A stretch of DNA of 64,000 nt, taken from contig NZ_JBEFLP010000001.1 in the NCBI RefSeq assembly GCF_040149665.1, positions 1,240,001 to 1,304,000 of the forward strand, read 5' to 3'. Positions within the stretch are counted from its first letter, which is position 1; every line of letters begins with the position of its first letter. The notes under the pieces are model-generated. The model worked only from the letters and a program-made list of their open reading frames with translations, was not told the DNA's origin and searched no databases. The position numbers were made by a program, and so were the translations under genes. The DNA is from Sulfitobacter sp. HNIBRBA3233. Lineage in GTDB: Bacteria > Pseudomonadota > Alphaproteobacteria > Rhodobacterales > Rhodobacteraceae. Shown here piece after piece: positions 1 to 64,000 of this stretch.

Positions 1-1035
1 CTCGAGGCGCGCCAGTTCTTCATCGCCCGCATCGAGTGCCGCAAGCTTGCCGCGCAGGGTGTCGGCGAAACCGGCCAGTTCATCCGCCTGCACATTGTGC
101 TTGCGTGCGAGGCCACGCATCGCAAACAGCCGTTCTTCGGTTTCCTCAAGCTCAGCCGCGTCGAAGGACATCGCCTCGATCGCGGTCACGACACCTTCCA
201 TCGCGGTGTCGAGTTCGATCATCGCACGGTTCAGCGCCGCCATCGGTTCTTCCAGCGCGCCTTCGGCACGATCCGCCGCACCGTCAAGCCAGCGCAACGC
301 GTCTGCCATCTGCGATTCCGCCCCGTTCGGGCCCATCGCCTCATAGGCCTGCACCACGTCGGCGCGGATCCGTTCGGCGGCCTGCATCATCCGCCTGCGG
401 GTATCGAGCGTGGCTTCTTCGCCTTCTTCCGGCTTCAGCTTGTCCAGTTCGGCCACCGCGTAGCGCAGGAATTCTTCCTCGGCGGCAATCTCGGCCTGTG
501 CCTTACGCGCGGTCTCGAGCGCGCGGCGGGTGCTGTGGCGCGCCGACCACGCCGCCCGCGTCTCTTGCAAGGCCGCGTCGAGACCTCCGAAATCGTCGAG
601 GATCGCCCTGTGCCCTTTGGGATCCAGCAGGCCGCGATCGTCGTGCTGGCCGTGCAGTTCCACCAGCGTCTCAGACAGCTGGCGCAGCACCTCGCCCGAA
701 CACCGCCGGTCGTTGACCCACGCCGTTTTGCGCCCGTCCGACGTATTGATCCGCCTCAGGATCAGCTCATCCCCTTCGGGCAGTCCCGCTTCTTGCAAAA
801 CCGCGTGCGCGGGGTGACCGGCGGGCAGGTCGAACCAAGCGGTCACTTCGCCCTGCGCGGCGCCCTGCCGGACCAGATCGGCACGGCCCCGCCATCCAAG
901 GACAAAGCCAAGCGAATCCAGCAGGATCGACTTGCCCGCGCCGGTCTCTCCGGTCAGCACGTTGAGGCCGGGCTGAAAATTCAGCTCCAGCCGCTCGATG
1001 ATGAGCATGTCGGAAATATCCAGTCCGCGCAGCAT
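1..1035 (-). CDS. recN: DNA repair protein RecN, C-terminal part cut by window edge
   Basis: SMC-like ATPase of double-strand-break repair. About 345 N-terminal residues are visible; the gene runs off the left edge. The protein opens MLRGLDISDMLIIERLEL, and a Walker A motif (GETGAGKS) falls at residues 29-36, both typical of RecN. After the ATPase lobe the sequence becomes a charged, Glu/Ala-rich heptad region, the start of the coiled coil. The start is the ATG at 1033-1035, 31 bases after the bamD stop, so recN looks like the distal gene of the lpxC-bamD side of the cluster, a common Rhodobacteraceae order. Identity is well supported by the Walker A context; the missing part is only truncation by the window. 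Confidence 0.93.
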   Translation of the reverse strand, partial: MLRGLDISDMLIIERLELNFQPGLNVLTGETGAGKSILLDSLGFVLGWRGRADLVRQGAAQGEVTAWFDLPAGHPAHAVLQEAGLPEGDELILRRINTSDGRKTAWVNDRRCSGEVLRQLSETLVELHGQHDDRGLLDPKGHRAILDDFGGLDAALQETRAAWSARHSTRRALETARKAQAEIAAEEEFLRYAVAELDKLKPEEGEEATLDTRRRMMQAAERIRADVVQAYEAMGPNGAESQMADALRWLDGAADRAEGALEEPMAALNRAMIELDTAMEGVVTAIEAMSFDAAELEETEERLFAMRGLARKHNVQADELAGFADTLRGKLAALDAGDEELARLE

Positions 1036-1066
1036 GGTCAGATCACCGGAAAGGTGCGTTGCACCG

Positions 1067-1954
1067 TTAAAGCCACTCGCCCTTGATCGTCTGGCGGTAG
1101 ATCGACGACAGCCAGTTGTTGCCGAAGCTTTTCAACTCGAGCCCGCGACCGGTCAACAGCTTGTAGCTGTCCTGATACCATTCCGTCGCCTGGTAGTTAT
1201 AGCCGAGGATCGCGCCGGCGGTCTGGGCCTCCTCGGTCAGACCAAGGCTCAGATACGCCTCGACCAGCCGGTGCAGCGCTTCGGCGGTGTGGGTGGTGGT
1301 CTGGAAATCCTCGACAACGACCCGGAAACGATTGATCGCGGCTGCGTAATGGTCGCGACGCAGGTAGTAGCGCCCGATCTCCATCTCTTTCGCGGCAAGA
1401 TGGTCGAAGGCCAGATCGAATTTCAGGATGGACGACCGCGCATATTCGCTGTCCGGATAGCGTTCGATCACCTGACGCAGCGATTGCAGCGCCTGGAACG
1501 TCAGGCCCTGATCCCGACCGATATCGTCGATCTGGTCGTAATAGCTGAGCGCGAGAAGATAGGCGGCATAGGCCGCGTCATCGTCATCGGGATAGAAATC
1601 GATGAACCGCTGCGCCGCGGAGCGGCTGTTGGGATAATCGCCATCCTGATGATAGGCAAAGGCCTGCATGATCAGCGCGCGCTTGGCCCATTCGGAATAG
1701 GGATAGAGCCGCTCGATCTCGGCGAAATAGAACGCGCCTTCGGCCGGACGCCTGCGGTTCAGTTCGAATTCGCCACGATCGAAAATCTGTTCCGGCGTGT
1801 AGGTTTCGAGCGGAATTTCCTGCGGATTGAAAAAGTTGTCCGTAAAACGGCCCGCATCCCGGCCACCATCGCAGGCGGCCAGCGCGGCCACAACAAGCAG
1901 CGACACGGACAGTCGTTTTGCCGAACCCCCAAGACCCATCGCTGGATTTCCCAT
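1067..1954 (-). CDS. bamD: Outer membrane assembly lipoprotein BamD (ComL/YfiO)
   Basis: Essential lipoprotein of the BAM complex that inserts beta-barrel proteins into the outer membrane. The 295-residue product has a lipoprotein signal peptide with lipobox LAAC (modified Cys about residue 28). Tetratricopeptide-like helical repeats follow, including an ALIMQAFAYHQDGDYPNS segment, as in the family. A second in-frame ATG at codon 6 could be the true start, because the upstream ATG lacks a clear ribosome site; the signal peptide is intact either way. It sits between lpxC and recN, both minus strand, which fits an envelope-biogenesis operon. Confidence 0.93.
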   Translation of the reverse strand: MGNPAMGLGGSAKRLSVSLLVVAALAACDGGRDAGRFTDNFFNPQEIPLETYTPEQIFDRGEFELNRRRPAEGAFYFAEIERLYPYSEWAKRALIMQAFAYHQDGDYPNSRSAAQRFIDFYPDDDDAAYAAYLLALSYYDQIDDIGRDQGLTFQALQSLRQVIERYPDSEYARSSILKFDLAFDHLAAKEMEIGRYYLRRDHYAAAINRFRVVVEDFQTTTHTAEALHRLVEAYLSLGLTEEAQTAGAILGYNYQATEWYQDSYKLLTGRGLELKSFGNNWLSSIYRQTIKGEWL

Positions 1955-2118
1955 GATTGCTACCGCTTCATCGTTTTTCTAGAGCGTCTCGCGCCTGTTG
2001 ACCATGGTGTTATCACATTAATCTGCCGTACAAAACGCCGTTTTCCGCCGAAAGAAAACGCCCGGAACGCGAGGTTCAGGGCGCTGTTTCCTATCAGAGT
2101 GGCTTGCGTGAAAGCTGT

Positions 2119-3042
2119 TCAGGCAACGGCGGGGATTTCTTCCCAGACCAGACCAAAACCGGGAAGGCGCGCGGCCTTGTCGCCGGTGCAGGCAACTTTG
2201 CGCACCGCACCGGGTGTTGCGAAAAGTTTCCGCAAGAGCGTGTTGGTCAGCGAATGGCCCGCCCGTTCGCCCACATAATGACCCAGCAGAGGCGCACCGG
2301 CCAGCGCCAGATCGCCCAGAGCGTCGAGCATCTTGTGGCGCACGGGTTCGTCCGCGTGGCGCAGGCCACCGGGGCTGAGCACACGCTCGCCATCGAAAAC
2401 AACCGCGTTTTCGCCGGGCTGCCCGCCGAGGGCCAGACCGTTGGACTGCATGTTCTCGACATCGGCCTGGCGGCAGAACGTCCGGCTGTCGCACAATTCG
2501 CGCGCAAAAGAGCCGTTGTTCATCACCAGCGACTTGAACTGGTGGCCGATAGCCGCATCGTCGAATTCGATCTCGAAGTCGATGCGCAGCGTGTCGGACG
2601 GTTTGATCGTTGCGACCGCGTCACCATCGCGGACGGTCACTTCCTTCAGCACTTCGAAAGCCATGACAGGGGCCGCCTGTGGCTGCACGCCTTGCGCCAT
2701 GATCCCGCGCACGAAAGGTGCTGACGAGCCGTCGAGGATCGGCACTTCGGGTCCGTCGATGTCGACAACCGCGTTGTGGATGCCGCATCCGGCCAGCGCC
2801 GCCATCAGGTGCTCAACGGTGGATATCTCAAGCCCGGCGTCATTGCGCAGCTTGGTGCACAGGGGCGACCGGTCTACCGCGTCCCAGCGTGCCGGGATCA
2901 TGCGGTTGCCCACCTGAACGTCGGTACGTTTGAACCAGATGCCCGAATTCACCGGCGCAGGGCGCACGGTTGCCGTTGCCGGTTTGCCGGAATGCAGGCC
3001 GAAGCCTGCGAAGCTGATCGCTGTTTTCACGGTTGTCTGCAC
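2119..3042 (-). CDS. lpxC: UDP-3-O-acyl-N-acetylglucosamine deacetylase LpxC
   Basis: Zinc amidase for the committed step of lipid A synthesis in the cytoplasm. The product is 307 residues, the family length. The zinc ligands can be placed at H78, H236 and D240 (HKMLDALGD) and the catalytic histidine at H263 (GERAGHS), matching the order and spacing of known LpxC. The start is a GTG at 3040-3042 preceded by GAGG about eight bases away. It lies downstream of ftsZ, separated by an intrinsic terminator, so it probably has its own promoter in 3043-3200. Confidence 0.96.
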   Translation of the reverse strand: MQTTVKTAISFAGFGLHSGKPATATVRPAPVNSGIWFKRTDVQVGNRMIPARWDAVDRSPLCTKLRNDAGLEISTVEHLMAALAGCGIHNAVVDIDGPEVPILDGSSAPFVRGIMAQGVQPQAAPVMAFEVLKEVTVRDGDAVATIKPSDTLRIDFEIEFDDAAIGHQFKSLVMNNGSFARELCDSRTFCRQADVENMQSNGLALGGQPGENAVVFDGERVLSPGGLRHADEPVRHKMLDALGDLALAGAPLLGHYVGERAGHSLTNTLLRKLFATPGAVRKVACTGDKAARLPGFGLVWEEIPAVA

Positions 3043-3202
3043 GGTCTCGCCCTCAAGCTCGGATTCAAGATTACACTTGATTAACCCTTAGCTAAGCGGA
3101 CGGTTGCCTTCACTCAACTCAATCTTTGCAACCGACTGAAACATCACTGTCACAAAACGGCCCACGCCGCCAAAGCCCCCGGCAATCCACTGTTATCAAT
3201 AG

Positions 3203-3228
3203 AAAAAGGCCACCCGAAGGCGGCCTTT
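3203..3228 (-). terminator. Intrinsic terminator after ftsZ
   Basis: Ten-base stem (AAAGGCCGCC pairing with GGTGGCCTTT, one G-T pair) around a TTCG tetraloop, followed on the minus strand by a run of five T. It lies just beyond the ftsZ stop codon and would end the dcw transcript before lpxC. Confidence 0.85.
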
Positions 3229-3249
3229 CTCATCACGTTGTTTCATCAA

Positions 3250-4914
3250 TCAGTTTGCTTGGCGACGCAGGAAAGCGGGGATTTCGATGCGTTCCTGGTC
3301 GGGATCCTGCTCCTGACGGGGCTGAGGTGCTGCGGCCTGCTGGCTCTTGACCGGGGGCTGCTGGCGTGGCGGCTGGGGGGCGGGACGTGCCTGCCCTTCG
3401 GCTTCCTGCGTGCCGGTCATCCGGTTGATCAGCGAGTTGATGCCAAAGCGTGGACGCTCGCCGCCCTGTGCCGATGCAGCGGACTGTGGCTGCGGCTGGG
3501 GCCGTTTGGGCGCTTCCTGAACACGATCCGCCGAAGGTGCGGCACGCTGCGCTGCGGCGCGCAGTCGGGCCATCGCTTCGGGCGAAGGTGTTCCGGGTGT
3601 CGGCGCGCGTGGCGCAACGAAGGTTTCGGGATGCGCTTCCAGTTCTTCGGCTTCGGCCTCGGCGTGGTACTGCTCGGGCTCCGGCGTATAGGCTGGCGGT
3701 GGCAGATCGTCTTCCACCTCATCCATACGGGTGTCGCGGCGGCTGCCGAACATATCGCGCGTATCGGGCTGCGACGCGGCGGGTGCGTCATCAAAGAAGC
3801 TGGGTGTCGAGGGCTCGTCCTCGGCCGAGCTGCGGCTTTCGGCAGCCACGGGCGCCTCTTCGACGGCTTCGGGCTCTTCGATGGTACGATCCTGTGTCAG
3901 CGGCTTGGACATCGACCGGCGCGGCACGGGCATTTCGCCGGTGTTGTCCAGCGCATCGATGCCGGTTGCCACGACGCTCACGCGCATCGTGCCGCCCATG
4001 CCTTCGTCCAGCGTGGACCCGACGATGATGTTGGCTTCGGGGTCGACTTCTTCGCGGATACGGTTTGCCGCTTCGTCGAGTTCGAAAAGCGTCAGGTCGT
4101 GACCGCCGGTGATGTTGATCAGGACGCCCTTCGCACCGCGCAGCGAGATTTCGTCGAGCAGCGGGTTCGCTATAGCCTTCTCGGCGGCCTGGATGGCGCG
4201 GTCTTCGCCGTCGGCCTCGCCCGTGCCCATCATCGCCTTACCCATCTCGTCCATCACGGCACGCACGTCCGCGAAGTCGAGGTTGATGAGGCCCGGACGC
4301 ACCATCAGGTCGGTCACGCCCTTGACGCCCTGGTAGAGCACGTCGTCGGCCATGGAGAAGGCTTCGGTGAAGGTGGTCTTTTCATTGGCCAGACGGAACA
4401 GGTTCTGGTTCGGAATGATGATCAGCGTATCGACGACCTTTTGCAGTGCCTCGACGCCGTCCTCGGCCTGACGCATGCGCTTGGCGCCCTCGAACTGGAA
4501 CGGTTTCGTCACGACGCCGACGGTCAGAACGCCCAGTTCACGCGCGGCCTGTGCGATGATCGGCGCGGCGCCGGTACCGGTGCCGCCGCCCATGCCTGCG
4601 GTGATGAAGCACATATGCGCGCCGGCCAGGTGATCGACGATCTGTTCGATGCTCTCCTCGGCGGCGGCAGCGCCGACAGTCGCGCGGGCACCCGCGCCCA
4701 GACCTTCGGTGACCTTGATACCCAACTGAACGCGGTTTTCCGACTTGGCCTGCTGAAGCGCCTGCGCATCGGTGTTGGCCACGACGAAATCAACGCCGTC
4801 CAACTCTTTCTCGATCATGTTGTTGACAGCGTTGCCCCCCGCCCCGCCGACACCGAAAACGGTGATGCGTGGCTTCAGATCGTCTTGTCCCGGCATCGAA
4901 AGGTTCAAGGTCAT
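3250..4914 (-). CDS. ftsZ: Cell division GTPase FtsZ
   Basis: Tubulin homologue that polymerises into the cytokinetic Z ring. The start is the ATG giving [12 protein letters not shown], preferred over an in-frame start ten codons upstream because it is preceded by GGCGGAA and matches the usual alphaproteobacterial N-terminus. The product is 554 residues. The GTP-binding GGGTGTG signature is at 109-115 and the synergy loop region follows. From about residue 320 there is a very long Pro/Gln/Ala-rich linker, typical of alphaproteobacterial FtsZ, ending in a conserved C-terminal peptide ([13 protein letters not shown]) that binds FtsA and other partners. It is the last gene of the cluster, with a terminator just downstream and an unusually long gap upstream. 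Confidence 0.98.
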
Positions 4915-5326
4915 CTTAATTCCGCCTGTGTTGCTTGCCCGCACCGCGCGGGTCTATTTTGTCCCAAATTTGCTTAATACTAGACCCCATAGGTCGCAGC
5001 GTCACGTAAAAAAGCCCAAAATACCCCTAAATATAGGCGATTTTTTGCCGGATATCACCGCATCTGGTGACGAATTCTAGATATGGATCAGATCGCAGCA
5101 CGCAGGACGTGTACGCGGACGAAAATGCCAGCTCGGTCGGCTTCCACAGACCGAATCCGGTCACGGATACCGTTTAGCGATGTTGGGCGACTGCTCGTCT
5201 GCCACGGGCTTCTTTCGAGCCTTGCTGTGAAATTAACAGCCCTTTCGCGGCCTGTCATCCCTATTCGCACCCCATATGCGTGTATATTTCATTTTCGCGC
5301 AGACACAGGCGCCTGCCCTGCCCCGC
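4915..5326. other. 412-base ftsA-ftsZ intergenic region
   Basis: No convincing gene: the only minus-strand reading frame here (5088-5270) encodes an Arg/Ser-rich 60-residue peptide with no family features. The part nearest ftsZ is AT-rich and includes a TATATT-like element near 5030 and a small hairpin (TCACC/GGTGA near 5055-5070). The gap most likely carries a dedicated ftsZ promoter, allowing expression separate from the upstream cluster. I did not find a full TTAA-N7-TTAA CtrA box. Confidence 0.4.
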
Positions 5327-6661
5327 TCACCAGTTATCGCGGAACCATTTGACCGCACGTTTCAGCGACCGCGCCGGATAGCGGTCGGCGGGAATGTCGA
5401 AATCCCACCATTCGTCCTGCGGATGCGCCGCGAAAAGCGCCAGACCCACCGCCGAAGAGAAGCCCGGACCGGTCGCTGCCTGTGGCAATCCGTGCACCCG
5501 CAGCGGACGTCCAAGGCGCACCTGCTGGCCCAGAATGCGGCTCGCCAGCCCGTCGAGACCGGGGATCTGGCTGCCGCCTCCTGTCAGGACGATCTGCTGG
5601 CTGGGCAGATGGTCGAATCCCGCCGCATCGAGCCGCGCGCGGACCTCTTCGAGAATTTCCTCGACCCGTGGGCGCATGATGCCAATCAGCTCGGCGCGGC
5701 TCGCGGTGCGACGGTCATGTTCGTAATCACCGGTCTCTCCGCCGATCTCGATCATTTCGCGGTCGTCCATGCCCGTGGCGTGAACACCGCCGTAGAATGT
5801 CTTGATCCGCTCGGCATTGGCCATCGGCACCTGCAATCCCATCGAGATATCCGATGTCACGTGATCGCCGCCCATGCGGATGCTGTCGGCGTAGATCATG
5901 TGTTTCTTGATGAAGATCGACACGCCGGTCGCCCCGCCGCCAAGGTCGATACAGGCGGCACCCAGTTCCTGTTCGTCCTCGACCAGCGCCGCGATCCCCG
6001 AGACATAGGCCGAAGACGCGATACCGGCGAGTTCCAGATCGCAGCGTTTGATGCAGTAGGCGAGATGCTGGATCGCGGCGGCATCGACCGTCAGCATGTG
6101 CATGTCGACGCTCAGTTCGTTGCCAATCTGGCCACGCGGATCGACAAGCCCGGTCCGGTGATCGAGCGAGAAGTTCACGGGCTGCGCGTGCAGAACCTCG
6201 CGCCCCTCACCGTATTCGGGCACATCGCAGGAGCTGAGCACCCGTGCGACGTCATCCTCGCTGACGACCTGATCCTCCAGCAACACCGACGCGTCCAGAC
6301 CGTAGGAGCGCGGCTCGGCCCCCGCAAAACAGGCGATGACATGATCGACGCGGATGCCGGCCATCTTTTGCGCGGCCTGAAGGGCCGTGCGGATCGCGCG
6401 CTCGGTCTCCTGCATGGCAGAAATCTCGCCAAAGCGGACGCCCCGCGACCGCGTGGTGGCGGCCCCGATGACCCGGAACCCCGACTGTCCCGCAAGCGAC
6501 CCGATCTCGCCCTCGTCGCCGAGCTTTGCCGAGCCATCGAAGCGCAGCACCAGCGCCGCGATCTTGGAACTGCCGACATCGAGGATCGCAACCACGCCGC
6601 GTTGCATGGCGAGCTTGCGCATGTGACGCATTGTACGCTGACTGTCGTAGAGATCGTTCAT
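5327..6661 (-). CDS. ftsA: Cell division protein FtsA
   Basis: Actin-like ATPase that tethers FtsZ to the membrane. The 444-residue product has the N-terminal actin phosphate-1 strand (VVAILDVGSSKIAALV), an internal acidic domain region, and a phosphate-2/adenosine region (QQIVLTGGGSQIPGLDGLA). The C-terminus ends in a basic amphipathic segment (SLKRAVKWFRDNW) that serves as the membrane anchor. The start codon overlaps the ftsQ stop as ATGA, implying translational coupling with ftsQ. Confidence 0.97.
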   Translation of the reverse strand: MNDLYDSQRTMRHMRKLAMQRGVVAILDVGSSKIAALVLRFDGSAKLGDEGEIGSLAGQSGFRVIGAATTRSRGVRFGEISAMQETERAIRTALQAAQKMAGIRVDHVIACFAGAEPRSYGLDASVLLEDQVVSEDDVARVLSSCDVPEYGEGREVLHAQPVNFSLDHRTGLVDPRGQIGNELSVDMHMLTVDAAAIQHLAYCIKRCDLELAGIASSAYVSGIAALVEDEQELGAACIDLGGGATGVSIFIKKHMIYADSIRMGGDHVTSDISMGLQVPMANAERIKTFYGGVHATGMDDREMIEIGGETGDYEHDRRTASRAELIGIMRPRVEEILEEVRARLDAAGFDHLPSQQIVLTGGGSQIPGLDGLASRILGQQVRLGRPLRVHGLPQAATGPGFSSAVGLALFAAHPQDEWWDFDIPADRYPARSLKRAVKWFRDNW

Positions 6662-7548
6662 TTGTTGCCTGCCCTAAACGCTGCCTGTCGGGCCGCGCGA
6701 TCCTCGGCGGCCTCTGTTTTCATTTGCACTGTTGGTCGGCGTGCCAGCCTCATATCCACCCGAACCACATCGCGGCTCAGGATATCCTGGGCCGCTTCGA
6801 GCGCGATCACCCGCTCCAGCGCGCGCAACGCACCGGTGGCGGGCAGAAGGATACGCTGCCCCCTGTCCAGCACCACGTCCCAGCGCCGTTCGCCGATCCG
6901 CACCAGCCCGCGCATCCGGTCCCCCAGTGGGGCCGCCGCCGCGATCAGGTCCAGCGCTTCGGACACCGCTTCGTTCGCGCGGTCCCCCGCGATCAGCGGC
7001 AGGTCCGGTCGCGCCGACCGGCTGGTGGCCATTGCGACATAGATACCGTCGCTGTCGATCAGCGACAGCCCGCTATCGAGCCGCCACAGCGCCACGGCCT
7101 GGCGCTGCTCGACCTCGATCTGCAGAACGCCGCCGGGTTTGATGCGCACGGACGCGGCCTTGACCGCCGGGATCTCGGTCACGGTCTGGCGCATCGCGTC
7201 GAGGTCCAGATCAAAGCTAGAGACCGGGAAATCGAGCGGCAGGCTTTTACGGATGTAGGTGGCCAGTTCGTCCTTTGCGCCATCCACAGCCATCGCGTTA
7301 ACCATGAATTCGGGCCGCGTTTCGATGCTGGCGCGGGCATCGGCGATCATCGTCTGGATCGCCGCCTGCCGCTGCGGATCGGAGAGGAAAAGCGTGCCGA
7401 GGCCCAGCGTCAGGCAAAACGGGATGCCCGCGCGCAATGCGAAACGGATGCCGGGGGTCAGCATCCAGCGCTGCACCCGCCACGCCCAGCGCGAGGGTGC
7501 GGGATCGGGCTTGCCTGCATCGGCGCGGCGGCGGATCAGCGATCGCAT
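6658..7548 (-). CDS. ftsQ: Divisome protein FtsQ
   Basis: Bitopic membrane protein linking early and late divisome proteins. I choose the ATG at 7546-7548 (MRSLIRRRAD) because GGAGGA lies about eight bases upstream, inside the end of ddl. A longer in-frame start nine codons upstream lacks this. The product is 296 residues: a basic cytoplasmic tail, one membrane segment at about 36-55, a POTRA domain (around PVSSFDLDLDAMRQTVTEIP) and the FtsQ C-terminal domain. It overlaps the 3' end of ddl by 13 bases and ftsA by four. Confidence 0.95.
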   Translation of the reverse strand: MRSLIRRRADAGKPDPAPSRWAWRVQRWMLTPGIRFALRAGIPFCLTLGLGTLFLSDPQRQAAIQTMIADARASIETRPEFMVNAMAVDGAKDELATYIRKSLPLDFPVSSFDLDLDAMRQTVTEIPAVKAASVRIKPGGVLQIEVEQRQAVALWRLDSGLSLIDSDGIYVAMATSRSARPDLPLIAGDRANEAVSEALDLIAAAAPLGDRMRGLVRIGERRWDVVLDRGQRILLPATGALRALERVIALEAAQDILSRDVVRVDMRLARRPTVQMKTEAAEDRAARQAAFRAGNK

Positions 7549-8453
7549 GATGCGTCCTCCACCATCCAGTGGCACAATTCGGGAAAGCTCATGCCGCAGG
7601 CCTGCGCCTGCTCGGGGGTCAGCGATGTGCCGGTCATGCCGGGCTGGGTGTTCGTCTCAAGCAGGATCAGCCCCTCGACGCCGCGCCCCTCGTCCCAGCG
7701 GAAATCGGTCCGGCTGACACCACGGCATCCCAGTGCGCGATGGGCGCGCAGCGCGTAATCGAGGCACAGATCGAATATTTCCTGCGGCACCTTGGCGGGG
7801 ACCACATGGGTCGACCCGCCTTCCTTGTATTTCGCGTCGTAGTCATACCATCCGGTGGTCAGGATGTCCGTTACCGTCAACGCGCGGTCCCCGACGACCG
7901 AGGTGGTCAGCTCGCGCCCCGGCGCGAAGGTTTCGACCATCACCTGATCGGGCATCGACGGGTCAAGCTGGGGTGGTCCGTTGTTCTCGGCCCCGACCAG
8001 ATAGACACCCACCGACGATCCCTCGTTGTTGGGCTTCACGACGTAGGGGGGCAGCATGACGTGGCGCTTGCGGACTTCGTCGGCGCTGACGATCACGCTG
8101 TCGACCACGGGCAGCCCTGCCGCGCGGAAGATGTCCTTACTCATCTGCTTGTCCATGGCCACAGCGGAAGCACGGATGCCGGAATGCGTGTAGGGGATCT
8201 TCATCCATTCAAGGATACCCTGCACGCAACCGTCCTCGCCCCAGCGACCGTGCAGGCAGTTCAGGACGGCATCCGGTGCAAGATCGGCCAGAACGACAGC
8301 AAGATCGGGGCCTGCATCGACCTCGACCACATTATCATAGCCATATTCCCGCAGTGCGGCCGCGCAGGCGCGCCCGGTTGAGAGTGACACCTCACGCTCG
8401 GCCGAGGGTCCGCCCAATAGTACCGCCACTGTCGGGTTTGTCCTGCTCGACAT
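7536..8453 (-). CDS. ddl: D-alanine--D-alanine ligase
   Basis: ATP-grasp ligase making D-Ala-D-Ala for the peptidoglycan stem peptide. The 305-residue product has the N-terminal VAVLLGGPSAEREVSLSTG motif, an ATP-grasp core (YVVKPNNEGSSVGVYLV) and the Mg-binding C-terminal LLETNTQPGMTGTSL segment. It sits between murB and ftsQ in the standard dcw order. An 85-base spacer separates it from murB; that spacer contains a hairpin whose T tract points in the plus direction. Confidence 0.97.
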   Translation of the reverse strand: MSSRTNPTVAVLLGGPSAEREVSLSTGRACAAALREYGYDNVVEVDAGPDLAVVLADLAPDAVLNCLHGRWGEDGCVQGILEWMKIPYTHSGIRASAVAMDKQMSKDIFRAAGLPVVDSVIVSADEVRKRHVMLPPYVVKPNNEGSSVGVYLVGAENNGPPQLDPSMPDQVMVETFAPGRELTTSVVGDRALTVTDILTTGWYDYDAKYKEGGSTHVVPAKVPQEIFDLCLDYALRAHRALGCRGVSRTDFRWDEGRGVEGLILLETNTQPGMTGTSLTPEQAQACGMSFPELCHWMVEDASCDR

Positions 8454-8475
8454 ACCCTTGTGCCTTCAATGTCCC

Positions 8476-8506
8476 GGACCTTTCGAGAGGTCCTTTTTGG
8501 TTTTTT
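8476..8506 (+). terminator. Plus-oriented terminator-like hairpin between murB and ddl
   Basis: GGACCT TTCGAG AGGTCC stem-loop followed on the plus strand by TTTTTGGTTTTTT. No plus-strand gene is present, so if functional it would stop antisense transcription. On the minus strand it is only a stem-loop in the murB-ddl spacer. Confidence 0.45.
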
Positions 8507-8538
8507 GGATGCCGCTTTTCGCGGCTTGTCTACCCGCG

Positions 8539-9462
8539 CTATCGGGGTGATTTCTCACCGATGCGCATAATTTCCCACTCTAGCGTGATCCCGCTGGAAT
8601 CGTAAACCTTTTTTCGTACATCTTCGCCCAGACTTTCCAGATCCTCGGCGGTGGCGTCGCCGGTATTGATCAGAAAATTGGCGTGTTTCTCGCTCATCTG
8701 CGCACCGCCCCGGCGCGCGCCTTTCATGCCCGCGTCCTCGATGACCTTCCAGGCTTTCAGATCGTGGACATCGTCGCTGCGCCCGGTCGAGCTGAAGCCC
8801 GCGGGATTGCGGAACGTCGATCCGGCGGAGCGGTCCTTGGTCGGCTGTGTCTCGTCGCGCTTGCGCAGCTGGTCTTCCATCGCCGCGTGCAGGGCCGCGG
8901 GGTCGCCCGCGGGCGGGGCGAAGCGCGCCTCGACGATCACGGCCCCCTCGGAAAGGTCGGTCTGGCGGTACCGGAAGTGCAGATCATCCGCCGTCAGGGT
9001 CACGATCTCTCCGCTGCGGGTCACGGCGCGGGCGTCGATGAAATGATCCGCCGTATAGGTGCCGTAGCAGCCCGCGTTCATGCGCACAGCGCCCCCGATG
9101 CTGCCGGGGATCGTGCGCAGAAAGCCCAAGTCCAGCCCCGCATCCGCCGCCTTGCGCGCCACATGGGCGTCGAGCGCCGCCGCTCCCGCCGTCACGATGC
9201 CATCGGCAATGTCGATCCCGTTGAACCCGCGCCCCAGCCGGATCACGACCGCGCGCATCCCGCCGTCGCGCACGATCAGGTTCGATCCGACGCCCATTGC
9301 GAATACCGCAGTCTCCGCGGGCAGCGCGTGTAGAAAGCTTTGCAAATCCTCGATATCGGCGGGCTGGAACAGCACGTCCGCCGGGCCGCCCACGCGCAGC
9401 CACGTCAGCTCCGAAAGCGAACGGTTCGGCGTCAGGCGCCCGCGCACCTCCGGGAGCGTCAT
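8539..9462 (-). CDS. murB: UDP-N-acetylenolpyruvoylglucosamine reductase MurB
   Basis: FAD/NADPH enzyme that completes UDP-N-acetylmuramate synthesis. The 307-residue product shows FAD-binding signatures ([29 protein letters not shown]) and an AGSTFRNP segment containing the conserved catalytic serine. It also has a C-terminal [19 protein letters not shown] segment of the type II MurB form. The start codon overlaps the stop of the preceding 91-residue gene as ATGA. Confidence 0.97.
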
Positions 9463-9734
9463 TCCCCTACCCTGCTGTCACGAAAGGCCCGTGTCATCCG
9501 GCTAATCAGCCATCCCGTGCCAAGCGCCCCGAGGCCATACATCACCGCCGCTGCATGGGCGATGACGGCGGCACCTTCCAGCGGGTGCGCCTGAAGCCTG
9601 AGAACCATCCAGGCGGTATTGAGCGCAATACCCCCGCAGAGGATCACGGCGAACAGCCCGAACCTCCGGGCATAGCCCGCGTATCCGCACCCCAGCATCC
9701 AGACCGCCAGCAGTGCAAGCAACATCAGATACAT
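9459..9734 (-). CDS. Small membrane protein (91 aa), unknown function
   Basis: I do not recognise this protein. It is 91 residues with three hydrophobic segments (about 2-18, 26-48 and 56-78) and a basic tail. The start is the ATG at 9732-9734, with GGAG eight bases upstream; a longer reading frame extending upstream overlaps the preceding DUF2484 gene and lacks support. It begins five bases after that gene's stop and ends in an ATGA overlap with murB, so it is clearly translated as part of the murC-to-murB chain. Such positions in Rhodobacteraceae carry small membrane proteins of unknown role, possibly in precursor synthesis or divisome assembly; that role is a guess from location. Confidence 0.7.
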
Positions 9735-9739
9735 CGCGA

Positions 9740-10003
9740 TTACTCCGCCGGAGTATTGGCGCCGGTACGGCTGCGCAGCCAGCGCCCAAGATAAATGACC
9801 GGCCAGCGCAGCACCGAACATCCCCCGGCCATGACCAGCAACCCGACCCACGGGCCGTGCTGGCTGACAACGTAGCCGACGATCGGAATTCCCACGGCAA
9901 TCAGGATATAGGCATTGCGCCAGTGGTGATCGCGGCTGGGCGTCATGGCCAGCACATTCGCGACGACCGCCCAGATACAGGCGAGGATCAGGGACAAGCT
10001 CAT
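9740..10003 (-). CDS. DUF2484 family membrane protein (87 aa)
   Basis: Small integral membrane protein resembling DUF2484, a family I recall as largely confined to Rhodobacteraceae and found beside murB. The 87 residues comprise a hydrophobic helix at about 2-19, a short basic connector (PSRDHHWRN), a second hydrophobic stretch at about 31-62 and a basic C-terminal helix (VIYLGRWLRSR). The start overlaps the stop of the preceding DUF2484 copy by ATGA. The two adjacent copies are probably diverged paralogues. Function unknown. Confidence 0.75.
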   Translation of the reverse strand: MSLSLILACIWAVVANVLAMTPSRDHHWRNAYILIAVGIPIVGYVVSQHGPWVGLLVMAGGCSVLRWPVIYLGRWLRSRTGANTPAE

Positions 10004-10251
10004 TCAGGGATCTCCGGACGTTCGCCGCGCAGACGGGCAAGAAAATAGCGCAGCGGATTGCGGAACATCGATACGAAGGCCGCAAGGCCCAGCGCCGCGA
10101 AGATCCAGCCGTATTGCAGACCGATCAGGACGATCAGCACCGGCGCCGCGATCAGCAGCGCCACGCCTGGAACATACTGGCGGCGCATGGGCAGCATCGC
10201 CACCGCCGCCGAGGCGAAAACCCACCCGATACAGAGCAACACCAGCGTCAT
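10000..10251 (-). CDS. DUF2484 family membrane protein (83 aa), second copy
   Basis: An 83-residue membrane protein with the same architecture as its downstream neighbour: an N-terminal hydrophobic helix ending AVAMLPMRRQY, two further hydrophobic stretches and a basic C-terminal amphipathic helix (NPLRYFLARLRGE). Identification as DUF2484 rests on the MLPMRRQY connector and the locus. The start overlaps the preceding gene's stop and its own stop overlaps the next start, both as ATGA, so expression is tied to murC and murB. Confidence 0.75.
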   Translation of the reverse strand: MTLVLLCIGWVFASAAVAMLPMRRQYVPGVALLIAAPVLIVLIGLQYGWIFAALGLAAFVSMFRNPLRYFLARLRGERPEIPE

Positions 10252-10502
10252 GCGCTACGACGCGCAAGCCGCGCGACCCCGAGCCCCGAGAGCCATCCCA
10301 AGCCAAGGCTGACAGGCAGGCCAACGAGTGTCAGTGCAGCGCTGCCCAGCACCAGATCGCCGGTGTTGTCCGGCATCAGCAACATCGGCCCGACCAACAT
10401 CGCCAGCAGCGCCAACCACGCCAGAAGCAATGACTTCGCAACCAGCGGGCGCGAAACGCCCATGCCCACGCCAAGCGCCAGCGAAGAGATCAGGGCCGTC
10501 AT
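10248..10502 (-). CDS. Small membrane protein (84 aa), unknown function
   Basis: An 84-residue, strongly hydrophobic protein with two or three membrane segments (about 3-17, 24-43 and 50-75) and a basic tail (RLARRSA). The start is the ATG at 10500-10502, which overlaps the murC stop as ATGA; a longer upstream frame lies wholly inside murC and is an artefact. I do not recognise a family. Its place as first of four tiny genes coupled between murC and murB suggests a membrane role near peptidoglycan precursor synthesis, but no motif shows this. Confidence 0.7.
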
Positions 10503-11914
10503 GCAGCCTCTCCTTTCAGGGCGCGCAGCGCATCGGGCAGGTCGTTGGCCCAGGCGCTGATCGTTCCCGCACCAAGGCACACGACCATATCCCCCGCGCG
10601 CGCCTGTTCGGCCACCAGACGGGCCAGATCTTCGGGGCCGTCGACACGCCGCGCGTGGCGATGCCCGTGCTGGATCAGTCCGGCGACCAGCGTATCGCGG
10701 TCGGCGCCTTCGATGGGGTCCTCTCCCGCAGCGTAGACCGGCGTGATGCCGACCACGTCGCAATCGTTGAAACAGGCACAGAATTCATCGAAATGGTGAC
10801 TAAGGCGTGAATACCGGTGCGGCTGGTGTACCGCGATGACACGACCGTCGCAGGCCTGTCGCGCGGCTTTGAGCACGGCGGCAATCTCGACCGGATGGTG
10901 GCCGTAGTCGTCAATGATCGTCACACCGTCCACCTCGCCGACGCGGGTGAAGCGCCGGTTGACGCCGCCGAAGCTTTTGAGCGCGGTGCGGATTTCCTCG
11001 CCCTTCATGCCCAGATGCCGCGCCACGGCCACGGCCGACAGCGCGTTCGATACATTGTGATCGCCCGGCATCGGCAATTCACAATCCTTGATGACGATAT
11101 CCTCGGCCTGAAGATGCACGTCGAAATGGGCGGTGCCGTTCTTGTAGTAGAGCCCGACCGCGCGCACGTCTGCCTGGGCGTTGAATCCATAGGTGACCAC
11201 CCGGCGGTCGGTAATCTTGCCCACGAGGCTCTGGACTTCGGCGTTATCGGTGCAGCACACGGCGACGCCGTAGAACGGGATATTCGAGGTGAAGTCTAGA
11301 AACCCCTGACGCAGCCGTTCGATCGTTCCCCAGTGGTCCATGTGCTCGGGGTCGATGTTGGTCACGATCGCGATGGTCGCGGGCAGCCGGTTGAAGGTGC
11401 CGTCACTTTCGTCGGCTTCGACGACCATCCATTCGCCCTCGCCCTTGCGGGCGTTCGATCCATAGGCGTGGATGATGCCGCCGTTGACCACGGTCGGGTC
11501 AAACCCGCCGCCGTCCAGCAGCGCCGCGACCATCGTTGTCGTGGTCGTCTTCCCGTGCGTCCCGGCAATCGCGATGTTGGATTTCAGCCGCATCAGTTCG
11601 GCCAGCATTTCGGCGCGGCGCACGATCGGCAGGCCCATGGTGCGCGCGGCATCCAGTTCGGCATTCCCCGGCTTGATCGCCGAAGAGATCACCACGACCT
11701 GCGCGTTCTCGATGTTCTCGGCCTGCTGGCCCTCGAATATTGTCGCCCCGAGGTCGCGCAGCCTGTCGGTGATCGGCGATGTCTTCTGGTCCGATCCCTG
11801 CACCTGATAGCCGTGGTTCAGCAGCACTTCGGCGATGCCCGACATGCCAATCCCGCCAATTCCGACGAAATGAATCGCGCCCACATCCTGGGGCAGTTTT
11901 GTGGCGGCATTCAT
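10499..11914 (-). CDS. murC: UDP-N-acetylmuramate--L-alanine ligase MurC
   Basis: Mur ligase that adds L-Ala to UDP-MurNAc in the cytoplasm. The 471-residue product has the N-terminal Rossmann-like motif ([13 protein letters not shown]), the ATP-binding GTHGKTTTT loop from about 118, and the C-terminal ligase domain signatures ([19 protein letters not shown]) typical of MurC. The ATG overlaps the murG stop as ATGA. The 3' end is coupled to the first of four small membrane-protein genes. Confidence 0.98.
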
Positions 11915-13014
11915 GCGGCGTCTCCTTGCGGTGTTGCGAGCGATTGCACCATATCGGCCAGATCCTCGGCGGCTTCGGGTTTGCCCAGCCGCAACGCGCT
12001 GAGCGACATTTGTGTAGCGGCGGACGGATTCGAGAGAACCATTTCGATGTATTGGGCGAGGCTCTCTGGGTTGGCCGCGTCCTCGCGTATCATGATCGCG
12101 GCTTCCGCCTCAACCAGCCCGTGGGCGTTTGCGGCCTGATGGTCACCCGCCGCCGCCGCGAAGGGGATCAGGATCGACGGGCGTCCGATCACCGTCAGGT
12201 CCGCGATGGTCGAGGCACCCGACCGGCTGATGACCAGTTGCGCCTCGCTCATCCGACGCGGCACATCGTTGAAAAAGGGCTGCACGTCCGCGTCGATGCC
12301 GTTCTCGGCGTAATAGGTGCTGACGCGCTCGGCGTCCTCGTCGCGGGCCTGATGGCTGACGCGGATGTTGCGCAGCATCTCCATCGGCAAGGCGGCGATC
12401 GCGGGCGGAACAACATCCGACAGGATGCGCGCGCCCTGGCTGCCGCCCATGACCAGAAGCTGCATCGGGTAATCGCCGGGCGGGATATATCCCGCGCCCT
12501 GCCGCTCGAGCACGCTGGCGCGGACCGGATTGCCCACGTGGTAGCCATCAACCCCCTCGGGCAGCGCGGTCGGCCATGTGCCGCAGGCGATACGGTCGAC
12601 CCGTTTGCAGAAAACCTCGTTCACGCGGCCCAGAACGCCGTTTTGTTCGTGGATCATGCGCGGCTTGCGCAAAAGCGTGGCCGCCGCCAGCGCGGGGATC
12701 GTGGGATAGCCGCCGAAGCCCACCACAGCCGCCGGCCGGTCCGACAGCATCCGCAGCGCGGCCTTCGCCACGCCGCCCGCCAACCGCAGCGGCACCAGCG
12801 CCTTCTGCACCAGCCCGCCCCGCGCGAAAGTCGCGCTTGCGATCTGGTCGATCTCGACCGCGTCCGGAAATCCGCCGGTGTAGCGCGCGCCGCGCGCATC
12901 GGTGCTAAGCTTGACCCGCCAGCCGCGCGCGAGCATCACCTCGGCCAGCGCCTGTGCGGGGAACATATGCCCGCCGGTGCCGCCCGCCGCAATGATCAGC
13001 AACGGCTGGGTCAT
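11911..13014 (-). CDS. murG: Lipid II synthase MurG
   Basis: GT-B glycosyltransferase that adds GlcNAc to lipid I at the inner face of the membrane. The 367-residue product has the glycine-rich N-terminal loop ([20 protein letters not shown]) that binds the lipid diphosphate, a linker ([17 protein letters not shown]) and the UDP-GlcNAc-binding segment ([18 protein letters not shown]). Its ATG overlaps the ftsW stop and its stop overlaps the murC ATG, both as ATGA. Confidence 0.98.
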
Positions 13015-14177
13015 CCGCGCCCCCGCGACAGCAGATCGCTGATTTCACCCTGCGGGCGCGACCGTGTGAAGGCCAAAAGCATGCCCAGCGCGATCCCGCT
13101 GGCGATGACGGACGACCCGCCGTAGCTGACGAAAGGCAGCGTCATGCCCTTGGCCGGAAGCAGCCGGACAGCGACGCCCATATTGATCATCGCCTGCACG
13201 CCGAACATGCACGCAAGACCCGTTCCTGCCAGCCGGATAAAGGGATCGCGTTCGCGGATCAGCCGCAAAAGCGACCGCACCACGATCACCGAATAAAGCG
13301 CTATGATGCACAGAACCAGCACGAGGCCGTATTCCTCGGCGGCAACCGCGATAATGAAATCCGTGTGCGCGTCGGGCAGCGACCATTTCACCTCGCCCTC
13401 GCCCACGCCGACACCGAACAACCCGCCCTCGCGGATCGCGTTGGTGGCATAGCCCAGCTGGGTGGTCGGATCGACATCCGCCGAGAGAAATCCGTCAATG
13501 CGGCGGGCAAAGTGTTCGGAATTGGCATAGGCAACCGTGCCCGCCACGACCACCAGACAGGCCATGCCCACCAGCAGCACCATCGGCGCACCCGAAACGA
13601 AATACATCACCCCCCAACCGAAGAGGACAAGACAGGCCTGACCAAAGTCGGGCTGCAACGCCAGCAGCAGCACGATCGTCAAACACAGACCGAAGGACCA
13701 TGCCTTGCCGGGGGGGCCGTTGATTTCGAGGTTCGCGGCCATCATCCATGCGGCAACGACCACGAAACCGGGCTTGAGGAACTCGGACGGCTGGATTGAC
13801 GCAAAACCGAGCGAATACCACCGCACCGCCCCCTTGCCGAAATCGGTGCCGAAAAACGGCAGGAACAGCAGCGCCACGAAGGAGATCAGGAAGCCGACCA
13901 CAGCCAGCCTGCGCACCACGAGCGGCGACATCATGGATGTCAGCAGCATTGCGAGCATGGCAAGCCCGCCGAAGAACGCCTGCCGCTGGACATAATGGAA
14001 AGGCTGGAAACCGTTCTTTTCGGCCAGCGGCGGGGACGCGGCAAGCCCCAGCAACATCCCGACGGCAAAGAGCATCAGAATACACGACAACGCCCATTTA
14101 TCGAGCGTCCGCCACCACTTGGGGAGAATCGGTTCACCGTCCCGTATCGGGACCGCACCATAGACCATTTCTGTCAT
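13011..14177 (-). CDS. ftsW: SEDS-family lipid II polymerase FtsW
   Basis: Polytopic SEDS glycosyltransferase that polymerises septal peptidoglycan with FtsI. The 388-residue product has about ten membrane segments and SEDS signatures: [20 protein letters not shown] in the large periplasmic loop, the [21 protein letters not shown] segment and the C-terminal [19 protein letters not shown] motif. It starts the second block of the split dcw cluster. The 120 bases upstream contain a CCCCC/GGGGG hairpin and a TATACA element that could be part of a promoter. Confidence 0.97.
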
Positions 14178-14297
14178 GGGTCTGCCTTACACTGCCTGCC
14201 TGCCCCCTTTTTCGGGGGTCTGGCACAATGTATAGCGCGATTTGCGCATCGGGGCTAGGCACTTTCGCGCGGCCCCGATGCTGTTTGCATGGCTCGA

Positions 14298-14822
14298 TCA
14301 GGCGGCGTGAGTGCCCCGGACGGGATAATCGTTGGCACGCACGAACTTGATCCCGTTTGTCAGCCCCTGAAGGTCGGGACGGGCGAAGGGCGCGTTCGAG
14401 ATATCGATGATCTGGATGTTGCCCTCGCCGTTGATGACGAAGACACCCGGTTCGGGGAACGGGCGGTCGGTTTCCTGCGGGCTTCGCGGATCGGACACGT
14501 AAAGGCCAAGCGCCCGCATCTGCGCGACGCTCAGGTCATGGCCGATGGCGAGGCTCAGGTCTTTTTCTTCCGCAAAGGCGCGCGCCTTTTCCTCGGGATC
14601 GCCCGAGACGGCGACAACATCGACGCCCAAGGCGTTCAGATCGCTCTCCAGTTCCTGAAGCTTTGCCAGATAGGTCTTGCAGATCGGGCAGTGCAGCCCG
14701 CGGTAGACGACGACCATCTGCCAGTCGTGCCCGTCGCGCGGCGCCCCAAGCGTGAGCGTCCCCCCGCCCAGTTTCGGTACATCGGTTTTCGGGAAGCGGC
14801 TGCCCGCTATCAGGGTGGTCAT
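14298..14822 (-). CDS. Peroxiredoxin-like protein (AhpC/TSA family)
   Basis: Thioredoxin-fold protein likely reducing peroxides or disulfides. I choose the ATG at 14820-14822 (MTTLIAGSRFP) because AAAGGAC precedes it by about seven bases; a longer frame adds 20 residues without family features. The product is 174 residues. The active site YRGLHCPICKTYLAKL contains a CxxC pair, and PGVFVINGEGNIQIIDISN follows, both typical of the AhpC-TSA_2-like redoxin group. With the divergent flavoprotein gene it interrupts the dcw cluster between murD and ftsW. The substrate cannot be told from sequence. Confidence 0.85.
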   Translation of the reverse strand: MTTLIAGSRFPKTDVPKLGGGTLTLGAPRDGHDWQMVVVYRGLHCPICKTYLAKLQELESDLNALGVDVVAVSGDPEEKARAFAEEKDLSLAIGHDLSVAQMRALGLYVSDPRSPQETDRPFPEPGVFVINGEGNIQIIDISNAPFARPDLQGLTNGIKFVRANDYPVRGTHAA

Positions 14823-14934
14823 GGGGTACGTCCTTTCTGGCTCGTTGAGCGACCTAGGTAACATGAGGGTGAAGGGCCGCAATGCCCCTCACGAAGGCTT
14901 GACCCCGCACTGCCGCTCGTGCACCTCCGCGGGC

Positions 14935-16113
14935 ATGGAGTTTGACACTGTCATCATAGGCGCGGGTGCCGCGGGCATGATGTGCGCGGGCCACCTGTCC
15001 GGCCGCACATTGGTCGTGGACCATGCAAAGGCCCCCGGAGAGAAGATCCGCATTTCCGGCGGTGGCCGCTGCAACTTCACCAATATGTACTGCACGGCGG
15101 AGGCCTTCCTGTCGCAGAACCCGCATTTCGCGAAATCCGCCCTGGCGCGCTACACGCAATGGGATTTCGTCGAGCTTGTCGATGCGCATGGCATCGCGTG
15201 GCACGAAAAGACGCTCGGGCAGCTGTTCTGTGACAGCTCGGCCAAGGCGATCATCGCCATGCTGCGCAAGATGATGCAACAGCGCGGAGCCGAGCTGTTG
15301 CTCGCAACGTCTGTGACCAGCCTCGGCCGGACAGCCGACGGGTTTTCGCTGGTGCTGTCCGGCCCCGAGGGCGAAAAGACGCTGCGCTGCGCGCGGGTCG
15401 TGATTGCCACGGGCGGCAAATCCATCCCCAAGATGGGGGCCAGCGGCTACGCCTACGAGATCGCGCAGCAATTCGGCATCCCGGTGACAGAGACCCGGCC
15501 CGCACTGGTGCCTTTCACCTTTCCCGACGGCCGCTTTGCCGAGATCTCGGGCGTTGCCGTTCCCGCGCGCGTCTCCGCCGGTGGCACGGCGTTCGAAGAG
15601 GCGCTGCTCTTCACCCACCGCGGCCTGTCGGGGCCTGCGGTGTTGCAGGCATCCTCCTACTGGCGCGAGGGCGCTCCCGTCACGCTCGATATTCTGCCCG
15701 CGGATATGGTGTCGGCGCTCAAAGCGCAGCGCCAGACGGCGGGGCGGCGCAATCTTACCACCGAACTGGCGCGCCACCTGCCCGCTCGGCTGGTCGATCA
15801 CCTCGCCGCGCGCTTCGATCTGACAGGCAATCTGGCGGACTGGTCGGACAAGCGTCTGCAGGATCTGGCGGACGGCCTGCGCGACTGGCAGGTCACACCG
15901 GGCGGGACCGAGGGCTACCGCACCGCCGAGGTCACACTCGGCGGCGTCGACACCGACGCGCTCGATGCGCGCACCATGGCCGCCCGCGACGTGCCCGGCC
16001 TCTATTTTATCGGCGAGGCCGTGGATGTCACGGGATGGCTGGGGGGATACAATTTCCAATGGGCCTGGTCATCGGCCATGGCTGCCGCGCGCGCGATGGG
16101 CACCGCCGGCTGA
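14935..16113 (+). CDS. HI0933-family FAD-dependent oxidoreductase (BaiN-like)
   Basis: Flavoprotein of the HI0933/BaiN family. The ATG giving MEFDTVIIGAGAAGMMCAG is chosen because the FAD-binding GxGxxG motif (GAGAAG) starts at residue 9, as in the family; upstream in-frame codons add an unrelated tail overlapping the divergent redoxin gene. The product is 392 residues. A family signature EKIRISGGGRCNFTN lies near 38-52 and the C-terminal FAD motif (YFIGEAVDVTGWLGGYNFQWAW) is intact. The reaction is uncertain; some relatives reduce C=C bonds of flavin or steroid-like substrates. It is the only plus-strand gene within the dcw region. Confidence 0.88.
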   Translation: MEFDTVIIGAGAAGMMCAGHLSGRTLVVDHAKAPGEKIRISGGGRCNFTNMYCTAEAFLSQNPHFAKSALARYTQWDFVELVDAHGIAWHEKTLGQLFCDSSAKAIIAMLRKMMQQRGAELLLATSVTSLGRTADGFSLVLSGPEGEKTLRCARVVIATGGKSIPKMGASGYAYEIAQQFGIPVTETRPALVPFTFPDGRFAEISGVAVPARVSAGGTAFEEALLFTHRGLSGPAVLQASSYWREGAPVTLDILPADMVSALKAQRQTAGRRNLTTELARHLPARLVDHLAARFDLTGNLADWSDKRLQDLADGLRDWQVTPGGTEGYRTAEVTLGGVDTDALDARTMAARDVPGLYFIGEAVDVTGWLGGYNFQWAWSSAMAAARAMGTAG

Positions 16114-16176
16114 AGGCGCCCGACGCCAGCGTGCTAGCCGCCGGATCCCGCGAGGCAGCGCAGCGACGAGCGCTCT

Positions 16177-17574
16177 TCAATCCAGATGCGCCCGCACGAG
16201 ACGGATGAAATCCTCACCCCGCCGCTCGAAACTGTCGTATTGGTCAAAGCTCGCGGCGGCGGGCGCCAGCAGCACCACATCCCCCGGCTCCGCCTCTGCC
16301 ACGGCCCGCGCAACGGCTTGCTCCATCGTTGTGCAGACTTCGGCCTCGGGCTTCAGCTGCATCGCGAAGCCTGCCGCCTCGCGCCCGATCACATAGGCCT
16401 TTTTGACCGACCCCGATGCACCGTCGAGTGCGGACAGCCCGCCCTCTTTCTCCAGCCCGCCGCAGATCCAGCGGATATTGTCGAAAGCCGCCAGCGCCTT
16501 GGCCGCCGCGTCCACGTTGGTCGCCTTGCTGTCGTTGACAAAGCGCACGCCGGCTTTCTCGCCGATCAGCTGGCTGCGGTGCGGCAAACCCCCGAAACTG
16601 TGAAGCGCGGTCTCGATCACGCGCGGGGCCAGCCCCAGTGTCCGACAGGCCGCGTAGGCGCAACAGGCGTTCTGGTGGTTATGCGCCCCCGGCAGGCCCG
16701 ACACCTCGCGCAGATCGATCGAGGCGGCCTGCTTGCCGTTGCGGTACTCGCTCAGAAATCCCTTGCGGGCAAAGACCTGCCACCCCGGTCCGGTCAGTTT
16801 GCGCGCCACGCTCACGCGGATCACGCGGTCGTCCGCGCGGCCCTCGGCCAGTTGCCCGGCCAGGAACGCCCCCTCGATCTCGTCCACACCGACAACCGCG
16901 CGGTCCGGCCCGCCTTCGGCGAACAACCGGCGCTTGGCGGCGAAATAGCCCCCCATGCCCGCGTGGCGGTCCAGATGGTCGGGGCTCAGATTCGTGAAGA
17001 CGGCGACATCCGGCGTCAGGCTACGGGCCAGATCGGTCTGGTAGCTCGACAACTCCAGCACCACGACCCCGCCGGAGACGGGCGGATCGATATCCAGAAC
17101 GCCGCGCCCGATATTGCCTGCCAGCTGCGCGTCACGGCCCACCTGTTCGAGAATGTGATGGATCAGCGCCGATGTGGTGGATTTCCCGTTCGACCCCGTC
17201 ACCGCAACGACACGCGGTGCTACGTCAAAATTTTCCCATTCTTCGGTGGCAAAACTCTGGAAGAACAGGCCGATATCATTGTCCACCGGCACCCCGAGAT
17301 CGAGTGCCGCCGCGATCACCGGATTGGGACGCGGATAGAGATGCGCGATGCCCGGGCTGACAACCAGACGCGCCACATCGTCAAGCGCGCCCTGCCGCGC
17401 AAGCTCGCGGCATTCGAAACCTTCGGCTTCGGCAGCGGCCCGTGCGGCGGGATTGTCGTCCCAGCACACCGGCACCGCGCCGCCCTCCCGCAATGCGCGC
17501 GCCGCCGACAGGCCGGACCGCCCCAACCCGAGGACCGCGACAGTGGCACCATCGAGCCCGCGCACCGGGATCAT
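16177..17574 (-). CDS. murD: UDP-N-acetylmuramoylalanine--D-glutamate ligase MurD
   Basis: Mur ligase adding D-Glu to UDP-MurNAc-L-Ala. The start is the ATG at 17572-17574 ([18 protein letters not shown]), which overlaps the last base of the mraY stop (TGATG); a longer frame extending into mraY is spurious. The product is 465 residues: a Rossmann-like uridine-binding domain, the ATP loop GSNGKST at 127-133 and the C-terminal ligase domain ([28 protein letters not shown]). It is the last gene of the upstream dcw block and converges with the flavoprotein gene. Confidence 0.97.
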
Positions 17575-18695
17575 CAGCGCACCTTCAGCGTGGCAAGACC
17601 GATCATCGCGAGGATCAGCGAGATGATCCAGAACCGGATCACGATCGTCGGCTCCGCCCAGCCTTTCTTCTCGTAATGATGATGGATCGGCGCCATCAGG
17701 AAGACCCGCTTGCCGGTCCGTTTGAAGTAGAGGACCTGAATGATCACCGACAGCGCCTCGACCACGAACAGGCCGCCCACGATGGCCAGAACCAGTTCGT
17801 GTTTGGTTGCCACCGCGATGGCCCCCAGCGCGCCGCCCAGCGCCAGCGATCCGGTATCGCCCATGAACACGGCGGCGGGCGGCGCGTTGTACCACAGAAA
17901 GCCCAGACCCCCGCCGAAGAGACCCGCGCAGAAGATCAGGATCTCGCCGGTGCCGGGCACGTAATGCACATCAAGGTAATCCGTGAAATCGACCCGCCCG
18001 ACAGCGTAGGCGATGACACCCAAAGTGCCGGCCGCGATCATCACGGGCATGATCGCCAGCCCGTCCAGACCATCCGTCAGGTTCACCGCATTGGCAGCGC
18101 CCACGATCACGATCATCCCGAAGGGGATGAACAGCAGCCCCAGATTCAGCAGGACATCCTTGAACACCGGCAGCGCCAGACGCCCCGACAGCGCGTCATA
18201 GTCGTCGAGACGCGCAACCAGATCGAGATCGTTGATGGCGTGAACCTGCATCGCCCAATAGGTCGCAACCCCCGCAATCGCGAGGCCGAGCGCCACCCGG
18301 ATCCGCCCCGGAACGCCCTTGTGGTTGCCCTTCGACACCTTCGCATAGTCATCGGCGAAACCGATGGCGGCAAAGCCCATGGTCACGAAAAGGACGAGCC
18401 AGACGAATGGGTTGTCCAGACGCGCCCAAAGCAGCGTCGAGGTCAGCAATGCGCCGACGATCAACAGCCCGCCCATGGTGGGCGTGCCCGCCTTGACGAA
18501 ATGCCCCTCGGGTCCGTCATCGCGAATGGGTTGCCCCTTGCCCTGCCTGCGGCGCAGGACGGCGATCAGCGGCTTGCCGAAGATAAAGCCGAAGATCAAC
18601 GCGGTCAGGAACGCACCACCCGCCCGGAACGTGATGTAGCGAAACAGGTTAAAGAAGTCGCCACCGTCAGACAGCAGGGTCAACCAATACAGCAT
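17574..18695 (-). CDS. mraY: Phospho-N-acetylmuramoyl-pentapeptide transferase MraY
   Basis: Polytopic enzyme that makes lipid I from UDP-MurNAc-pentapeptide and undecaprenyl phosphate. The 373-residue product has about ten membrane helices and the catalytic signatures: PTMGGLLI, the [17 protein letters not shown] segment with the DD pair, [14 protein letters not shown], and the C-terminal [16 protein letters not shown] histidine cluster. It is 83 bases downstream of murF and overlaps murD by one base. Confidence 0.98.
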
Positions 18696-18779
18696 TCAAC
18701 GTCCTTACTTGGTCTGTCACCGGGGCAGCCATGCCCATATATGGTGTCGGCGGTGCCTGTAACGCCAGGTGTTCGAGGA

Positions 18780-20207
18780 TCAGGCGGTTGCTACCGGATG
18801 GCCCATTTTGCGTATCGCGTCAACGATCAGGCCCAGTTTCATACTTAAAGAGCCCTTGGCCAGCACCACATCGCCCGCGTCCAGTTTGTGACGCAGCCCC
18901 TCGACCAGCTCGGCCGAGGTTTCGGCCCAGTCGCCGCGCTGGTGTTCGGGCAGCAGGGCGTGCAGGGATTTCATCAGCGGACCGATGCAATGGACCTTGT
19001 CCAGCGCCTGAAGCGCGGGCAGATGCGCAAGGCCAGCGTGCAAGGCGATGGCATCCGGCCCCAGCTCTTTCATATCGCCCAGAAAGGCGACCCGCCGCCC
19101 CTTGCCGATCCGCCCGACACCGTCGATCGTCACGGCGGCGGCCAGCACCTCCAGCGAGGCGGCCATGGAAGTTGGATTGGCATTATAGCTGTCGTCGATG
19201 AGCGACAATGTCAGCTCCGTCTCGACTTCGTCGAGTTGTATCACCTCGCGCACGCCGCGCCCCTTGTAGGGCGTCCACCGCCCGAGCGAGGCCACGGCAC
19301 GCGCAAGATCCGCACCGATTGCATCGACCACGGCCAGCGCACCCAGACCGTTCATCGCGAAATGACGTCCCGGCGTGGCGAGCTTGAACAGCAGGGGCGC
19401 GCCGTGCGCTTCGGCCTGAACAACTGTGGTGTCGCCCTGGATGGCCACGTTTTTCAGCCTGTATTCGTACCCCCGCTCACCGAAAGCGAGGCCATTCAGA
19501 CGCTTGTCCACCGTCTTGGCCGCAAGGATCGCCGAGGTCTCCACGTCCGCGTTGTAAACCGCAGGCGCGCCGATGGGCAGCGCGTCGAAGATGCTCGCCT
19601 TTTCCAGCGCGATGCCGGTGATGTCGTCGAAGGCTTCCAGATGCGCGGCGGCGACGGTGGTGATCAGCGCCGCGTGCGGGCGGGTCAGCGTGGTCAGCGG
19701 CAGGATCTCTCCGGGATGGTTCATACCCATCTCGATGATCGCGTATTCGGTATCCGCGGGCATCCGTGCCAGTGTCAGCGGCACGCCCCAGTGGTTGTTG
19801 TAGCTGTCGACAGAGGCATGGGTGCGCCCCTGATCGGCGAGCATCGCCAGCAGCATTTCCTTGGTCGATGTCTTGCCCACCGACCCGGTGACGCCGATCA
19901 CGCGGGCCTTGGTGCGGGCACGGCCCGCAGCCCCCAGCGCGCGCAACCCCTCCAGCACATCGTCCACGATCAGAAGCGGCGCATCCGGCGCGACACCCTC
20001 GGGCACCCGCGACACCAGTGCCGCCGCGGCACCACCGGCAAGCGCCTGGGCCACGAAATCATGGCCGTCGCGCGCCGCACTCAGGGCGACGAACAGATCG
20101 CCCGCAACCAATGTGCGCGTGTCGATCGACACCCCGTCGCAGTGCCAGTCGCCCTGCGCGCGGCCACCGGTCGCTTCTGCCGCCTCGGCGGCTGTCCACA
20201 AACTCAT
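18780..20207 (-). CDS. murF: UDP-MurNAc-tripeptide--D-alanyl-D-alanine ligase MurF
   Basis: Mur ligase adding D-Ala-D-Ala to the tripeptide precursor. The 475-residue product has the N-terminal substrate domain (GVSIDTRTLVAGDLFVAL), the ATP loop GSVGKTS at 108-114 followed by TKEM, and the C-terminal DDSYNANPTSMAASL signature typical of MurF. The start overlaps the murE stop as ATGA. The adjacent ddl product supplies its dipeptide substrate. Confidence 0.97.
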   Translation of the reverse strand: MSLWTAAEAAEATGGRAQGDWHCDGVSIDTRTLVAGDLFVALSAARDGHDFVAQALAGGAAAALVSRVPEGVAPDAPLLIVDDVLEGLRALGAAGRARTKARVIGVTGSVGKTSTKEMLLAMLADQGRTHASVDSYNNHWGVPLTLARMPADTEYAIIEMGMNHPGEILPLTTLTRPHAALITTVAAAHLEAFDDITGIALEKASIFDALPIGAPAVYNADVETSAILAAKTVDKRLNGLAFGERGYEYRLKNVAIQGDTTVVQAEAHGAPLLFKLATPGRHFAMNGLGALAVVDAIGADLARAVASLGRWTPYKGRGVREVIQLDEVETELTLSLIDDSYNANPTSMAASLEVLAAAVTIDGVGRIGKGRRVAFLGDMKELGPDAIALHAGLAHLPALQALDKVHCIGPLMKSLHALLPEHQRGDWAETSAELVEGLRHKLDAGDVVLAKGSLSMKLGLIVDAIRKMGHPVATA

Positions 20208-21688
20208 GCCAGTCTCCCGTCCAGTGCCGCGACCGCGACACTTGCCTGTTCCACATCATCGAACGGCAGCACGTCGTCGCCGACGATCTGCCCGGTTTCA
20301 TGTCCCTTGCCCGCGATCAACAGCGCATCGCCGGGCTCCAGCATGTCGATCCCGCGCAGGATCGCCTCGGCCCGGTCCGCGACCTCGACCGCGTTCGGAG
20401 CGCCCGACAGGACCGCCCGGCGGATCGTTGCGGGATCTTCGCTGCGCGGGTTGTCGTCGGTCACGATCACACTGTCGGCCTGTGCCGCAGCCGCCCGCCC
20501 CATGAGGGGGCGCTTTCCGGCATCGCGGTCCCCGCCCGCACCCACGATGGCGATGAGGCGGCCCAGCACATGCGGGCGCAGGTTGGACAGCGCCGTGGCC
20601 ACGGCATCTGGAGTGTGGGCATAATCGACAAAGACGGCAGCCCCGTTCGCCCGTGTCGCGGCCAGCTGCATCCGCCCGCGCACCGTGGTCAGATGCGGTA
20701 TGGTATCGAAGACATCCGCCGGATCGGCACCACAGGCGATCACCAACGCGCAGGCCAGCAGGACGTTATCGGCCTGAAAGCCGCCGATCAGGTTCAGCCG
20801 CTTCTGGAATACCTTGCCGCGCCAGTCGAACCGCAGGTCCTGCCCCGTCGCATCGAACCGCTGTGCCGTCAGGTGCAGATCGCCGCCGTCACGGCCCACG
20901 GTAAACACTTCGCAGCCCCGCGCGCCCGCGATCGCGGCCATATCGACGCCCTTGGGGTCGTCGATGTTGATCACAGCCGCGCCATCCTCGGGCAGGACGC
21001 GGGCAAACAGACCCGCCTTGGCGTCGAAATAGGCCTCGAAGGTCTCGTGGTAGTCCAGATGATCCTGCGTAAAATTGGTGAAACCCGCCGCGCGCAGCAC
21101 AACTCCGTCGAGCCGCCGCTGGTCCAGACCGTGGGAGGACGCCTCCATCGCGGCGTGGGTGATGCCGTTTGCGCGCGCCGCGCTCAGCGTGCGGTGCAAT
21201 GTGATCGGTTCCGGCGTCGTGTGGGCAAGCGGGGCGGCCCACGCCCCTTCGACACCGGTGGTGCCCAGATTGACCGCCGCCAAGCCCATCTCGATCCAGA
21301 TCTGGCGCACGAAGGTCGATACCGATGTCTTGCCGTTGGTCCCCGTGACCGCGACCATCGTCTCGGGCTGGCCCGCGTGCATCAGCGCCGCCGACCGCGC
21401 CAGCGCCTCGCGGGGCTGGTCCGCGACGATCAGCGCCGCACCGGCCGCGCGCACCGCATCGCCGGCAATCCGCGCGCCTTCGGCATCCGTCAGGACCGCC
21501 ACGGCGCCCCGCTCCAGCGCGGCGGACACAAAGTTTGCCCCGTGGACCTTCGATCCCGGCATGGCGGCGAAAAGAGTGCCGTGGTGGACGCGCCTGCTGT
21601 CGACTTCGAGACCGCTCAGCACCGGATTCTCCCCCCCTGCGGCCATCAATCCCAAAGAGTTCAACGGGATGTCGAGAGGGGTCACCAT
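20204..21688 (-). CDS. murE: UDP-MurNAc-L-Ala-D-Glu--2,6-diaminopimelate ligase MurE
   Basis: Mur ligase adding the third stem residue. The 494-residue product has an N-terminal domain with DSRRVHHGTLFAAMPG, the ATP loop GTNGKTS at 116-122, a carbamylated-lysine region and, near residue 410, the DNPRSEDP motif that marks meso-diaminopimelate specificity rather than lysine. The start is 17 bases after the ftsI stop and the 3' end overlaps murF by four bases. Confidence 0.97.
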   Translation of the reverse strand: MVTPLDIPLNSLGLMAAGGENPVLSGLEVDSRRVHHGTLFAAMPGSKVHGANFVSAALERGAVAVLTDAEGARIAGDAVRAAGAALIVADQPREALARSAALMHAGQPETMVAVTGTNGKTSVSTFVRQIWIEMGLAAVNLGTTGVEGAWAAPLAHTTPEPITLHRTLSAARANGITHAAMEASSHGLDQRRLDGVVLRAAGFTNFTQDHLDYHETFEAYFDAKAGLFARVLPEDGAAVINIDDPKGVDMAAIAGARGCEVFTVGRDGGDLHLTAQRFDATGQDLRFDWRGKVFQKRLNLIGGFQADNVLLACALVIACGADPADVFDTIPHLTTVRGRMQLAATRANGAAVFVDYAHTPDAVATALSNLRPHVLGRLIAIVGAGGDRDAGKRPLMGRAAAAQADSVIVTDDNPRSEDPATIRRAVLSGAPNAVEVADRAEAILRGIDMLEPGDALLIAGKGHETGQIVGDDVLPFDDVEQASVAVAALDGRLA

Positions 21689-21705
21689 ATGCGCGCCTTT
21701 GTGGC

Positions 21706-23499
21706 TTAGTTGCTGCTGGTGAGCGTTATACCAGCGGGCGGCGGTGTTTCAATGGTCGGACGCATCCCCAGAAGCGGGGCGATGCGGCGGATCATCTCGG
21801 CGGCGACGGGTACGGCGGTCCAGCCTGCCGTGCGGCGCGGTTTGTCCGAGGAGGTTTCCACGGGCTCATCCAGCGTCACCACCAGAACGTACTTCGGGTC
21901 ATGTACCGGAAACATCGTCGCGAAGGTGGTGATGGTCTTGTCCGCATAATACCCACCGCTCGGACGGGGCTTGTCCGCCGATCCGGTCTTGCCCGCCACG
22001 TAATAGCCCGGCACTTCGCCAAAGCTGGCCGTGCCGTCATCGCCGACGACCACATCGCGCAGCATCTGGCGCGCGGCAGCTGCGACCCGCTCGCTTATCA
22101 CCCGCTCGCCCAGTTGCGGGCCGGTTTTCTTCAGCAGCGTCGGTTTTACCACGCGGCCACCGTTGGCAATGATGGCATATCCCGCCGCAAGATGCATTGC
22201 CGTGGTCGAAATGCCGTGCCCGTAGGAAATCGTCACTGCCGAGAGGTCCGTATACCGCTCCGGCAACAGCGGACGCCCGCCAGAGGCTTCGACGATCTCG
22301 AAAGGTGTCTTTTCCAGCAGGCCAAGCTTTTCGAGGAATTCCTTCTGACGTTCCTTTCCGATCATCAGCGCCAGACGTCCCGTCCCGCGGTTCGAGGACT
22401 TCTCGATTATCTGCGACACCGTGATGGTGCCGTAATTCTTGTTCTTGAATTCGCCGATACTGTGGCCGCCGACCTTCATCGGACCGGCGGTGTTGATCAT
22501 CGTGTTCTCGTTGACCAGCCCCAGCTCCATCGCCTGCGCGGCGGCGAAGATCTTGAAGGTCGATCCCAGCTCGTACACCCCTTGCACCGACCGGTTGAAC
22601 AACGGGCTGTCCGATGGATCGCCCTCGATCGCCGGACGGGGCCGGTCGTTGGGATCGAAGCTCGGAAGGGACACAACGCTGACCACCTCGCCGGTTTTGA
22701 CATCCATCAGGATCGAGGTCGCGCCCTTGGCGTTCATCAGCTTCATACCGCCCCAAAGCACCCGCTCGGCGGCGGCCTGCACGGTCAGATCAAGGCTGAG
22801 TTGCAGCGGCTTGCCCGCATTCGCGGGATCGCTGAGATAGTCGTCAAAGTATTTCTCGACACCCGCGACACCGATCACTTCGGCCGCACGCACGCCCTCG
22901 CGGCCGAAGCTCGCCCCGCCCATGACATGGGCCGCCAGCTTGCCGTTGGGATAAAGACGCATGTCGCGCGGGGCGAACAACAGACCCGGATCGCCGATAT
23001 CATGCACCGCCTGCATCTGCTCGGGGCTGATTTTCTTCTTTATCCACAGAAACTTGCGGCTGCCGGTGAAATCCTTGACCAGCCGCTCGACCTTGAGATC
23101 GGGAAAGATCTCGACCAGCTTTTGCGCCGATCCCGTCGGGTCGATCAGATGCGGCGGCTGCGCATAAAGCGCGTGGGTATCCATATTGGTGGCCAGAATA
23201 TTGCCGTTGCGGTCCACGATATCCGCACGGGTGTTCGAAATGATCGACCCCGGCGCGATCGCGCGCGGCTCCGCCGGTTCGGAGACGGCCAGAAGCCCCA
23301 TGCGCGCGCCGACAACGGCGAAGGCACAGAAAAAGAACACGCCGAGCACCAGAAGGCGCCCTTCGGCGCGCATCCGGTCGCGGTCGCGCATGTGTTCGTG
23401 CCGGATGCGGCGGTTTTCATTCTCGATCGCGTCGGGATCCTCGCCGTTGGCACGGGCGGCAAGAATACTGGCAAGCGGGCGCAGCGGGGTGCGGATCAT
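21706..23499 (-). CDS. ftsI: Septal peptidoglycan transpeptidase FtsI (PBP3)
   Basis: Class B penicillin-binding protein that crosslinks septal peptidoglycan as partner of FtsW. The 597-residue product has a short basic cytoplasmic tail, one membrane segment at about 45-70 and a pedestal domain. The transpeptidase domain carries the active-site STFK (about residue 310), SSN (about 366) and KTGS (about 501) motifs. Its ATG overlaps the ftsL stop. The order ftsL-ftsI-murE is the standard dcw order. Confidence 0.98.
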   Translation of the reverse strand: MIRTPLRPLASILAARANGEDPDAIENENRRIRHEHMRDRDRMRAEGRLLVLGVFFFCAFAVVGARMGLLAVSEPAEPRAIAPGSIISNTRADIVDRNGNILATNMDTHALYAQPPHLIDPTGSAQKLVEIFPDLKVERLVKDFTGSRKFLWIKKKISPEQMQAVHDIGDPGLLFAPRDMRLYPNGKLAAHVMGGASFGREGVRAAEVIGVAGVEKYFDDYLSDPANAGKPLQLSLDLTVQAAAERVLWGGMKLMNAKGATSILMDVKTGEVVSVVSLPSFDPNDRPRPAIEGDPSDSPLFNRSVQGVYELGSTFKIFAAAQAMELGLVNENTMINTAGPMKVGGHSIGEFKNKNYGTITVSQIIEKSSNRGTGRLALMIGKERQKEFLEKLGLLEKTPFEIVEASGGRPLLPERYTDLSAVTISYGHGISTTAMHLAAGYAIIANGGRVVKPTLLKKTGPQLGERVISERVAAAARQMLRDVVVGDDGTASFGEVPGYYVAGKTGSADKPRPSGGYYADKTITTFATMFPVHDPKYVLVVTLDEPVETSSDKPRRTAGWTAVPVAAEMIRRIAPLLGMRPTIETPPPAGITLTSSN

Positions 23500-23846
23500 A
23501 GCGGATCCTCCGCGTTCATGGTGGAGACATCGACGCCATCGGTGATCGGCAGGAGCGGCGCGGGGGGATAGCCGATTTCGTCCACCTGACCGAACTGGTC
23601 GGGGTGCAGCGGCAGAAGCTGGAGGCGCTCATAGTTGATCTCGGCCAGATCGCGCAGCCGGTCGGGCCGGTTCTGGAACGCCCATTCGGCGCGCAACACT
23701 GCCAGACGCGCGTGGGATGAGCGGATTTCGCGGTGGAGGTTCTCGGTCTGGTTCAGGGCCGCCTGCGTGGCGTAGTTTTCGCGGTAGGCCCAGAAGGCCA
23801 ACCCGATCACGCCAAGCGCAGTCAAAACGTAAAGCACTGATTTCAT
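23496..23846 (-). CDS. ftsL: Cell division protein FtsL
   Basis: Small bitopic divisome protein that forms a coiled-coil complex with FtsB and FtsQ. It is 116 residues with a membrane helix at about 4-20 and a heptad-like segment at about 28-60 ([20 protein letters not shown]) followed by [20 protein letters not shown], a recurring feature of alphaproteobacterial FtsL. Overlaps with rsmH and ftsI are ATGA on both sides. Sequence conservation is low in this family, so locus position carries part of the call. Confidence 0.92.
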
Positions 23847-24832
23847 GTCTTCTTTCCCCTCATCATCGGCATGCCGATGGTCTTTGGATCAACCGTGCCT
23901 GCGGGCGCGTCGGTGCGCCGCGCCACCCGCAGCTTTGCCGAACGGCTGCGCGGATTTTCCTCCAGCTCGGCGGCGTCCGGCCCGATGGCCTTGCGCTTTT
24001 CGATGGTGAACTGCGGCGGCTCTGTCTCGATCTGCGGGGCGAAACGGTTGGCGTTTCCGCCCGCTCCGGCCCTGTCCGTCAGGAACCGTTTGACCATCCG
24101 GTCCTCGACCGAATGGAAGGTCACCACCGCCAGCTGACCGCCCGGTTTCAACGCCCGTTCCGCAGCCATCAGGCCCTCGAAAAGCTCGCCGTATTCGTTG
24201 TTCACCGCGATGCGCAGCCCCTGAAAGCTGCGGGTCGCGGGATGGCTCTGGCCGGGTTTGGAGCGCGGCAGGCACCCTTCGATCAACGCGGCAAGCTCAA
24301 GCGTGCGGGTGATCGGGGCCTCGGCCCGCGCCCGTCCGATGGCCTTGGCGATGCGGCGGCTTGCGCGCTCCTCTCCGTAGAGAAACAGGATATTCGCGAT
24401 GTCCTCTTCCGAAGCCTCGTTGACGATATCGGCAGCCGACGGCCCTTCCTGGCTCATCCGCATATCCAGCGGGCCGTCGCGCATGAACGAAAAACCGCGC
24501 TCTGCCAGATCAAGCTGCATGGACGAGACCCCGAGATCCAGCACCACACCGTCAAGGTCCTGGCCGTATTCGTCCATTTTCGAGAAGACACCGCGCTGCA
24601 TCACGATCCGGTCGCCGTAGGCATCGGCCCAGCCTGCGGCCAGTTCGAACGCCAGCGGGTCACGGTCCACCGCGATCACGCGGGAGGCGCCAGCCTCCAG
24701 CAAGCCGCGCGTGTAGCCGCCCGCCCCGAACGTTCCGTCCAGCCAGACACCGGAGACCGGCGCCACAGCCTCAAGCAGAGGTCGCAGCAGGACGGGAAGG
24801 TGGGGTTCTTTTGAAGGGTCGGTGGCAGCCAT
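23843..24832 (-). CDS. rsmH: 16S rRNA (cytosine1402-N4)-methyltransferase RsmH
   Basis: SAM-dependent enzyme that methylates C1402 in the ribosomal decoding centre. The 329-residue product has the SAM-binding motif [15 protein letters not shown] at about 31-45, the conserved [20 protein letters not shown] segment and the C-terminal [12 protein letters not shown] signature. It lies five bases after the mraZ stop and overlaps ftsL by ATGA. Confidence 0.97.
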
Positions 24833-24837
24833 GTCCC

Positions 24838-25341
24838 TTACGCTCCCGGTTGACCGTCCAGGAACACCAGCGGATCGAAATCATCCGGCAGCTCGTCGAG
24901 CCACTCTTCCTCGCGGGCCTTCTCTTCGGTTTCGTAGGTTTCGGGCTTCCAGATCTGGAAGGTGTCACCCGCCGCGATGAAAAACGCCTCGTTCTCGAGC
25001 CCGATCTTCTGGCGCAGCTTGGCCGGCAGGACCAGACGGCCGGTTTCATCGACAGTCGTGGGGAACGACTGCCCGTGAAACAGGCGTTGCAGCATCTTGC
25101 GCTCCATCGACCCGCGCGGAAGCGCGTCGATCTTGTCATCGACCTCGTCGATGGCGGCCATTGTGTAGCATTCAAGGTAGCTGCGGCGGTGATCGCCGTA
25201 GACGATCACAAGCTCGGGTGTCTCGCCGGATTTCCAGTTCGGGTCGTTTGCCTCCAACACACGCCGAAAAGAGGCCGGGATAGACACCCGCCCCTTCGTA
25301 TCGACCTTGTTGTGGCTCTCGCCTCTGAACCGTCGGCTCAC
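24838..25341 (-). CDS. mraZ: Transcriptional regulator MraZ
   Basis: First gene of the dcw cluster, a DNA-binding regulator that binds repeated TGGG-type boxes at its own promoter. The start is taken as the GTG at 25339-25341 ([20 protein letters not shown]), with AGGGA about eight bases upstream; a longer frame runs into the structured leader and is unlikely. The product is 167 residues with two AbrB-like/SpoVT halves, each with the family motif ([13 protein letters not shown] and [14 protein letters not shown]). The C-terminal acidic tail is typical of alphaproteobacteria. Autoregulation is suggested by the upstream boxes. Confidence 0.95.
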
Positions 25342-25415
25342 TATGTTGTCCCTGCCTGCGCACCCGTCGGTGCAGATTCTGTTGGCGCCGCGCGGCCTGC
25401 CCGACCGCTGAATGT

Positions 25416-25456
25416 AAAAACGGCGGGTTGATCTGCTGCCACTGATCAACCCGCCG
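25416..25456 (-). terminator. Perfect intrinsic terminator inside the mraZ leader
   Basis: A 13-base perfect stem (CGGCGGGTTGATC and its complement, arms 25421-25433 and 25444-25456) with a ten-base loop, followed on the minus strand by five T. It lies about 75 bases upstream of the mraZ start codon and downstream of the main promoter, so it would give a short terminated RNA plus read-through dcw mRNA. Confidence 0.88.
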
Positions 25457-25773
25457 CTTGATCCCGCCTTGCGGGGAAGTTCCGACCACGCGCGACACCT
25501 GGGGGGATGTACTGCTCGCCCGCACGCCGGATCTCTTGGTCTGATGAAGCGAGGTGCCTGTATGAAACCTGCTAGAGTTTATTGTTGCGTGGGGTCGTTT
25601 GGTGCCCCGTGTCTCGTCTCATCCGATGCACAAGGGATGCCATGGGAATTCATGGGCGTCTACATTTATTTTAGGCATCCGGCACAAAATGCTGTTCCGG
25701 TGATACCAAAAAAACAACACTTGGTAGGGAGGGGTGCGCAAAATTTGGCTTAATTTGTGCACGCTGTGAGATT
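25416..25773 (-). ncRNA. UpsM-like leader sRNA of the dcw cluster
   Basis: Seen: a promoter at 25780-25808, no credible ORF for about 430 bases, several stem-loops (arms at 25635-25641/25674-25680; CCCGC/GCGGG at 25463-25475) and a strong terminator at 25416-25456 just before mraZ. Known: in Rhodobacter sphaeroides the dcw cluster has an unusually long 5' leader that yields the sRNA UpsM by partial termination at the same place. Inferred: this is the homologous leader RNA. The 5' end is predicted from the promoter and could be elsewhere; nucleotide homology to UpsM was not tested. Confidence 0.6.
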
Positions 25774-25779
25774 CAAATC

Positions 25780-25808
25780 TATATATTGTGTTCATTAGGG
25801 AGGTGCAA
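25780..25808 (-). promoter_or_regulatory. Main promoter of the dcw cluster (mraZ leader)
   Basis: On the minus strand, TTGCAC (25808-25803), a 17-base spacer and TATATA (25785-25780) form a near-consensus sigma70 promoter with predicted start near 25773. A GANTC methylation site (25770-25774) overlaps the predicted start. Confidence 0.7.
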
Positions 25809-25813
25809 ATTTT

Positions 25814-25847
25814 TCCCACGAATTCCCAATTAATATGCATCGCCCCA
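25814..25847 (-). promoter_or_regulatory. MraZ box cluster at the dcw promoter
   Basis: Direct repeats TGGGA at 25828-25824 and 25818-25814 (ten bases apart, separated by ATTCG), plus TGGGG at 25847-25843. They abut the -35 element. MraZ is known to bind TGGGN repeats spaced by five bases, so these are likely its operator. Confidence 0.65.
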
Positions 25848-25958
25848 AATCGGCCATATTTCGTTCCCCGCCTGTTCCGGATTTTTGCCCCGACAGGGAC
25901 GCTGCTTCGCCCCACCCGGCACCGAATCTACAGCGGCGATCCGCGCCGACCACGCGCT

Positions 25959-25973
25959 TCCCACGATTTCCCA
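25959..25973 (-). promoter_or_regulatory. Second MraZ-like box pair
   Basis: TGGGA at 25973-25969 and 25963-25959, ten bases apart and separated by AATCG, nearly identical to the promoter-proximal pair (TGGGAAATCGTGGGAA versus TGGGAATTCGTGGGAA). It lies about 145 bases further upstream with no strong promoter beside it. Confidence 0.5.
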
Positions 25974-26131
25974 GCCACCGCTTCCCGACACGCGCCGGAC
26001 AAGGGCGCGGGCGCTATGGCGCATCAGACACGCAAGCGGTTCCACGCCGGGTACGATTGGGGAAACAGGTTGATCTAAGACGCCGGAGGCGCCAAAACTG
26101 ATCCACCCCGCAAAAGGACAGGTTTCCACCG

Positions 26132-26908
26132 GTGTTGAGTGCCTTGAAATTGATGCGTCACGCAATCGCGCTTCTGACGCACAATCCGTTCCAGACGATA
26201 CGGGTCGTAGCGCCGGGTCTGGCGCTGATGATCGGCGTCATCGCGATCACCGTTGTTTTCGCCCCTGACCTTCTGACCTACAGCACCGCGAACCCGAAGG
26301 TCGACACCCTGCGCTGGAGCGGCCTGCCCTTGGTGCTCGTGGCCAGCTTCATCCTCAGCTACGCGCTGATGGCGGTGCTGTGGCATCGCTATACGCTGTC
26401 TGCCTCGCGCAAGCCGCATCCGCTGGGTCCGATGCTGATCCTCGGCTACCTCTGGCGGGTGACGCTTCTTGCGGCGATCCAGCTTGGAGCGAGCCTTGCC
26501 CTGATTCTGCCACTGACCTTTGCGCAGCAGAACGGGGGCGGCGTGATCGGCGGACCTGCCCTGCCCTCGATCCTGCTGACGACCTTCCTGACACAGCTGA
26601 TCCTGCTTTGGTTTTCCCTGCGGCTGAGCCTGATCCTGCCCGCAGCGGCACTGGGACGACCGATCACGCTGCTCCAAAGCTGGCGCCTGACGCAGACGAT
26701 GACGCGGGCGTTGTGGGGGGTGTCGACCCTGCTGGCCCTGCTGAACACCGTGCTGACCGCCACGATCAATTCGCTGGCCCCCCCGACGGCGGGTCGAACG
26801 CTGGTCATCGAACTGCCGATCTACGTGCTGGAGGGCCTGCTGATCTTCTCGGTGCTCACCACGCTCTATGCACAGCTGATCCAGAAGAAGCGCCTGATCG
26901 CCATCTGA
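26132..26908 (+). CDS. Integral membrane protein, unknown function
   Basis: A 258-residue polytopic membrane protein with about six hydrophobic segments (around 24-45, 60-84, 97-125, 145-170, 190-212 and 232-250) separated by short basic loops. I do not recognise a named family. The start is uncertain: GTG at 26132, TTG at 26135 and ATG at 26153 (MRHAIALLTHNPFQ) are all in frame, with AAAGGACAGG upstream of the first two. It is divergent from the dcw promoter region and converges on the Mrp gene with a 13-base gap. No transporter signature is visible. Confidence 0.75.
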   Translation: MLSALKLMRHAIALLTHNPFQTIRVVAPGLALMIGVIAITVVFAPDLLTYSTANPKVDTLRWSGLPLVLVASFILSYALMAVLWHRYTLSASRKPHPLGPMLILGYLWRVTLLAAIQLGASLALILPLTFAQQNGGGVIGGPALPSILLTTFLTQLILLWFSLRLSLILPAAALGRPITLLQSWRLTQTMTRALWGVSTLLALLNTVLTATINSLAPPTAGRTLVIELPIYVLEGLLIFSVLTTLYAQLIQKKRLIAI

Positions 26909-26921
26909 TGGCGTCGCCGGG

Positions 26922-27995
26922 TCAGGCCATCCCACCCCGGATTAGACCTTCGGCCATGCGCGCGTAGGCGTCGGCCATCGGGCCATCGCCGGCCGCGACT
27001 GGTGTGCCCGAATCCCCCGCCAGACGGGTCTCAAGGTCGATGGGCAGGCTGCCCAACAGCGGCACGCCCATTTTCTCGGCCTCGGCCCGCACGCCGCCCT
27101 GACCGAAAATCTCGTGCTGGCTGCCGCAGTCGGGGCAGACGAACATCGACATATTCTCGATCAGGCCCAGAACCGGTGTTTTGAGCGTGGCAAACATGTC
27201 CAGCGCCTTGCGCGCGTCGATCAGCGCCACGTCCTGCGGGGTCGACACGACGATCGCACCGGACAGCTCGGACTTTGTGCACAGCGTCAGTTGCACATCG
27301 CCGGTGCCGGGCGGCAGATCCACGAGCAGCACATCCAGCTCACCCCATTCCACCTGCCCCAGCATCTGCTGCAGCGCACCCATCAGCATGGGGCCGCGCC
27401 AGACGACGGCCTTGCCCTCTTCCATCATGAAACCGATCGACATCAACGTCACCCCATGCGCCTTCAGCGGAATGATCGTTTTGCCATCGGGGCTGCCCGG
27501 ACGTTTGTTGATCCCCATCATGCGGGGCTGCGAGGGACCGTAGATGTCGGCATCCAGCAGACCAACCTTGCGCCCCTGCCGCGCGAGGGCCACCGCAAGG
27601 TTCGACGATACAGTCGATTTGCCGACACCGCCCTTGCCAGACCCGATCGCGATGATCCGCTGGACGCCGGCGGGCTTGGTCGGACCATCCTGAGGCTTGG
27701 GATGGCCCCCGATCTTCAGACTGGGCGCGGCCGGGGCTTTGGGCGCGGGGCCGTGCGCTGTCAGCGCCACAGAGGCCTTTTCCACGCCGGGCAGCGACGC
27801 GACCAGTTTCTCCGCCGCATCGCGCAACGGGCCCATCGCCTTGGCAACCTCTGCCGAGGGTGCCTCGATCACGAAGCGGACGGTCGATCCGTCCACGGTA
27901 AGCGCCCGCACAATGTCATGCGCAACAAGGCTCTTCCCGTCCGGCAGCTTGATCCGTTCGAGAGCAGAGAGTACGTCGTCTTTCGTCAGCGGCAT
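26922..27995 (-). CDS. Mrp/NBP35-family Fe-S cluster carrier ATPase
   Basis: P-loop ATPase that binds and transfers Fe-S clusters (Mrp/ApbC type). The ATG at 27993-27995 is chosen because AAGGAG lies seven bases upstream. The 357-residue product has an N-terminal DUF59/MIP18-like domain (about 5-80) and a Pro/Ala-rich linker. The deviant Walker A GKGGVGKS is at 120-127. Switch motifs (DADIYGPSQPRMMG, LLVDLPPGTGDVQLTL) and a C-terminal CPDC cysteine pair that coordinates the bridging cluster follow. Confidence 0.93.
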   Translation of the reverse strand: MPLTKDDVLSALERIKLPDGKSLVAHDIVRALTVDGSTVRFVIEAPSAEVAKAMGPLRDAAEKLVASLPGVEKASVALTAHGPAPKAPAAPSLKIGGHPKPQDGPTKPAGVQRIIAIGSGKGGVGKSTVSSNLAVALARQGRKVGLLDADIYGPSQPRMMGINKRPGSPDGKTIIPLKAHGVTLMSIGFMMEEGKAVVWRGPMLMGALQQMLGQVEWGELDVLLVDLPPGTGDVQLTLCTKSELSGAIVVSTPQDVALIDARKALDMFATLKTPVLGLIENMSMFVCPDCGSQHEIFGQGGVRAEAEKMGVPLLGSLPIDLETRLAGDSGTPVAAGDGPMADAYARMAEGLIRGGMA

Positions 27996-28154
27996 GGCAG
28001 TCTCCTTCAGAGGGTACAGACATCGCAGATCGCGCCGCAGGTGCAAGGGTCGAGCCTGTCGCAGCGCACGGCACGCTCGCCCTAAGTCGGATGAGCTACA
28101 GGTCAACAATACCACCTATGCGCTTGCTGCATGGCAGCATTGCAAAGTTTTTTA

Positions 28155-28183
28155 TTGTGCGGCTGCAGCAATTAGCGCTATCA
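28155..28183 (+). promoter_or_regulatory. Candidate promoter of the anti-SD hairpin sRNA
   Basis: TTGTGC (28155-28160), 17-base spacer, CTATCA (28178-28183). The predicted start near 28190 coincides with the first hairpin. Plausible but not consensus. Confidence 0.4.
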
Positions 28184-28189
28184 ATAGGA

Positions 28190-28310
28190 CATGAAAACAA
28201 TCCTCCCGATGGTTTTCAGTTAAATACCAGAGCCTCTTACCTCCTCCCAAGAGGGTCTGATCTTTACGGCGGCGACATCTTCCTCCTCCCTGATGTCGTC
28301 GCCATTTTTT
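28190..28310 (+). ncRNA. Cuckoo/CcsR-like sRNA with CCUCCUCCC hairpin loops
   Basis: Three consecutive stem-loops expose pyrimidine anti-Shine-Dalgarno loops. Hairpin 1: arms 28192-28198/28212-28218, loop containing TCCTCCC. Hairpin 2: arms 28233-28238/28249-28254, perfect six-base stem, loop ACCTCCTCCC. Hairpin 3: arms 28268-28279/28292-28303, twelve pairs with one G-T, loop TTCCTCCTCCCT, followed by TTTTTT, an intrinsic terminator. This is the architecture of the alphaproteobacterial cuckoo RNAs (CcsR in Rhodobacter sphaeroides), which I recall as stress-induced and encoded beside a DUF1127 gene, as here. The 5' end is inferred from the candidate promoter. Confidence 0.78.
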
Positions 28311-28498
28311 ATCCAGACACATCCATCCGAATCGAAACGCCCGCACGGGGTGTTTATTTTTGCACATGGTTTCATGTAATTACGCAACGTCGCATATGCG
28401 CCTGGTGCATATCGGCTTTGCCTTCTTGAGCGTTGCGATCAGGGACGCCGTGCCTATTTCTATCCCAGACGCGACATTGAAAGACGAAAGAGAATAAC
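28311..28498 (+). promoter_or_regulatory. DUF1127 upstream region with sigma32-like promoter
   Basis: No gene is seen here. GTTGCGA (28432-28438) and GCCTATTT (28452-28459), 13 bases apart, resemble a heat-shock sigma (RpoH-type) promoter about 45 bases before the DUF1127 start. A CTTGAG element at 28425-28430 is an alternative -35 but the spacing would be too long. GAGAATAAC precedes the start codon. Confidence 0.4.
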
Positions 28499-28717
28499 AT
28501 GGCATTCTACAGCGACACACACACAGCCGGCACCGCAAAACCTAGCCGCATCGCAGCAATCTTTGACACCATCAGCCTGAAGCTGCGGCAGCGCCGCGCG
28601 TACCGCCAGACCTTCAACGAGCTTTGCACGCTGCACGACCGCGACCTCGCCGATCTGGGCCTGAGCCGTGGCGACTTCCGCCGCATCTCGCGCGAAGCGG
28701 CAGAAGCGGTCAGCTAA
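28499..28717 (+). CDS. DUF1127 protein (CcaF1-like small basic RNA-binding protein)
   Basis: A 72-residue basic protein with the DUF1127 motif at about 33-68 (RAYRQTFNELCTLHDRDLAD, then LGLSRGDFRRI), an Arg-rich helix-turn-helix-like segment. In Rhodobacter sphaeroides the DUF1127 protein CcaF1 is encoded next to the CcsR sRNAs, binds RNA and influences sRNA maturation. The same neighbourhood here, with anti-SD hairpins on both sides, suggests an equivalent role. The first 30 residues are a polar leader. A sigma32-like element upstream suggests stress control. Family assignment is firm; the RNA-binding role is by analogy. Confidence 0.9.
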   Translation: MAFYSDTHTAGTAKPSRIAAIFDTISLKLRQRRAYRQTFNELCTLHDRDLADLGLSRGDFRRISREAAEAVS

Positions 28718-28735
28718 GCCCGAAATTCCAATCCT

Positions 28736-28765
28736 TTCCGGGCCCTCCTCCCTTTAGGCCCGGAA
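28736..28765 (+). ncRNA. CTCCTCCC-loop hairpin downstream of DUF1127 (first)
   Basis: Nine-base perfect stem TTCCGGGCC/GGCCCGGAA with the 12-base loop CTCCTCCCTTTA, 18 bases after the DUF1127 stop codon. Probably part of a co-transcribed CcsR-like RNA processed from the DUF1127 mRNA. Confidence 0.7.
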
Positions 28766-28820
28766 GGTTCCGGCGCGGCAGAGTCTCGGTTTGCGATGAC
28801 CCCGCGCCACACGCGATGTT

Positions 28821-28894
28821 TCCACCCTCCTCCCTTTAGGTGGATGCATCACGAATACGGCGGCTCCCTCCTCCCAGGGTGCCGCCGTTATTCG
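28821..28894 (+). ncRNA. Paired CTCCTCCC-loop hairpins (second cuckoo-like RNA)
   Basis: Hairpin one: six-base stem TCCACC/GGTGGA (28821-28826/28839-28844) with exactly the same 12-base loop, CTCCTCCCTTTA, as the hairpin at 28736-28765. Hairpin two: 13-base stem with one bulged A (28852-28864/28881-28894) closing a CCCTCCTCCCAGGG apical element. The two-hairpin arrangement fits a cuckoo RNA. The tail (TTATTCGTTTCT) is only a weak T tract, so the 3' end is uncertain. Confidence 0.7.
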
Positions 28895-29109
28895 TTTCTG
28901 CCGCCGCATGTGTCCGTAAAGAGTGCTCCGTTTCGCCCCGGAGATGCGCAATCGCGGCATCAGAAAGCAAAACACGCCCCGGCCAGAAGCCCCCGACCCG
29001 CGCAGTGGCGGGGCGGAGAAGTGATATCAAATCTGCACCAGTAGCTGCGCCTGCACGCCCGACGCGTCGGCCCTGTCGAGCGCCACATAGCTTACGTGCG
29101 CGCGCCGTC
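28895..29109. other. Non-coding spacer after the hairpin array
   Basis: No gene seen. It contains a small CTCCG/CGGAG hairpin near 28929-28944 and GC-rich sequence up to the UvrD stop codon. No clear terminator for either strand is visible. Confidence 0.4.
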
Positions 29110-31452
29110 CTAGAACGGTACGTCGTCCGCCGCCGACAGGAAGCGTGCGACGACCTTCTTGTCGCCCGCCTTTTCGAACGCGACTTCCAGTTTGTCACCC
29201 TCGATTCCCTGAACCGTGCCGTAGCCGAATTTCTGGTGGAACACGCGTTCGCCGATGGTGAAGCTGCTGGACGCTGTCATGTCGATGGTGATGTTCTTTG
29301 CCTCCGACGGCTGGCTGACACCGCGCTGGCCAGACCGCGCCTGAAGCCGCCGCCACCCCGGAGAGTTGTAGACGTTCGCCTCCGCCGCCTGATCGTGCAG
29401 GCTGCTGGTCGGCATCGCCGCGCCAAAGCCTCCACCGTAAAGCCCCGGCGGGGTCAGAACCTCGACGTGGTCTTCGGGAAGCTCATCGATGAAGCGCGAC
29501 GGCATCGCCGACTGCCACTGCCCGAACACCCTGCGGTTCGCGACGAAGGACACGGTACAGATTTCCTCGGCCCGCGTGATGCCCACATAGGCAAGGCGGC
29601 GCTCTTCCTCCAACCCCTTGAGGCCGCTTTCATCCATTGATCTCTGCGAGGGGAAAAGGCCGTCCTCCCATCCGGGCAGGAACACGCAGGGAAATTCCAG
29701 ACCCTTGGCCGCGTGCAACGTCATGATCGATACTTTTTCGCCGCCCTCTTCCTGTTCGTTGTCCATGATGAGGCTGACGTGTTCCAGAAACCCTTGCAGG
29801 TTCTCGAACTGCTCAAGCGCCTTTACCAGTTCCTTGAGGTTCTCAAGACGACCGGGGGCTTCCGGCGTCTTGTCGTTTTGCCACATGCCGGTATAGCCGC
29901 TTTCGTCGAGAATGATCTCGGCCAGTTCCATGTGGCTGACGTCTTCGTCGCCCACCATGCGGCTCCACCGGTCGATCCCGTCGATCAGCAGGCGAAGCTG
30001 TGCCGCGCCCTTGCCGCCGATGCCTGCGTGGGCCAGCAGGATGCGCGCGCCCTCGACCAGATTGGTGCCGTGTTCGCGGGCGGTGCGCTGGATCTTCTGC
30101 TGGGCCACATCGCCCAGACCCCGCTTTGGCGTGTTCACGATCCGCTCGAACGCCAGATCGTCATCGGGCGAGGTGACGACGCGGAAATAGGCCATCGCAT
30201 CGCGAATTTCGAGCCGTTCGTAGAAGCGCGGCCCGCCGATCACGCGGTAGGGCAAGCCGATGGTCAGGAAACGGTCCTCAAACGCGCGCATCTGGTGCGA
30301 TGCGCGCACCAGTATGGCCATCTGGTCCAGACCATAGGGCCGCAGGCCGCGCGTGCCGCGCTGCATCGCCTCGATTTCCTCGCCGATCCAGCGGGCTTCT
30401 TCCTCGCCGTCCCAATGGCCGATCAGGCGCAGTTTCTCGCCGTCCTGCGCCTCGGTCCAGAGCGTCTTGCCCAGCCGCCCCTTGTTGCCCGCGATCACAC
30501 CGGACGCCGCCGCAAGGATATGGGGCGTCGAGCGGTAGTTCTGTTCCAGCCGCACCACATGGGCACCGGGGAAATCCGTCTCGAACCGCAGGATGTTGCC
30601 CACCTCGGCCCCGCGCCAGCCATAGATCGACTGGTCGTCATCGCCCACGCAACAGATGTTCTTGTGACCGCTCGCCAGCAGGCGCAGCCACAGATACTGC
30701 GCGACGTTGGTGTCCTGATATTCGTCCACGAGGATGTATTTGAACCAGCGCTGATACTGCGCCAGCACATCCTCGTGGGTCTGGAAGATCGACACCATAT
30801 GCAACAGCAGATCGCCGAAGTCGCAGGCGTTGAGCTCTTTCAGGCGGGCCTGATACTGGGCGTAGATCTCGACGCCGCGATGGTTGTAGGCACCCGCATC
30901 GGCTGCCGGCACCTTGTCGGGCAGCAGCGCGCGGTTTTTCCAGTCGTCGATGATGCCCGACAGCATCCGCGCGGGCCAACGCTTGTCGTCGATCTCTTCG
31001 GCTGCGATCAACTGCTTGAGAAGGCGCAGCTGGTCATCGGTATCGAGAATCGTGAAATTGCTTTTCAGCCCGACAAGTTCGGCGTGGCGGCGCAGCAGCT
31101 TTACGCAGATGGCGTGGAATGTGCCCAGCCACGGCATGCCCTCGATCTGCTGGCCCAGCATCGCGCCGACGCGATTCTTCATCTCGCGCGCGGCCTTGTT
31201 GGTGAAGGTCACGGCAAGTATCTCGTTCGGGCGTGCCCGTCCGGTGTTCAGCAGATGCACGATTCGCGCGGTCAGCGCGCGGGTCTTGCCGGTTCCGGCC
31301 CCCGCCAGCATCAGCACCGGGCCGTCCATCTGCTCTACCGCGGCCCGCTGCGCGGGGTTCAACCCGTCCAGATAGGGCTGCGGGCGGGCCGCCATCGCGC
31401 GTGCGGACAGTGAAGCGCTCTCGAAGGCGCTGTTTTCATCAAAACTGCTCAT
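29110..31452 (-). CDS. uvrD: UvrD/PcrA-type ATP-dependent DNA helicase
   Basis: Superfamily 1A 3'-5' helicase of nucleotide excision and mismatch repair. The 780-residue product has motif Q (LNPAQRAAV), Walker A GAGTGKT at 51-57, motif II (DEYQDT), QNYRSTP, LMTLHAAKGLEFP-like motif V (IMTLHAAKGLEFPCVF) and motif VI (RRLAYVGITRAE). The C-terminus has a Tudor-like module (GERVFHQKFGYGTVQGIEGD) found in PcrA/UvrD. Length and motifs fit; choice between UvrD and PcrA naming is convention. Both neighbouring genes on the right are divergent. Confidence 0.95.
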   Translation of the reverse strand: MSSFDENSAFESASLSARAMAARPQPYLDGLNPAQRAAVEQMDGPVLMLAGAGTGKTRALTARIVHLLNTGRARPNEILAVTFTNKAAREMKNRVGAMLGQQIEGMPWLGTFHAICVKLLRRHAELVGLKSNFTILDTDDQLRLLKQLIAAEEIDDKRWPARMLSGIIDDWKNRALLPDKVPAADAGAYNHRGVEIYAQYQARLKELNACDFGDLLLHMVSIFQTHEDVLAQYQRWFKYILVDEYQDTNVAQYLWLRLLASGHKNICCVGDDDQSIYGWRGAEVGNILRFETDFPGAHVVRLEQNYRSTPHILAAASGVIAGNKGRLGKTLWTEAQDGEKLRLIGHWDGEEEARWIGEEIEAMQRGTRGLRPYGLDQMAILVRASHQMRAFEDRFLTIGLPYRVIGGPRFYERLEIRDAMAYFRVVTSPDDDLAFERIVNTPKRGLGDVAQQKIQRTAREHGTNLVEGARILLAHAGIGGKGAAQLRLLIDGIDRWSRMVGDEDVSHMELAEIILDESGYTGMWQNDKTPEAPGRLENLKELVKALEQFENLQGFLEHVSLIMDNEQEEGGEKVSIMTLHAAKGLEFPCVFLPGWEDGLFPSQRSMDESGLKGLEEERRLAYVGITRAEEICTVSFVANRRVFGQWQSAMPSRFIDELPEDHVEVLTPPGLYGGGFGAAMPTSSLHDQAAEANVYNSPGWRRLQARSGQRGVSQPSEAKNITIDMTASSSFTIGERVFHQKFGYGTVQGIEGDKLEVAFEKAGDKKVVARFLSAADDVPF

Positions 31453-31619
31453 GCACCCAAATTAACCCGATCGCACCAAAAGGAAAAGCCGCGTTCGCAA
31501 TTTGTTCCGGACATCGGCAAGTTACTGGAAAGGATCTGTTTCAGGGCCGCGAAGAGCGCGCGCATCTGCCGGTCACGGGGCAACTGGACAAATCCTGCGG
31601 CCCCTGCCCTTATGCGGTC

Positions 31620-32765
31620 ATGGACCTGCACAACCGATATCCCTCCGTCGCCGATCTGCGCAAACGTGCCAAGCGGCGCATTCCGAAATTCGTCTGGGAA
31701 TACCTCGACAGCGGCACCGGAACCGAATCGACCAAGGCGCTGAACCGCACCGCATTGGACCGCATCGGGATGATGCCGTCGGTTCTGGACGGAGAGTTCA
31801 CACCGGATCTGTCCACGCGGTTTCTGGGGCGCGACTATCCTGTACCTTTCGGGGTGGCCCCGATCGGGATGTCCGGCCTGATGTGGCCCGATGCCGAAGG
31901 CCACCTTGCCCGCGCCGCCGCGCGCGCCAAAATCCCCTACGCGATCTCTACCGTCGCCACCCAGAGCCCCGAGGATGTCGCCCCGCATCTGGGCGAGGCG
32001 GCCTGGTTCCAGATGTATCCGCCGCGCGTGCCGGAAGTGCGCCGCGACATGCTCAACCGCGCGCGGGACGCGGGGTTTACGGGACTGATCCTGACCGTCG
32101 ACGTGCCCGTGGCCTCGCGCCGCGAACGGCAGGTCCGGTCCGGCCTGACCAATCCGCCCCGCCTGACACCGCGTCTGATGGGGCAGGTCGCGCTGCGCCC
32201 GGCCTGGGCGTGGCAGACGGCCAAGCGCGGGATGCCGCACATGCGCGGGCTGGATAAATACACAACGGCGGCGACTGCGAACCTGCCGCCGACCGCGCAT
32301 ATGGGGTATATCCTGCGCACCGCTCCGGGCTGGGAATACGTCGACTGGCTGCGCGAGGAGTGGGACGGCGATTTCATGGTCAAGGGCGTGATGCGCCCCG
32401 AAGACGCGAGCCGCCTGGACGGCATGGGTGTCGATGCGATCTGGGTGTCGAACCACGCGGGCCGACAGTTCGACGGCGCGCCCGCCGCAATCGATGCTCT
32501 GCCCGCGATCCGGGCGGCAACCGACAAACCGCTGATCTTCGACAGCGGGATCGAGGGCGGGCTGGACATCCTGCGCGCCATCGCCCTCGGCGCGGATTTC
32601 GTGATGCTGGGTCGCGCGTTCCACTTCGCCCTTGGTGCGCTGGGACCCAAAGGCATCGACCACCTGATCGACATTCTGGCCAAGGACATGGCGTCTAACA
32701 TGGGCCAGATCGGTGCGCGCGATCTGCGCTCCCTGCCCGAGACGATCCGCCTCGACCGGCTTTGA
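31620..32765 (+). CDS. FMN-dependent alpha-hydroxy-acid dehydrogenase (LldD/glycolate oxidase family)
   Basis: Flavoenzyme oxidising an L-2-hydroxy acid such as lactate. The ATG giving MDLHNRYPSVADLRKRAKRR starts exactly at the family N-terminus; an in-frame upstream extension lies in the spacer and overlaps the divergent uvrD start. The product is 381 residues: FMN-binding VPFGVAPIGMSGL, the AISTVATQSPEDV segment, the active-site SNHAGRQFDG with H279 as catalytic base, and the phosphate-binding FDSGIEGGLDILRA and FVMLGRAF motifs. Substrate is not certain. It stands alone, divergent from uvrD. Confidence 0.9.
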   Translation: MDLHNRYPSVADLRKRAKRRIPKFVWEYLDSGTGTESTKALNRTALDRIGMMPSVLDGEFTPDLSTRFLGRDYPVPFGVAPIGMSGLMWPDAEGHLARAAARAKIPYAISTVATQSPEDVAPHLGEAAWFQMYPPRVPEVRRDMLNRARDAGFTGLILTVDVPVASRRERQVRSGLTNPPRLTPRLMGQVALRPAWAWQTAKRGMPHMRGLDKYTTAATANLPPTAHMGYILRTAPGWEYVDWLREEWDGDFMVKGVMRPEDASRLDGMGVDAIWVSNHAGRQFDGAPAAIDALPAIRAATDKPLIFDSGIEGGLDILRAIALGADFVMLGRAFHFALGALGPKGIDHLIDILAKDMASNMGQIGARDLRSLPETIRLDRL

Positions 32766-32773
32766 GAGTGCGC

Positions 32774-33319
32774 CTATTGCGCCCTGACAGGCAGCGGCGC
32801 ATCCACGAAACGCAGGCGTGAATCACCCGGCGGGAAGGGTTTTCCGTTCCCGCCCGTGGACGAGACCACAAAGCCGTCAGTCACCCGGAAATAGCGCGCG
32901 CATACCTCGCCCCCGAACTGGGAAATAAGAAGACGGGTTGTTTCCTGCAGAAATTCGCCCATTCCCCCTTCGGCGGTCACGCTCTCGATCTCGTCGGGGG
33001 CCACGCAGGTCGCGCCGTCCACGATCCGGCCCCTGCTGCGCAGGCTGACACGCTCGATCTGGCCCGACAGGCCGCGCACCGCACCGGTTTCGACCGCGAC
33101 GATCCGGTTGCCCACGCGCTGCGCCTTCGACAGGGAGGCACAGCTGTTATCCGACGCGCGGTAGTCGATGCAGGCGATTTTCCCCGGATGCTCTGCGAGC
33201 ATCTGCACCACTCCGACAGGCTCCCCTTTATCGAGGGTCTGCATCTTGAAAGGATCGGGCACGGTGCACCCCGCCACCGCAAGCATCGCAAGACAGGCGG
33301 CTATCGTATATTTGTTCAT
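32774..33319 (-). CDS. Predicted lipoprotein, unknown function
   Basis: A 181-residue protein with a lipoprotein signal peptide ending at lipobox VAGC (Cys about 18). The mature part contains several cysteines (CIDYRASDNSC) and a region with ISQFGGEVCARYFRVTDG. I do not recognise the family. It converges with the hydroxy-acid dehydrogenase gene and is divergent from pyc. Likely anchored in the outer membrane or inner-membrane periplasmic face; role unknown. Confidence 0.75.
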   Translation of the reverse strand: MNKYTIAACLAMLAVAGCTVPDPFKMQTLDKGEPVGVVQMLAEHPGKIACIDYRASDNSCASLSKAQRVGNRIVAVETGAVRGLSGQIERVSLRSRGRIVDGATCVAPDEIESVTAEGGMGEFLQETTRLLISQFGGEVCARYFRVTDGFVVSSTGGNGKPFPPGDSRLRFVDAPLPVRAQ

Positions 33320-33532
33320 TGCATCACTACCCCGATGTCACCTTTCCCACCAAAAAGGATCGCTGCACCTGCGACAACCTTTTGTTTCACGCCACCCCCA
33401 ATATCATGCCTGAAAAACGGGTGCGGAAATATCCATTGCGGATCATTCCCGCCCTACCCAGTCTCCCGCATTGCAGCGGGTGCAGCTTAGCGCGTAGTTT
33501 GCCTTAACGTCACTTTACCCAAAGGCCCCTCC

Positions 33533-36500
33533 ATGACCGATTTCCGCAAGATCCTGATCGCCAACCGCGGCGAGATTGCCATTCGCATCATGCGCGCAGC
33601 CAATGAAATGGGCAAAAAGACGGTCGCGGTTTTTGCCGAAGAGGACAAGCTGGGCCTGCACCGGTTCAAGGCGGACGAAGCGTACCGCATCGGCAAGGAT
33701 CTGGGACCGGTCGCCGCCTATCTCAGCATTGACGAGATCATCCGCGTGGCCAAGGAATGCGGCGCCGACGCGATCCACCCCGGCTACGGTCTGCTGTCCG
33801 AGAACCCCGATTTCGTGGATGCCTGCGCGCAGAACGGCATCACCTTCATCGGGCCCAAGGCCGAAACCATGCGCGCATTGGGCGACAAGGCCAGCGCCCG
33901 CCGCGTCGCGATCGAGGCAGGCGTGCCCGTCATCCCCGCCACCGAAGTGCTGGGCGACGATATGGCCGCGATCAAGAAAGAGGCGGCCGAGGTCGGCTAT
34001 CCGCTGATGCTCAAGGCCAGCTGGGGCGGCGGCGGGCGCGGGATGCGCCCGATCCAGAACGAAGCTGAACTGGAAGAGAAAGTCCGCGAGGGCCGCCGCG
34101 AGGCCGAAGCGGCCTTTGGCAACGGCGAGGGATATCTGGAAAAGATGATCCTGCGCGCGCGCCACGTCGAGGTGCAGATCCTCGGCGATACGCACGGCGA
34201 AATCTATCACCTTTACGAACGCGACTGCTCTGTCCAGCGCCGCAACCAGAAGGTGGTGGAGCGCGCCCCCGCCCCCTACCTGACCGAAGACCAGCGTGCC
34301 GAGATTTGTGAGCTGGGCCGCAAGATCTGCGCCCATGTGAATTACGAATGCGCGGGAACCGTCGAGTTCCTGATGGATATGGAAACGGAACAGTTCTACT
34401 TCATCGAGGTGAACCCCCGCGTGCAGGTCGAACACACCGTCACCGAGGAAGTGACCGGCATCGACATCGTGCGCGCCCAGATCCTGATCGCCGAAGGCAA
34501 GACGATTGCCGAGGCCACCGGCAAGGCACGGCAGGAGGACATCACCCTGACCGGACACGCGCTGCAAACCCGGATCACGACCGAAGACCCGCAGAACAAC
34601 TTCATCCCCGACTACGGACGCATCACCGCCTACCGCTCGGCGACCGGCATGGGCATCCGTCTGGACGGCGGCACAGCCTACGCGGGCGGCGTGATCACCC
34701 GCTACTACGACAGCCTGCTGACCAAGGTGACCGCCAAAGCCCCCACACCGGAAATGGCGATTGCCCGCATGGACCGCGCCCTGCGCGAATTCCGCATCCG
34801 CGGCGTCAGCACCAATATCGCCTTCGTCGAGAACCTGCTGAAGCACCCGACGTTCCTCGACAATACCTATCACACCAAATTCATCGACCAGACGCCGGAG
34901 CTTTTCCAGTTCGCCGCGCGGCGTGACCGGGGCACCAAGGTTCTCACCTATATCGCGGACATCTCCGTCAACGGTCACCCCGAGACCAAGGACAAGCCGC
35001 TGCCGGCCAAGGCGCATCGCCTGCCGATGCCCCCCGCCCAGCGGGCCGAGCCGATGATGGGCACCCGCAACCTGCTGGAGCAGAAAGGCCCGCAGGCCGT
35101 CGCCGACTGGATGAGCCAGCAGCGCCAGCTTCTGATCACCGACACGACCATGCGCGACGGCCACCAGTCGCTGCTGGCAACGCGGATGCGCAGCTTTGAC
35201 ATGATCAATGTGGCCCCTGCCTACTCGGCCAACCTGCCGCAGCTGTTGTCGGTCGAATGTTGGGGCGGCGCGACCTTCGACGTGGCCTACCGCTTCTTGC
35301 AGGAATGCCCGTGGCAGCGCCTGCGCGACCTGCGCGAACGCATGCCCAATATCATGACGCAGATGTTGCTGCGGGGCTCAAACGGCGTCGGCTACACCAA
35401 TTACCCGGACAATGTGGTGCAGCACTTCGTGAAGACCGCCGCCGACACCGGCGTCGATGTGTTCCGCGTCTTCGACAGCCTCAACTGGGTCGAGAACATG
35501 CGCGTCGCGATGGATGCGGTGCTCGACAGCGGCAAGGTCTGCGAAGGGACGATTTGCTATACCGGCGACATCTTCGACCCCGACCGCGCGAAATACGATC
35601 TGAAGTACTACGTCAAGATGGGCAAGGATCTGCGCGACGCCGGGGCGCATGTACTGGGCCTCAAGGATATGGCGGGTCTGCTGAAGCCCGCACAGGCACG
35701 ACAGCTGGTTCGGGCGCTGAAATCCGAAGTCGGGCTGCCGATCCACTTTCACACCCACGACACGGCGGGGATCGCCTGTGCGACGATCCTTGCGGCCAGT
35801 GAGGCAGGCGTCGACGCTGTCGACTGTGCCATGGACGCGCTGTCCGGCAACACCTCGCAGGCCACTCTCGGTTCCGTGGTCGAGGCACTGCGCCACACCG
35901 ACCGCGACACCGGTCTGGACATGCGCGCCGTGCGCGAGATTTCCGACTACTGGGAAGAGGTGCGCAACCAGTACCGCGCCTTCGAGACCGGCATGCAGGC
36001 GCCCTCCTCCGAGGTCTATCTGCACGAGATGCCCGGCGGGCAGTTCACCAACCTCAAGGCGCAGGCCGCGTCATTGGGGCTGGAGGAACGCTGGCCCGAG
36101 GTCGCGCGCACCTACCACGACGTGAACCTGATGTTCGGCGATATCGTGAAGGTCACGCCTTCGTCGAAAGTGGTGGGCGACATGGCCCTGATGATGGTCA
36201 GCCAGGGCCTCACGCGCGCGCAGGTCGAGGATCCCGCAACCGACGTCAGCTTTCCCGACAGCGTCATCGACATGATGCGCGGCAATCTCGGCCAACCCCC
36301 TGGCGGCTTTCCCGACGGTATCGTCAAGAAAGTGCTGAAGACCGAGACGCCCAATGTCGAACGCCCCGGCAAGCACCTCGCCCCGGTCGACCTTGAAGCG
36401 ACCCGCAAGGAGCTTTCGGACAAGCTCGACGGTGCCAAGATCGATGACGAGGATCTGGCGGGCTACCTGATGTATCCGAAGGTCTACATCGATTATATGG

Positions 36501-36973
36501 CACGCCACGAGACCTACGGGCCCGTGCGTACCCTGCCCACGCCCGTCTTCTTCTACGGAATGGAACCGGGCGAAGAAATCTCGACCGAGATCGACCCCGG
36601 CAAGACGCTGGAAATCCGGCTTCAGGCGGTGGGCGAGACCAACGAAGACGGTGAGGTGAAGGTGTTCTTCGAACTCAACGGACAGCCGCGCGTGATCCGG
36701 GTTCCCAACCGCATGGTCAAGGCAACGACCCAGTCGCGGCCCAAGGCGGAGGTCGGCAATACCGATCACGTCGGCGCCCCGATGCCCGGCGTTGTCGCAA
36801 CCGTCGCGGTCAGCGCGGGCCAGAAGGTGAAACAGGGCGATCTGCTGCTGACCATCGAGGCGATGAAGATGGAAACCGGCCTGCACGCCGAACGCGACGC
36901 GACGGTCAAGGCGGTCCATATCACCCCCGGTGCCCAGATCGACGCAAAGGATCTGCTGGTCGAGCTTGAGTAA
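33533..36973 (+). CDS. pyc: Pyruvate carboxylase
   Basis: Biotin enzyme converting pyruvate and bicarbonate to oxaloacetate. The 1146-residue single chain has all domains in order. Biotin carboxylase spans about 1-460 (KILIANRGEIAIRIMRA at the N-terminus; LKASWGGGGRGM ATP-grasp loop). The carboxyltransferase TIM barrel spans about 530-820 (TTMRDGHQSLLATRMR; metal-binding FHTHDTAGI). The PC tetramerisation region follows. The biotinyl domain has the AMKM site, lysine at about 1112. Length matches single-chain Pyc. The ATG is preceded by a weak ribosome site (GGCCCCTCC). A GC hairpin follows the stop. Confidence 0.98.
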   Translation: MTDFRKILIANRGEIAIRIMRAANEMGKKTVAVFAEEDKLGLHRFKADEAYRIGKDLGPVAAYLSIDEIIRVAKECGADAIHPGYGLLSENPDFVDACAQNGITFIGPKAETMRALGDKASARRVAIEAGVPVIPATEVLGDDMAAIKKEAAEVGYPLMLKASWGGGGRGMRPIQNEAELEEKVREGRREAEAAFGNGEGYLEKMILRARHVEVQILGDTHGEIYHLYERDCSVQRRNQKVVERAPAPYLTEDQRAEICELGRKICAHVNYECAGTVEFLMDMETEQFYFIEVNPRVQVEHTVTEEVTGIDIVRAQILIAEGKTIAEATGKARQEDITLTGHALQTRITTEDPQNNFIPDYGRITAYRSATGMGIRLDGGTAYAGGVITRYYDSLLTKVTAKAPTPEMAIARMDRALREFRIRGVSTNIAFVENLLKHPTFLDNTYHTKFIDQTPELFQFAARRDRGTKVLTYIADISVNGHPETKDKPLPAKAHRLPMPPAQRAEPMMGTRNLLEQKGPQAVADWMSQQRQLLITDTTMRDGHQSLLATRMRSFDMINVAPAYSANLPQLLSVECWGGATFDVAYRFLQECPWQRLRDLRERMPNIMTQMLLRGSNGVGYTNYPDNVVQHFVKTAADTGVDVFRVFDSLNWVENMRVAMDAVLDSGKVCEGTICYTGDIFDPDRAKYDLKYYVKMGKDLRDAGAHVLGLKDMAGLLKPAQARQLVRALKSEVGLPIHFHTHDTAGIACATILAASEAGVDAVDCAMDALSGNTSQATLGSVVEALRHTDRDTGLDMRAVREISDYWEEVRNQYRAFETGMQAPSSEVYLHEMPGGQFTNLKAQAASLGLEERWPEVARTYHDVNLMFGDIVKVTPSSKVVGDMALMMVSQGLTRAQVEDPATDVSFPDSVIDMMRGNLGQPPGGFPDGIVKKVLKTETPNVERPGKHLAPVDLEATRKELSDKLDGAKIDDEDLAGYLMYPKVYIDYMARHETYGPVRTLPTPVFFYGMEPGEEISTEIDPGKTLEIRLQAVGETNEDGEVKVFFELNGQPRVIRVPNRMVKATTQSRPKAEVGNTDHVGAPMPGVVATVAVSAGQKVKQGDLLLTIEAMKMETGLHAERDATVKAVHITPGAQIDAKDLLVELE

Positions 36974-37022
36974 CCCCGCCGCCGGACGCCACGCGCCCAT
37001 CTGCAACGCACAACGAAGCACT

Positions 37023-37043
37023 CCGCGGCCACTCTGGCCGCGG
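37023..37043 (+). terminator. GC hairpin downstream of pyc
   Basis: Perfect nine-base stem CCGCGGCCA/TGGCCGCGG with a CTC loop, 50 bases after the pyc stop. A T tract follows only about 13 bases later, so termination is possible but not certain. Confidence 0.4.
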
Positions 37044-37248
37044 TTGGCGCGGCACCCTTTTTCGCGCCAAGCCGCCAGGCGGCCTATCGCTTTCTCGGAC
37101 TGCGAAAAGCCCCCGATCCCTGCTCCGACACCGGTGGCGATGGTCCAACATCCGCTCCGCGCGCTATCGGCGAAAAATTTTGCCGGCTTTGCGAAATTCC
37201 CTCTTGCGGCCTCCGGTCGTGGCAGCTAAATCAGCCCCACTAACGGAT

Positions 37249-37323
37249 GCGGGCGTAGCTCAGGGGTAGAGCATAACCTTGCCAAGGTTAGGGTCGGGCG
37301 TTCGAATCGCCTCGCCCGCTCCA
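37249..37323 (+). tRNA. tRNA-Gly (anticodon GCC)
   Basis: Complete cloverleaf: acceptor GCGGGCG/CGCCCGC, D stem GCTC/GAGC, anticodon stem TAACC/GGTTA with loop TTGCCAA (anticodon GCC), T loop TTCGAAT and encoded CCA. Isolated gene. Confidence 0.97.
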
Positions 37324-37354
37324 GTTAGAAACCGGGACCCCACCGGTTTACCGC

Positions 37355-37377
37355 AAGGCCGCCTTCGGGCGGCCTTT
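37355..37377 (+). terminator. Terminator after tRNA-Gly
   Basis: AAGGCCGCC-TTCG-GGCGGCCTT stem with a TTCG tetraloop, ending in TTT. Lies 31 bases after the tRNA CCA. Confidence 0.75.
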
Positions 37378-37463
37378 CGCGTCTCCGGGGGCCGCGTGAT
37401 CAGAGCGAGGACTCGGGCGCACGCGCCGCGCCCGCCCCTGCCGGACTGGACTGCATCGGAATT

Positions 37464-37805
37464 TCAGTTGATCGGAAAGCGCTTCAGACAGCCCGGCGCG
37501 TTGCGCTGGTAGTCTTCGAGCGTGGCGTCCACGTCGCGCCGGTCGCGCATGATTTCCATCGCGCGCTTTTTCTCGGGCCAGCTTCCGGAGACATGGCGTT
37601 CGAGAATCAGGATACTGATCCCCACGAGGATGTCTTTCTCCTCGCTGGTCATCAGCCCCGCCCGCCCCAGCGTCACCCCCGTCAGCGCCATCATGTTCGC
37701 ACAGCGCAGGGCCGCGGCCTCGGACCCCTCGTAGACGCGCTGCGGGGCCGCGAGAGCGGGAAAGCCCAGCACCGCGCAAACTGCGAGCGTCACAAGCCGC
37801 ATCAA
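37464..37805 (-). CDS. Small secreted protein, unknown function
   Basis: A 113-residue protein with an N-terminal signal peptide ([21 protein letters not shown], cleavage after about residue 20). The mature part has two cysteines (RCANM and PGCLKRF) likely to form a disulfide. I do not recognise the family. Its ATG overlaps the stop of the upstream RAM-domain gene by four bases, so the two are co-translated. Probably periplasmic. Confidence 0.75.
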   Translation of the reverse strand: MMRLVTLAVCAVLGFPALAAPQRVYEGSEAAALRCANMMALTGVTLGRAGLMTSEEKDILVGISILILERHVSGSWPEKKRAMEIMRDRRDVDATLEDYQRNAPGCLKRFPIN

Positions 37806-38041
37806 AAGACCTTGAACGTCATGGTCGTCAGCGAGCGTTCGATGCCTTCGATATCGAGCAGATTGTCGTTGATATAAACGCCCACGTCCTCACCCTTGGG
37901 GATATAGACCTTCATCAGAAGGTCGAAATCGCCCGATGTGGAATAGAGTTCGGAATGGATTTCACGCAGGGCGATCGCCTCGGCAACGCGGTAGGTCGAA
38001 CCGGGACGGCAGCGGATCTGGATAAAGACGCAAGTGGACAT
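37802..38041 (-). CDS. Stand-alone RAM (Lrp/AsnC ligand-binding) domain protein
   Basis: A 79-residue protein matching the C-terminal RAM domain of Lrp/AsnC regulators without any helix-turn-helix: a beta strand ([20 protein letters not shown]), [18 protein letters not shown] and [14 protein letters not shown]. Known stand-alone RAM proteins bind amino acids and may assemble with full-length Lrp proteins. It is divergent from hisB (124-base spacer) and overlaps the next gene by ATGA. Whether it modulates histidine genes is unknown. Confidence 0.85.
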
Positions 38042-38165
38042 GTCAAAGCTCCGGCGGATGATACCGCCACGCTGTCACGAAGGCCGCCGCGCCGCAACCC
38101 AAAGCGGCTCTTGGCCCGCATGGCTGCGATGGTATAAGAGCGCCGAGACACAAAGGAAAATCGCC

Positions 38166-38753
38166 ATGCGCAGCGCCAGCATCACCCGCAAGACCGCGGA
38201 AACGGACATCAGCGTCGATATCAATCTCGACGGCAGCGGCACCTACGACAACCGCACCGGCGTCGGCTTCTTCGACCACATGCTCGACCAGCTGTCGCGG
38301 CACGCGCTGATCGACATGACCGTGCGCTGCGAGGGCGATTTGCACATCGACGACCACCACACCGTCGAGGATGTCGGCATCGCTCTCGGACAGGCGCTGA
38401 GCGAGGCGGTCGGCGACAAGCGCGGCATCACCCGCTACGGCAGCTGTCTGCTGCCCATGGACGACGCGCTGGTGCGCGCGGCGCTCGATCTGTCGGGCCG
38501 GCCCTTTCTGGTGTGGAACGTCGATCTGCCCACGGCCAAGATCGGCAGTTTCGACACGGAACTCGTGCGCGAGTTCTTTCAGGCGTTTTCGACCCACGGG
38601 GGCATCACCCTGCACGTTGACCAGCTTCACGGTCTGAACAGCCACCACATTGCCGAGGCCGCGTTCAAGGCGGTGGCGCGGGCACTGCGCGACGCGCTGG
38701 AAAGCGATCCGCGCAAGTCGGATGCGATCCCCTCGACCAAGGGCAGCCTCTGA
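38166..38753 (+). CDS. hisB: Imidazoleglycerol-phosphate dehydratase HisB
   Basis: Manganese enzyme of histidine biosynthesis. The ATG giving [17 protein letters not shown] is chosen from the family N-terminus; in-frame codons upstream are spacer. The 195-residue monofunctional form shows the repeated metal-binding histidine motifs [12 protein letters not shown] and [12 protein letters not shown], then [20 protein letters not shown]. The stop overlaps the hisH start as TGATG. Confidence 0.97.
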
Positions 38754-39391
38754 TGCTTACGGCGATCATCGATTACGAAAGCGGCAACCTGCATTCCGCC
38801 CACAAGGCATTCGAACGCATGGCGCGCGAAGTGGATGCAGGCGAGGTTGTCGTGACATCCGACGCCGATGTTGTCGCCTCAGCCGACCGTATCGTATTGC
38901 CCGGCGACGGGGCGTTTCCGGCCTGCATGGCCGCGCTTAAAGGCACCGGAGGGCTCTTCGAGGCGATGACCGATGCGGTCGAAAACCACGGCCGCCCGTT
39001 TCTGGGCATCTGCGTCGGGATGCAGCTGATGGCCAGCATCGGGCGCGAATACGAAGATACGGAGGGCCTCGACTGGATCGCGGGCGAGGTGACGCGCATC
39101 ACCCCTGCCGATGCGTCACTGAAAGTGCCGCATATGGGGTGGAACGATCTTATCATCGATGCGCCGCACCCGGTTTTCGACGGGATTGCCACGGGCGATC
39201 ATACCTATTTCGTGCACAGCTATCACATGGCCGTCGAAAAACCGGCGGAACGTCTGGCCCATGTGGATTACGCCAGCGACGTCACGGCGGTGATCGGTCG
39301 CGCCAACATGATCGGGATGCAGTTCCACCCCGAGAAAAGCCAGACAACCGGCCTGCGGATGATCGCGAACTTTTTGCGCTGGCGCCCCTGA
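38753..39391 (+). CDS. hisH: Imidazole glycerol phosphate synthase subunit HisH
   Basis: Class I glutamine amidotransferase that feeds ammonia to HisF. The 212-residue product has the nucleophile motif FLGICVGMQLM, the oxyanion region, and the catalytic His-Glu pair in GMQFHPEKSQ near the C-terminus. Overlaps hisB by one base. It is separated from hisA by a minus-strand DUF2147 gene. Confidence 0.97.
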   Translation: MLTAIIDYESGNLHSAHKAFERMAREVDAGEVVVTSDADVVASADRIVLPGDGAFPACMAALKGTGGLFEAMTDAVENHGRPFLGICVGMQLMASIGREYEDTEGLDWIAGEVTRITPADASLKVPHMGWNDLIIDAPHPVFDGIATGDHTYFVHSYHMAVEKPAERLAHVDYASDVTAVIGRANMIGMQFHPEKSQTTGLRMIANFLRWRP

Positions 39392-39450
39392 ACGCTGCGG
39401 GCGCGGAACATCCCTGCCCCGCGCCCGCTTTCGTCCTGCCGCAGCCGGAT

Positions 39451-39834
39451 CTACTTCACCCGGCTCCAGGTCTGTTTCTTGCAGATCGGCCCGATGCAGC
39501 CTGAAACGGCAAGCGTGTTGCCAGACAGGCTCATCTTCGACTTGTAGGTCTTGCCGGTCGACGGCTGCCAGATCTTGCCGCTCTTGTAGTCGCCCCCGCC
39601 GGCGGGCTGCATGTCCCAGACCAGCTGCTTGCCGATGTTCTCGGACTTGTATTCCCCCGAACTGTTGAAGGTGCGCGCAATCACCCCGCAGATCGATGCA
39701 CCGCAGGGGCTCATCTTGACGTGGGCATAGGCGCCATCGTCCACTTCGGTCTTCCAGATGCCTTCCGCCGGATCGGCCCAGGCCGCGCCTGCCAGACCCA
39801 GCGCCAGCGCCGCGGGAACCATTACTCGTTTCAT
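39451..39834 (-). CDS. DUF2147 family secreted protein
   Basis: A 127-residue periplasmic protein. The ATG at 39832-39834 is chosen because GGAGGAAACCT directly precedes it; a longer upstream frame lacks a signal peptide. The signal peptide spans about 1-20 (PAALALGLAGAAWA). The mature part has the DUF2147 pattern: GIWKTEVDDGAYAHVKMSPC, ICGVIAR, GKIWQPSTGKTYKSKMSL and a C-terminal GCIGPICKKQTWSRV with paired cysteines. Function unknown. It is inserted, in opposite orientation, between hisH and hisA. Confidence 0.88.
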   Translation of the reverse strand: MKRVMVPAALALGLAGAAWADPAEGIWKTEVDDGAYAHVKMSPCGASICGVIARTFNSSGEYKSENIGKQLVWDMQPAGGGDYKSGKIWQPSTGKTYKSKMSLSGNTLAVSGCIGPICKKQTWSRVK

Positions 39835-39967
39835 AGGTTTCCTCCCTCTTCTCGAGGCCAAGCATGATACAGACCTGCGCGTTCTGGCAAGCATGACGTG
39901 ACGGCGCGTTGCGCCCGCGCCGAAACCGTGCAAAACCCCGGTCATTCAACTGTCCAAGGGCTGCGCC

Positions 39968-40687
39968 ATGATCCTCTTCCCCGCAATCGACCTGAAGGAC
40001 GGACAAGCCGTCCGCCTTGTACACGGCGATATGGACCGCTCGACCGTCTTCAACGACGATCCCGCGGCTCAGGCCCAGACATTCGTGGATGCGGGATGCA
40101 CGTGGTTGCATCTGGTCGACCTCAACGGCGCCTTCGCCGGAGAGCCGGTGAACGCCGCCCCGGTCGAAGCAATTCTGAAGCGCTGCAAGGTCCCCGCCCA
40201 GCTCGGCGGCGGCATCCGCGACATGGCGACGATCGAACGCTGGCTCGACCGCGGCCTCGCGCGCGTCATCCTCGGGACCGTCGCCGTGGAAAATCCCGCG
40301 CTGGTGCGCGAGGCCGCCCGCGCCTTTCCCGGCAAGGTCGCCGTCGGCATCGACGCCCGCGAGGGCCGTGTCGCAACCAAGGGATGGGCCGAGGAAACCG
40401 ACGTCATCGCCACCGACCTCGCAAGGTCTTTCGAGGACGCGGGCGTGGCCGCGATCATCTATACCGACATCCTGCGCGATGGCGCGATGGGCGGGCCGAA
40501 CATCGATGCCACCGCCGATCTCGCGCGTGCTGTATCGATTCCCGTCATCGCCTCGGGCGGTGTCTCCTCTCTGGACGATCTCAAGGCCCTCGATGCCACC
40601 GGCGTGATTGCTGGCGCGATTTCGGGCCGCGCCCTCTATGACGGGGCCATCGATCTGCGCGAGGCACTGGCTGCATTGCGCGACTGA
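39968..40687 (+). CDS. hisA: ProFAR isomerase HisA
   Basis: TIM-barrel isomerase of histidine biosynthesis. The 239-residue product starts [21 protein letters not shown], with the catalytic Asp in AIDLKDG, phosphate-binding motifs [15 protein letters not shown] and [14 protein letters not shown], and the second catalytic Asp in [14 protein letters not shown]. It begins the hisA-hisF-hisE run. Confidence 0.97.
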
Positions 40688-40771
40688 ATCTCCATTTTGC
40701 CCCTAAACTCATGCGGGCCTCGGCCCGCTCCCCCGCTTGCCCCGCGCCGCCTGTCCCACTAGAAGAACGCC

Positions 40772-41533
40772 ATGCTCAAAACCCGTATCATCCCCTGTCT
40801 CGATGTTGCCGACGGCCGTGTCGTCAAAGGCGTGAACTTTGTCGGACTGCGCGATGCGGGGGATCCGGTCGATGCCGCGATTGCCTACGACGCCGCCGGC
40901 GCGGACGAGCTGTGCTTTCTGGATATCCACGCCACCCATGAAAATCGCGGCACCATGTTCGATCTCGTGCGGCGCACCGCCGAGCATTGCTATATTCCGC
41001 TGACCGTGGGCGGCGGCGTGCGCACCGCTGCAGATGTGCGTGCCCTGCTGCTGGCCGGCGCCGACAAGGTCAGCTTCAACTCCGCCGCCGTGGCCAACCC
41101 CGATGTGGTGGCGCAGGCGGCAGACCAGTTCGGCAGCCAGTGCATCGTTGCCGCCATCGACGCGAAAACCGTGGCCCCCGGCCGCTGGGAAATTTTCACC
41201 CACGGCGGGCGCAAACCCACGGGCATCGATGCGGTCGAATTCGCCTGCACCATGATGGAGCGTGGCGCGGGCGAGATCCTGTTGACCTCGATGGACCGCG
41301 ACGGCACGAAATCGGGCTTCAACCTCGGCCTGACCCGCGCGATCTCGGACGCGGTCTCGGTCCCGGTGATCGCATCGGGCGGTGTCGGCACGCTTGACCA
41401 TCTTGTTGAGGGCGTGACCGAAGGCGGCGCCTCTGCCGTGCTGGCCGCGTCGATCTTCCACTTCGGCGAATTCACCATACAGGAGGCCAAGCAGCACATG
41501 GCCGCCGCAGGCATCCCCATGAGGCTCGCATGA
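40772..41533 (+). CDS. hisF: Imidazole glycerol phosphate synthase subunit HisF
   Basis: Cyclase subunit paired with HisH. The 253-residue TIM barrel starts [20 protein letters not shown] (catalytic Asp11), with [20 protein letters not shown] and [14 protein letters not shown] (catalytic Asp about 130) and [14 protein letters not shown] phosphate loops. The stop overlaps the hisE start as ATGA. Confidence 0.98.
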
Positions 41534-41835
41534 CGCTCGACGATTTGTACGATACGATCCTCTCCCGCAAGGATGCCGCCCCCGACAGCAGCTGGACCGC
41601 ACAGTTGTTGGCCAAGGGCCCCGAAAAATGCGCCGAGAAATTCGGCGAGGAAGCCATCGAGGCGATCATCGAGGCGGTGCGCGACGACAAGCCCGCGCTG
41701 ACCTCGGAAGCTGCCGATGTGCTCTATCATCTGCTGGTGATGCTGGCCGCGCGTGATGTGCCGCTGTCTGACGTGCTGGCCGAACTCGCCCGCCGCCAGT
41801 CACAATCGGGCCTTGCGGAAAAAGCGTCGCGCTAG
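41530..41835 (+). CDS. hisE: Phosphoribosyl-ATP pyrophosphatase HisE
   Basis: Hydrolyses phosphoribosyl-ATP to phosphoribosyl-AMP, the second step of histidine synthesis. The 101-residue helical protein has the MazG-like metal-binding pattern [14 protein letters not shown] and [13 protein letters not shown]. It is a monofunctional HisE; no hisI is in this window. Coupled to hisF by an ATGA overlap. Confidence 0.96.
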
Positions 41836-41859
41836 GCTCCTCTTCTGCAGGCTATAATC

Positions 41860-41881
41860 GCCGGGGTGCCTGTGCCCCGGC
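41860..41881. terminator. Hairpin between convergent hisE and CoA-binding genes
   Basis: GCCGGGG/CCCCGGC stem with an eight-base loop in the 89-base convergent spacer. No T tract, so function as a terminator is uncertain. Confidence 0.4.
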
Positions 41882-41924
41882 AGGAACGCACTTTGCCCCC
41901 TGCCGCTGCGCCAAGGCGTTGACG

Positions 41925-42392
41925 CTAGAGCTTGCTTGATATCACGCCCGTCGCGAAACCGCCCATGCGCAACTCGCCGAACAGGCGCTGGTATTCGATT
42001 TTCGGACAGCGGTTCTGGATCACGTCGATCCCCTTGGCTTCTGCCTGCGCTGCGGCTTCGTCATGGCTCACGCCGATCTGCATCCATATCGTTTTCAGAT
42101 CAGGCAGGACCTCCAGCGCACGCTCGACAATGGGCGGCACCGCGTCGGAGCGGCGGAAGATATCGACCATATCGACCGGCCCTTCGATCTGGTCCAGATC
42201 GGCCACCACAGTCGCGCCGAAAAGCGTCTCGCCCGCGATACCGGGATTGACCGGCACCACGTCGAATCCCTTGAGCTTGAGATACCGCGCCACGTAATAG
42301 CTGGGCCGGACAGGGTTTTGCGACACGCCGACCACCGCGATCCGTTTGGTGCGGTTCAAGATCTGTTTGAGATAGGCGTCTGAATACTGCAT
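41925..42392 (-). CDS. CoA-binding domain protein (YccU-like)
   Basis: A 155-residue Rossmann-fold protein of the CoA_binding_2 family: KRIAVVGVSQNPVRPSYYVA nucleotide loop, YLKLKGFDVVPVNPGIAGE, DMVDIFRRSDAVPPIVERAL and the conserved C-terminal VIQNRCPKIEYQRLF. Homologues bind CoA; no enzymatic role is established. It lies just downstream of the zinc-ribbon gene on the same strand. Confidence 0.92.
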   Translation of the reverse strand: MQYSDAYLKQILNRTKRIAVVGVSQNPVRPSYYVARYLKLKGFDVVPVNPGIAGETLFGATVVADLDQIEGPVDMVDIFRRSDAVPPIVERALEVLPDLKTIWMQIGVSHDEAAAQAEAKGIDVIQNRCPKIEYQRLFGELRMGGFATGVISSKL

Positions 42393-42461
42393 GGGAAGGA
42401 ATCTACAGTCTTGGGCTGCCTTGGCAATCCACCGATTTCCCCGCTCGGACCAGCGTGCGGA

Positions 42462-42758
42462 TCAGTCGAAAATATCCTCAACGATATCAAACGCTTCCGA
42501 TGCGATCTTTTTCCAGATGCTTTTGCGCTTTTTTTGCCGCTTCGGCGGGCTGTGCCTGGCCTCGGGCAAGGACCGCAGCCGCGCGGGGGTCTGGTGGCTG
42601 ACAGCACGGGGCGCTTGGGTCTCGCGCGGGATCGCCTTCATCTGCCGCAGGGGCGCGCCGCAGCTGCCGCAAGTCAGCGTGTGATGCCCGCGATCCAGCT
42701 TGAGCACCGACCGCGTGCCACAGTGGCAGCAGGTCGCGATTTTCGTGGACTGTTGAAT
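42462..42758 (-). CDS. Zinc-ribbon protein, apparent ATT start
   Basis: A small basic protein with two CxxC knuckles (C10/C13 in TCCHCG and C30/C33 in TCGSCG), then a Lys/Arg-rich linker (PPKRQKKRKSIWKKI) and an acidic C-terminus (DIVEDIFD). The only standard start, GTG at 42705-42707, would remove the first knuckle and leave half a zinc site. The frame is open upstream to the rlmB stop codon, with no ATG, GTG or TTG. An ATT at 42756-42758 has GGAG seven bases upstream, overlapping the rlmB end, so I propose ATT initiation (98 residues). Read-through of the in-frame rlmB TGA is an alternative. Function unknown. Confidence 0.6.
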   Translation of the reverse strand: MQQSTKIATCCHCGTRSVLKLDRGHHTLTCGSCGAPLRQMKAIPRETQAPRAVSHQTPARLRSLPEARHSPPKRQKKRKSIWKKIASEAFDIVEDIFD

Positions 42759-42770
42759 AAGACTGCTCCG

Positions 42771-43547
42771 TCAGCGATGCGCCCGGGATGCATATAGGGC
42801 GATGGCGGCCGCATTTGAAACGTTGAGCGATCCGAAACTGCCGCCTGCGTCAATCCGCACCAGCTGGTCGACGGTCTCGCGGGTCTTTTCGCGCAGGCCC
42901 GGCCCTTCGGCCCCCAGAACCAGTGCGACAGCACGGTCGCGCCGGCCCTCCAGCGCGGTTTCGATCGTCTGTTCGGCCTCCCCGTCCAGACCCAGCACCA
43001 GATATCCCATGTCCTGAAGGCTGCGGATACCTTCGGCCAGATTGCGGATGCGCAGATAGGGCTGACGTTCCAGCGCACCCGAGGCTGTCTTGGCCAGCGC
43101 CCCCGTTTCGGGGGCCGAGTGGTGCTTGGTGCCGATCACGGCCGACGCCCCCATCACCTCTGCCGAGCGCAGGATCGCACCGACGTTGTGAGGGTCCGTC
43201 ACACGGTCCAGCATGACGACACGGGGGGCCGCGTCCCCGATGCACACGTCTTCAAGCCGCCCCCAGTCCAGCGGCTTGACCTCGAGCACGGCGCCCTGAT
43301 GCACGGACCCCTGATCGATCGGCGGGCGAAACTTGCGCGGGTCGACGACTTCGGGCTCGATCCCGGCGGCCGCGATCGCATCTTCCAGCTTGGCCTGCGC
43401 ATTCGGCGTCACCATGAGGTGCAGCTTTTCGCGTGCCGGATTCGACAAGGCGTCGCGCACAGCATGCAGACCGAATAGCCACAGCGTCTCGCGCGCGTCG
43501 GCTTTGCGCGCCTGCTCCTTCTCGACGACCCATTTTGGCTTTTTCAT
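42771..43547 (-). CDS. rlmB: 23S rRNA 2'-O-methyltransferase, TrmH/RlmB family
   Basis: SPOUT methyltransferase. The ATG giving MKKPKWVVEKEQ is used; another ATG five codons upstream is possible. The 258-residue product has an N-terminal substrate domain with LFGLHAVRDALSNP, then the SPOUT core: MLDRVTDPHNVGAILRSAEV (motif 1), LVLGAEGPGLR (motif 2) and GSLNVSNAAAIALY (motif 3, trefoil knot). RlmB methylates G2251 of 23S rRNA in E. coli; the exact target here is inferred. Its stop is in frame with the downstream zinc-ribbon gene. Confidence 0.9.
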   Translation of the reverse strand: MKKPKWVVEKEQARKADARETLWLFGLHAVRDALSNPAREKLHLMVTPNAQAKLEDAIAAAGIEPEVVDPRKFRPPIDQGSVHQGAVLEVKPLDWGRLEDVCIGDAAPRVVMLDRVTDPHNVGAILRSAEVMGASAVIGTKHHSAPETGALAKTASGALERQPYLRIRNLAEGIRSLQDMGYLVLGLDGEAEQTIETALEGRRDRAVALVLGAEGPGLREKTRETVDQLVRIDAGGSFGSLNVSNAAAIALYASRAHR

Positions 43548-43723
43548 CTTCCGGCCTCGCATCTTTCGTATCTCGCCCGTCTATCCCGCCGCGCGGAACA
43601 AGCCAAGGGGAACGCTGTTTCGCCGCCGTTGCGCAGCCGCGAAACAGCCGTGCGAAACCACGGTGAAATCAGCGGATTTAGGTGTTGACGCCCTCTGGCC
43701 CCGCAGGTAATCAACGCGCCAGT

Positions 43724-43807
43724 GGGCGACAGGCCGCAAGGTGTGGCAGGGGACTGTAACTCCCTCGCGGAGACGCACGCCTGGTTCGATTCCAGGGTCG
43801 CCCACCA
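43724..43807 (+). tRNA. tRNA-Tyr (anticodon GTA)
   Basis: Class II tRNA: acceptor GGGCGAC/GTCGCCC, anticodon stem GGGGA/TCCCT with loop CTGTAAC (anticodon GTA), long variable arm (about 43770-43783), T loop TTCGATT and encoded CCA. Divergent from rlmB. Confidence 0.96.
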
Positions 43808-43894
43808 CTTTCACTCCAGTTCAGACCCAATTGACGGCGCACCAGCCCCCCGGCAAAGGTATCTGCCTCGCGACCGGTCCCGACACGCGAAAAT

Positions 43895-43917
43895 CCCCAC
43901 CCGTCGTGCGGATGGGG
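43895..43917. terminator. Bidirectional terminator between tRNA-Tyr and the repeat-protein gene
   Basis: CCCCACCCG/CGGATGGGG stem with one mismatch and a five-base loop. ATTTTC follows on both strands, so it could end both the tRNA transcript and the minus-strand gene. Confidence 0.6.
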
Positions 43918-43944
43918 GCGTGATTTTCTTCGCTGAGAGACGCC

Positions 43945-46119
43945 TCAGACGGCCAGTTCGTCCAGCACTTCTTCGCCGGCGGCATCGAGATCCTTCAGCT
44001 GGTCGTCGTCGATCGGCTGAAGCAGGGGAATGCCGGCAAGGTATTCGACATCGTACTGGCCTTTGCAGTCATCCTCTTCGACCGGGACACCTTCACAGGC
44101 GGTGACCTCGATATTGTCGATATAGATGTCTTCGTTGCTCGCAGAGATGTCCGAAACGAACCGAAATGTCACATCGCCCTTCGCCTCGTCCAGCACGCCA
44201 CCGGTGTATTCCAGCGATGTGTAATGGCCTTCGATGGTGTTGCCGGTTTCGGAGCCGACCAGCTTGGTGCCGGCATCGTTCACGCGGAACTCGTCGAGCA
44301 GCGTCCATTCCCCGTCGCCCAGCTGCACTTCCAGCCGCAGGCTATCGGCCATCGAGCCGCTGTTTTCGAAGTTACCGGCACAGCCGACCATCGCATCGAA
44401 GGAGATGGAGGTCGGGCCTTCGCTCTGGATCGTCTCGAGTTGCAGCGTCCCGTCACGGCATCCATCCGTGTTGAGGTCACCGTACCATGTATCCACCGCC
44501 CATTGGTCGCTGCTGGCAATGGCATCGCTGTCTGTCGGCGCGTGGATACCGTCGAAGCTTTCGGACAGGACGACCTTCGGATCGCTGCACAGATCGTCGC
44601 CGGTAACGGTCTCTTCGCAGGCGGTGATTTCGACGTTGTCGATCTTCATCCATTCGTCCGATGCGGTCAGATCGGACACGAAACGGAACTGGACGCTTTC
44701 CTGGGCGGTGTCGAGGATTCCGCCCTCGTAGGTCACCTGACCGGGATGGTTGCCGAAGGACTGGCCGGTTTCGGAGCCCACGATCGCGGTGCCCGCATCG
44801 TTGACCTGAAACTCGTCGAGCAGTACCCATTCGCCGCCGTCGAGGCTGACTTCGACGCGCAGGCTGTCTTCGCCCCAGCCGGAGTTCTCGAACAGGCGGG
44901 TGTCATGGACGTTGGCATCGAACGTCAGTGTCGCGGCCCCGTCGGTGGGCACTGCCTTCAGTTCCAGCACGCCTTCGTTGTGGCTGTTGGTGACCAGCTT
45001 GCCCCATGCCGCGGCCCAGTTTGTCTGGCCTTCGACCAGTTCGGACTGCTCGGGTTCGTAGAGGCCGTCGAAATCGTCGGAAACGGACGTTTCGACGCAG
45101 ACCACATTGGTGCCGCCCTCCACTTCCTCGGAGGCGGTGACAGAGAGGTTGTCGATCTTGATCCATTCGTCGGATGCCGTCACATCGGACACGAAGCGGA
45201 ACTGAACGTCGGATTCCGCCGTGTCCAGAATGCCGCCCGAATAGGTGATGCCACCCGGCGTATTGCCGAAGGACTGGCCGGTTTCGGACCCTACGATCGC
45301 GGTGCCCGCATCGTTGACCTGGAATTCGTCGAGCAGAACCCAACCGGTGCCGTCGATGTTCACTTCGACGCGCAGGCTGTCTTCGCCCCAGCCCGAATTC
45401 TCGAACAGATGCGTGTCGTGGACATTGGCGTCAAAGCTCAGGGTGACGGGACCGTCCGTCGGCACGGTCTTCAGCGCCAGCACACCTTCGTTGTAGCTGT
45501 TGGTGACAAGCTTGTCCCACGCCACGGCCCAGTTCGTGGGCCCGTCGATGGCGGCGGATTGCTCGGGCTCGTGAATGTCGTCGAAGTTTTCGAACAGGAC
45601 TTCCTTGCTGACAAGTACGGGATCACCGCCGTCCGGCCCGCCCGCGCCGCCGGTTGTCAGAACCTGACCGTTGCCACCGTCGCTGTCGACCACCACCGCA
45701 AAGCTGTCGGCGTCGAGATCGGCAATCGTCATGGGACCGTTATCGGAGAACAGGGTAAAGCTGGCCTGGTTCACCACACCTTCGGTCGTGTCGGCAACCG
45801 TACCGAACTGGAGGCCGACATCGTACTGGTCTGCGACCTGCGCCCCGTTCGACAGCGTATCCACGGCGTCGACCGCCGCCTGAATGCCCGTCACCGGCGC
45901 AAAGATCGAGCCTGCGTTGGCGTCGGGAAAGAAGTTCAGGCTGTCCAGCGTGCTGTCGTCGGACAGGTTGAAGAAGACGCCGTCTACATCAAGCACATCC
46001 ACAGCAGGATCGGCCGGACCGACAACCACGAAGAGCGTGCCGGTTCCTGTTTCGGTGATCGTGACCTTCGCCTGAGGATCACACCCGAGAATGAATGAAA
46101 TGGATGGTTTTTCGGTCAT
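43945..46119 (-). CDS. Large acidic protein with three ~160-residue repeats, probably exported
   Basis: A 724-residue, strongly acidic protein. The ATG giving MTEKPSISFILGCDPQ is chosen as the first codon before the conserved-looking N-terminal domain; longer upstream frames are AT-rich spacer. After a unique N-terminal domain (about 15-165, ending in a GGAGGPDGGDP linker) come three repeats at about 174-333, 343-503 and 514-675, each with FENSGWGEDSLRVEV-like, LLDEFQVNDAGT and FRFVSDxTASDEW blocks, suggesting beta-sandwich (lectin/CBM-like) modules. No Sec signal peptide is seen; an acidic C-terminus ending in DELAV could be a type I secretion signal. Function unknown. Confidence 0.75.
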   Translation of the reverse strand: MTEKPSISFILGCDPQAKVTITETGTGTLFVVVGPADPAVDVLDVDGVFFNLSDDSTLDSLNFFPDANAGSIFAPVTGIQAAVDAVDTLSNGAQVADQYDVGLQFGTVADTTEGVVNQASFTLFSDNGPMTIADLDADSFAVVVDSDGGNGQVLTTGGAGGPDGGDPVLVSKEVLFENFDDIHEPEQSAAIDGPTNWAVAWDKLVTNSYNEGVLALKTVPTDGPVTLSFDANVHDTHLFENSGWGEDSLRVEVNIDGTGWVLLDEFQVNDAGTAIVGSETGQSFGNTPGGITYSGGILDTAESDVQFRFVSDVTASDEWIKIDNLSVTASEEVEGGTNVVCVETSVSDDFDGLYEPEQSELVEGQTNWAAAWGKLVTNSHNEGVLELKAVPTDGAATLTFDANVHDTRLFENSGWGEDSLRVEVSLDGGEWVLLDEFQVNDAGTAIVGSETGQSFGNHPGQVTYEGGILDTAQESVQFRFVSDLTASDEWMKIDNVEITACEETVTGDDLCSDPKVVLSESFDGIHAPTDSDAIASSDQWAVDTWYGDLNTDGCRDGTLQLETIQSEGPTSISFDAMVGCAGNFENSGSMADSLRLEVQLGDGEWTLLDEFRVNDAGTKLVGSETGNTIEGHYTSLEYTGGVLDEAKGDVTFRFVSDISASNEDIYIDNIEVTACEGVPVEEDDCKGQYDVEYLAGIPLLQPIDDDQLKDLDAAGEEVLDELAV
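44095..45600 (-). repeat. Three tandem coding repeats
   Basis: Repeats of about 480 bases at about 45600-45121, 45093-44611 and 44580-44095 (minus strand). The first two are close copies, for example the protein block VLLDEFQVNDAGTAIVGSET is identical in both; the third is more diverged and carries extra cysteines. Confidence 0.8.
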
Positions 46120-46494
46120 TGTTCGCGTCCCAATAGAGAAATGGTTTTGCAATCCATACGCCGACAAGCACGACCCAGCCGAGAGAAAATCGCAATTGCG
46201 CCACAATACGGACACAATCGCGCGGCTCCCGCCCCAATTGGACAGGATTTTTACGAATTGGATTTTCCAGACAGGAAACAATTCGCGATAAATTAACCAA
46301 TTGTTCTCCGCTTTATTCCAACCCATTCCGGGCCCGAACGAATCACGCAAGCGCGATCACGCAGGGGTTAGGACGGTCTTCGCCAGTGCCTTTGCCGATG
46401 GCTTTCGAAATGCGTTCTTTCAAAACCAAAGCCGCCCTTTATACTGCCGGGAAAAAATTCAGCGGGCGCAGTGCTGAAGCGCATGAGGAAGAGT
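46120..46494. other. Divergent intergenic region
   Basis: AT-rich spacer between the repeat-protein gene and the divergent glycosyltransferase-like gene. TATACT at 46439-46444 could be a -10 for the plus-strand gene, with a weak TTTCAA upstream. A GTTAATTTATCGCGAATT tract (minus strand, near 46290) could be regulatory. No gene seen. Confidence 0.4.
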
Positions 46495-47499
46495 ATGGCA
46501 CCCAGATCGGCGGCAGAACGATCCTTCAACGTGGTGGTTGTCGGACAGCACGGACGCCTGGCCTATGAGGCGCTGATATTCGTGGCGAGCCTGCGGGCGA
46601 TGTCCCCCGATTTCGAGGGCCGCATCCTGATCGCGGAACCGCAGGAGGGACCGCTGTGGCCCAAGGATCCGACCATTCGCGCAGAGGACGTGCGCGAGAC
46701 GCTGATCGCGCTCGGCGCCGAATTCGTCCCCTTCGAGGCGCGCCATTTTGGGGCGAAATACCCCTACGGCAACAAGATAGAAATGCTGCTGGCCCTGCCC
46801 GAGGGGGAGCCCTTCGTCTTTTTCGATACCGATACGCTGATTACCGGCGATCTCGCGGCGGTGCCCTTCGATTTCGACCGTCCCACCGCGTCGCTGCGGC
46901 GCGAAGGGACGTGGCCCGAGCCGCAGCTTTACGGACCCGGGTACACGGGCCTTTGGAAATCGCTCTACGACAAGTTCGGTCTCGATTTCGAAAGCTCGCT
47001 GGACCTGTCGCAGCCCGACGAATACTGGCGGCGGTATCTCTATTTCAACGCGGGCTTTTTCTTCTACCGCTGCCCCCGCGTCTTCGGGCAGCGGTTCCTG
47101 GAATACGCGCTTGCGATCCGCAACGCCCCGCCGGTCGAACTCTGCGCCCAGAGCTTTGATCCTTGGCTCGACCAGATCGCACTGCCGCTGGTCATCCACA
47201 GTCTGGGTGGCGGGCGCGATACCCTCCCCGAGGGTCTGATCGACGGGTCGGTCAGCTGCCACTACCGGATGCTGCCGCTGCTCTACGCCCGCGAGAGCGA
47301 CCGCACCGTCGAGGTTCTGGAAGCGGTCACAGCCCCCAACAAGTTCAAGAAGGTCCTCAAGGGCTACGACCCGATCAAGCGGATGATCTATCAGGGGCGC
47401 GGCCAGAAGGCGCGCGCGCTGTTCGACCGCGAGAACCTGCCGCGCAAGGAACAGGCGATCCGCAACCGCCTGAAGTCCAACGGTTATTGGATGCGCTAG
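46495..47499 (+). CDS. Putative GT-A-like glycosyltransferase
   Basis: A 334-residue protein. The ATG at 46495 is chosen because AGGAAGAG precedes it; ATG 46483 and GTG 46471 are in-frame alternatives. Features fitting a nucleotide-sugar transferase: an N-terminal strand (NVVVVGQHGRLAYEA), a DxD-like motif FVFFDTDTLITGDL near residue 120, an acceptor-side segment YFNAGFFFYRCPRVFG and a C-terminal basic tail. No signal peptide or membrane segment, so cytoplasmic. I cannot name the family or substrate. It is divergent from the repeat-protein gene. Confidence 0.7.
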   Translation: MAPRSAAERSFNVVVVGQHGRLAYEALIFVASLRAMSPDFEGRILIAEPQEGPLWPKDPTIRAEDVRETLIALGAEFVPFEARHFGAKYPYGNKIEMLLALPEGEPFVFFDTDTLITGDLAAVPFDFDRPTASLRREGTWPEPQLYGPGYTGLWKSLYDKFGLDFESSLDLSQPDEYWRRYLYFNAGFFFYRCPRVFGQRFLEYALAIRNAPPVELCAQSFDPWLDQIALPLVIHSLGGGRDTLPEGLIDGSVSCHYRMLPLLYARESDRTVEVLEAVTAPNKFKKVLKGYDPIKRMIYQGRGQKARALFDRENLPRKEQAIRNRLKSNGYWMR

Positions 47500-47604
47500 G
47501 CGCAACCGCCGGTCAAGGCGGCCCGCGCGCGCCCGATAATCGCCATTGAGGCATCCTTGCTTTCGACCTAACCTCCGCGGAAATCTGTTCTTGAGGAGGA
47601 TACA

Positions 47605-48897
47605 ATGACAGACGGCCCCACATACGGTTTCGACACCCTGCAAATTCACGCCGGCGCACGCCCCGATCCGGCCACCGGCGCACGGCAAACGCCGATCTAC
47701 CAGACCACGGCCTATGTCTTTCGCGACGCGGACCACGCGGCGGCGCTGTTCAACCTTCAGGAAGTCGGATTTATCTATTCGCGCCTGACCAACCCGACGG
47801 TCGCGGTGCTTCAGGAACGCATTGCCACGCTCGAGGGCGGCGTTGGCGCGGTCTGCTGTTCCTCCGGCCACGCGGCGCAGATCATGGCGCTTTTCCCGAT
47901 CATGGGACCGGGCAAGAATATCGTCGCCTCGACACGCCTCTACGGCGGCACGGTCACGCAGTTCAGCCACACGATCAAGCGCTTCGGCTGGGAATGCAAA
48001 TTCGTGGACTTCGATGATCTTGAAGCCGTCAAGAACGCGATCGACGAGAACACGCGCGCGGTGTTCGGCGAGGCGATTGCCAACCCCGGCGGCTATATCA
48101 TGGACGTGCGCGCCATCGCGGACATCGCCGATGCGGCAGAGATCCCGCTCATCATCGACAACACCACGGCGACCCCCTACCTCGTGCGGCCCATCGAACA
48201 CGGCGCGACGCTGGTCGTGCATTCGACGACAAAGTACCTGACGGGCAACGGCACCGTCACCGGTGGCTGCATCGTGGATTCGGGCAAATTCGACTGGTCC
48301 GCGAACGACAAGTTCCCGTCGCTCAGCCAGCCCGAGCCTGCCTATCACGGCCTGAAGTTCCACGAAACCTTCGGCCCGCTGGCCTATACGTTCCACGGCA
48401 TCGCGATCGGCCTGCGTGACCTTGGCATGACGATGAACCCGCAGGCGGCGCACTATACCCTCATGGGCACCGAAACCCTTTCGCTGCGCATGGATCGCCA
48501 CGTCGAGAACGCCGAGAAGATCGCCAAATGGCTCGAGGCGGATGACCGCATCGACTATGTGACCTACGCGGGTCTTGAATCCTCGCCCTATTTCGAGCGC
48601 GCCAAGAAGGTCTGCCCCAAAGGCGCGGGCGGGCTGTTCACCTTTGCGGTCAAGGGCGGCTACGACGCCTGCGTCAAGCTGGTGAATGCGCTTGAAGTGT
48701 TCAGCCACGTGGCGAACCTCGGCGATACGCGGTCGCTGATCATCCACTCCGCCTCGACCACCCACCGCCAGCTGACCGCCGAGCAGCAGGAAGCGGCAGG
48801 CGCAGGCCCGTCCGTTGTGCGTGTCTCGATCGGGACCGAGGATGCGGACGACCTTATCGCCGATCTGGATCAGGCGCTTTCCAAGGCCGTCGCCTGA
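47605..48897 (+). CDS. metY: O-acetylhomoserine sulfhydrylase MetY
   Basis: PLP enzyme making homocysteine (or cysteine) from O-acetylhomoserine and sulfide. The 430-residue product starts GFDTLQIHAGARPDPATGAR, typical of MetY, and has GVGAVCCSSGHAAQI, LIIDNTTATPYLVRPI and the PLP lysine in HSTTKYLTGNG (K210). The C-terminus DTRSLIIHSASTTHRQL and VRVSIGTEDADDLIADL is characteristic of the Cys/Met metabolism family. Strong ribosome site GAGGAGG before the ATG. No SAM riboswitch motif was recognised in the 105-base spacer. Confidence 0.95.
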   Translation: MTDGPTYGFDTLQIHAGARPDPATGARQTPIYQTTAYVFRDADHAAALFNLQEVGFIYSRLTNPTVAVLQERIATLEGGVGAVCCSSGHAAQIMALFPIMGPGKNIVASTRLYGGTVTQFSHTIKRFGWECKFVDFDDLEAVKNAIDENTRAVFGEAIANPGGYIMDVRAIADIADAAEIPLIIDNTTATPYLVRPIEHGATLVVHSTTKYLTGNGTVTGGCIVDSGKFDWSANDKFPSLSQPEPAYHGLKFHETFGPLAYTFHGIAIGLRDLGMTMNPQAAHYTLMGTETLSLRMDRHVENAEKIAKWLEADDRIDYVTYAGLESSPYFERAKKVCPKGAGGLFTFAVKGGYDACVKLVNALEVFSHVANLGDTRSLIIHSASTTHRQLTAEQQEAAGAGPSVVRVSIGTEDADDLIADLDQALSKAVA

Positions 48898-49022
48898 CCC
48901 CTCGGGCCCCCGATCTGCGGCAGACCGCTGATCCGTGCCTCGCGTCTTTTCACGCGGGGCACGGTGCACTATCCTGAGTGCACGAAGTTGTTGGTTAACC
49001 GCACCCGTGATAAAGGCATGGC

Positions 49023-51764
49023 ATGAAGCCTAATTTTGCTCTTTCCCTGTCGTTCGAAGGCATCCAGCTGCTGCACCGCGCCGCAGGCGGCTGGAGGGAG
49101 GTTGGCGAGGTCAGCGTCTCTTCGGACGATCTCGCGGCAGAGCTGGCCGTTCTGCGCAAGACCGCCGTCAGCCTCGAACCCGGCGGTCTTCGGTCGAAGC
49201 TCGTGATCCCCGCGAGCCAGATCAAATACCTGACCATCGAAACGCCCGGCCTGTCCACGCAGGCACGGCGCAAGGAAGCCGCGAAAGCGCTCGAAAACGC
49301 CACCCCCTACGAGGTCGAAGATCTGGCGTTCGACATCTCGCAGGACGGGCCGCTGACCCATGTCGCGGCTGTTGCCCGCGAAACCCTTTCGGAGGCGGAA
49401 GGGTTCGCGCAGGAACACCGTTTCCACCCGGTCAGCTTTGTGGGCATGCCCGAAGACGCACCCTATCTGGGCGAGCCGTTTTTCGGCAGGACGAAAGCAG
49501 CGGACGATCTGCTGGAAGACGGCGAAGAGGTGGAACCGGACGGTATAGCCGTCGTTGTGGTCGGCAAGATCGACCCCGCCGCGCTGACAGCTGCGGCCTC
49601 GACGGAAACCGGCGCAGAAGCCCCGGACAACGATCCAACGGTCGCGGGTCAGGATCCCTCCGACAACGCGCACGAAGCCGAGACAGAAAAACCGGACGAG
49701 GCCCCCGCACAAACAGCCGCGACACCGCCCTCGCCCGCCGAAGACGCGCCTGAAGCCGCACCTTCGGGCAAAGCGGCGGATCAAAAACCGTCTTCAGATG
49801 CGGATACCGTGCCGGACGAACCGCCCCTGCCCGCCTTCGCCGACCGCAGCCTGACGGCGCAGGAACTGGCCGATGATCCGTTGGAGGACGCACCGAAGGT
49901 CGCGCCCCGCCCCGATACCGCGCCCAAAGCATCGCCAGCGCAGCCTTCCGCGCGCTCCGACAAGGCCGCTGCGGCTCCGGTCGCGGCGCTTCAGCCGCAG
50001 TCGAAGGGGGATGCGCCCCTCGCGCCGGCCCCGAAGAAACCCACACTTTCTGCCGCGCGCGCCGTTTCTGCGCCGGCGGCGGCACCCGCCGTGGGCTTTG
50101 CGAGCCGCCGCGCACCACAGCCCGCGACGCGCACGGGCAAAGCAGCGGCACCGCGGATCACACCGCAGCCCGACAGCAGCTCCCTGACGCAAACGCCGCC
50201 CCCCGACGAAGAGCCGGTCGCCGCGCCCGCAAACAAGAAAGGCGGCTTTCTGAGCCGTCGCAAGCCCCGCAAGGGGGCCGCCGCACCGGTCCCTGCCCCC
50301 GCGAACAGGCTGCCCGCAGCCAGCAGCGAGGAGGAGCGGATGACCGTCTTCGGTGCGCGCGCTGCGGACATCGGCGGCAAACCGCGTTTCCTTGGCCTGA
50401 TCATGACCGTGATCCTGCTGGTCTTCCTCGCCGGTGTCGCGGCCTGGGCGGCGGTGTTCCTCGATGACGGGATCGCAAGCCTCTTCGGCGGCGACCGCGA
50501 CCGTGCGGTGGCCTCCGCCCCCGAGAACCAGATCACCCCCGAGGTGATCCGCGTCCCGGATGACAACCAGGATACGACCACCCCCACCGCCGAGGGCACG
50601 CAGGTTGCAGCACTCGATCCCGTTCTCTCCGCCTCCGAGACCGCGACAGTCGATGCCGCCCTTGCTCCGCGCGCCGAACCGGAGCTGCCGGTCATCAGCG
50701 AACAGGAAGCCGCGGCGCGATACGCCGTCAGCGGCATCTGGCCCCTTGCGCCGCGTGATGTTCCGGGCCGGCCCGAGCTGGACCAGCGTCCGGTTTTCCA
50801 GATCGGGATCGACGGCAGCAGCGGCGCGACAGACGCGATCGCACTGCAAAACCCCGAAGCATTCGATACGGACCTGACGCTGGCCTCGATCCCCTCACCG
50901 CCGCCCTTCGGGCAAAGCGCGCGGATCGGCGATGACGGGTTGATCGTGCCCACCGACAGCGGCGTTGTGGCACCGGGAGGCTATACGCTCGTCGCCGCCA
51001 GCCCACCGGTCAAGCCACCGCTGCCGCCGACACGCTTCGCTGAGGACCCGGAAGAGGACGCAACCGCCGCCGAAGATACGCCCGCGCCGCTGCTGGCCGC
51101 GTTCCGGCCCACGCAGCGGCCCACCGGGCTGGCAGAGACAACCGAACGCGCCCAGCTGGGTGGTGTGACATTCTCGGAACTTGCCGCTTTCCGCCCGTCG
51201 CTGCGCCCCCGGTCGCTGCAGGAACGCGCGGATGAAGAGCGCGAGCAGGCGAAGGCCGACGAAGAGGCGCGCGCACGCGCCGCGGCAGAAGCGGCAACAG
51301 CGGCAGCGGCTGCCGCGCTTGCCCTGCCGCCCGCCGCAGAAGCCCCCGCCATCGAAAACGCCACCCGTTTTGCCACGACCCAGTCCCGGCGGCCCGACAC
51401 ACGGCCACGCAATTTCGACCGGATCGTGGCCAAGGCCCAGCGCGCCCAACCGCCACGCGAGACCCAAGTGGCAACTGCCGCCGCCGTGGCACCGCGCGCT
51501 GTCGCCCCCAAGATCCCGTCGAAAGCATCCGTGTCCAAAGCGGCAACCGTCAAGAACGCGATCAACCTGCGCCAGGTGAACCTGATCGGAGTCTACGGAA
51601 AACCGTCGAGCCGCCGGGCCTTGGTGCGTCTGTCCAACGGCCGCTACAAGAAGGTGCGCGTTGGCGACGCGATCGACGGCGGGCGCGTCTCGGCAATCGG
51701 GAACGACGAATTGCGCTATACCAAGCGGGGCCGCAACGTCGTGCTGAAAATGCCGAAAGGCTGA
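49023..51764 (+). CDS. Membrane protein with GspL/PilM-like N-terminus and GspC/PilP-like C-terminus
   Basis: A 913-residue protein. N-terminal region (about 1-160) resembles the actin-like cytoplasmic part of GspL/PilM: SLSFEGIQLLHRAAGGWREV, KLVIPASQIKYLTIETPG and EAAKALENATPYEVEDLAFD. A Pro/Ala/Glu-rich disordered stretch (about 165-445) leads to one membrane helix (about 456-480), then a second low-complexity periplasmic stretch. The C-terminus (about 843-913, NLIGVYGKPSSRRALVRL, YKKVRVGDAIDGG, VSAIG) resembles the homology region of GspC/PilP. No other type II secretion or pilus genes are nearby. Domain similarities are by eye; function unknown. Confidence 0.75.
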   Translation: MKPNFALSLSFEGIQLLHRAAGGWREVGEVSVSSDDLAAELAVLRKTAVSLEPGGLRSKLVIPASQIKYLTIETPGLSTQARRKEAAKALENATPYEVEDLAFDISQDGPLTHVAAVARETLSEAEGFAQEHRFHPVSFVGMPEDAPYLGEPFFGRTKAADDLLEDGEEVEPDGIAVVVVGKIDPAALTAAASTETGAEAPDNDPTVAGQDPSDNAHEAETEKPDEAPAQTAATPPSPAEDAPEAAPSGKAADQKPSSDADTVPDEPPLPAFADRSLTAQELADDPLEDAPKVAPRPDTAPKASPAQPSARSDKAAAAPVAALQPQSKGDAPLAPAPKKPTLSAARAVSAPAAAPAVGFASRRAPQPATRTGKAAAPRITPQPDSSSLTQTPPPDEEPVAAPANKKGGFLSRRKPRKGAAAPVPAPANRLPAASSEEERMTVFGARAADIGGKPRFLGLIMTVILLVFLAGVAAWAAVFLDDGIASLFGGDRDRAVASAPENQITPEVIRVPDDNQDTTTPTAEGTQVAALDPVLSASETATVDAALAPRAEPELPVISEQEAAARYAVSGIWPLAPRDVPGRPELDQRPVFQIGIDGSSGATDAIALQNPEAFDTDLTLASIPSPPPFGQSARIGDDGLIVPTDSGVVAPGGYTLVAASPPVKPPLPPTRFAEDPEEDATAAEDTPAPLLAAFRPTQRPTGLAETTERAQLGGVTFSELAAFRPSLRPRSLQERADEEREQAKADEEARARAAAEAATAAAAAALALPPAAEAPAIENATRFATTQSRRPDTRPRNFDRIVAKAQRAQPPRETQVATAAAVAPRAVAPKIPSKASVSKAATVKNAINLRQVNLIGVYGKPSSRRALVRLSNGRYKKVRVGDAIDGGRVSAIGNDELRYTKRGRNVVLKMPKG

Positions 51765-51805
51765 TACCGCCTTCCGGCCCCAACTCCTGACATCATCGGG
51801 CAAAG

Positions 51806-51842
51806 AAAAACGCGGGGCGCGCGCTCCTTTGCACCCCGCGTT
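51806..51842 (-). terminator. Intrinsic terminator of hppD
   Basis: AACGCGGGG/CCCCGCGTT nine-base stem with a 16-base loop and a minus-strand tail of T residues (51806-51810). Lies 38 bases past the hppD stop. Confidence 0.8.
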
Positions 51843-51880
51843 CCGGTATTGTGACGTGACGCGACCGCCGCAGCGCCGGA

Positions 51881-52975
51881 TTACTCCGTCGCCAGTTCGC
51901 CGCTGTCGATCTGCTCTTGCTCGATACTCTCGAACAGTGCCTTGAAATTGCCTTCGCCAAAGCCGTCATCGCCTTTGCGTTCGATGAATTCAAAGAAGAT
52001 CGGACCGATCACGGTCTTCGAGAAAATCTGCAGCAGGATCTTCGTTTCTGCGCCGTCCACCACGCCTTCTCCGTCGATCAGGATGCCGTGTTTGCGCATC
52101 CGGTCCAGCGGTTCCTGATGGCCCGTGACGCGGTCCTTGCTGAGCTCGTAATAGGTGTCAGGTGGCGCAGGCATGAACCGCAGCCCCCGCTCCGCAATCG
52201 CATCTGTCGCGTCGTAGATGTCGCGCGCGCCCACGGCGATATGCTGGATACCCTCGCCGTTGTATTTCTTGAGATAGGCAACGATCTGCCCCGTCTCGCC
52301 CCGGTCTTCGTTGATCGGGATGCGGATACGGCCGCAGGGCGATGTCAGCGCGCGGCTGAACAGGCCGGTAAACTTGCCCTCGATATCGAAGAAGCGGATT
52401 TCACGGAAGTTGAACAGATCACCGTAGAATTTGAACCACTTATCCATGTTCCCCTTGAACACATTGTGCGTCAGGTGGTCGAGGTAGTAGAACCCCACGC
52501 CCTCGGGCTTTGACGTGGCGATCCAGTCATATTCCCAGTTGTAGGGGGATGTGTCGTAATACTGGTCCACGAAATACAGAAGCGACCCGCCGATCCCCTT
52601 GATCGCGGGCACGTCCAGAACCTTGCCGCCGCCCTTGTATTCCTCGGCCCCGTTGGCGACCGCATGGGCCAGCGCCTTTTGCGCATCCACGACGCGCCAG
52701 CCCATGGAGGGGGCGCAGGGGCCATGCTCTGCCACAAAACCGGCGGCAAAGCTGTCGGGGTCGTGGGTCAGTGCGTAGGTGATATCGCCCTGCTGCCACA
52801 ATTCGATGCCCTTGGTCTTGTGGTTCGCGACATGGGTGTAACCCATCTTGCGGAACACCTCGCGCAGCTCTTCGGGGTTGGGAGAGGCGAATTCGACGAA
52901 TTCAAAGCCATCGGTTCCGGCGGGGTTCTCTGCCGTGATCTTGGATTTCGGCGCGTCGTGGGGGAAAGGGCCCAT
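51881..52975 (-). CDS. hppD: 4-hydroxyphenylpyruvate dioxygenase
   Basis: Fe(II) dioxygenase converting 4-hydroxyphenylpyruvate to homogentisate in tyrosine catabolism. The ATG at 52973-52975 is chosen because AGGAGATTCAGAC directly precedes it. The 364-residue product has two vicinal-oxygen-chelate halves: GFEFVEFASPNPEELREVF; metal-ligand histidines in YYLDHLTHNV and GIQHIAVGARDI; and the ligand glutamate in FFEFIERKGDDGFGEGNF, with the typical C-terminal helix. It is divergent from an Lrp-family gene, presumably its regulator. Confidence 0.96.
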   Translation of the reverse strand: MGPFPHDAPKSKITAENPAGTDGFEFVEFASPNPEELREVFRKMGYTHVANHKTKGIELWQQGDITYALTHDPDSFAAGFVAEHGPCAPSMGWRVVDAQKALAHAVANGAEEYKGGGKVLDVPAIKGIGGSLLYFVDQYYDTSPYNWEYDWIATSKPEGVGFYYLDHLTHNVFKGNMDKWFKFYGDLFNFREIRFFDIEGKFTGLFSRALTSPCGRIRIPINEDRGETGQIVAYLKKYNGEGIQHIAVGARDIYDATDAIAERGLRFMPAPPDTYYELSKDRVTGHQEPLDRMRKHGILIDGEGVVDGAETKILLQIFSKTVIGPIFFEFIERKGDDGFGEGNFKALFESIEQEQIDSGELATE

Positions 52976-53034
52976 GTCTGAATCTCCTGTCGGTGTTGAT
53001 TTGGCAGGCAGGTTACCACTCATCCGCCGCTATT

Positions 53035-53114
53035 TTTGCGCAATTTCGGACGTTGGACTGGTGATCTTCGCGCAGTTTGCGCATAGTATCCGTCAGAAAC
53101 GTGGATTTCGCGCA
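53035..53114. promoter_or_regulatory. Candidate Lrp operator repeats between hppD and the Lrp gene
   Basis: TTTGCGCA at 53035-53042 (within palindrome TTGCGCAA), again at 53076-53083, and variant TTTCGCGCA ending at 53114. Start spacings of 41 and about 30 bases are near whole helical turns, as expected for Lrp wrapping. Inferred only. Confidence 0.4.
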
Positions 53115-53115
53115 T

Positions 53116-53571
53116 ATGCTTGATGATATGGACAAGCGGCTTCTCGCCGCCCTTCAGCAGGACGCTCACCTGACCTCGCAAGAGCTGGGCGAACGTCTGA
53201 ACCTGTCGCCCTCGCAGGCGGGGCGCAGGCGGCAGCGGCTGGAAAGCTCGGGCGTCATCGAAAGCTATACCGCGCGGGTCGATGCGCGGCGGCTCGGGCT
53301 TGCGGTGCAGGGGTTCGTACAGGTTCACCTGTCGATCCACGGTCCCGAACACGCGCACAGCTTTGGGCGGCTTATCGCCGCGCGAAACGAAATTGTGAGC
53401 GCGTGGACCATGACCGGGGATGCGGATTACCTGTTGCGCGTCTACTGTGAAGACCTACCTGCACTCAACAGATTGATTCACGAGGTGCTCTTGCCACATC
53501 CAGCGGTCTCGCGCGTACAAAGCCAGATCGTGATGGACCAGCTGAAACGCGACGGCCCGCTACCAACCTGA
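53116..53571 (+). CDS. Lrp/AsnC family transcriptional regulator
   Basis: A 151-residue regulator starting at the ATG of MLDDMDKRLLAALQQD; an upstream TTG in frame is possible but begins within the operator-like repeats. N-terminal winged helix-turn-helix (TSQELGERLNLSPSQAGRRR) and C-terminal RAM domain (VSAWTMTGDADYLLRVYCED, VSRVQSQIVMDQLK). Divergent from hppD with a 140-base shared spacer, so it probably controls tyrosine or phenylalanine catabolism in response to an aromatic amino acid. Confidence 0.92.
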   Translation: MLDDMDKRLLAALQQDAHLTSQELGERLNLSPSQAGRRRQRLESSGVIESYTARVDARRLGLAVQGFVQVHLSIHGPEHAHSFGRLIAARNEIVSAWTMTGDADYLLRVYCEDLPALNRLIHEVLLPHPAVSRVQSQIVMDQLKRDGPLPT

Positions 53572-53603
53572 ACGCCGGTGTGGCGTGACCAAAAGGATAC
53601 GAC

Positions 53604-55526
53604 ATGGAAGGTTTCCTGTTCCAAGCCTCGATCTACCTCGCCGCCGCGGTGCTGGCGGTGCCCATTGCCGCGCGGCTGGGGCTGGGATCGGTGCTGGGGT
53701 ATCTGGCCGCAGGCATCATCATCGGCCCGGCCCTGGGGCTGGTCGGATCCGAGACAAAGGATCTGCAGCATTTCGCCGAATTCGGCGTGGTGATGATGCT
53801 GTTCCTGATCGGCCTCGAACTCGAGCCGAAGGCGCTCTGGGACATGCGACACAAGCTTCTGGGCCTGGGCGGGCTGCAGGTTGTCGTCAGCTCGCTTGCC
53901 CTGATGGGGATCGCGATGGCCTACGACCAGCCGTGGGGCGTGTCGCTTGCCATCGGTCTGTCGTTGTCGCTGTCCTCTACCGCGATCGTGCTGCAAACCC
54001 TGTCCGAAAAAGGGCTGATGCAGACCGCTGGCGGACGGTCGGTGTTTTCCGTGCTGCTCACGCAGGACATCGCAGTCATTCCCATTCTTGCCTTTCTGCC
54101 CCTGCTCGCGGTCACGCTGCCGACTGTCGTCGGCCCAGACGGGTCGATCCTGCGCGAGGGCGCGGCACAGGGCGCCGGCGGCGGCGGCCACGAGGCGGCA
54201 GGCGCGCACAGCCCCGAAGCCGCCGTCGCAGCCGTGCGCCTGATCGAGAGCCTTCCGGCATGGGGCGTGACGCTGGTCACCATCGGCGCAGTCGTGGGCA
54301 TCGTGGTTGTCGGGGTATTCTTCACCCGGCCGGTGTTCCGTTTCATCCACGCCGCAAAGCTGCGCGAGATGTATACCGCTCTGGCGCTGCTGATCGTCGT
54401 GGGTATCTCTGCCCTGATGACGATCGTGGGCCTGTCACCGGCGCTCGGCGCATTTCTGGCCGGTGTGGTGCTGGCCAGTTCCGAATTCCGGCACGAGTTG
54501 GAAACCGACCTTGAGCCGTTCAAGGGGCTGCTCCTCGGGCTGTTTTTCATCACCGTCGGCGCGGGGATCAATTTCGAGCTTCTGGCGGCGGATTTCGCCA
54601 TTATCATGGGGATGGCACTGCTGGTCATCATCGTGAAGGGGCTGATCCTCTTCGGGCTGGGATGGCTGTTCAAACTCAAGGGCCGCGACCGCTGGCTTTT
54701 CGCGCTGGGTCTCGCACAGGCGGGGGAGTTCGGCTTCGTGCTGGTCAGCTTCTCTGTCACCACGGGTGTCATGCCCAATCCGGTGGCGGAAACCCTGCTG
54801 CTGGTGATTGCCCTGTCGATGCTGATCACGCCGCTTCTGTTCATTCTCTACGACTTCATCTCGCGCCGCTCGGCCGAGGCGCATGTGCGCCCTCCCGACG
54901 ACGAGATCGACGAATCCGGCCCCGTGATCATCGCGGGCGTGGGCCGCTTCGGCCAGATCGTGAACCGTCTGGTGCAGGCGTCGGGCTTTGAAACCGTGGT
55001 TCTGGACAACAACCCCAAGACGATCTCGGTCATGCGCCGCTTCGGCTTCAAGGCGTTTCTCGGAGATCCGACCCGCGCCGACATCCTGCGCAAGGCCGGT
55101 CTGGCCGAGGCAAAAGTGCTGGTGGTCGCTCTCGACAATCAACAATCCGCGCGCGCGCTGGTGCAATACGCCCGCGCCCAGCGGCCCGATCTGCATATCG
55201 TGGCAAGGGCGCACGACCGCACGGATGTCTACCACCTGTTCCGCGCCGGTGCGAACGACATCGTCCGCGAGATGTTCGACAGCTCGCTGCGCGCGGGCCG
55301 CTACGTTCTGGAAAACCTCGGCCTGTCGGAATACGAGGCCGCAGAGGCGCAGCGGATCTTCTACCAGCACGACCGGATGTCGATCCGCGAACTGGCCGAG
55401 CTGTGGCGCCCGGATGTCGATCCGGTAAACAACAAAGCCTACGTTGCCCGCGCCAAGGCGCTGGAAAAGGATCTGGAAACAGCTTTCCTGAACCGCACGG
55501 ACGAGGACGACAAGAAAAGCGCCTGA
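53604..55526 (+). CDS. CPA2 monovalent cation:proton antiporter (KefB/KefC-like)
   Basis: A 640-residue inner-membrane antiporter. Residues 1 to about 415 form about 12 membrane helices with family motifs (GYLAAGIIIGPALGLV, FLIGLELEPKALW, GAFLAGVVLASSEFRHELE and LFFITVGAGINFELL). A loop rich in Gly and His (about 190-205) interrupts the helices. A C-terminal RCK/TrkA-N domain from about residue 440 has a Rossmann motif (IIAGVGRFGQIVNRL). This layout is that of glutathione-gated K+ efflux systems (KefB/C), but no KefF/G ancillary gene is adjacent, so gating is unknown. Confidence 0.92.
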   Translation: MEGFLFQASIYLAAAVLAVPIAARLGLGSVLGYLAAGIIIGPALGLVGSETKDLQHFAEFGVVMMLFLIGLELEPKALWDMRHKLLGLGGLQVVVSSLALMGIAMAYDQPWGVSLAIGLSLSLSSTAIVLQTLSEKGLMQTAGGRSVFSVLLTQDIAVIPILAFLPLLAVTLPTVVGPDGSILREGAAQGAGGGGHEAAGAHSPEAAVAAVRLIESLPAWGVTLVTIGAVVGIVVVGVFFTRPVFRFIHAAKLREMYTALALLIVVGISALMTIVGLSPALGAFLAGVVLASSEFRHELETDLEPFKGLLLGLFFITVGAGINFELLAADFAIIMGMALLVIIVKGLILFGLGWLFKLKGRDRWLFALGLAQAGEFGFVLVSFSVTTGVMPNPVAETLLLVIALSMLITPLLFILYDFISRRSAEAHVRPPDDEIDESGPVIIAGVGRFGQIVNRLVQASGFETVVLDNNPKTISVMRRFGFKAFLGDPTRADILRKAGLAEAKVLVVALDNQQSARALVQYARAQRPDLHIVARAHDRTDVYHLFRAGANDIVREMFDSSLRAGRYVLENLGLSEYEAAEAQRIFYQHDRMSIRELAELWRPDVDPVNNKAYVARAKALEKDLETAFLNRTDEDDKKSA

Positions 55527-55549
55527 CGCGCGCTTTCCCCACGAACCCT

Positions 55550-56560
55550 CTAGCCGTCGCTGACCCCGGCCTCGGCAAAGGTGGCCATGCCGCTGTGGCA
55601 TTCCAGCGCGGATCTGACGATGTTGATCGCCAGCGCGCCGCCCGATGCCTCGCCCAGACGCAGACCGAGCGACAGGATCGGATCCTTGCCAAGACTGTCA
55701 AGCAGGCGCGCGTGCGCCCCTTCGGCGCTGAGGTGCCCCGCGACGCAGTGGTCGAGGGCGCCCTTGACCGTATGCTCGAGGCAGGCGGCGGCTGCGGTGC
55801 AGATGAACCCGTCGAGGATCACGGGAATGCGCAGGGCGCGTGCGCGCGCGATCGCGCCCGCCATCGCGGCCAGCTCCCGTCCGCCAAGCCGGCGCAACAG
55901 CTCGAGCCCGTCACCCTGCCCCGCGTGCAGCGCCACCCCTTCGGCCACCACATCCGTCTTGAGCGCGAGGCCTGTGTCATCGACGCCGGTCCCGCGACCG
56001 GTCCAAAGACCCGCATCGCCGCCCACAAGTGCTGCGGCCAGCGCGGCGGCCGGCGTGGTGTTGCCAATCCCCATTTCGCCCACGACCAGCAGATCCGACT
56101 GATCGTTGACCGCATCCCAGCCGCGCGCCAAGGCTGCGGTCACCTCGGCCTCGGTCATGGCCGGGCCTGCGGTGAAATCGGCGGTGGGTGTATCGAGGTC
56201 CAGCGCATGGACATCCAGCGTCGCACCCGCCGCGCGGGCGAGCTGGTTGATCGCCGCCCCGCCCGCCTGAAAGTTCAGCACCATCTGTTCCGTCACTTCG
56301 GGCGGAAAGGCAGAGACACCGCGCGCCGCGACGCCGTGATTTCCCGCGAAAACGATGATCTGCGGTGCCGTCACGCGGGGGCGGGCCTGCGCACGCCATG
56401 ACGCGTACCAGAGCGATAACTCTTCCAGCCGCCCCAGTGATCCCGGCGGCTTGGTCAATGTGCCGTCGCGGGCCTGCGCCTCGCGCTGTGCTGCCGCATC
56501 AGTGTCAGGCATCTGGCCGAGGAGCGCGCGAAACCCCGCAAGATCGGAAAACTCAGCCAT
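55550..56560 (-). CDS. cobT: Nicotinate-nucleotide--dimethylbenzimidazole phosphoribosyltransferase CobT
   Basis: Activates the lower ligand of cobalamin as alpha-ribazole phosphate. The ATG giving [10 protein letters not shown] is preferred over one five codons upstream by family N-terminus. The 336-residue product has [19 protein letters not shown], the [20 protein letters not shown] segment, [17 protein letters not shown] and [16 protein letters not shown], with the catalytic glutamate region near the C-terminus. Divergent from cobS across 81 bases; no cobalamin riboswitch is seen there. Confidence 0.96.
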
Positions 56561-56641
56561 TCTACACCTCTTCATTGCCAGACCGGTCCAGCCTGTTTAC
56601 CCAATGGCGCGAGGCTCACAAGCGCAGAAAGGGGCAGACAC

Positions 56642-57394
56642 GTGCGAAAAAACGACCCTGTGAAGCAACTTTGGCTTGCGCTGGTCCTGCTCACCCGCCT
56701 GCCGATGCCGCATTTGCCCGCCGAGGCTTTCGCCAACGGCGCGCGCGCGGTCTGGGCCTATCCGGTTGTGGGCGTGGTCGTCGGCAGCTTCGCCGCCCTG
56801 TGCGCGCTGGCGGCTGCCGCGCTGGGGTTGCCCGATGTCGCGGTCTCGGGCGCGGCGATTGCCGGGATGATGATGGTAACCGGTGCGATGCACGAAGACG
56901 GGCTTGCGGATCTGTTCGACGGGTTCTGGGGCGCTGTGACAACGCCCGACCGGTTGCGGATCATGCGCGACAGCCAGATCGGCACCTACGGTGTTCTGGC
57001 GCTGGTCGTGGTGACCGGCCTGCGGTGGAGCGCGCTGACCCTGCTGCTGGCGGAGGGCATCGGCACGATGATCGCCGCGGCGGTCCTGTCGCGCGCTGTG
57101 ATGCCACTGCTGATGGCGACCCTGCCCCACGCCCGTGACGACGGTCTGTCACATTCCGTCGGGCGCCCTGCCATGGCGTCCGCCCTCGTGGCCCTCGGGA
57201 TCGGCAGCGTGCTGGCGATCGCGATCCTCGGCAGTGCCGGCATTCTGGCCGCCCTCACCGTGATCGCCGTCGGTGCCGGCCTTGGCACCTTGGCAAGACG
57301 CAAGATCGGCGGGCAGACGGGCGATGTTCTGGGCGCAGCACAACAGTTGGCGGAACTGGCGGTCCTGCTGCTCTGCGCTGCCGCCGTGGCATGA
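56642..57394 (+). CDS. cobS: Adenosylcobinamide-GDP ribazoletransferase CobS
   Basis: Membrane enzyme that joins adenosylcobinamide-GDP and alpha-ribazole in the last steps of B12 synthesis. The 250-residue product, starting at a GTG, has LVLLTRLPMP at the N-terminus, about seven membrane segments, and the metal-binding MHEDGLADLFDGFWG and RIMRDSQIGTYG motifs. Divergent from cobT, which supplies its substrate. Confidence 0.96.
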   Translation: MRKNDPVKQLWLALVLLTRLPMPHLPAEAFANGARAVWAYPVVGVVVGSFAALCALAAAALGLPDVAVSGAAIAGMMMVTGAMHEDGLADLFDGFWGAVTTPDRLRIMRDSQIGTYGVLALVVVTGLRWSALTLLLAEGIGTMIAAAVLSRAVMPLLMATLPHARDDGLSHSVGRPAMASALVALGIGSVLAIAILGSAGILAALTVIAVGAGLGTLARRKIGGQTGDVLGAAQQLAELAVLLLCAAAVA

Positions 57395-57429
57395 AAAAAC
57401 CGCGCCTGCCGGGTGTGGCAGACGCGGTT
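57394..57429 (-). terminator. Intrinsic terminator of carD
   Basis: AACCGCGCCTGCC/GGCAGACGCGGTT stem with one mismatch and a six-base loop, followed on the minus strand by six T. Lies in the convergent cobS-carD spacer. Confidence 0.85.
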
Positions 57430-57455
57430 GGATTTCGGCACCGTTGTCCGGCGGA

Positions 57456-57968
57456 TCAGGCTGCGACGCGGCTTTCGAGAACGTCTCCGACCTGCTTGGC
57501 TGCGGCCATTTCATCGCCACCGGACACCGCAGCGACTTCGCGGGTCAGACGCTCGAGTGCCGCTTCGTAAAGCTGACGCTCGGAATAGCTTTGCTCGCGC
57601 TGCTCGTCGGTGCGGTGCAGGTCGCGCACGACTTCGGCAATCGCGATCAGATCGCCCGAATTGATCTTCTGTTCGTATTCCTGCGCCCGGCGCGACCACA
57701 TCGCTTTCTTGACCTTGGCCTTGCCCTTGAGGGTTTTCATCGCGTGGCTGATCACGTCCGGAGAGCTGAGCGCGCGCATCCCGATCTCGGTCGCCTTGTG
57801 CGTGGGCACGCGCAGGGTCATCTTGTCCTTCTCGAAGGAAATCACGAAAAGTTCCAGTTTGATGCCAGCGACTTCCTGCTCTTCCACGGAAATGATCTGC
57901 CCGACGCCATGGGCGGGGTAGACGACGAATTCGTTGGGGCGGAAATCAAGTTTCTTGGATTTGGTCAT
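57456..57968 (-). CDS. carD: CarD family transcriptional regulator (CdnL-like)
   Basis: RNA polymerase-binding factor that stabilises open complexes, often at rRNA promoters. The ATG giving MTKSKKLDFRPNEFVVYPAH is chosen by family N-terminus; a longer frame adds an unlikely Cys-rich tail. The 170-residue product has an N-terminal RNAP-interacting Tudor-like domain (FVVYPAHGVGQIISVEEQE) and a helical C-terminal domain with the conserved WSRRAQEYEQKINSGDLIA. Followed by an intrinsic terminator. Confidence 0.93.
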   Translation of the reverse strand: MTKSKKLDFRPNEFVVYPAHGVGQIISVEEQEVAGIKLELFVISFEKDKMTLRVPTHKATEIGMRALSSPDVISHAMKTLKGKAKVKKAMWSRRAQEYEQKINSGDLIAIAEVVRDLHRTDEQREQSYSERQLYEAALERLTREVAAVSGGDEMAAAKQVGDVLESRVAA

Positions 57969-58142
57969 ACTCTTGAGGCTCCTGGCTCGGTCGTGCCCTG
58001 TAAGGCAGGACACGGAAAAAAACACGCAAGACATCGGGCCAAAGCCCGGTCTGTCGGCGTGGTGGTGACGGATCAGTTGCGCCGCGGCAATCCGGCGGCG
58101 ATTTTATGTGCGTGTTTCACTTGCATTACGCAATCATACCAC

Positions 58143-58167
58143 AAAAATGAGGCCGCTGGAAGCGGCC
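58143..58167 (-). terminator. Intrinsic terminator of fdxA
   Basis: GGCCGCT/AGCGGCC stem with a three-base loop and a minus-strand TCATTTTT tail, 73 bases after the fdxA stop. Confidence 0.8.
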
Positions 58168-58239
58168 CCGCAGAAGCGTCATGGTCAAGCATTTAAGGCC
58201 TTCGGACGGATCCGCGCCAAAAACCGCGCGAATCGGTTT

Positions 58240-58575
58240 TCAGCCGCCCTCGCCCGGCGTTTCCGAGAAGAGCTCCATCTTGCCTTCCTTGCCGTCCATC
58301 TCCTCGGCGTTGGGCAACGGGTCTTTCTTGGTGATGATCACCGGCCAGAGCTCGGAATACTTGCGATTGAACTCGACCCATTTTTCCATGTCCGGCTCGG
58401 TATCCGGACGGATGGCGTCGGCGGGGCATTCGGGCTCGCACACGCCGCAGTCGATACACTCATCTGGGTGGATGACGAGCATGTTCTCGCCTTCGTAAAA
58501 GCAGTCGACCGGGCAGACTTCTACGCAGTCGGTGTACTTGCAGGCAATGCACGCATCGTTGACGATATATGTCAT
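58240..58575 (-). CDS. fdxA: 7Fe ferredoxin FdxA
   Basis: Small electron carrier with one [3Fe-4S] and one [4Fe-4S] cluster. The 111-residue product shows [17 protein letters not shown] then [12 protein letters not shown], the cysteine pattern of Azotobacter FdI-type ferredoxins, with the usual C-terminal extension ([16 protein letters not shown]). It lies between carD and the S4-helicase pair, a conserved order in Rhodobacteraceae. Confidence 0.95.
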
Positions 58576-58627
58576 GGGGAGGTCTCTGTCATATGAAGTT
58601 GGGCACTAGCTAAATCAGCGGCTTCCA

Positions 58628-59017
58628 TCAATCAAGGTGGCGGGACCGAGAAAGATCAAGCTGCCTGCGGTCGCGCTTGGTCGGACGACCTTTTCCGTCA
58701 TAGCCGGGATTTTCGGGACGGGCGTCCTTGTCGCGCGGTTGCGGCGGCGAAAGATCGGTGTATAGCGCCTGCGCCTCGGGCGCCGGTCCGCGCCTTGTGC
58801 CGCAGGCTTCGATCCGGATCACGCGAACATGATCGTCTTTGGGGAAGGTCAGCACGTCGCCCGGCGTGACCGTGGCCGCCCGTTTCGATGTCGGCGTCCC
58901 GTTGATCCGCACATGCCCGCCCGCCACGATGGTCGCGGCAAGCGAGCGTGTCTTGAAGAACCGTGCGTACCACAGCCATTTATCCAGCCGCAGTTTCTCC
59001 GCTGCGGCTGCGGTCAC
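58628..59017 (-). CDS. S4-domain RNA-binding protein (Hsp15-like)
   Basis: A 129-residue basic protein. The N-terminal S4 domain (RLDKWLWYARFFKTRSLAA, then GGHVRINGTPTSKRAATV) matches Hsp15/HslR-type proteins that bind ribosomal RNA, in E. coli rescuing stalled 50S subunits. The C-terminus is a charged, Arg/Lys/Asp-rich tail likely disordered. Its ATG overlaps the upstream helicase stop by four bases, so the two are co-translated and may act together on RNA. Confidence 0.9.
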   Translation of the reverse strand: MTAAAAEKLRLDKWLWYARFFKTRSLAATIVAGGHVRINGTPTSKRAATVTPGDVLTFPKDDHVRVIRIEACGTRRGPAPEAQALYTDLSPPQPRDKDARPENPGYDGKGRPTKRDRRQLDLSRSRHLD

Positions 59018-61995
59018 TTATCGCCTTTCAGCCCCATCAGCGCGGCGGCGAAGGGATTGTCGGGATCGATGGCTTTTTCCTTGCGCGGCGGTTTGGAGGA
59101 GAAGTTCTGCGCCTTGCCCCCCTGCGCCGGTTTTCCGCCGCCTTTCTTGCCACGCGGCTGCTGGGACTTCGGTTTGTTGCGGCCACCGCCGCCTGCCCCG
59201 CGTGCATCGCCACCGCCCTGACGGCGCGGCGGACGCGCCCAGGTAAAGGTATAGAAGACTTCCATCTCCTGTCCTTCGATCTCGGCGTAGGGCTCCGTGC
59301 CGGGATCGATTTCCTCGGCGGGAGTGTCGGGGATATTGTCGTCGACTTCCGGCTGTTCGGAGGGTGCATCCGCAATCGGTGCAATCCCGTCGTCGGGCAT
59401 CTCGGCGACCCGCTCCGAAGTGTCCGCGGGCTGCACGGGCTCGGCCGCGTCGACCACGCCGCCGTCCGGCTGTTCGGCGGCCACGTCCATCACGGGCTTG
59501 TCCGGGGCATCCTCGGCAGGTGCTGCATCATTGAGCGTCTTTTCCGGCACATCCGTGTCGGCCGCGGGCGGCATCGCTTCTTCGGTGCCGTCATGGGGGA
59601 CAACCTTGTCCGCAGGCTTGGCCTTGGGGCGCTCACCGCGTTCGGCGCGGTACCCCAGCCCCTCCATCAGGTCGGCGAATTGTTCAAGCGTTGTGCCGGA
59701 GATCGACAGCATATCCGCTTTGGCCTCGAAGCCGCTGCGCGAATCCTCGGCGCGCAGCATGTCCGCCAGACGCTCCAGCATGTCGATGCGGATCGCCCGT
59801 GTGCCCGCGTTACGGTAGCCAGACATGGTGTCGGCCCCTTGCGGTGCGCCAGCCTCGACCGGGATGGTGACAAGGCCGGGCGGCGGCGATTCAGGGAACT
59901 CGCCAAGGTTCTTCTGGAGCGACCACAGCACCAGACGCAGACGCGTGGGCGCGGGTTTCAGCAAAAGCGGCATGAAAATCGTGAACTGGCCGAAACGGAT
60001 CCCGTGCTTGCGCAGCGCACCGCGCGCGTCCTGATCCAGCGATTTGACTTCGTCGGCGACCTGCGCACGGGGGATGATGCCGAAGTTTTCGACCATCTGG
60101 AACGCAAACCCGCGGGCAAGACCCGTCAGCGCGTCATCCTTCTGCATGGCGATCAGCGGCTCGAACAGCGTGGCGATCCGGCGCTCGATGAAGTGTTGCA
60201 GCCTGCGCTGGACCTTCTGGACCACGTCAGCACCCGCGATGTCGTCGACGAAAACCTCGACGTTGGGCTTCAGGTTGTCGGAGCCCGCAACCAGTTTGCC
60301 GACAGCCGTGTCGCCCCACATGAGGCCACCCTGTTCGGTAAAATCGATTTCCGTATCCGGCGCGTTGTAGAAACGGTCGGCCCGAAGCTGGAATTGCGGC
60401 GCAAGCGCCTGCAAGGCAGCGGTCTTGATCGTCTTGCTTTCGGCGGCACCCGCCCCCTTGTCGGCGCGGAACCGGAACCCTTCCAGTTTGCCTACGTATT
60501 CGCCTCCGACGGTCACTTCACCGGTATCATTAACTTCGGCCACCATGGCTTCCTTCTGTCCTAGCCGGCGCAAAAGCACGGATGTGCGCCGGTCTACAAA
60601 TCTTTGGGTCAGACGTTCGTGCAAGGCGTCCGACAGTCTGTCTTCTACGACACGGGCTTCTCCGCGCCAATGGGTTTCGTCGTTGGTCCAGCCTTTGCGC
60701 TGGGTGACGTAGGTCCACGTGCGGATAAACGCCAGTCGTTTGGATAACGCATCAATGTCGCCATCGGTTCGATCTATGCGTCGGATTTGCCGCGCGAGCC
60801 AGTCGTCCGGGATCGTCCCGCGCTCGTGCAGGTGGTTGAAAATCACTTCCAGAAGGCTCGCGTGCTCGGCGTGACTGATCCCGCGGAAGTCGGGAATCCG
60901 GCATACATCCCACAAAAGACGCACCGAAGGGCCATCGGTCGCGCGCGCCGCGATCTCGGCGTCATCGGCCAGCATCTTGAGCGCGCGCAGGTCGTCTGCC
61001 TCGCGGGCTTTGACTAGCCGCTCGTTGTCGGGTTTTTCCTCGAGCGACATGATCAGCCGGTCCACCGATCCGAATTGCAGCGCCGGGTTGCGCCACAAGA
61101 CCTTGTTCTGGGGCGTGAACTGGTGATCCATGATCGCCCGTGCCACCCCTTCGTCGAGAGGCCGGGCATCGCCCGTTACGCCGAAGGTGCCGTTCTTCAT
61201 GCCCCGCCCCGCACGGCCCGCGATCTGCGCCAGCTCGTTGGGGGCAAGCGGACGCATCCGCCGTCCGTCGAACTTGCTCAGCGATGAAAACGCCACGTGA
61301 TCCACATCGAGGTTCAGCCCCATCCCGATCGCGTCCGTTGCCACCAGGAAATCGACTTCGCCGTTCTGGTACATGTCCACCTGCGCGTTGCGTGTGCGGG
61401 GGCTGAGTGCGCCCATCACCACGGCGGCACCGCCCTTCTGGCGGCGGATCAGCTCTGCGATGGCATAGACGTTTTCGACCGAAAACCCGACGATGGCGCT
61501 GCGCGGGCGCATCCTGCTGATCTTTTTCTGGCCCGAATAGGTCAGCTCCGACATCCGCTCGCGCTTGATGAACTGCGCTTCGGGGACCAGCGCCGCAATG
61601 GTGCCGCGCATGGTGTCGGACCCCATGAACAGCGTCTCGTGCAGGCCGCGCATCCGCAGCAGCCGGTCAGTAAAGACATGCCCGCGTTCGGGATCGGCGC
61701 AAAGCTGGATTTCGTCGACGGCGGCAAAATCGGCCCCCATGCCTTCCGGCATCGCCTCGACCGTGCACACCCAGTACTGGGTGCGCGGCGGCACGATCCG
61801 CTCCTCGCCGGTTACCAACGCCACGACCGACGGGCCGCGCGCGGCAACGATACGGTCATACACCTCGCGCGCCAGCAGCCGCAGCGGCAGACCGATGATG
61901 CCCGTGCGATGTCCGAGCATCCGCTCTATGGCATATGTCGTCTTGCCTGTGTTGGTCGGGCCAAGAACGGCCACAACTCTTCCGCGCGTATCCAC
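59014..61995 (-). CDS. SUV3-like ATP-dependent RNA helicase with long tail
   Basis: Superfamily 2 helicase related to mitochondrial SUV3. The 993-residue product has Walker A GPTNTGKTTYA near the N-terminus, DEIQLC (motif II), a GSDTMRG segment, IVGFSVENVYAIAELIRRQK, VATDAIGMGLNLDVD (motif V) and QIAGRAGRGMKNG (motif VI). A helical middle follows, then an acidic low-complexity stretch and a final Gly/Arg/Lys-rich tail (PRRQGGGDARGAGGGGRNK), probably RNA-binding. Overlap with the S4-protein gene suggests a shared RNA-related role, perhaps in ribosome assembly or RNA decay. Substrate not known. Confidence 0.92.
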   Translation of the reverse strand: MDTRGRVVAVLGPTNTGKTTYAIERMLGHRTGIIGLPLRLLAREVYDRIVAARGPSVVALVTGEERIVPPRTQYWVCTVEAMPEGMGADFAAVDEIQLCADPERGHVFTDRLLRMRGLHETLFMGSDTMRGTIAALVPEAQFIKRERMSELTYSGQKKISRMRPRSAIVGFSVENVYAIAELIRRQKGGAAVVMGALSPRTRNAQVDMYQNGEVDFLVATDAIGMGLNLDVDHVAFSSLSKFDGRRMRPLAPNELAQIAGRAGRGMKNGTFGVTGDARPLDEGVARAIMDHQFTPQNKVLWRNPALQFGSVDRLIMSLEEKPDNERLVKAREADDLRALKMLADDAEIAARATDGPSVRLLWDVCRIPDFRGISHAEHASLLEVIFNHLHERGTIPDDWLARQIRRIDRTDGDIDALSKRLAFIRTWTYVTQRKGWTNDETHWRGEARVVEDRLSDALHERLTQRFVDRRTSVLLRRLGQKEAMVAEVNDTGEVTVGGEYVGKLEGFRFRADKGAGAAESKTIKTAALQALAPQFQLRADRFYNAPDTEIDFTEQGGLMWGDTAVGKLVAGSDNLKPNVEVFVDDIAGADVVQKVQRRLQHFIERRIATLFEPLIAMQKDDALTGLARGFAFQMVENFGIIPRAQVADEVKSLDQDARGALRKHGIRFGQFTIFMPLLLKPAPTRLRLVLWSLQKNLGEFPESPPPGLVTIPVEAGAPQGADTMSGYRNAGTRAIRIDMLERLADMLRAEDSRSGFEAKADMLSISGTTLEQFADLMEGLGYRAERGERPKAKPADKVVPHDGTEEAMPPAADTDVPEKTLNDAAPAEDAPDKPVMDVAAEQPDGGVVDAAEPVQPADTSERVAEMPDDGIAPIADAPSEQPEVDDNIPDTPAEEIDPGTEPYAEIEGQEMEVFYTFTWARPPRRQGGGDARGAGGGGRNKPKSQQPRGKKGGGKPAQGGKAQNFSSKPPRKEKAIDPDNPFAAALMGLKGDK

Positions 61996-62013
61996 CGCAT
62001 CATTCCTTCGCGA

Positions 62014-62568
62014 TCAGAGGGTGCGGCCGATGCCGTCTTTCTTCAGACCTTCGAGCGCCTTGGTTGCATTTTCATGATGCGGGTTCAACGCCAGAACCCG
62101 CCGGTAAAGCTGCGCGGCCTGCCGCGTGCGGCCGAACTCCTCGAACATCACGGCCAGCCCGAAGATCGCGTTGAAATGCTGCGGGTTGAGCGCCAATGTC
62201 CGCTCCAGATCGTCGATTGCGGGGCCGTATAGTTCGGCACGGAAATAGGCAGTGGCGCGCGCGTGGAACCCTTCGGCAAAATCCGGCGCGTGGTCGGTCA
62301 GGGCTGTCAGATGGTCGATCGCCACATCGAAATCCCCGACCGCCATGGCCTCGCGCCCGCGCTTGAGCAGAAGGTCCATCGCAGCCGATCCCGACCGCGA
62401 CCATTCCCGCTCCAGATCACGCTGGGCGTTCGCCGCTTCTTCGGGGGTCGCGGTGCGCAGTTTTTCGATCAACACGTCCTGATCCTGCGCCTGCGCAGGG
62501 ACACCAAGCAACAAGACGACACCAAGTGTCGCAACGGCATGTTTGAGGTTGACGGTTCGAATACGCAT
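62014..62568 (-). CDS. TPR-repeat periplasmic protein
   Basis: A 184-residue protein. The ATG giving MRIRTVNLKHAVATLGVV starts a clear signal peptide (cleavage near PAQAQD); a longer frame adds residues before it. The mature part has three or four tetratricopeptide repeats, for example GREAMAVGDFDVAIDHLTAL, YFRAELYGPAIDDLERTLAL and GRTRQAAQLYRRVLALNPHH. TPRs mediate protein contacts; the partner is unknown. Lies 18 bases upstream of the helicase start on the same strand. Confidence 0.88.
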   Translation of the reverse strand: MRIRTVNLKHAVATLGVVLLLGVPAQAQDQDVLIEKLRTATPEEAANAQRDLEREWSRSGSAAMDLLLKRGREAMAVGDFDVAIDHLTALTDHAPDFAEGFHARATAYFRAELYGPAIDDLERTLALNPQHFNAIFGLAVMFEEFGRTRQAAQLYRRVLALNPHHENATKALEGLKKDGIGRTL

Positions 62569-62643
62569 AACAATTGTGAACGTAACAGGTGACGGGCCGA
62601 TTTCCAGAGGCACGGGTCACCAATTGCCAAAAAGGACTCACAT

Positions 62644-62931
62644 ATGAGTGATATCGTCAACGAAGCCGTCAAGGTCCTGAACGAAAAGATGTCGGGGGGC
62701 CTCGGTGGCACCGCGAAATTCGACATCGAGGGCGAAGGCTGTGTCATGATCGACGACGACGGCGCGCGCGCGGGCGACGAGGAAGCGGACGTGACGCTGA
62801 GCGCGGACCCCGAGACCTTCCGCGGCATTCTCGAAGGTGACACGAATCCGACAGCCGCCTTCATGGCGGGCCAGCTGAAAGTCGATGGCGACATGGGCAT
62901 GGCGATGAAACTCGCCTCAGTTCTGGCCTGA
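62644..62931 (+). CDS. SCP2 sterol-binding domain protein
   Basis: A 95-residue protein consisting of a single SCP2-like lipid-binding domain: GGTAKFDIEGEGCVMIDDDG, EEADVTLSADPETFRGILEG and TAAFMAGQLKVDGDMGMAMK, the family signature near the C-terminus. Likely binds fatty acyl or related lipids in the cytoplasm. Divergent from the TPR gene and 12 bases upstream of the hydrolase gene, probably one operon with it. Confidence 0.93.
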   Translation: MSDIVNEAVKVLNEKMSGGLGGTAKFDIEGEGCVMIDDDGARAGDEEADVTLSADPETFRGILEGDTNPTAAFMAGQLKVDGDMGMAMKLASVLA

Positions 62932-62943
62932 TCCGGCCGCCTC

Positions 62944-63891
62944 ATGGCCCTGACCGATGCCCCCCTGTTCACGGATGTTGATCCCGGCCCCGATGGGGGC
63001 CGTGCGGTTTGGGCAGACACGTCCGACGGCAAACGCATCCGGCTGGGCATCTGGACGAAAGGAACCGACCGGGGCACGGTGCTGCTGTTCCCCGGCCGGA
63101 CCGAATACATCGAGAAATACGGCCCCGCCGCCGCCGATTTCGCGGCACGCGGCCTGTCGACCATCGCCATAGACTGGCGCGGTCAGGGCCTTGCCGACCG
63201 GCTGCTGGACGATCCGCTGACCGGGCATGTCGATCTCTTTTCCGACTACCAGAAAGACGTGGCCGCGCTGATGCGGGCCGTGCGCGAGCTGAACCTGCCG
63301 CGCCCCTATTTCCTTGTGGCGCACTCCATGGGCGGCTGCATCGGCCTGCGCGCAGTGATCGAAGGCATCGGCGTTCAGGCGGCTGCGTTTACCGGACCGA
63401 TGTGGGGGATCCATATCGCCCCGCACATGCGGCTTCCGGCCAAGATCATCACCAACCTGCTGCCGCGCATCCATCAGGGGCACCGTCTGCCCCCGGGCAC
63501 GAAACGCGATCCTTACGTGCTGACCGATCCGTTCGAGGACAACGTGCTGACAACGGACGCCGAAATGTTCGAGATGATGCAATTGCAGGTGCAGGCGCAT
63601 CCCGACTTGCAACTGGGCGGCCCCAGCGTCATCTGGCTGCGCGAGGCGCTGGCAGAAACCCGGCACCTCGCCGGGCGCGCGGCCCCAAACATGCCCTGCC
63701 TGACCTTTGTCGGCACCAATGAACGCATCGTCGACGTGCCGCGCATCCGCGCCCGGATGGAGCATTGGAAAGGCGGCGCGTTGCGGATGATCGAGGGCGC
63801 GGAACACGAGGTCCTGATGGAGCTTCCCAGCATCCGCACCCCGATCTTCGACGAGATTTCGGCCCTCTTTCTCGACACCACGACCGGCTGA
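62944..63891 (+). CDS. Alpha/beta hydrolase (lysophospholipase-like)
   Basis: A 315-residue serine hydrolase. The nucleophile lies in VAHSMGGCIGLRAV, the oxyanion region in LFPGRTEYIEKYG, and the Asp-His pair probably in FVGTNERIVD and EGAEHEVLMELPS. The RTEYIEKYGPAAADFAARG segment is common in monoglyceride lipase/PldB-like enzymes. It follows the SCP2 gene closely, so a role in lipid turnover is plausible but the substrate is unknown. Confidence 0.88.
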   Translation: MALTDAPLFTDVDPGPDGGRAVWADTSDGKRIRLGIWTKGTDRGTVLLFPGRTEYIEKYGPAAADFAARGLSTIAIDWRGQGLADRLLDDPLTGHVDLFSDYQKDVAALMRAVRELNLPRPYFLVAHSMGGCIGLRAVIEGIGVQAAAFTGPMWGIHIAPHMRLPAKIITNLLPRIHQGHRLPPGTKRDPYVLTDPFEDNVLTTDAEMFEMMQLQVQAHPDLQLGGPSVIWLREALAETRHLAGRAAPNMPCLTFVGTNERIVDVPRIRARMEHWKGGALRMIEGAEHEVLMELPSIRTPIFDEISALFLDTTTG

Positions 63892-63930
63892 TCGCTGGCC
63901 CCGGCGGCCCGCACCGCTATCTGGTGCGCC

Positions 63931-64000
63931 ATGAGCCGAGAACCCGCCCTGATATTCACCCCCGAAGGCATCTATTGCCCTGCCGGAGATTTCCATATCG
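63931..64000 (+). CDS. Ligase-associated DNA exonuclease, N-terminal fragment
   Basis: Only 23 codons are inside the window (MSREPALIFTPEGIYCPAGD and three more). This N-terminus matches the metallo-beta-lactamase-fold exonuclease that accompanies an ATP-dependent DNA ligase and a helicase in many proteobacteria. The call rests on a short stretch and gene context is cut off. Confidence 0.6.
   Translation, partial: MSREPALIFTPEGIYCPAGDFHI

Follow-up and report, generated by a model that had tools for sequence, protein, structure and literature searches.

A probable stand-alone cuckoo-type small RNA ahead of a DUF1127 gene in Sulfitobacter, with an LsrB/VtlR-like box at its predicted promoter

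Does the stretch located between an mrp/apbC-like gene and a DUF1127 gene of Sulfitobacter sp. HNIBRBA3233 code for a small RNA of its own, or is it a leader of the gene that follows, and what would switch it on? We analyzed a stretch of 64,000 nucleotides (the window, in what follows) of the 3.92-Mb genome of this strain, in which three DUF1127 genes were found. The putative sRNA stretch, 28190-28310, sits between the mrp/apbC-like gene, on the minus strand, and the DUF1127 gene. By its sequence this minus-strand neighbour reads as mrp/apbC, and a gene that reads as uvrD/pcrA-like lies farther along. We consider it likely that 28190-28310 is a stand-alone cuckoo-type sRNA acting in trans on Shine-Dalgarno sequences and probably switched by an LsrB-type regulator. 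The features on which this reading is built are the following:

28128..28142, plus strand: LsrB/VtlR-like box TGCATGGCAGCATTG of promoter P1, roughly -62 to -48 relative to the predicted start; 14 of 15 positions agree with the reverse-complemented VtlR motif
28155..28160, plus strand: -35-like hexamer TTGTGC of P1, from the sequence, with GCAGCA at 28165-28170 then
28178..28183, plus strand: -10-like CTATCA of P1, from the sequence, after a 17-nt spacer behind TTGTGC; predicted start near 28190
28192..28218, plus strand: hairpin H1, from the fold, with the short loop motif CCTCCC (loop CTCCC inside ATCCTCCCGAT)
28228..28259, plus strand: hairpin H2, loop ACCTCCTCCC, motif CCTCCTCCC at 28240-28248, from the fold, the covariation and the Rfam CcsR1 match
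28268..28310, plus strand: hairpin H3 (stem-loop 28268-28303, then A), loop motif CCTCCTCCC at 28282-28290, TTTTTT at 28305-28310; probable intrinsic terminator
28406..28420, plus strand: degenerate copy of the box, TGCATATCGGCTTTG, in the putative promoter P2 of the DUF1127 gene; 11 of 15 in the window, 13 of 15 in 15 of 30 rows
28433..28459, plus strand: putative P2 core TTGCGA ... CTATTT, from sequence and alignment; box-to-TTG distance 27, as in P1
28499..28717, plus strand: DUF1127 gene, 72 aa (Pfam PF06568, 38.9 bits, cut-off 23.3)
28735..28766, plus strand: downstream hairpin D1, motif at 28744-28752, fold z -2.4
28815..28850, plus strand: downstream hairpin D2, motif at 28826-28834, fold z -4.9; match of model R1 at 28806-28898, 34.7 bits
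28857..28888, plus strand: downstream hairpin D3, motif at 28867-28875, fold z -6.4; T-rich, interrupted tail

The first-pass annotation had described three hairpins with pyrimidine loops, a U-tract and a promoter-like TTGTGC-N17-CTATCA at 28190..28310, and both the sequence and the folds confirm this description. The downstream hairpins D1-D3, the LsrB/VtlR-like box and the recurrence of the promoter throughout the family are additions to it. H1 folds with -7.4 kcal/mol (z -2.0), and 9 of 200 shuffles were as good or better, which is weak alone. The values were -14.1 kcal/mol for H2 (z -2.6, 2 of 200 shuffles as stable) and -22.6 kcal/mol for H3 (z -7.9, none of 200), and the entire 28190-28313 reached -44.1 kcal/mol (z -7.1, none of 200). 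A promoter and a terminator belonging to the RNA had been claimed as well, and the promoter-like site and the H3-TTTTTT pair support the two from the sequence. A simple sigma-70 scan of 27000-29500 returned no promoters (0.6 expected), and H3 was absent from the terminator scan because its loop of 12 bases exceeds the 8 permitted. That scan listed 6 sites (1.9 expected), the H2 stem and 28335-28355 among them. The latter, which separates the sRNA from P2, is another hairpin that resembles a terminator (AAACGCCCGCACGGGGTGTTT followed by ATTTTTG), with z -2.0 for 28320-28362. The motif CCTCCTCCC is found at five sites of the window, two ahead of the DUF1127 gene and three behind it, when 0.64 would be expected (none of 100 shuffles reached five). 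Since the complete genome has 26 sites versus 37 for the pattern read backwards, the motif is clustered at the locus without a general enrichment. Away from the DUF1127-cuckoo locus (CIN1), a lone strong hairpin of -21.7 kcal/mol carries CCTCCTCCC in its loop (L222, G000:C1:2082388-2082396) and gave no Rfam matches at E 0.001.

The two best Rfam families for the upstream RNA were CcsR1 (RF02791, 44.6 bits, E 1.7e-9, spanning 28223-28307) and ar14 (RF02344, 37.5 bits, E 3.4e-5). The cuckoo/CcsR type proposed at first is supported by these two top families, and the covariance-model check sustained CcsR1 as the best one, but both matches stayed under the curated cut-offs (44.6 of 65.3 bits and 37.5 of 58.8 bits). 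At gathering thresholds a tRNA was the only match in the window. Among 16 related loci the best CcsR1 score was 61.7 bits, none attaining at least 65.3, and the ar14 cut-off was passed in L031 and L128. Because the cut-offs were missed, we call the RNA cuckoo-type by its anatomy and do not file it under CcsR1 or ar14. This anatomy consists of adjacent hairpins with CCUCCUCCC loops, with the full motif in H2 and H3 and the short CCTCCC in H1, and of variable stems that keep their pairing over 24 sequences. A 2015 abstract reportedly gives cuckoo RNAs two to four hairpins. A model made from the upstream RNA matched the downstream hairpins of the window with 34.7 bits, as well as 11 of 11 array loci of other genera and none of the 5 array-less DUF1127 loci supplied. 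The third hairpin, presented in the first-pass annotation as a variation, has to be discarded as a novelty. Relatives bearing three and four CCUCCUCCC loops, SmelA075 and SmelA099, have been in print since 2011, as the accessible part of that paper has it (PMC3927594), and NfeR1 is another such relative in the text available of PMC8844928. Like the RNA studied here, SmelA075 and SmelA099 (Rhizobiales) have CCUCCUCCC-loop hairpins with variable stems and several copies per genome, and they are described without DUF1127 or LsrB in the accessible part of the paper (PMC3927594).

Loss of stem pairing in related genomes had been named beforehand as the observation that would count against the RNA. 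We compared 24 Sulfitobacter-group sequences and found the pairing kept, with compensatory changes. Paired cells amounted to 92.0% versus 84.2% in shuffled data, and 12 of 21 pairs were changed on both sides versus 6.7 in the shuffles; none of 500 shuffles reached either value. In H2, 8 of 9 pairs were changed on both sides with 82.4% of the cells paired, and in H3 99.3% of the cells were paired. The number of further pair types was unexceptional (26 versus 24.0, with 98 of 500 shuffles as high). When the 3' arm was taken from another genome, the mean energy went from -11.45 to -6.23 kcal/mol for H2 and from -22.44 to -19.74 for H3; no foreign 3' arm did better than the original one in 12 of 24 rows of H2 and in 4 of 24 of H3, the arms of which are alike. 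Across the 24 sequences the H2 motif does not vary, and CTCCTCCC is retained in every H3. When each sequence was folded singly, 23 of the 24 had all eight H2 motif bases free of pairing, L009 being the one that misfolds. The set comprises 24 of the 29 tandem loci, the near-duplicates L018, L024, L026, L028 and L030 having been omitted; L025 is cut by a contig end.

The number of upstream hairpins varies. The 30-row set used for this and for the box excludes L020 and L025, which have no DUF1127 match, and represents 29 distinct genomes, L014 and L032 being the same contig. Four motifs were found in 5 of the 30 rows; the five loci with four upstream hairpins (L015, L019, L024, L026 and L028) have a last T-tract weaker than that of the window. 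Upstream, L006 and L022 each combine a 9-base motif with an 8-base one. H1 is the least conserved hairpin, present and able to fold in just six of the 30 rows, L001-L006. Since it is nearly invariant and folds in all six (-6.2 to -7.4 kcal/mol), H1 looks like a feature of a clade. A mini-ORF in H1 (ATG 28191) was considered and rejected: two of the six genomes have the ATG and the other four have ACG or TCG in its place, so that there is no conserved reading frame.

How general is the arrangement? We searched 60 relatives with 28130-28320, and 32 matched at least part of it, all of them among the 36 same-genus genomes (own included); the same-genus G003, G004 and G022 gave no match in this search. 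A 33rd genome of the genus, G009, has the box and the promoter together with a pair of hairpins, one with a CTCCTCCC loop and the other with a decayed CCCCTCCC, and a T-tract. The location of the RNA upstream of the DUF1127 gene, already pointed out by the first-pass annotation, recurs therefore in the genus (32 of 36 genomes plus G009). Outside the genus, 43 of 48 rows had at least one motif downstream of DUF1127, and 46 of 48 had none upstream in the flanking DNA compared, which makes the self-terminated upstream copy look like a genus feature. These 48 rows were 20 loci of a first set and 28 non-genus loci from among the best-scoring of 93 matching genomes, chosen by similarity to the DUF1127 protein of the window, a choice that may overlook less common layouts; one strain supplied both L033 and L035, and L050 and L052 possibly fall outside the Rhodobacteraceae. 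The two outside rows with an upstream motif were L052, with one at 1351 bases, and L125, with eight. The eight motifs of L125 (G070:C6) precede a DUF1127 gene among several paralogues, that is, they belong to tandem DUF1127-cuckoo units. The longest cuckoo arrays behind DUF1127 in the flanking DNA compared had 17 (L144), 16 (L129) and 15 (L031) CTCCTCCC motifs.

A close known system is CIN1 of R. sphaeroides, with CcsR1-4 and ccaF1. In both cases CCUCCUCCC RNAs lie beside a DUF1127 gene, of 71 aa there and 72 here, and the downstream hairpins of the window share the 3'-UTR position of CcsR1-4, beside which we set them by description. However, CcsR1-4 are described as cut by RNase E out of the ccaF1 3' UTR and depend on one promoter, whereas the upstream copy has its own promoter-like site and terminator, which does not agree with a 3'-UTR-derived RNA co-transcribed with the DUF1127 gene. 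A self-terminated sRNA copy ahead of DUF1127 is apparently a new arrangement.

NfeR1 of S. meliloti belongs to the alpha-r14 group. According to the accessible text of PMC8844928, this sRNA is 115 nt long, has a promoter to itself and carries three anti-SD motifs. It resembles the Sulfitobacter RNA in its anti-SD loops and its own promoter; its LsrB site upstream of the core promoter has a predicted counterpart here in the LsrB/VtlR-like box. Unlike the case described here, the parts of the NfeR1 papers available to us describe it without mention of a DUF1127 neighbour, and they give it a sigma-70 core plus an NtrC site and the motif TGCA-N6-GCAT, versus TGCA-N5-GCAT here; its host belongs to a different bacterial order.

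The box would connect the locus to a regulator. The P1 box, TGCATRGCAGCATTG, is identical to the VtlR/LsrB motif at 12-14 of 15 positions; the published VtlR motif is CAATGCAGCCATGCA, as far as the text of PMC12595884 was available, and its reverse complement is TGCATGGCTGCATTG. The best 15-mer of P1 reached 12-14 of 15 in all 30 rows (at least 13 in 26), and that of P2 10-13 of 15 against the reversed motif over the same 30; in 1500 shuffles 12 of 15 was reached once and 13 never. The pattern TGCTGCRNNGCAGCA was present in 39 of 40 genus genomes searched, with 0-1 control sites each. A test of fixed positions, GCAT-N3-TG-N3-T, failed: six of seven were kept, with A for T at box position 9, and this deviating A is found in 29 of 30 P1 rows. 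Outside the genus, a box of at least 12 of 15 was found in 36 of the 43 rows with downstream motifs, being missing in 7, and in none of the 5 rows without motifs. In this family scan, with 100 shuffles per row, shuffled sequences attained 12 for several rows and 13 for a single row (L041), which means that no lone match of 12-13 is strong by itself; as the rows are besides related by descent, the co-occurrence of box and array is an association and not a series of independent trials.

Anchored on the box, 35 outside promoters (the 36 minus one duplicate) gave the consensus c.ATGCa.tTgCTGCATaGCaGCATTG, then aTtgtgcA...gcagca, then ccc.at.Tt, and TTGTGCAnnnGCAGCA recurs in these 35 distinct promoters outside the genus. 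The Sulfitobacter P1 retains the box and TTGTGCA-N3-GCAGCA. P2 (consensus made without L014 and L032) lacks the GCAGCA part and retains the left ATGCA and, in common with part of the outside rows, GCGGCATTG. By its sequence, P1 would drive the sRNA and P2 the DUF1127 gene. The -10 part loosely resembles RpoH promoters, and for the ccaF1-CcsR locus of R. sphaeroides, described as stress-induced, the accessible part of PMC10253847 gives an RpoHI/RpoHII promoter. The location of the box can be set beside published ones: in S. meliloti NfeR1 transcription reportedly requires LsrB, bound at -72 to -57 (PMC10746234, in part), and the LsrB site of abcR1 is placed at -61 to -49 (PMC8844928, in part). 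Sites of the NfeR1/abcR1 type cover about -72 to -49, and the box would lie at approximately -62 to -48 of the predicted P1 start. VtlR activates DUF1127 genes in Brucella, as the portion of PMC12595884 at hand says. The predicted LsrB/VtlR-like box at CIN1 is the part that looks new to us.

Is there a regulator to bind it? The genome carries a LysR gene, L160:1495-2391, found by a scan of the LysR genes, whose best PDB match is 9HH1 (E 2.3e-71, 243 bits, next 115), the structure deposited by the Agrobacterium LsrB paper. Reciprocally, the best match of LsrB among the 25 LysR loci of the genome is L160 (239 bits, next 130), and 47 of 64 residues of the N-terminal stretch are identical. Of 120 family genomes, counting the own one, 117 have an L160-like gene, as one match in all but few, with identities mostly of 65-86% and of 49-59% in seven. 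The neighbour of vtlR in published cases is trxB; none of 30 loci examined of the 117 genomes had trxB within 1.5 kb of the L160-like gene, and LsrB sought through this neighbour was not found in the own genome or in Microvirga. Among the NCBIfam models shown, none reaches its cut-off for L160. L160 does not keep the LsrB cysteines at three positions of the alignment, so the signal that it senses may differ. The accessible text of PMC11975290 calls LsrB unique to Rhizobiales, from few species, and that of PMC7486931 places VtlR/LsrB in many Alphaproteobacteria; because these accounts of its spread disagree, the LsrB-like gene is no discovery in itself. The likeness to the LsrB/VtlR regulon (AbcR sRNAs, VrsA, DUF1127 genes) lies in the LsrB-like regulator, the near-identical box and the sRNA and DUF1127 targets, although the targets reported in the accessible accounts are, unlike the candidates here, all of Rhizobiales. 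The AbcR RNAs themselves are not known to be cuckoo RNAs.

Put together, the RNA would be a self-contained cuckoo (CcsR/ar14-like) molecule of ~120 nt, two or three hairpins of which would offer CCUCC(U)CCC loops, the last one probably ending transcription. As these loops are complementary to Shine-Dalgarno sequences, translational repression in trans is suggested, such as reported for NfeR1: by analogy with NfeR1 and CcsR and by its anatomy, the RNA may pair with purine-rich Shine-Dalgarno sequences and lower the translation of a set of mRNAs. The stretch precedes an ordinary DUF1127-cuckoo locus (CIN1), and a possible origin is a duplication of the promoter-DUF1127-hairpin unit followed by loss of the first DUF1127 gene; L125 offers an example of units in tandem. 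Since both promoters carry versions of the box matching LsrB/VtlR, we propose that an LsrB-type LysR regulator, possibly together with an RpoH-type sigma factor, probably activates the sRNA and perhaps the DUF1127 RNA-binding protein too. Regarding targets, the genome has 21 other perfect 9-nt complements, five of them with a start codon 2-14 nt on that opens more than 60 codons; three of the five start codons are ATG (L224, L226 and L232). Judging by their sequence, only two of these complements (L224 and L226) resemble the Shine-Dalgarno site of a gene, with GGGAGGAGG at 6 nt (L224) and 8 nt (L226) before the ATG, which makes them candidate perfect-match targets. The frame of L224 reads as a small membrane-protein-like one and that of L226 as CoA-transferase-like. 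Perfect pairing explains few targets, therefore shorter pairing must be assumed.

Repression of translation is not the only role that such a molecule could have. Its neighbour might use it instead, as a decoy or as a maturation partner of the DUF1127 RNA-binding protein: in R. sphaeroides the DUF1127 protein CcaF1 binds RNA and takes part in the maturation of CcsR (PMC10253847, accessible part), and the genes for RNA and protein have the same box type here. We regard this role as unlikely, given the anti-SD action reported for NfeR1 in the available text of PMC10746234 and PMC8844928. Somewhat more doubtful still is that the upstream hairpins are a cis-acting leader or attenuator of the DUF1127 gene, in which H3 would terminate unless a signal permits read-through, with no trans RNA at all. 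P1 is indeed followed, ahead of the gene and on its strand, by H3 with its TTTTTT, five loci (L015, L019, L024, L026 and L028) have a weaker T-tract behind their final upstream hairpin, and a DUF1127 gene of S. meliloti is controlled by leader attenuation. But the S. meliloti attenuator, as the accessible part of PMC12218461 presents it, depends on translation of an upstream ORF and showed no intrinsic terminator, and the ORF of H1 starts with ATG in 2 of 6 genomes and with ACG or TCG in 4. Besides, a P2-like stretch with a related box at an equal box-to-TTG distance stands between terminator and gene, and a loop motif that is invariant while the stems vary is not required by attenuation. The PhaR regulator, which would place sRNA and DUF1127 in the PHB and acetyl-CoA regulon, was favoured first, on the CTGC-N3-GCAG core common to most P1 boxes, the phaR gene of the genome and the PhaR-type boxes at phaP and phaR (CTGCRNYGCAG at the phaP and/or phaR promoters, at least one in each of 30 genus loci, L060-L089), and we now hold it improbable because the phaP/phaR boxes have a pyrimidine at the third spacer base, in line with the S. 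meliloti PhaR motif YGCRNYGCR of the accessible part of PMC12542648, whereas all 30 P1 boxes have A (18) or G (12), and because the 15-base match, like the target class (DUF1127 genes and sRNAs), points to LsrB/VtlR.

Returning to the stand-alone sRNA under LsrB-type control, a wider conjecture, to which we would give an even chance, is that LsrB/VtlR control of anti-SD sRNAs and DUF1127 is an old alphaproteobacterial circuit, rather than one peculiar to Rhizobiales, that runs CIN1 of Rhodobacteraceae, and that Sulfitobacter duplicated the promoter, giving the sRNA a transcript of its own and uncoupling it from the dose of the protein. If the box is an LsrB site, CcsR/CcaF1 in Rhodobacter and LsrB/NfeR1/AbcR in rhizobia describe one circuit, a connection that we did not find in the literature searched, and the CIN1 activator of a marine family of wide distribution would then be a gene with a name, open to deletion. 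Because the layout of Sulfitobacter seems to give them separate promoters, the roles of the sRNA and of the RNA-binding protein would be separable. Neither a stand-alone Sulfitobacter cuckoo RNA nor LsrB control of CIN1 was found among the top open-licence literature matches, so an earlier description is possible, and a paper on Paracoccus sRNAs (PMC5107571) did not contain the topics sought.

Two further sites of the box type deserve mention. The exact TGCATGGCTGCATTG is found at L055:1501-1515 (minus strand; G000:C1:520730-520744), upstream of a gene that reads as pyruvate dehydrogenase E1 alpha (pdhA). In R. sphaeroides the CcsR RNAs act on the pyruvate dehydrogenase complex. The other, TGCATCGCAGCATTG, is found at L054:1501-1515 (G000:C1:455072-455086), upstream of a gene that reads as proB.
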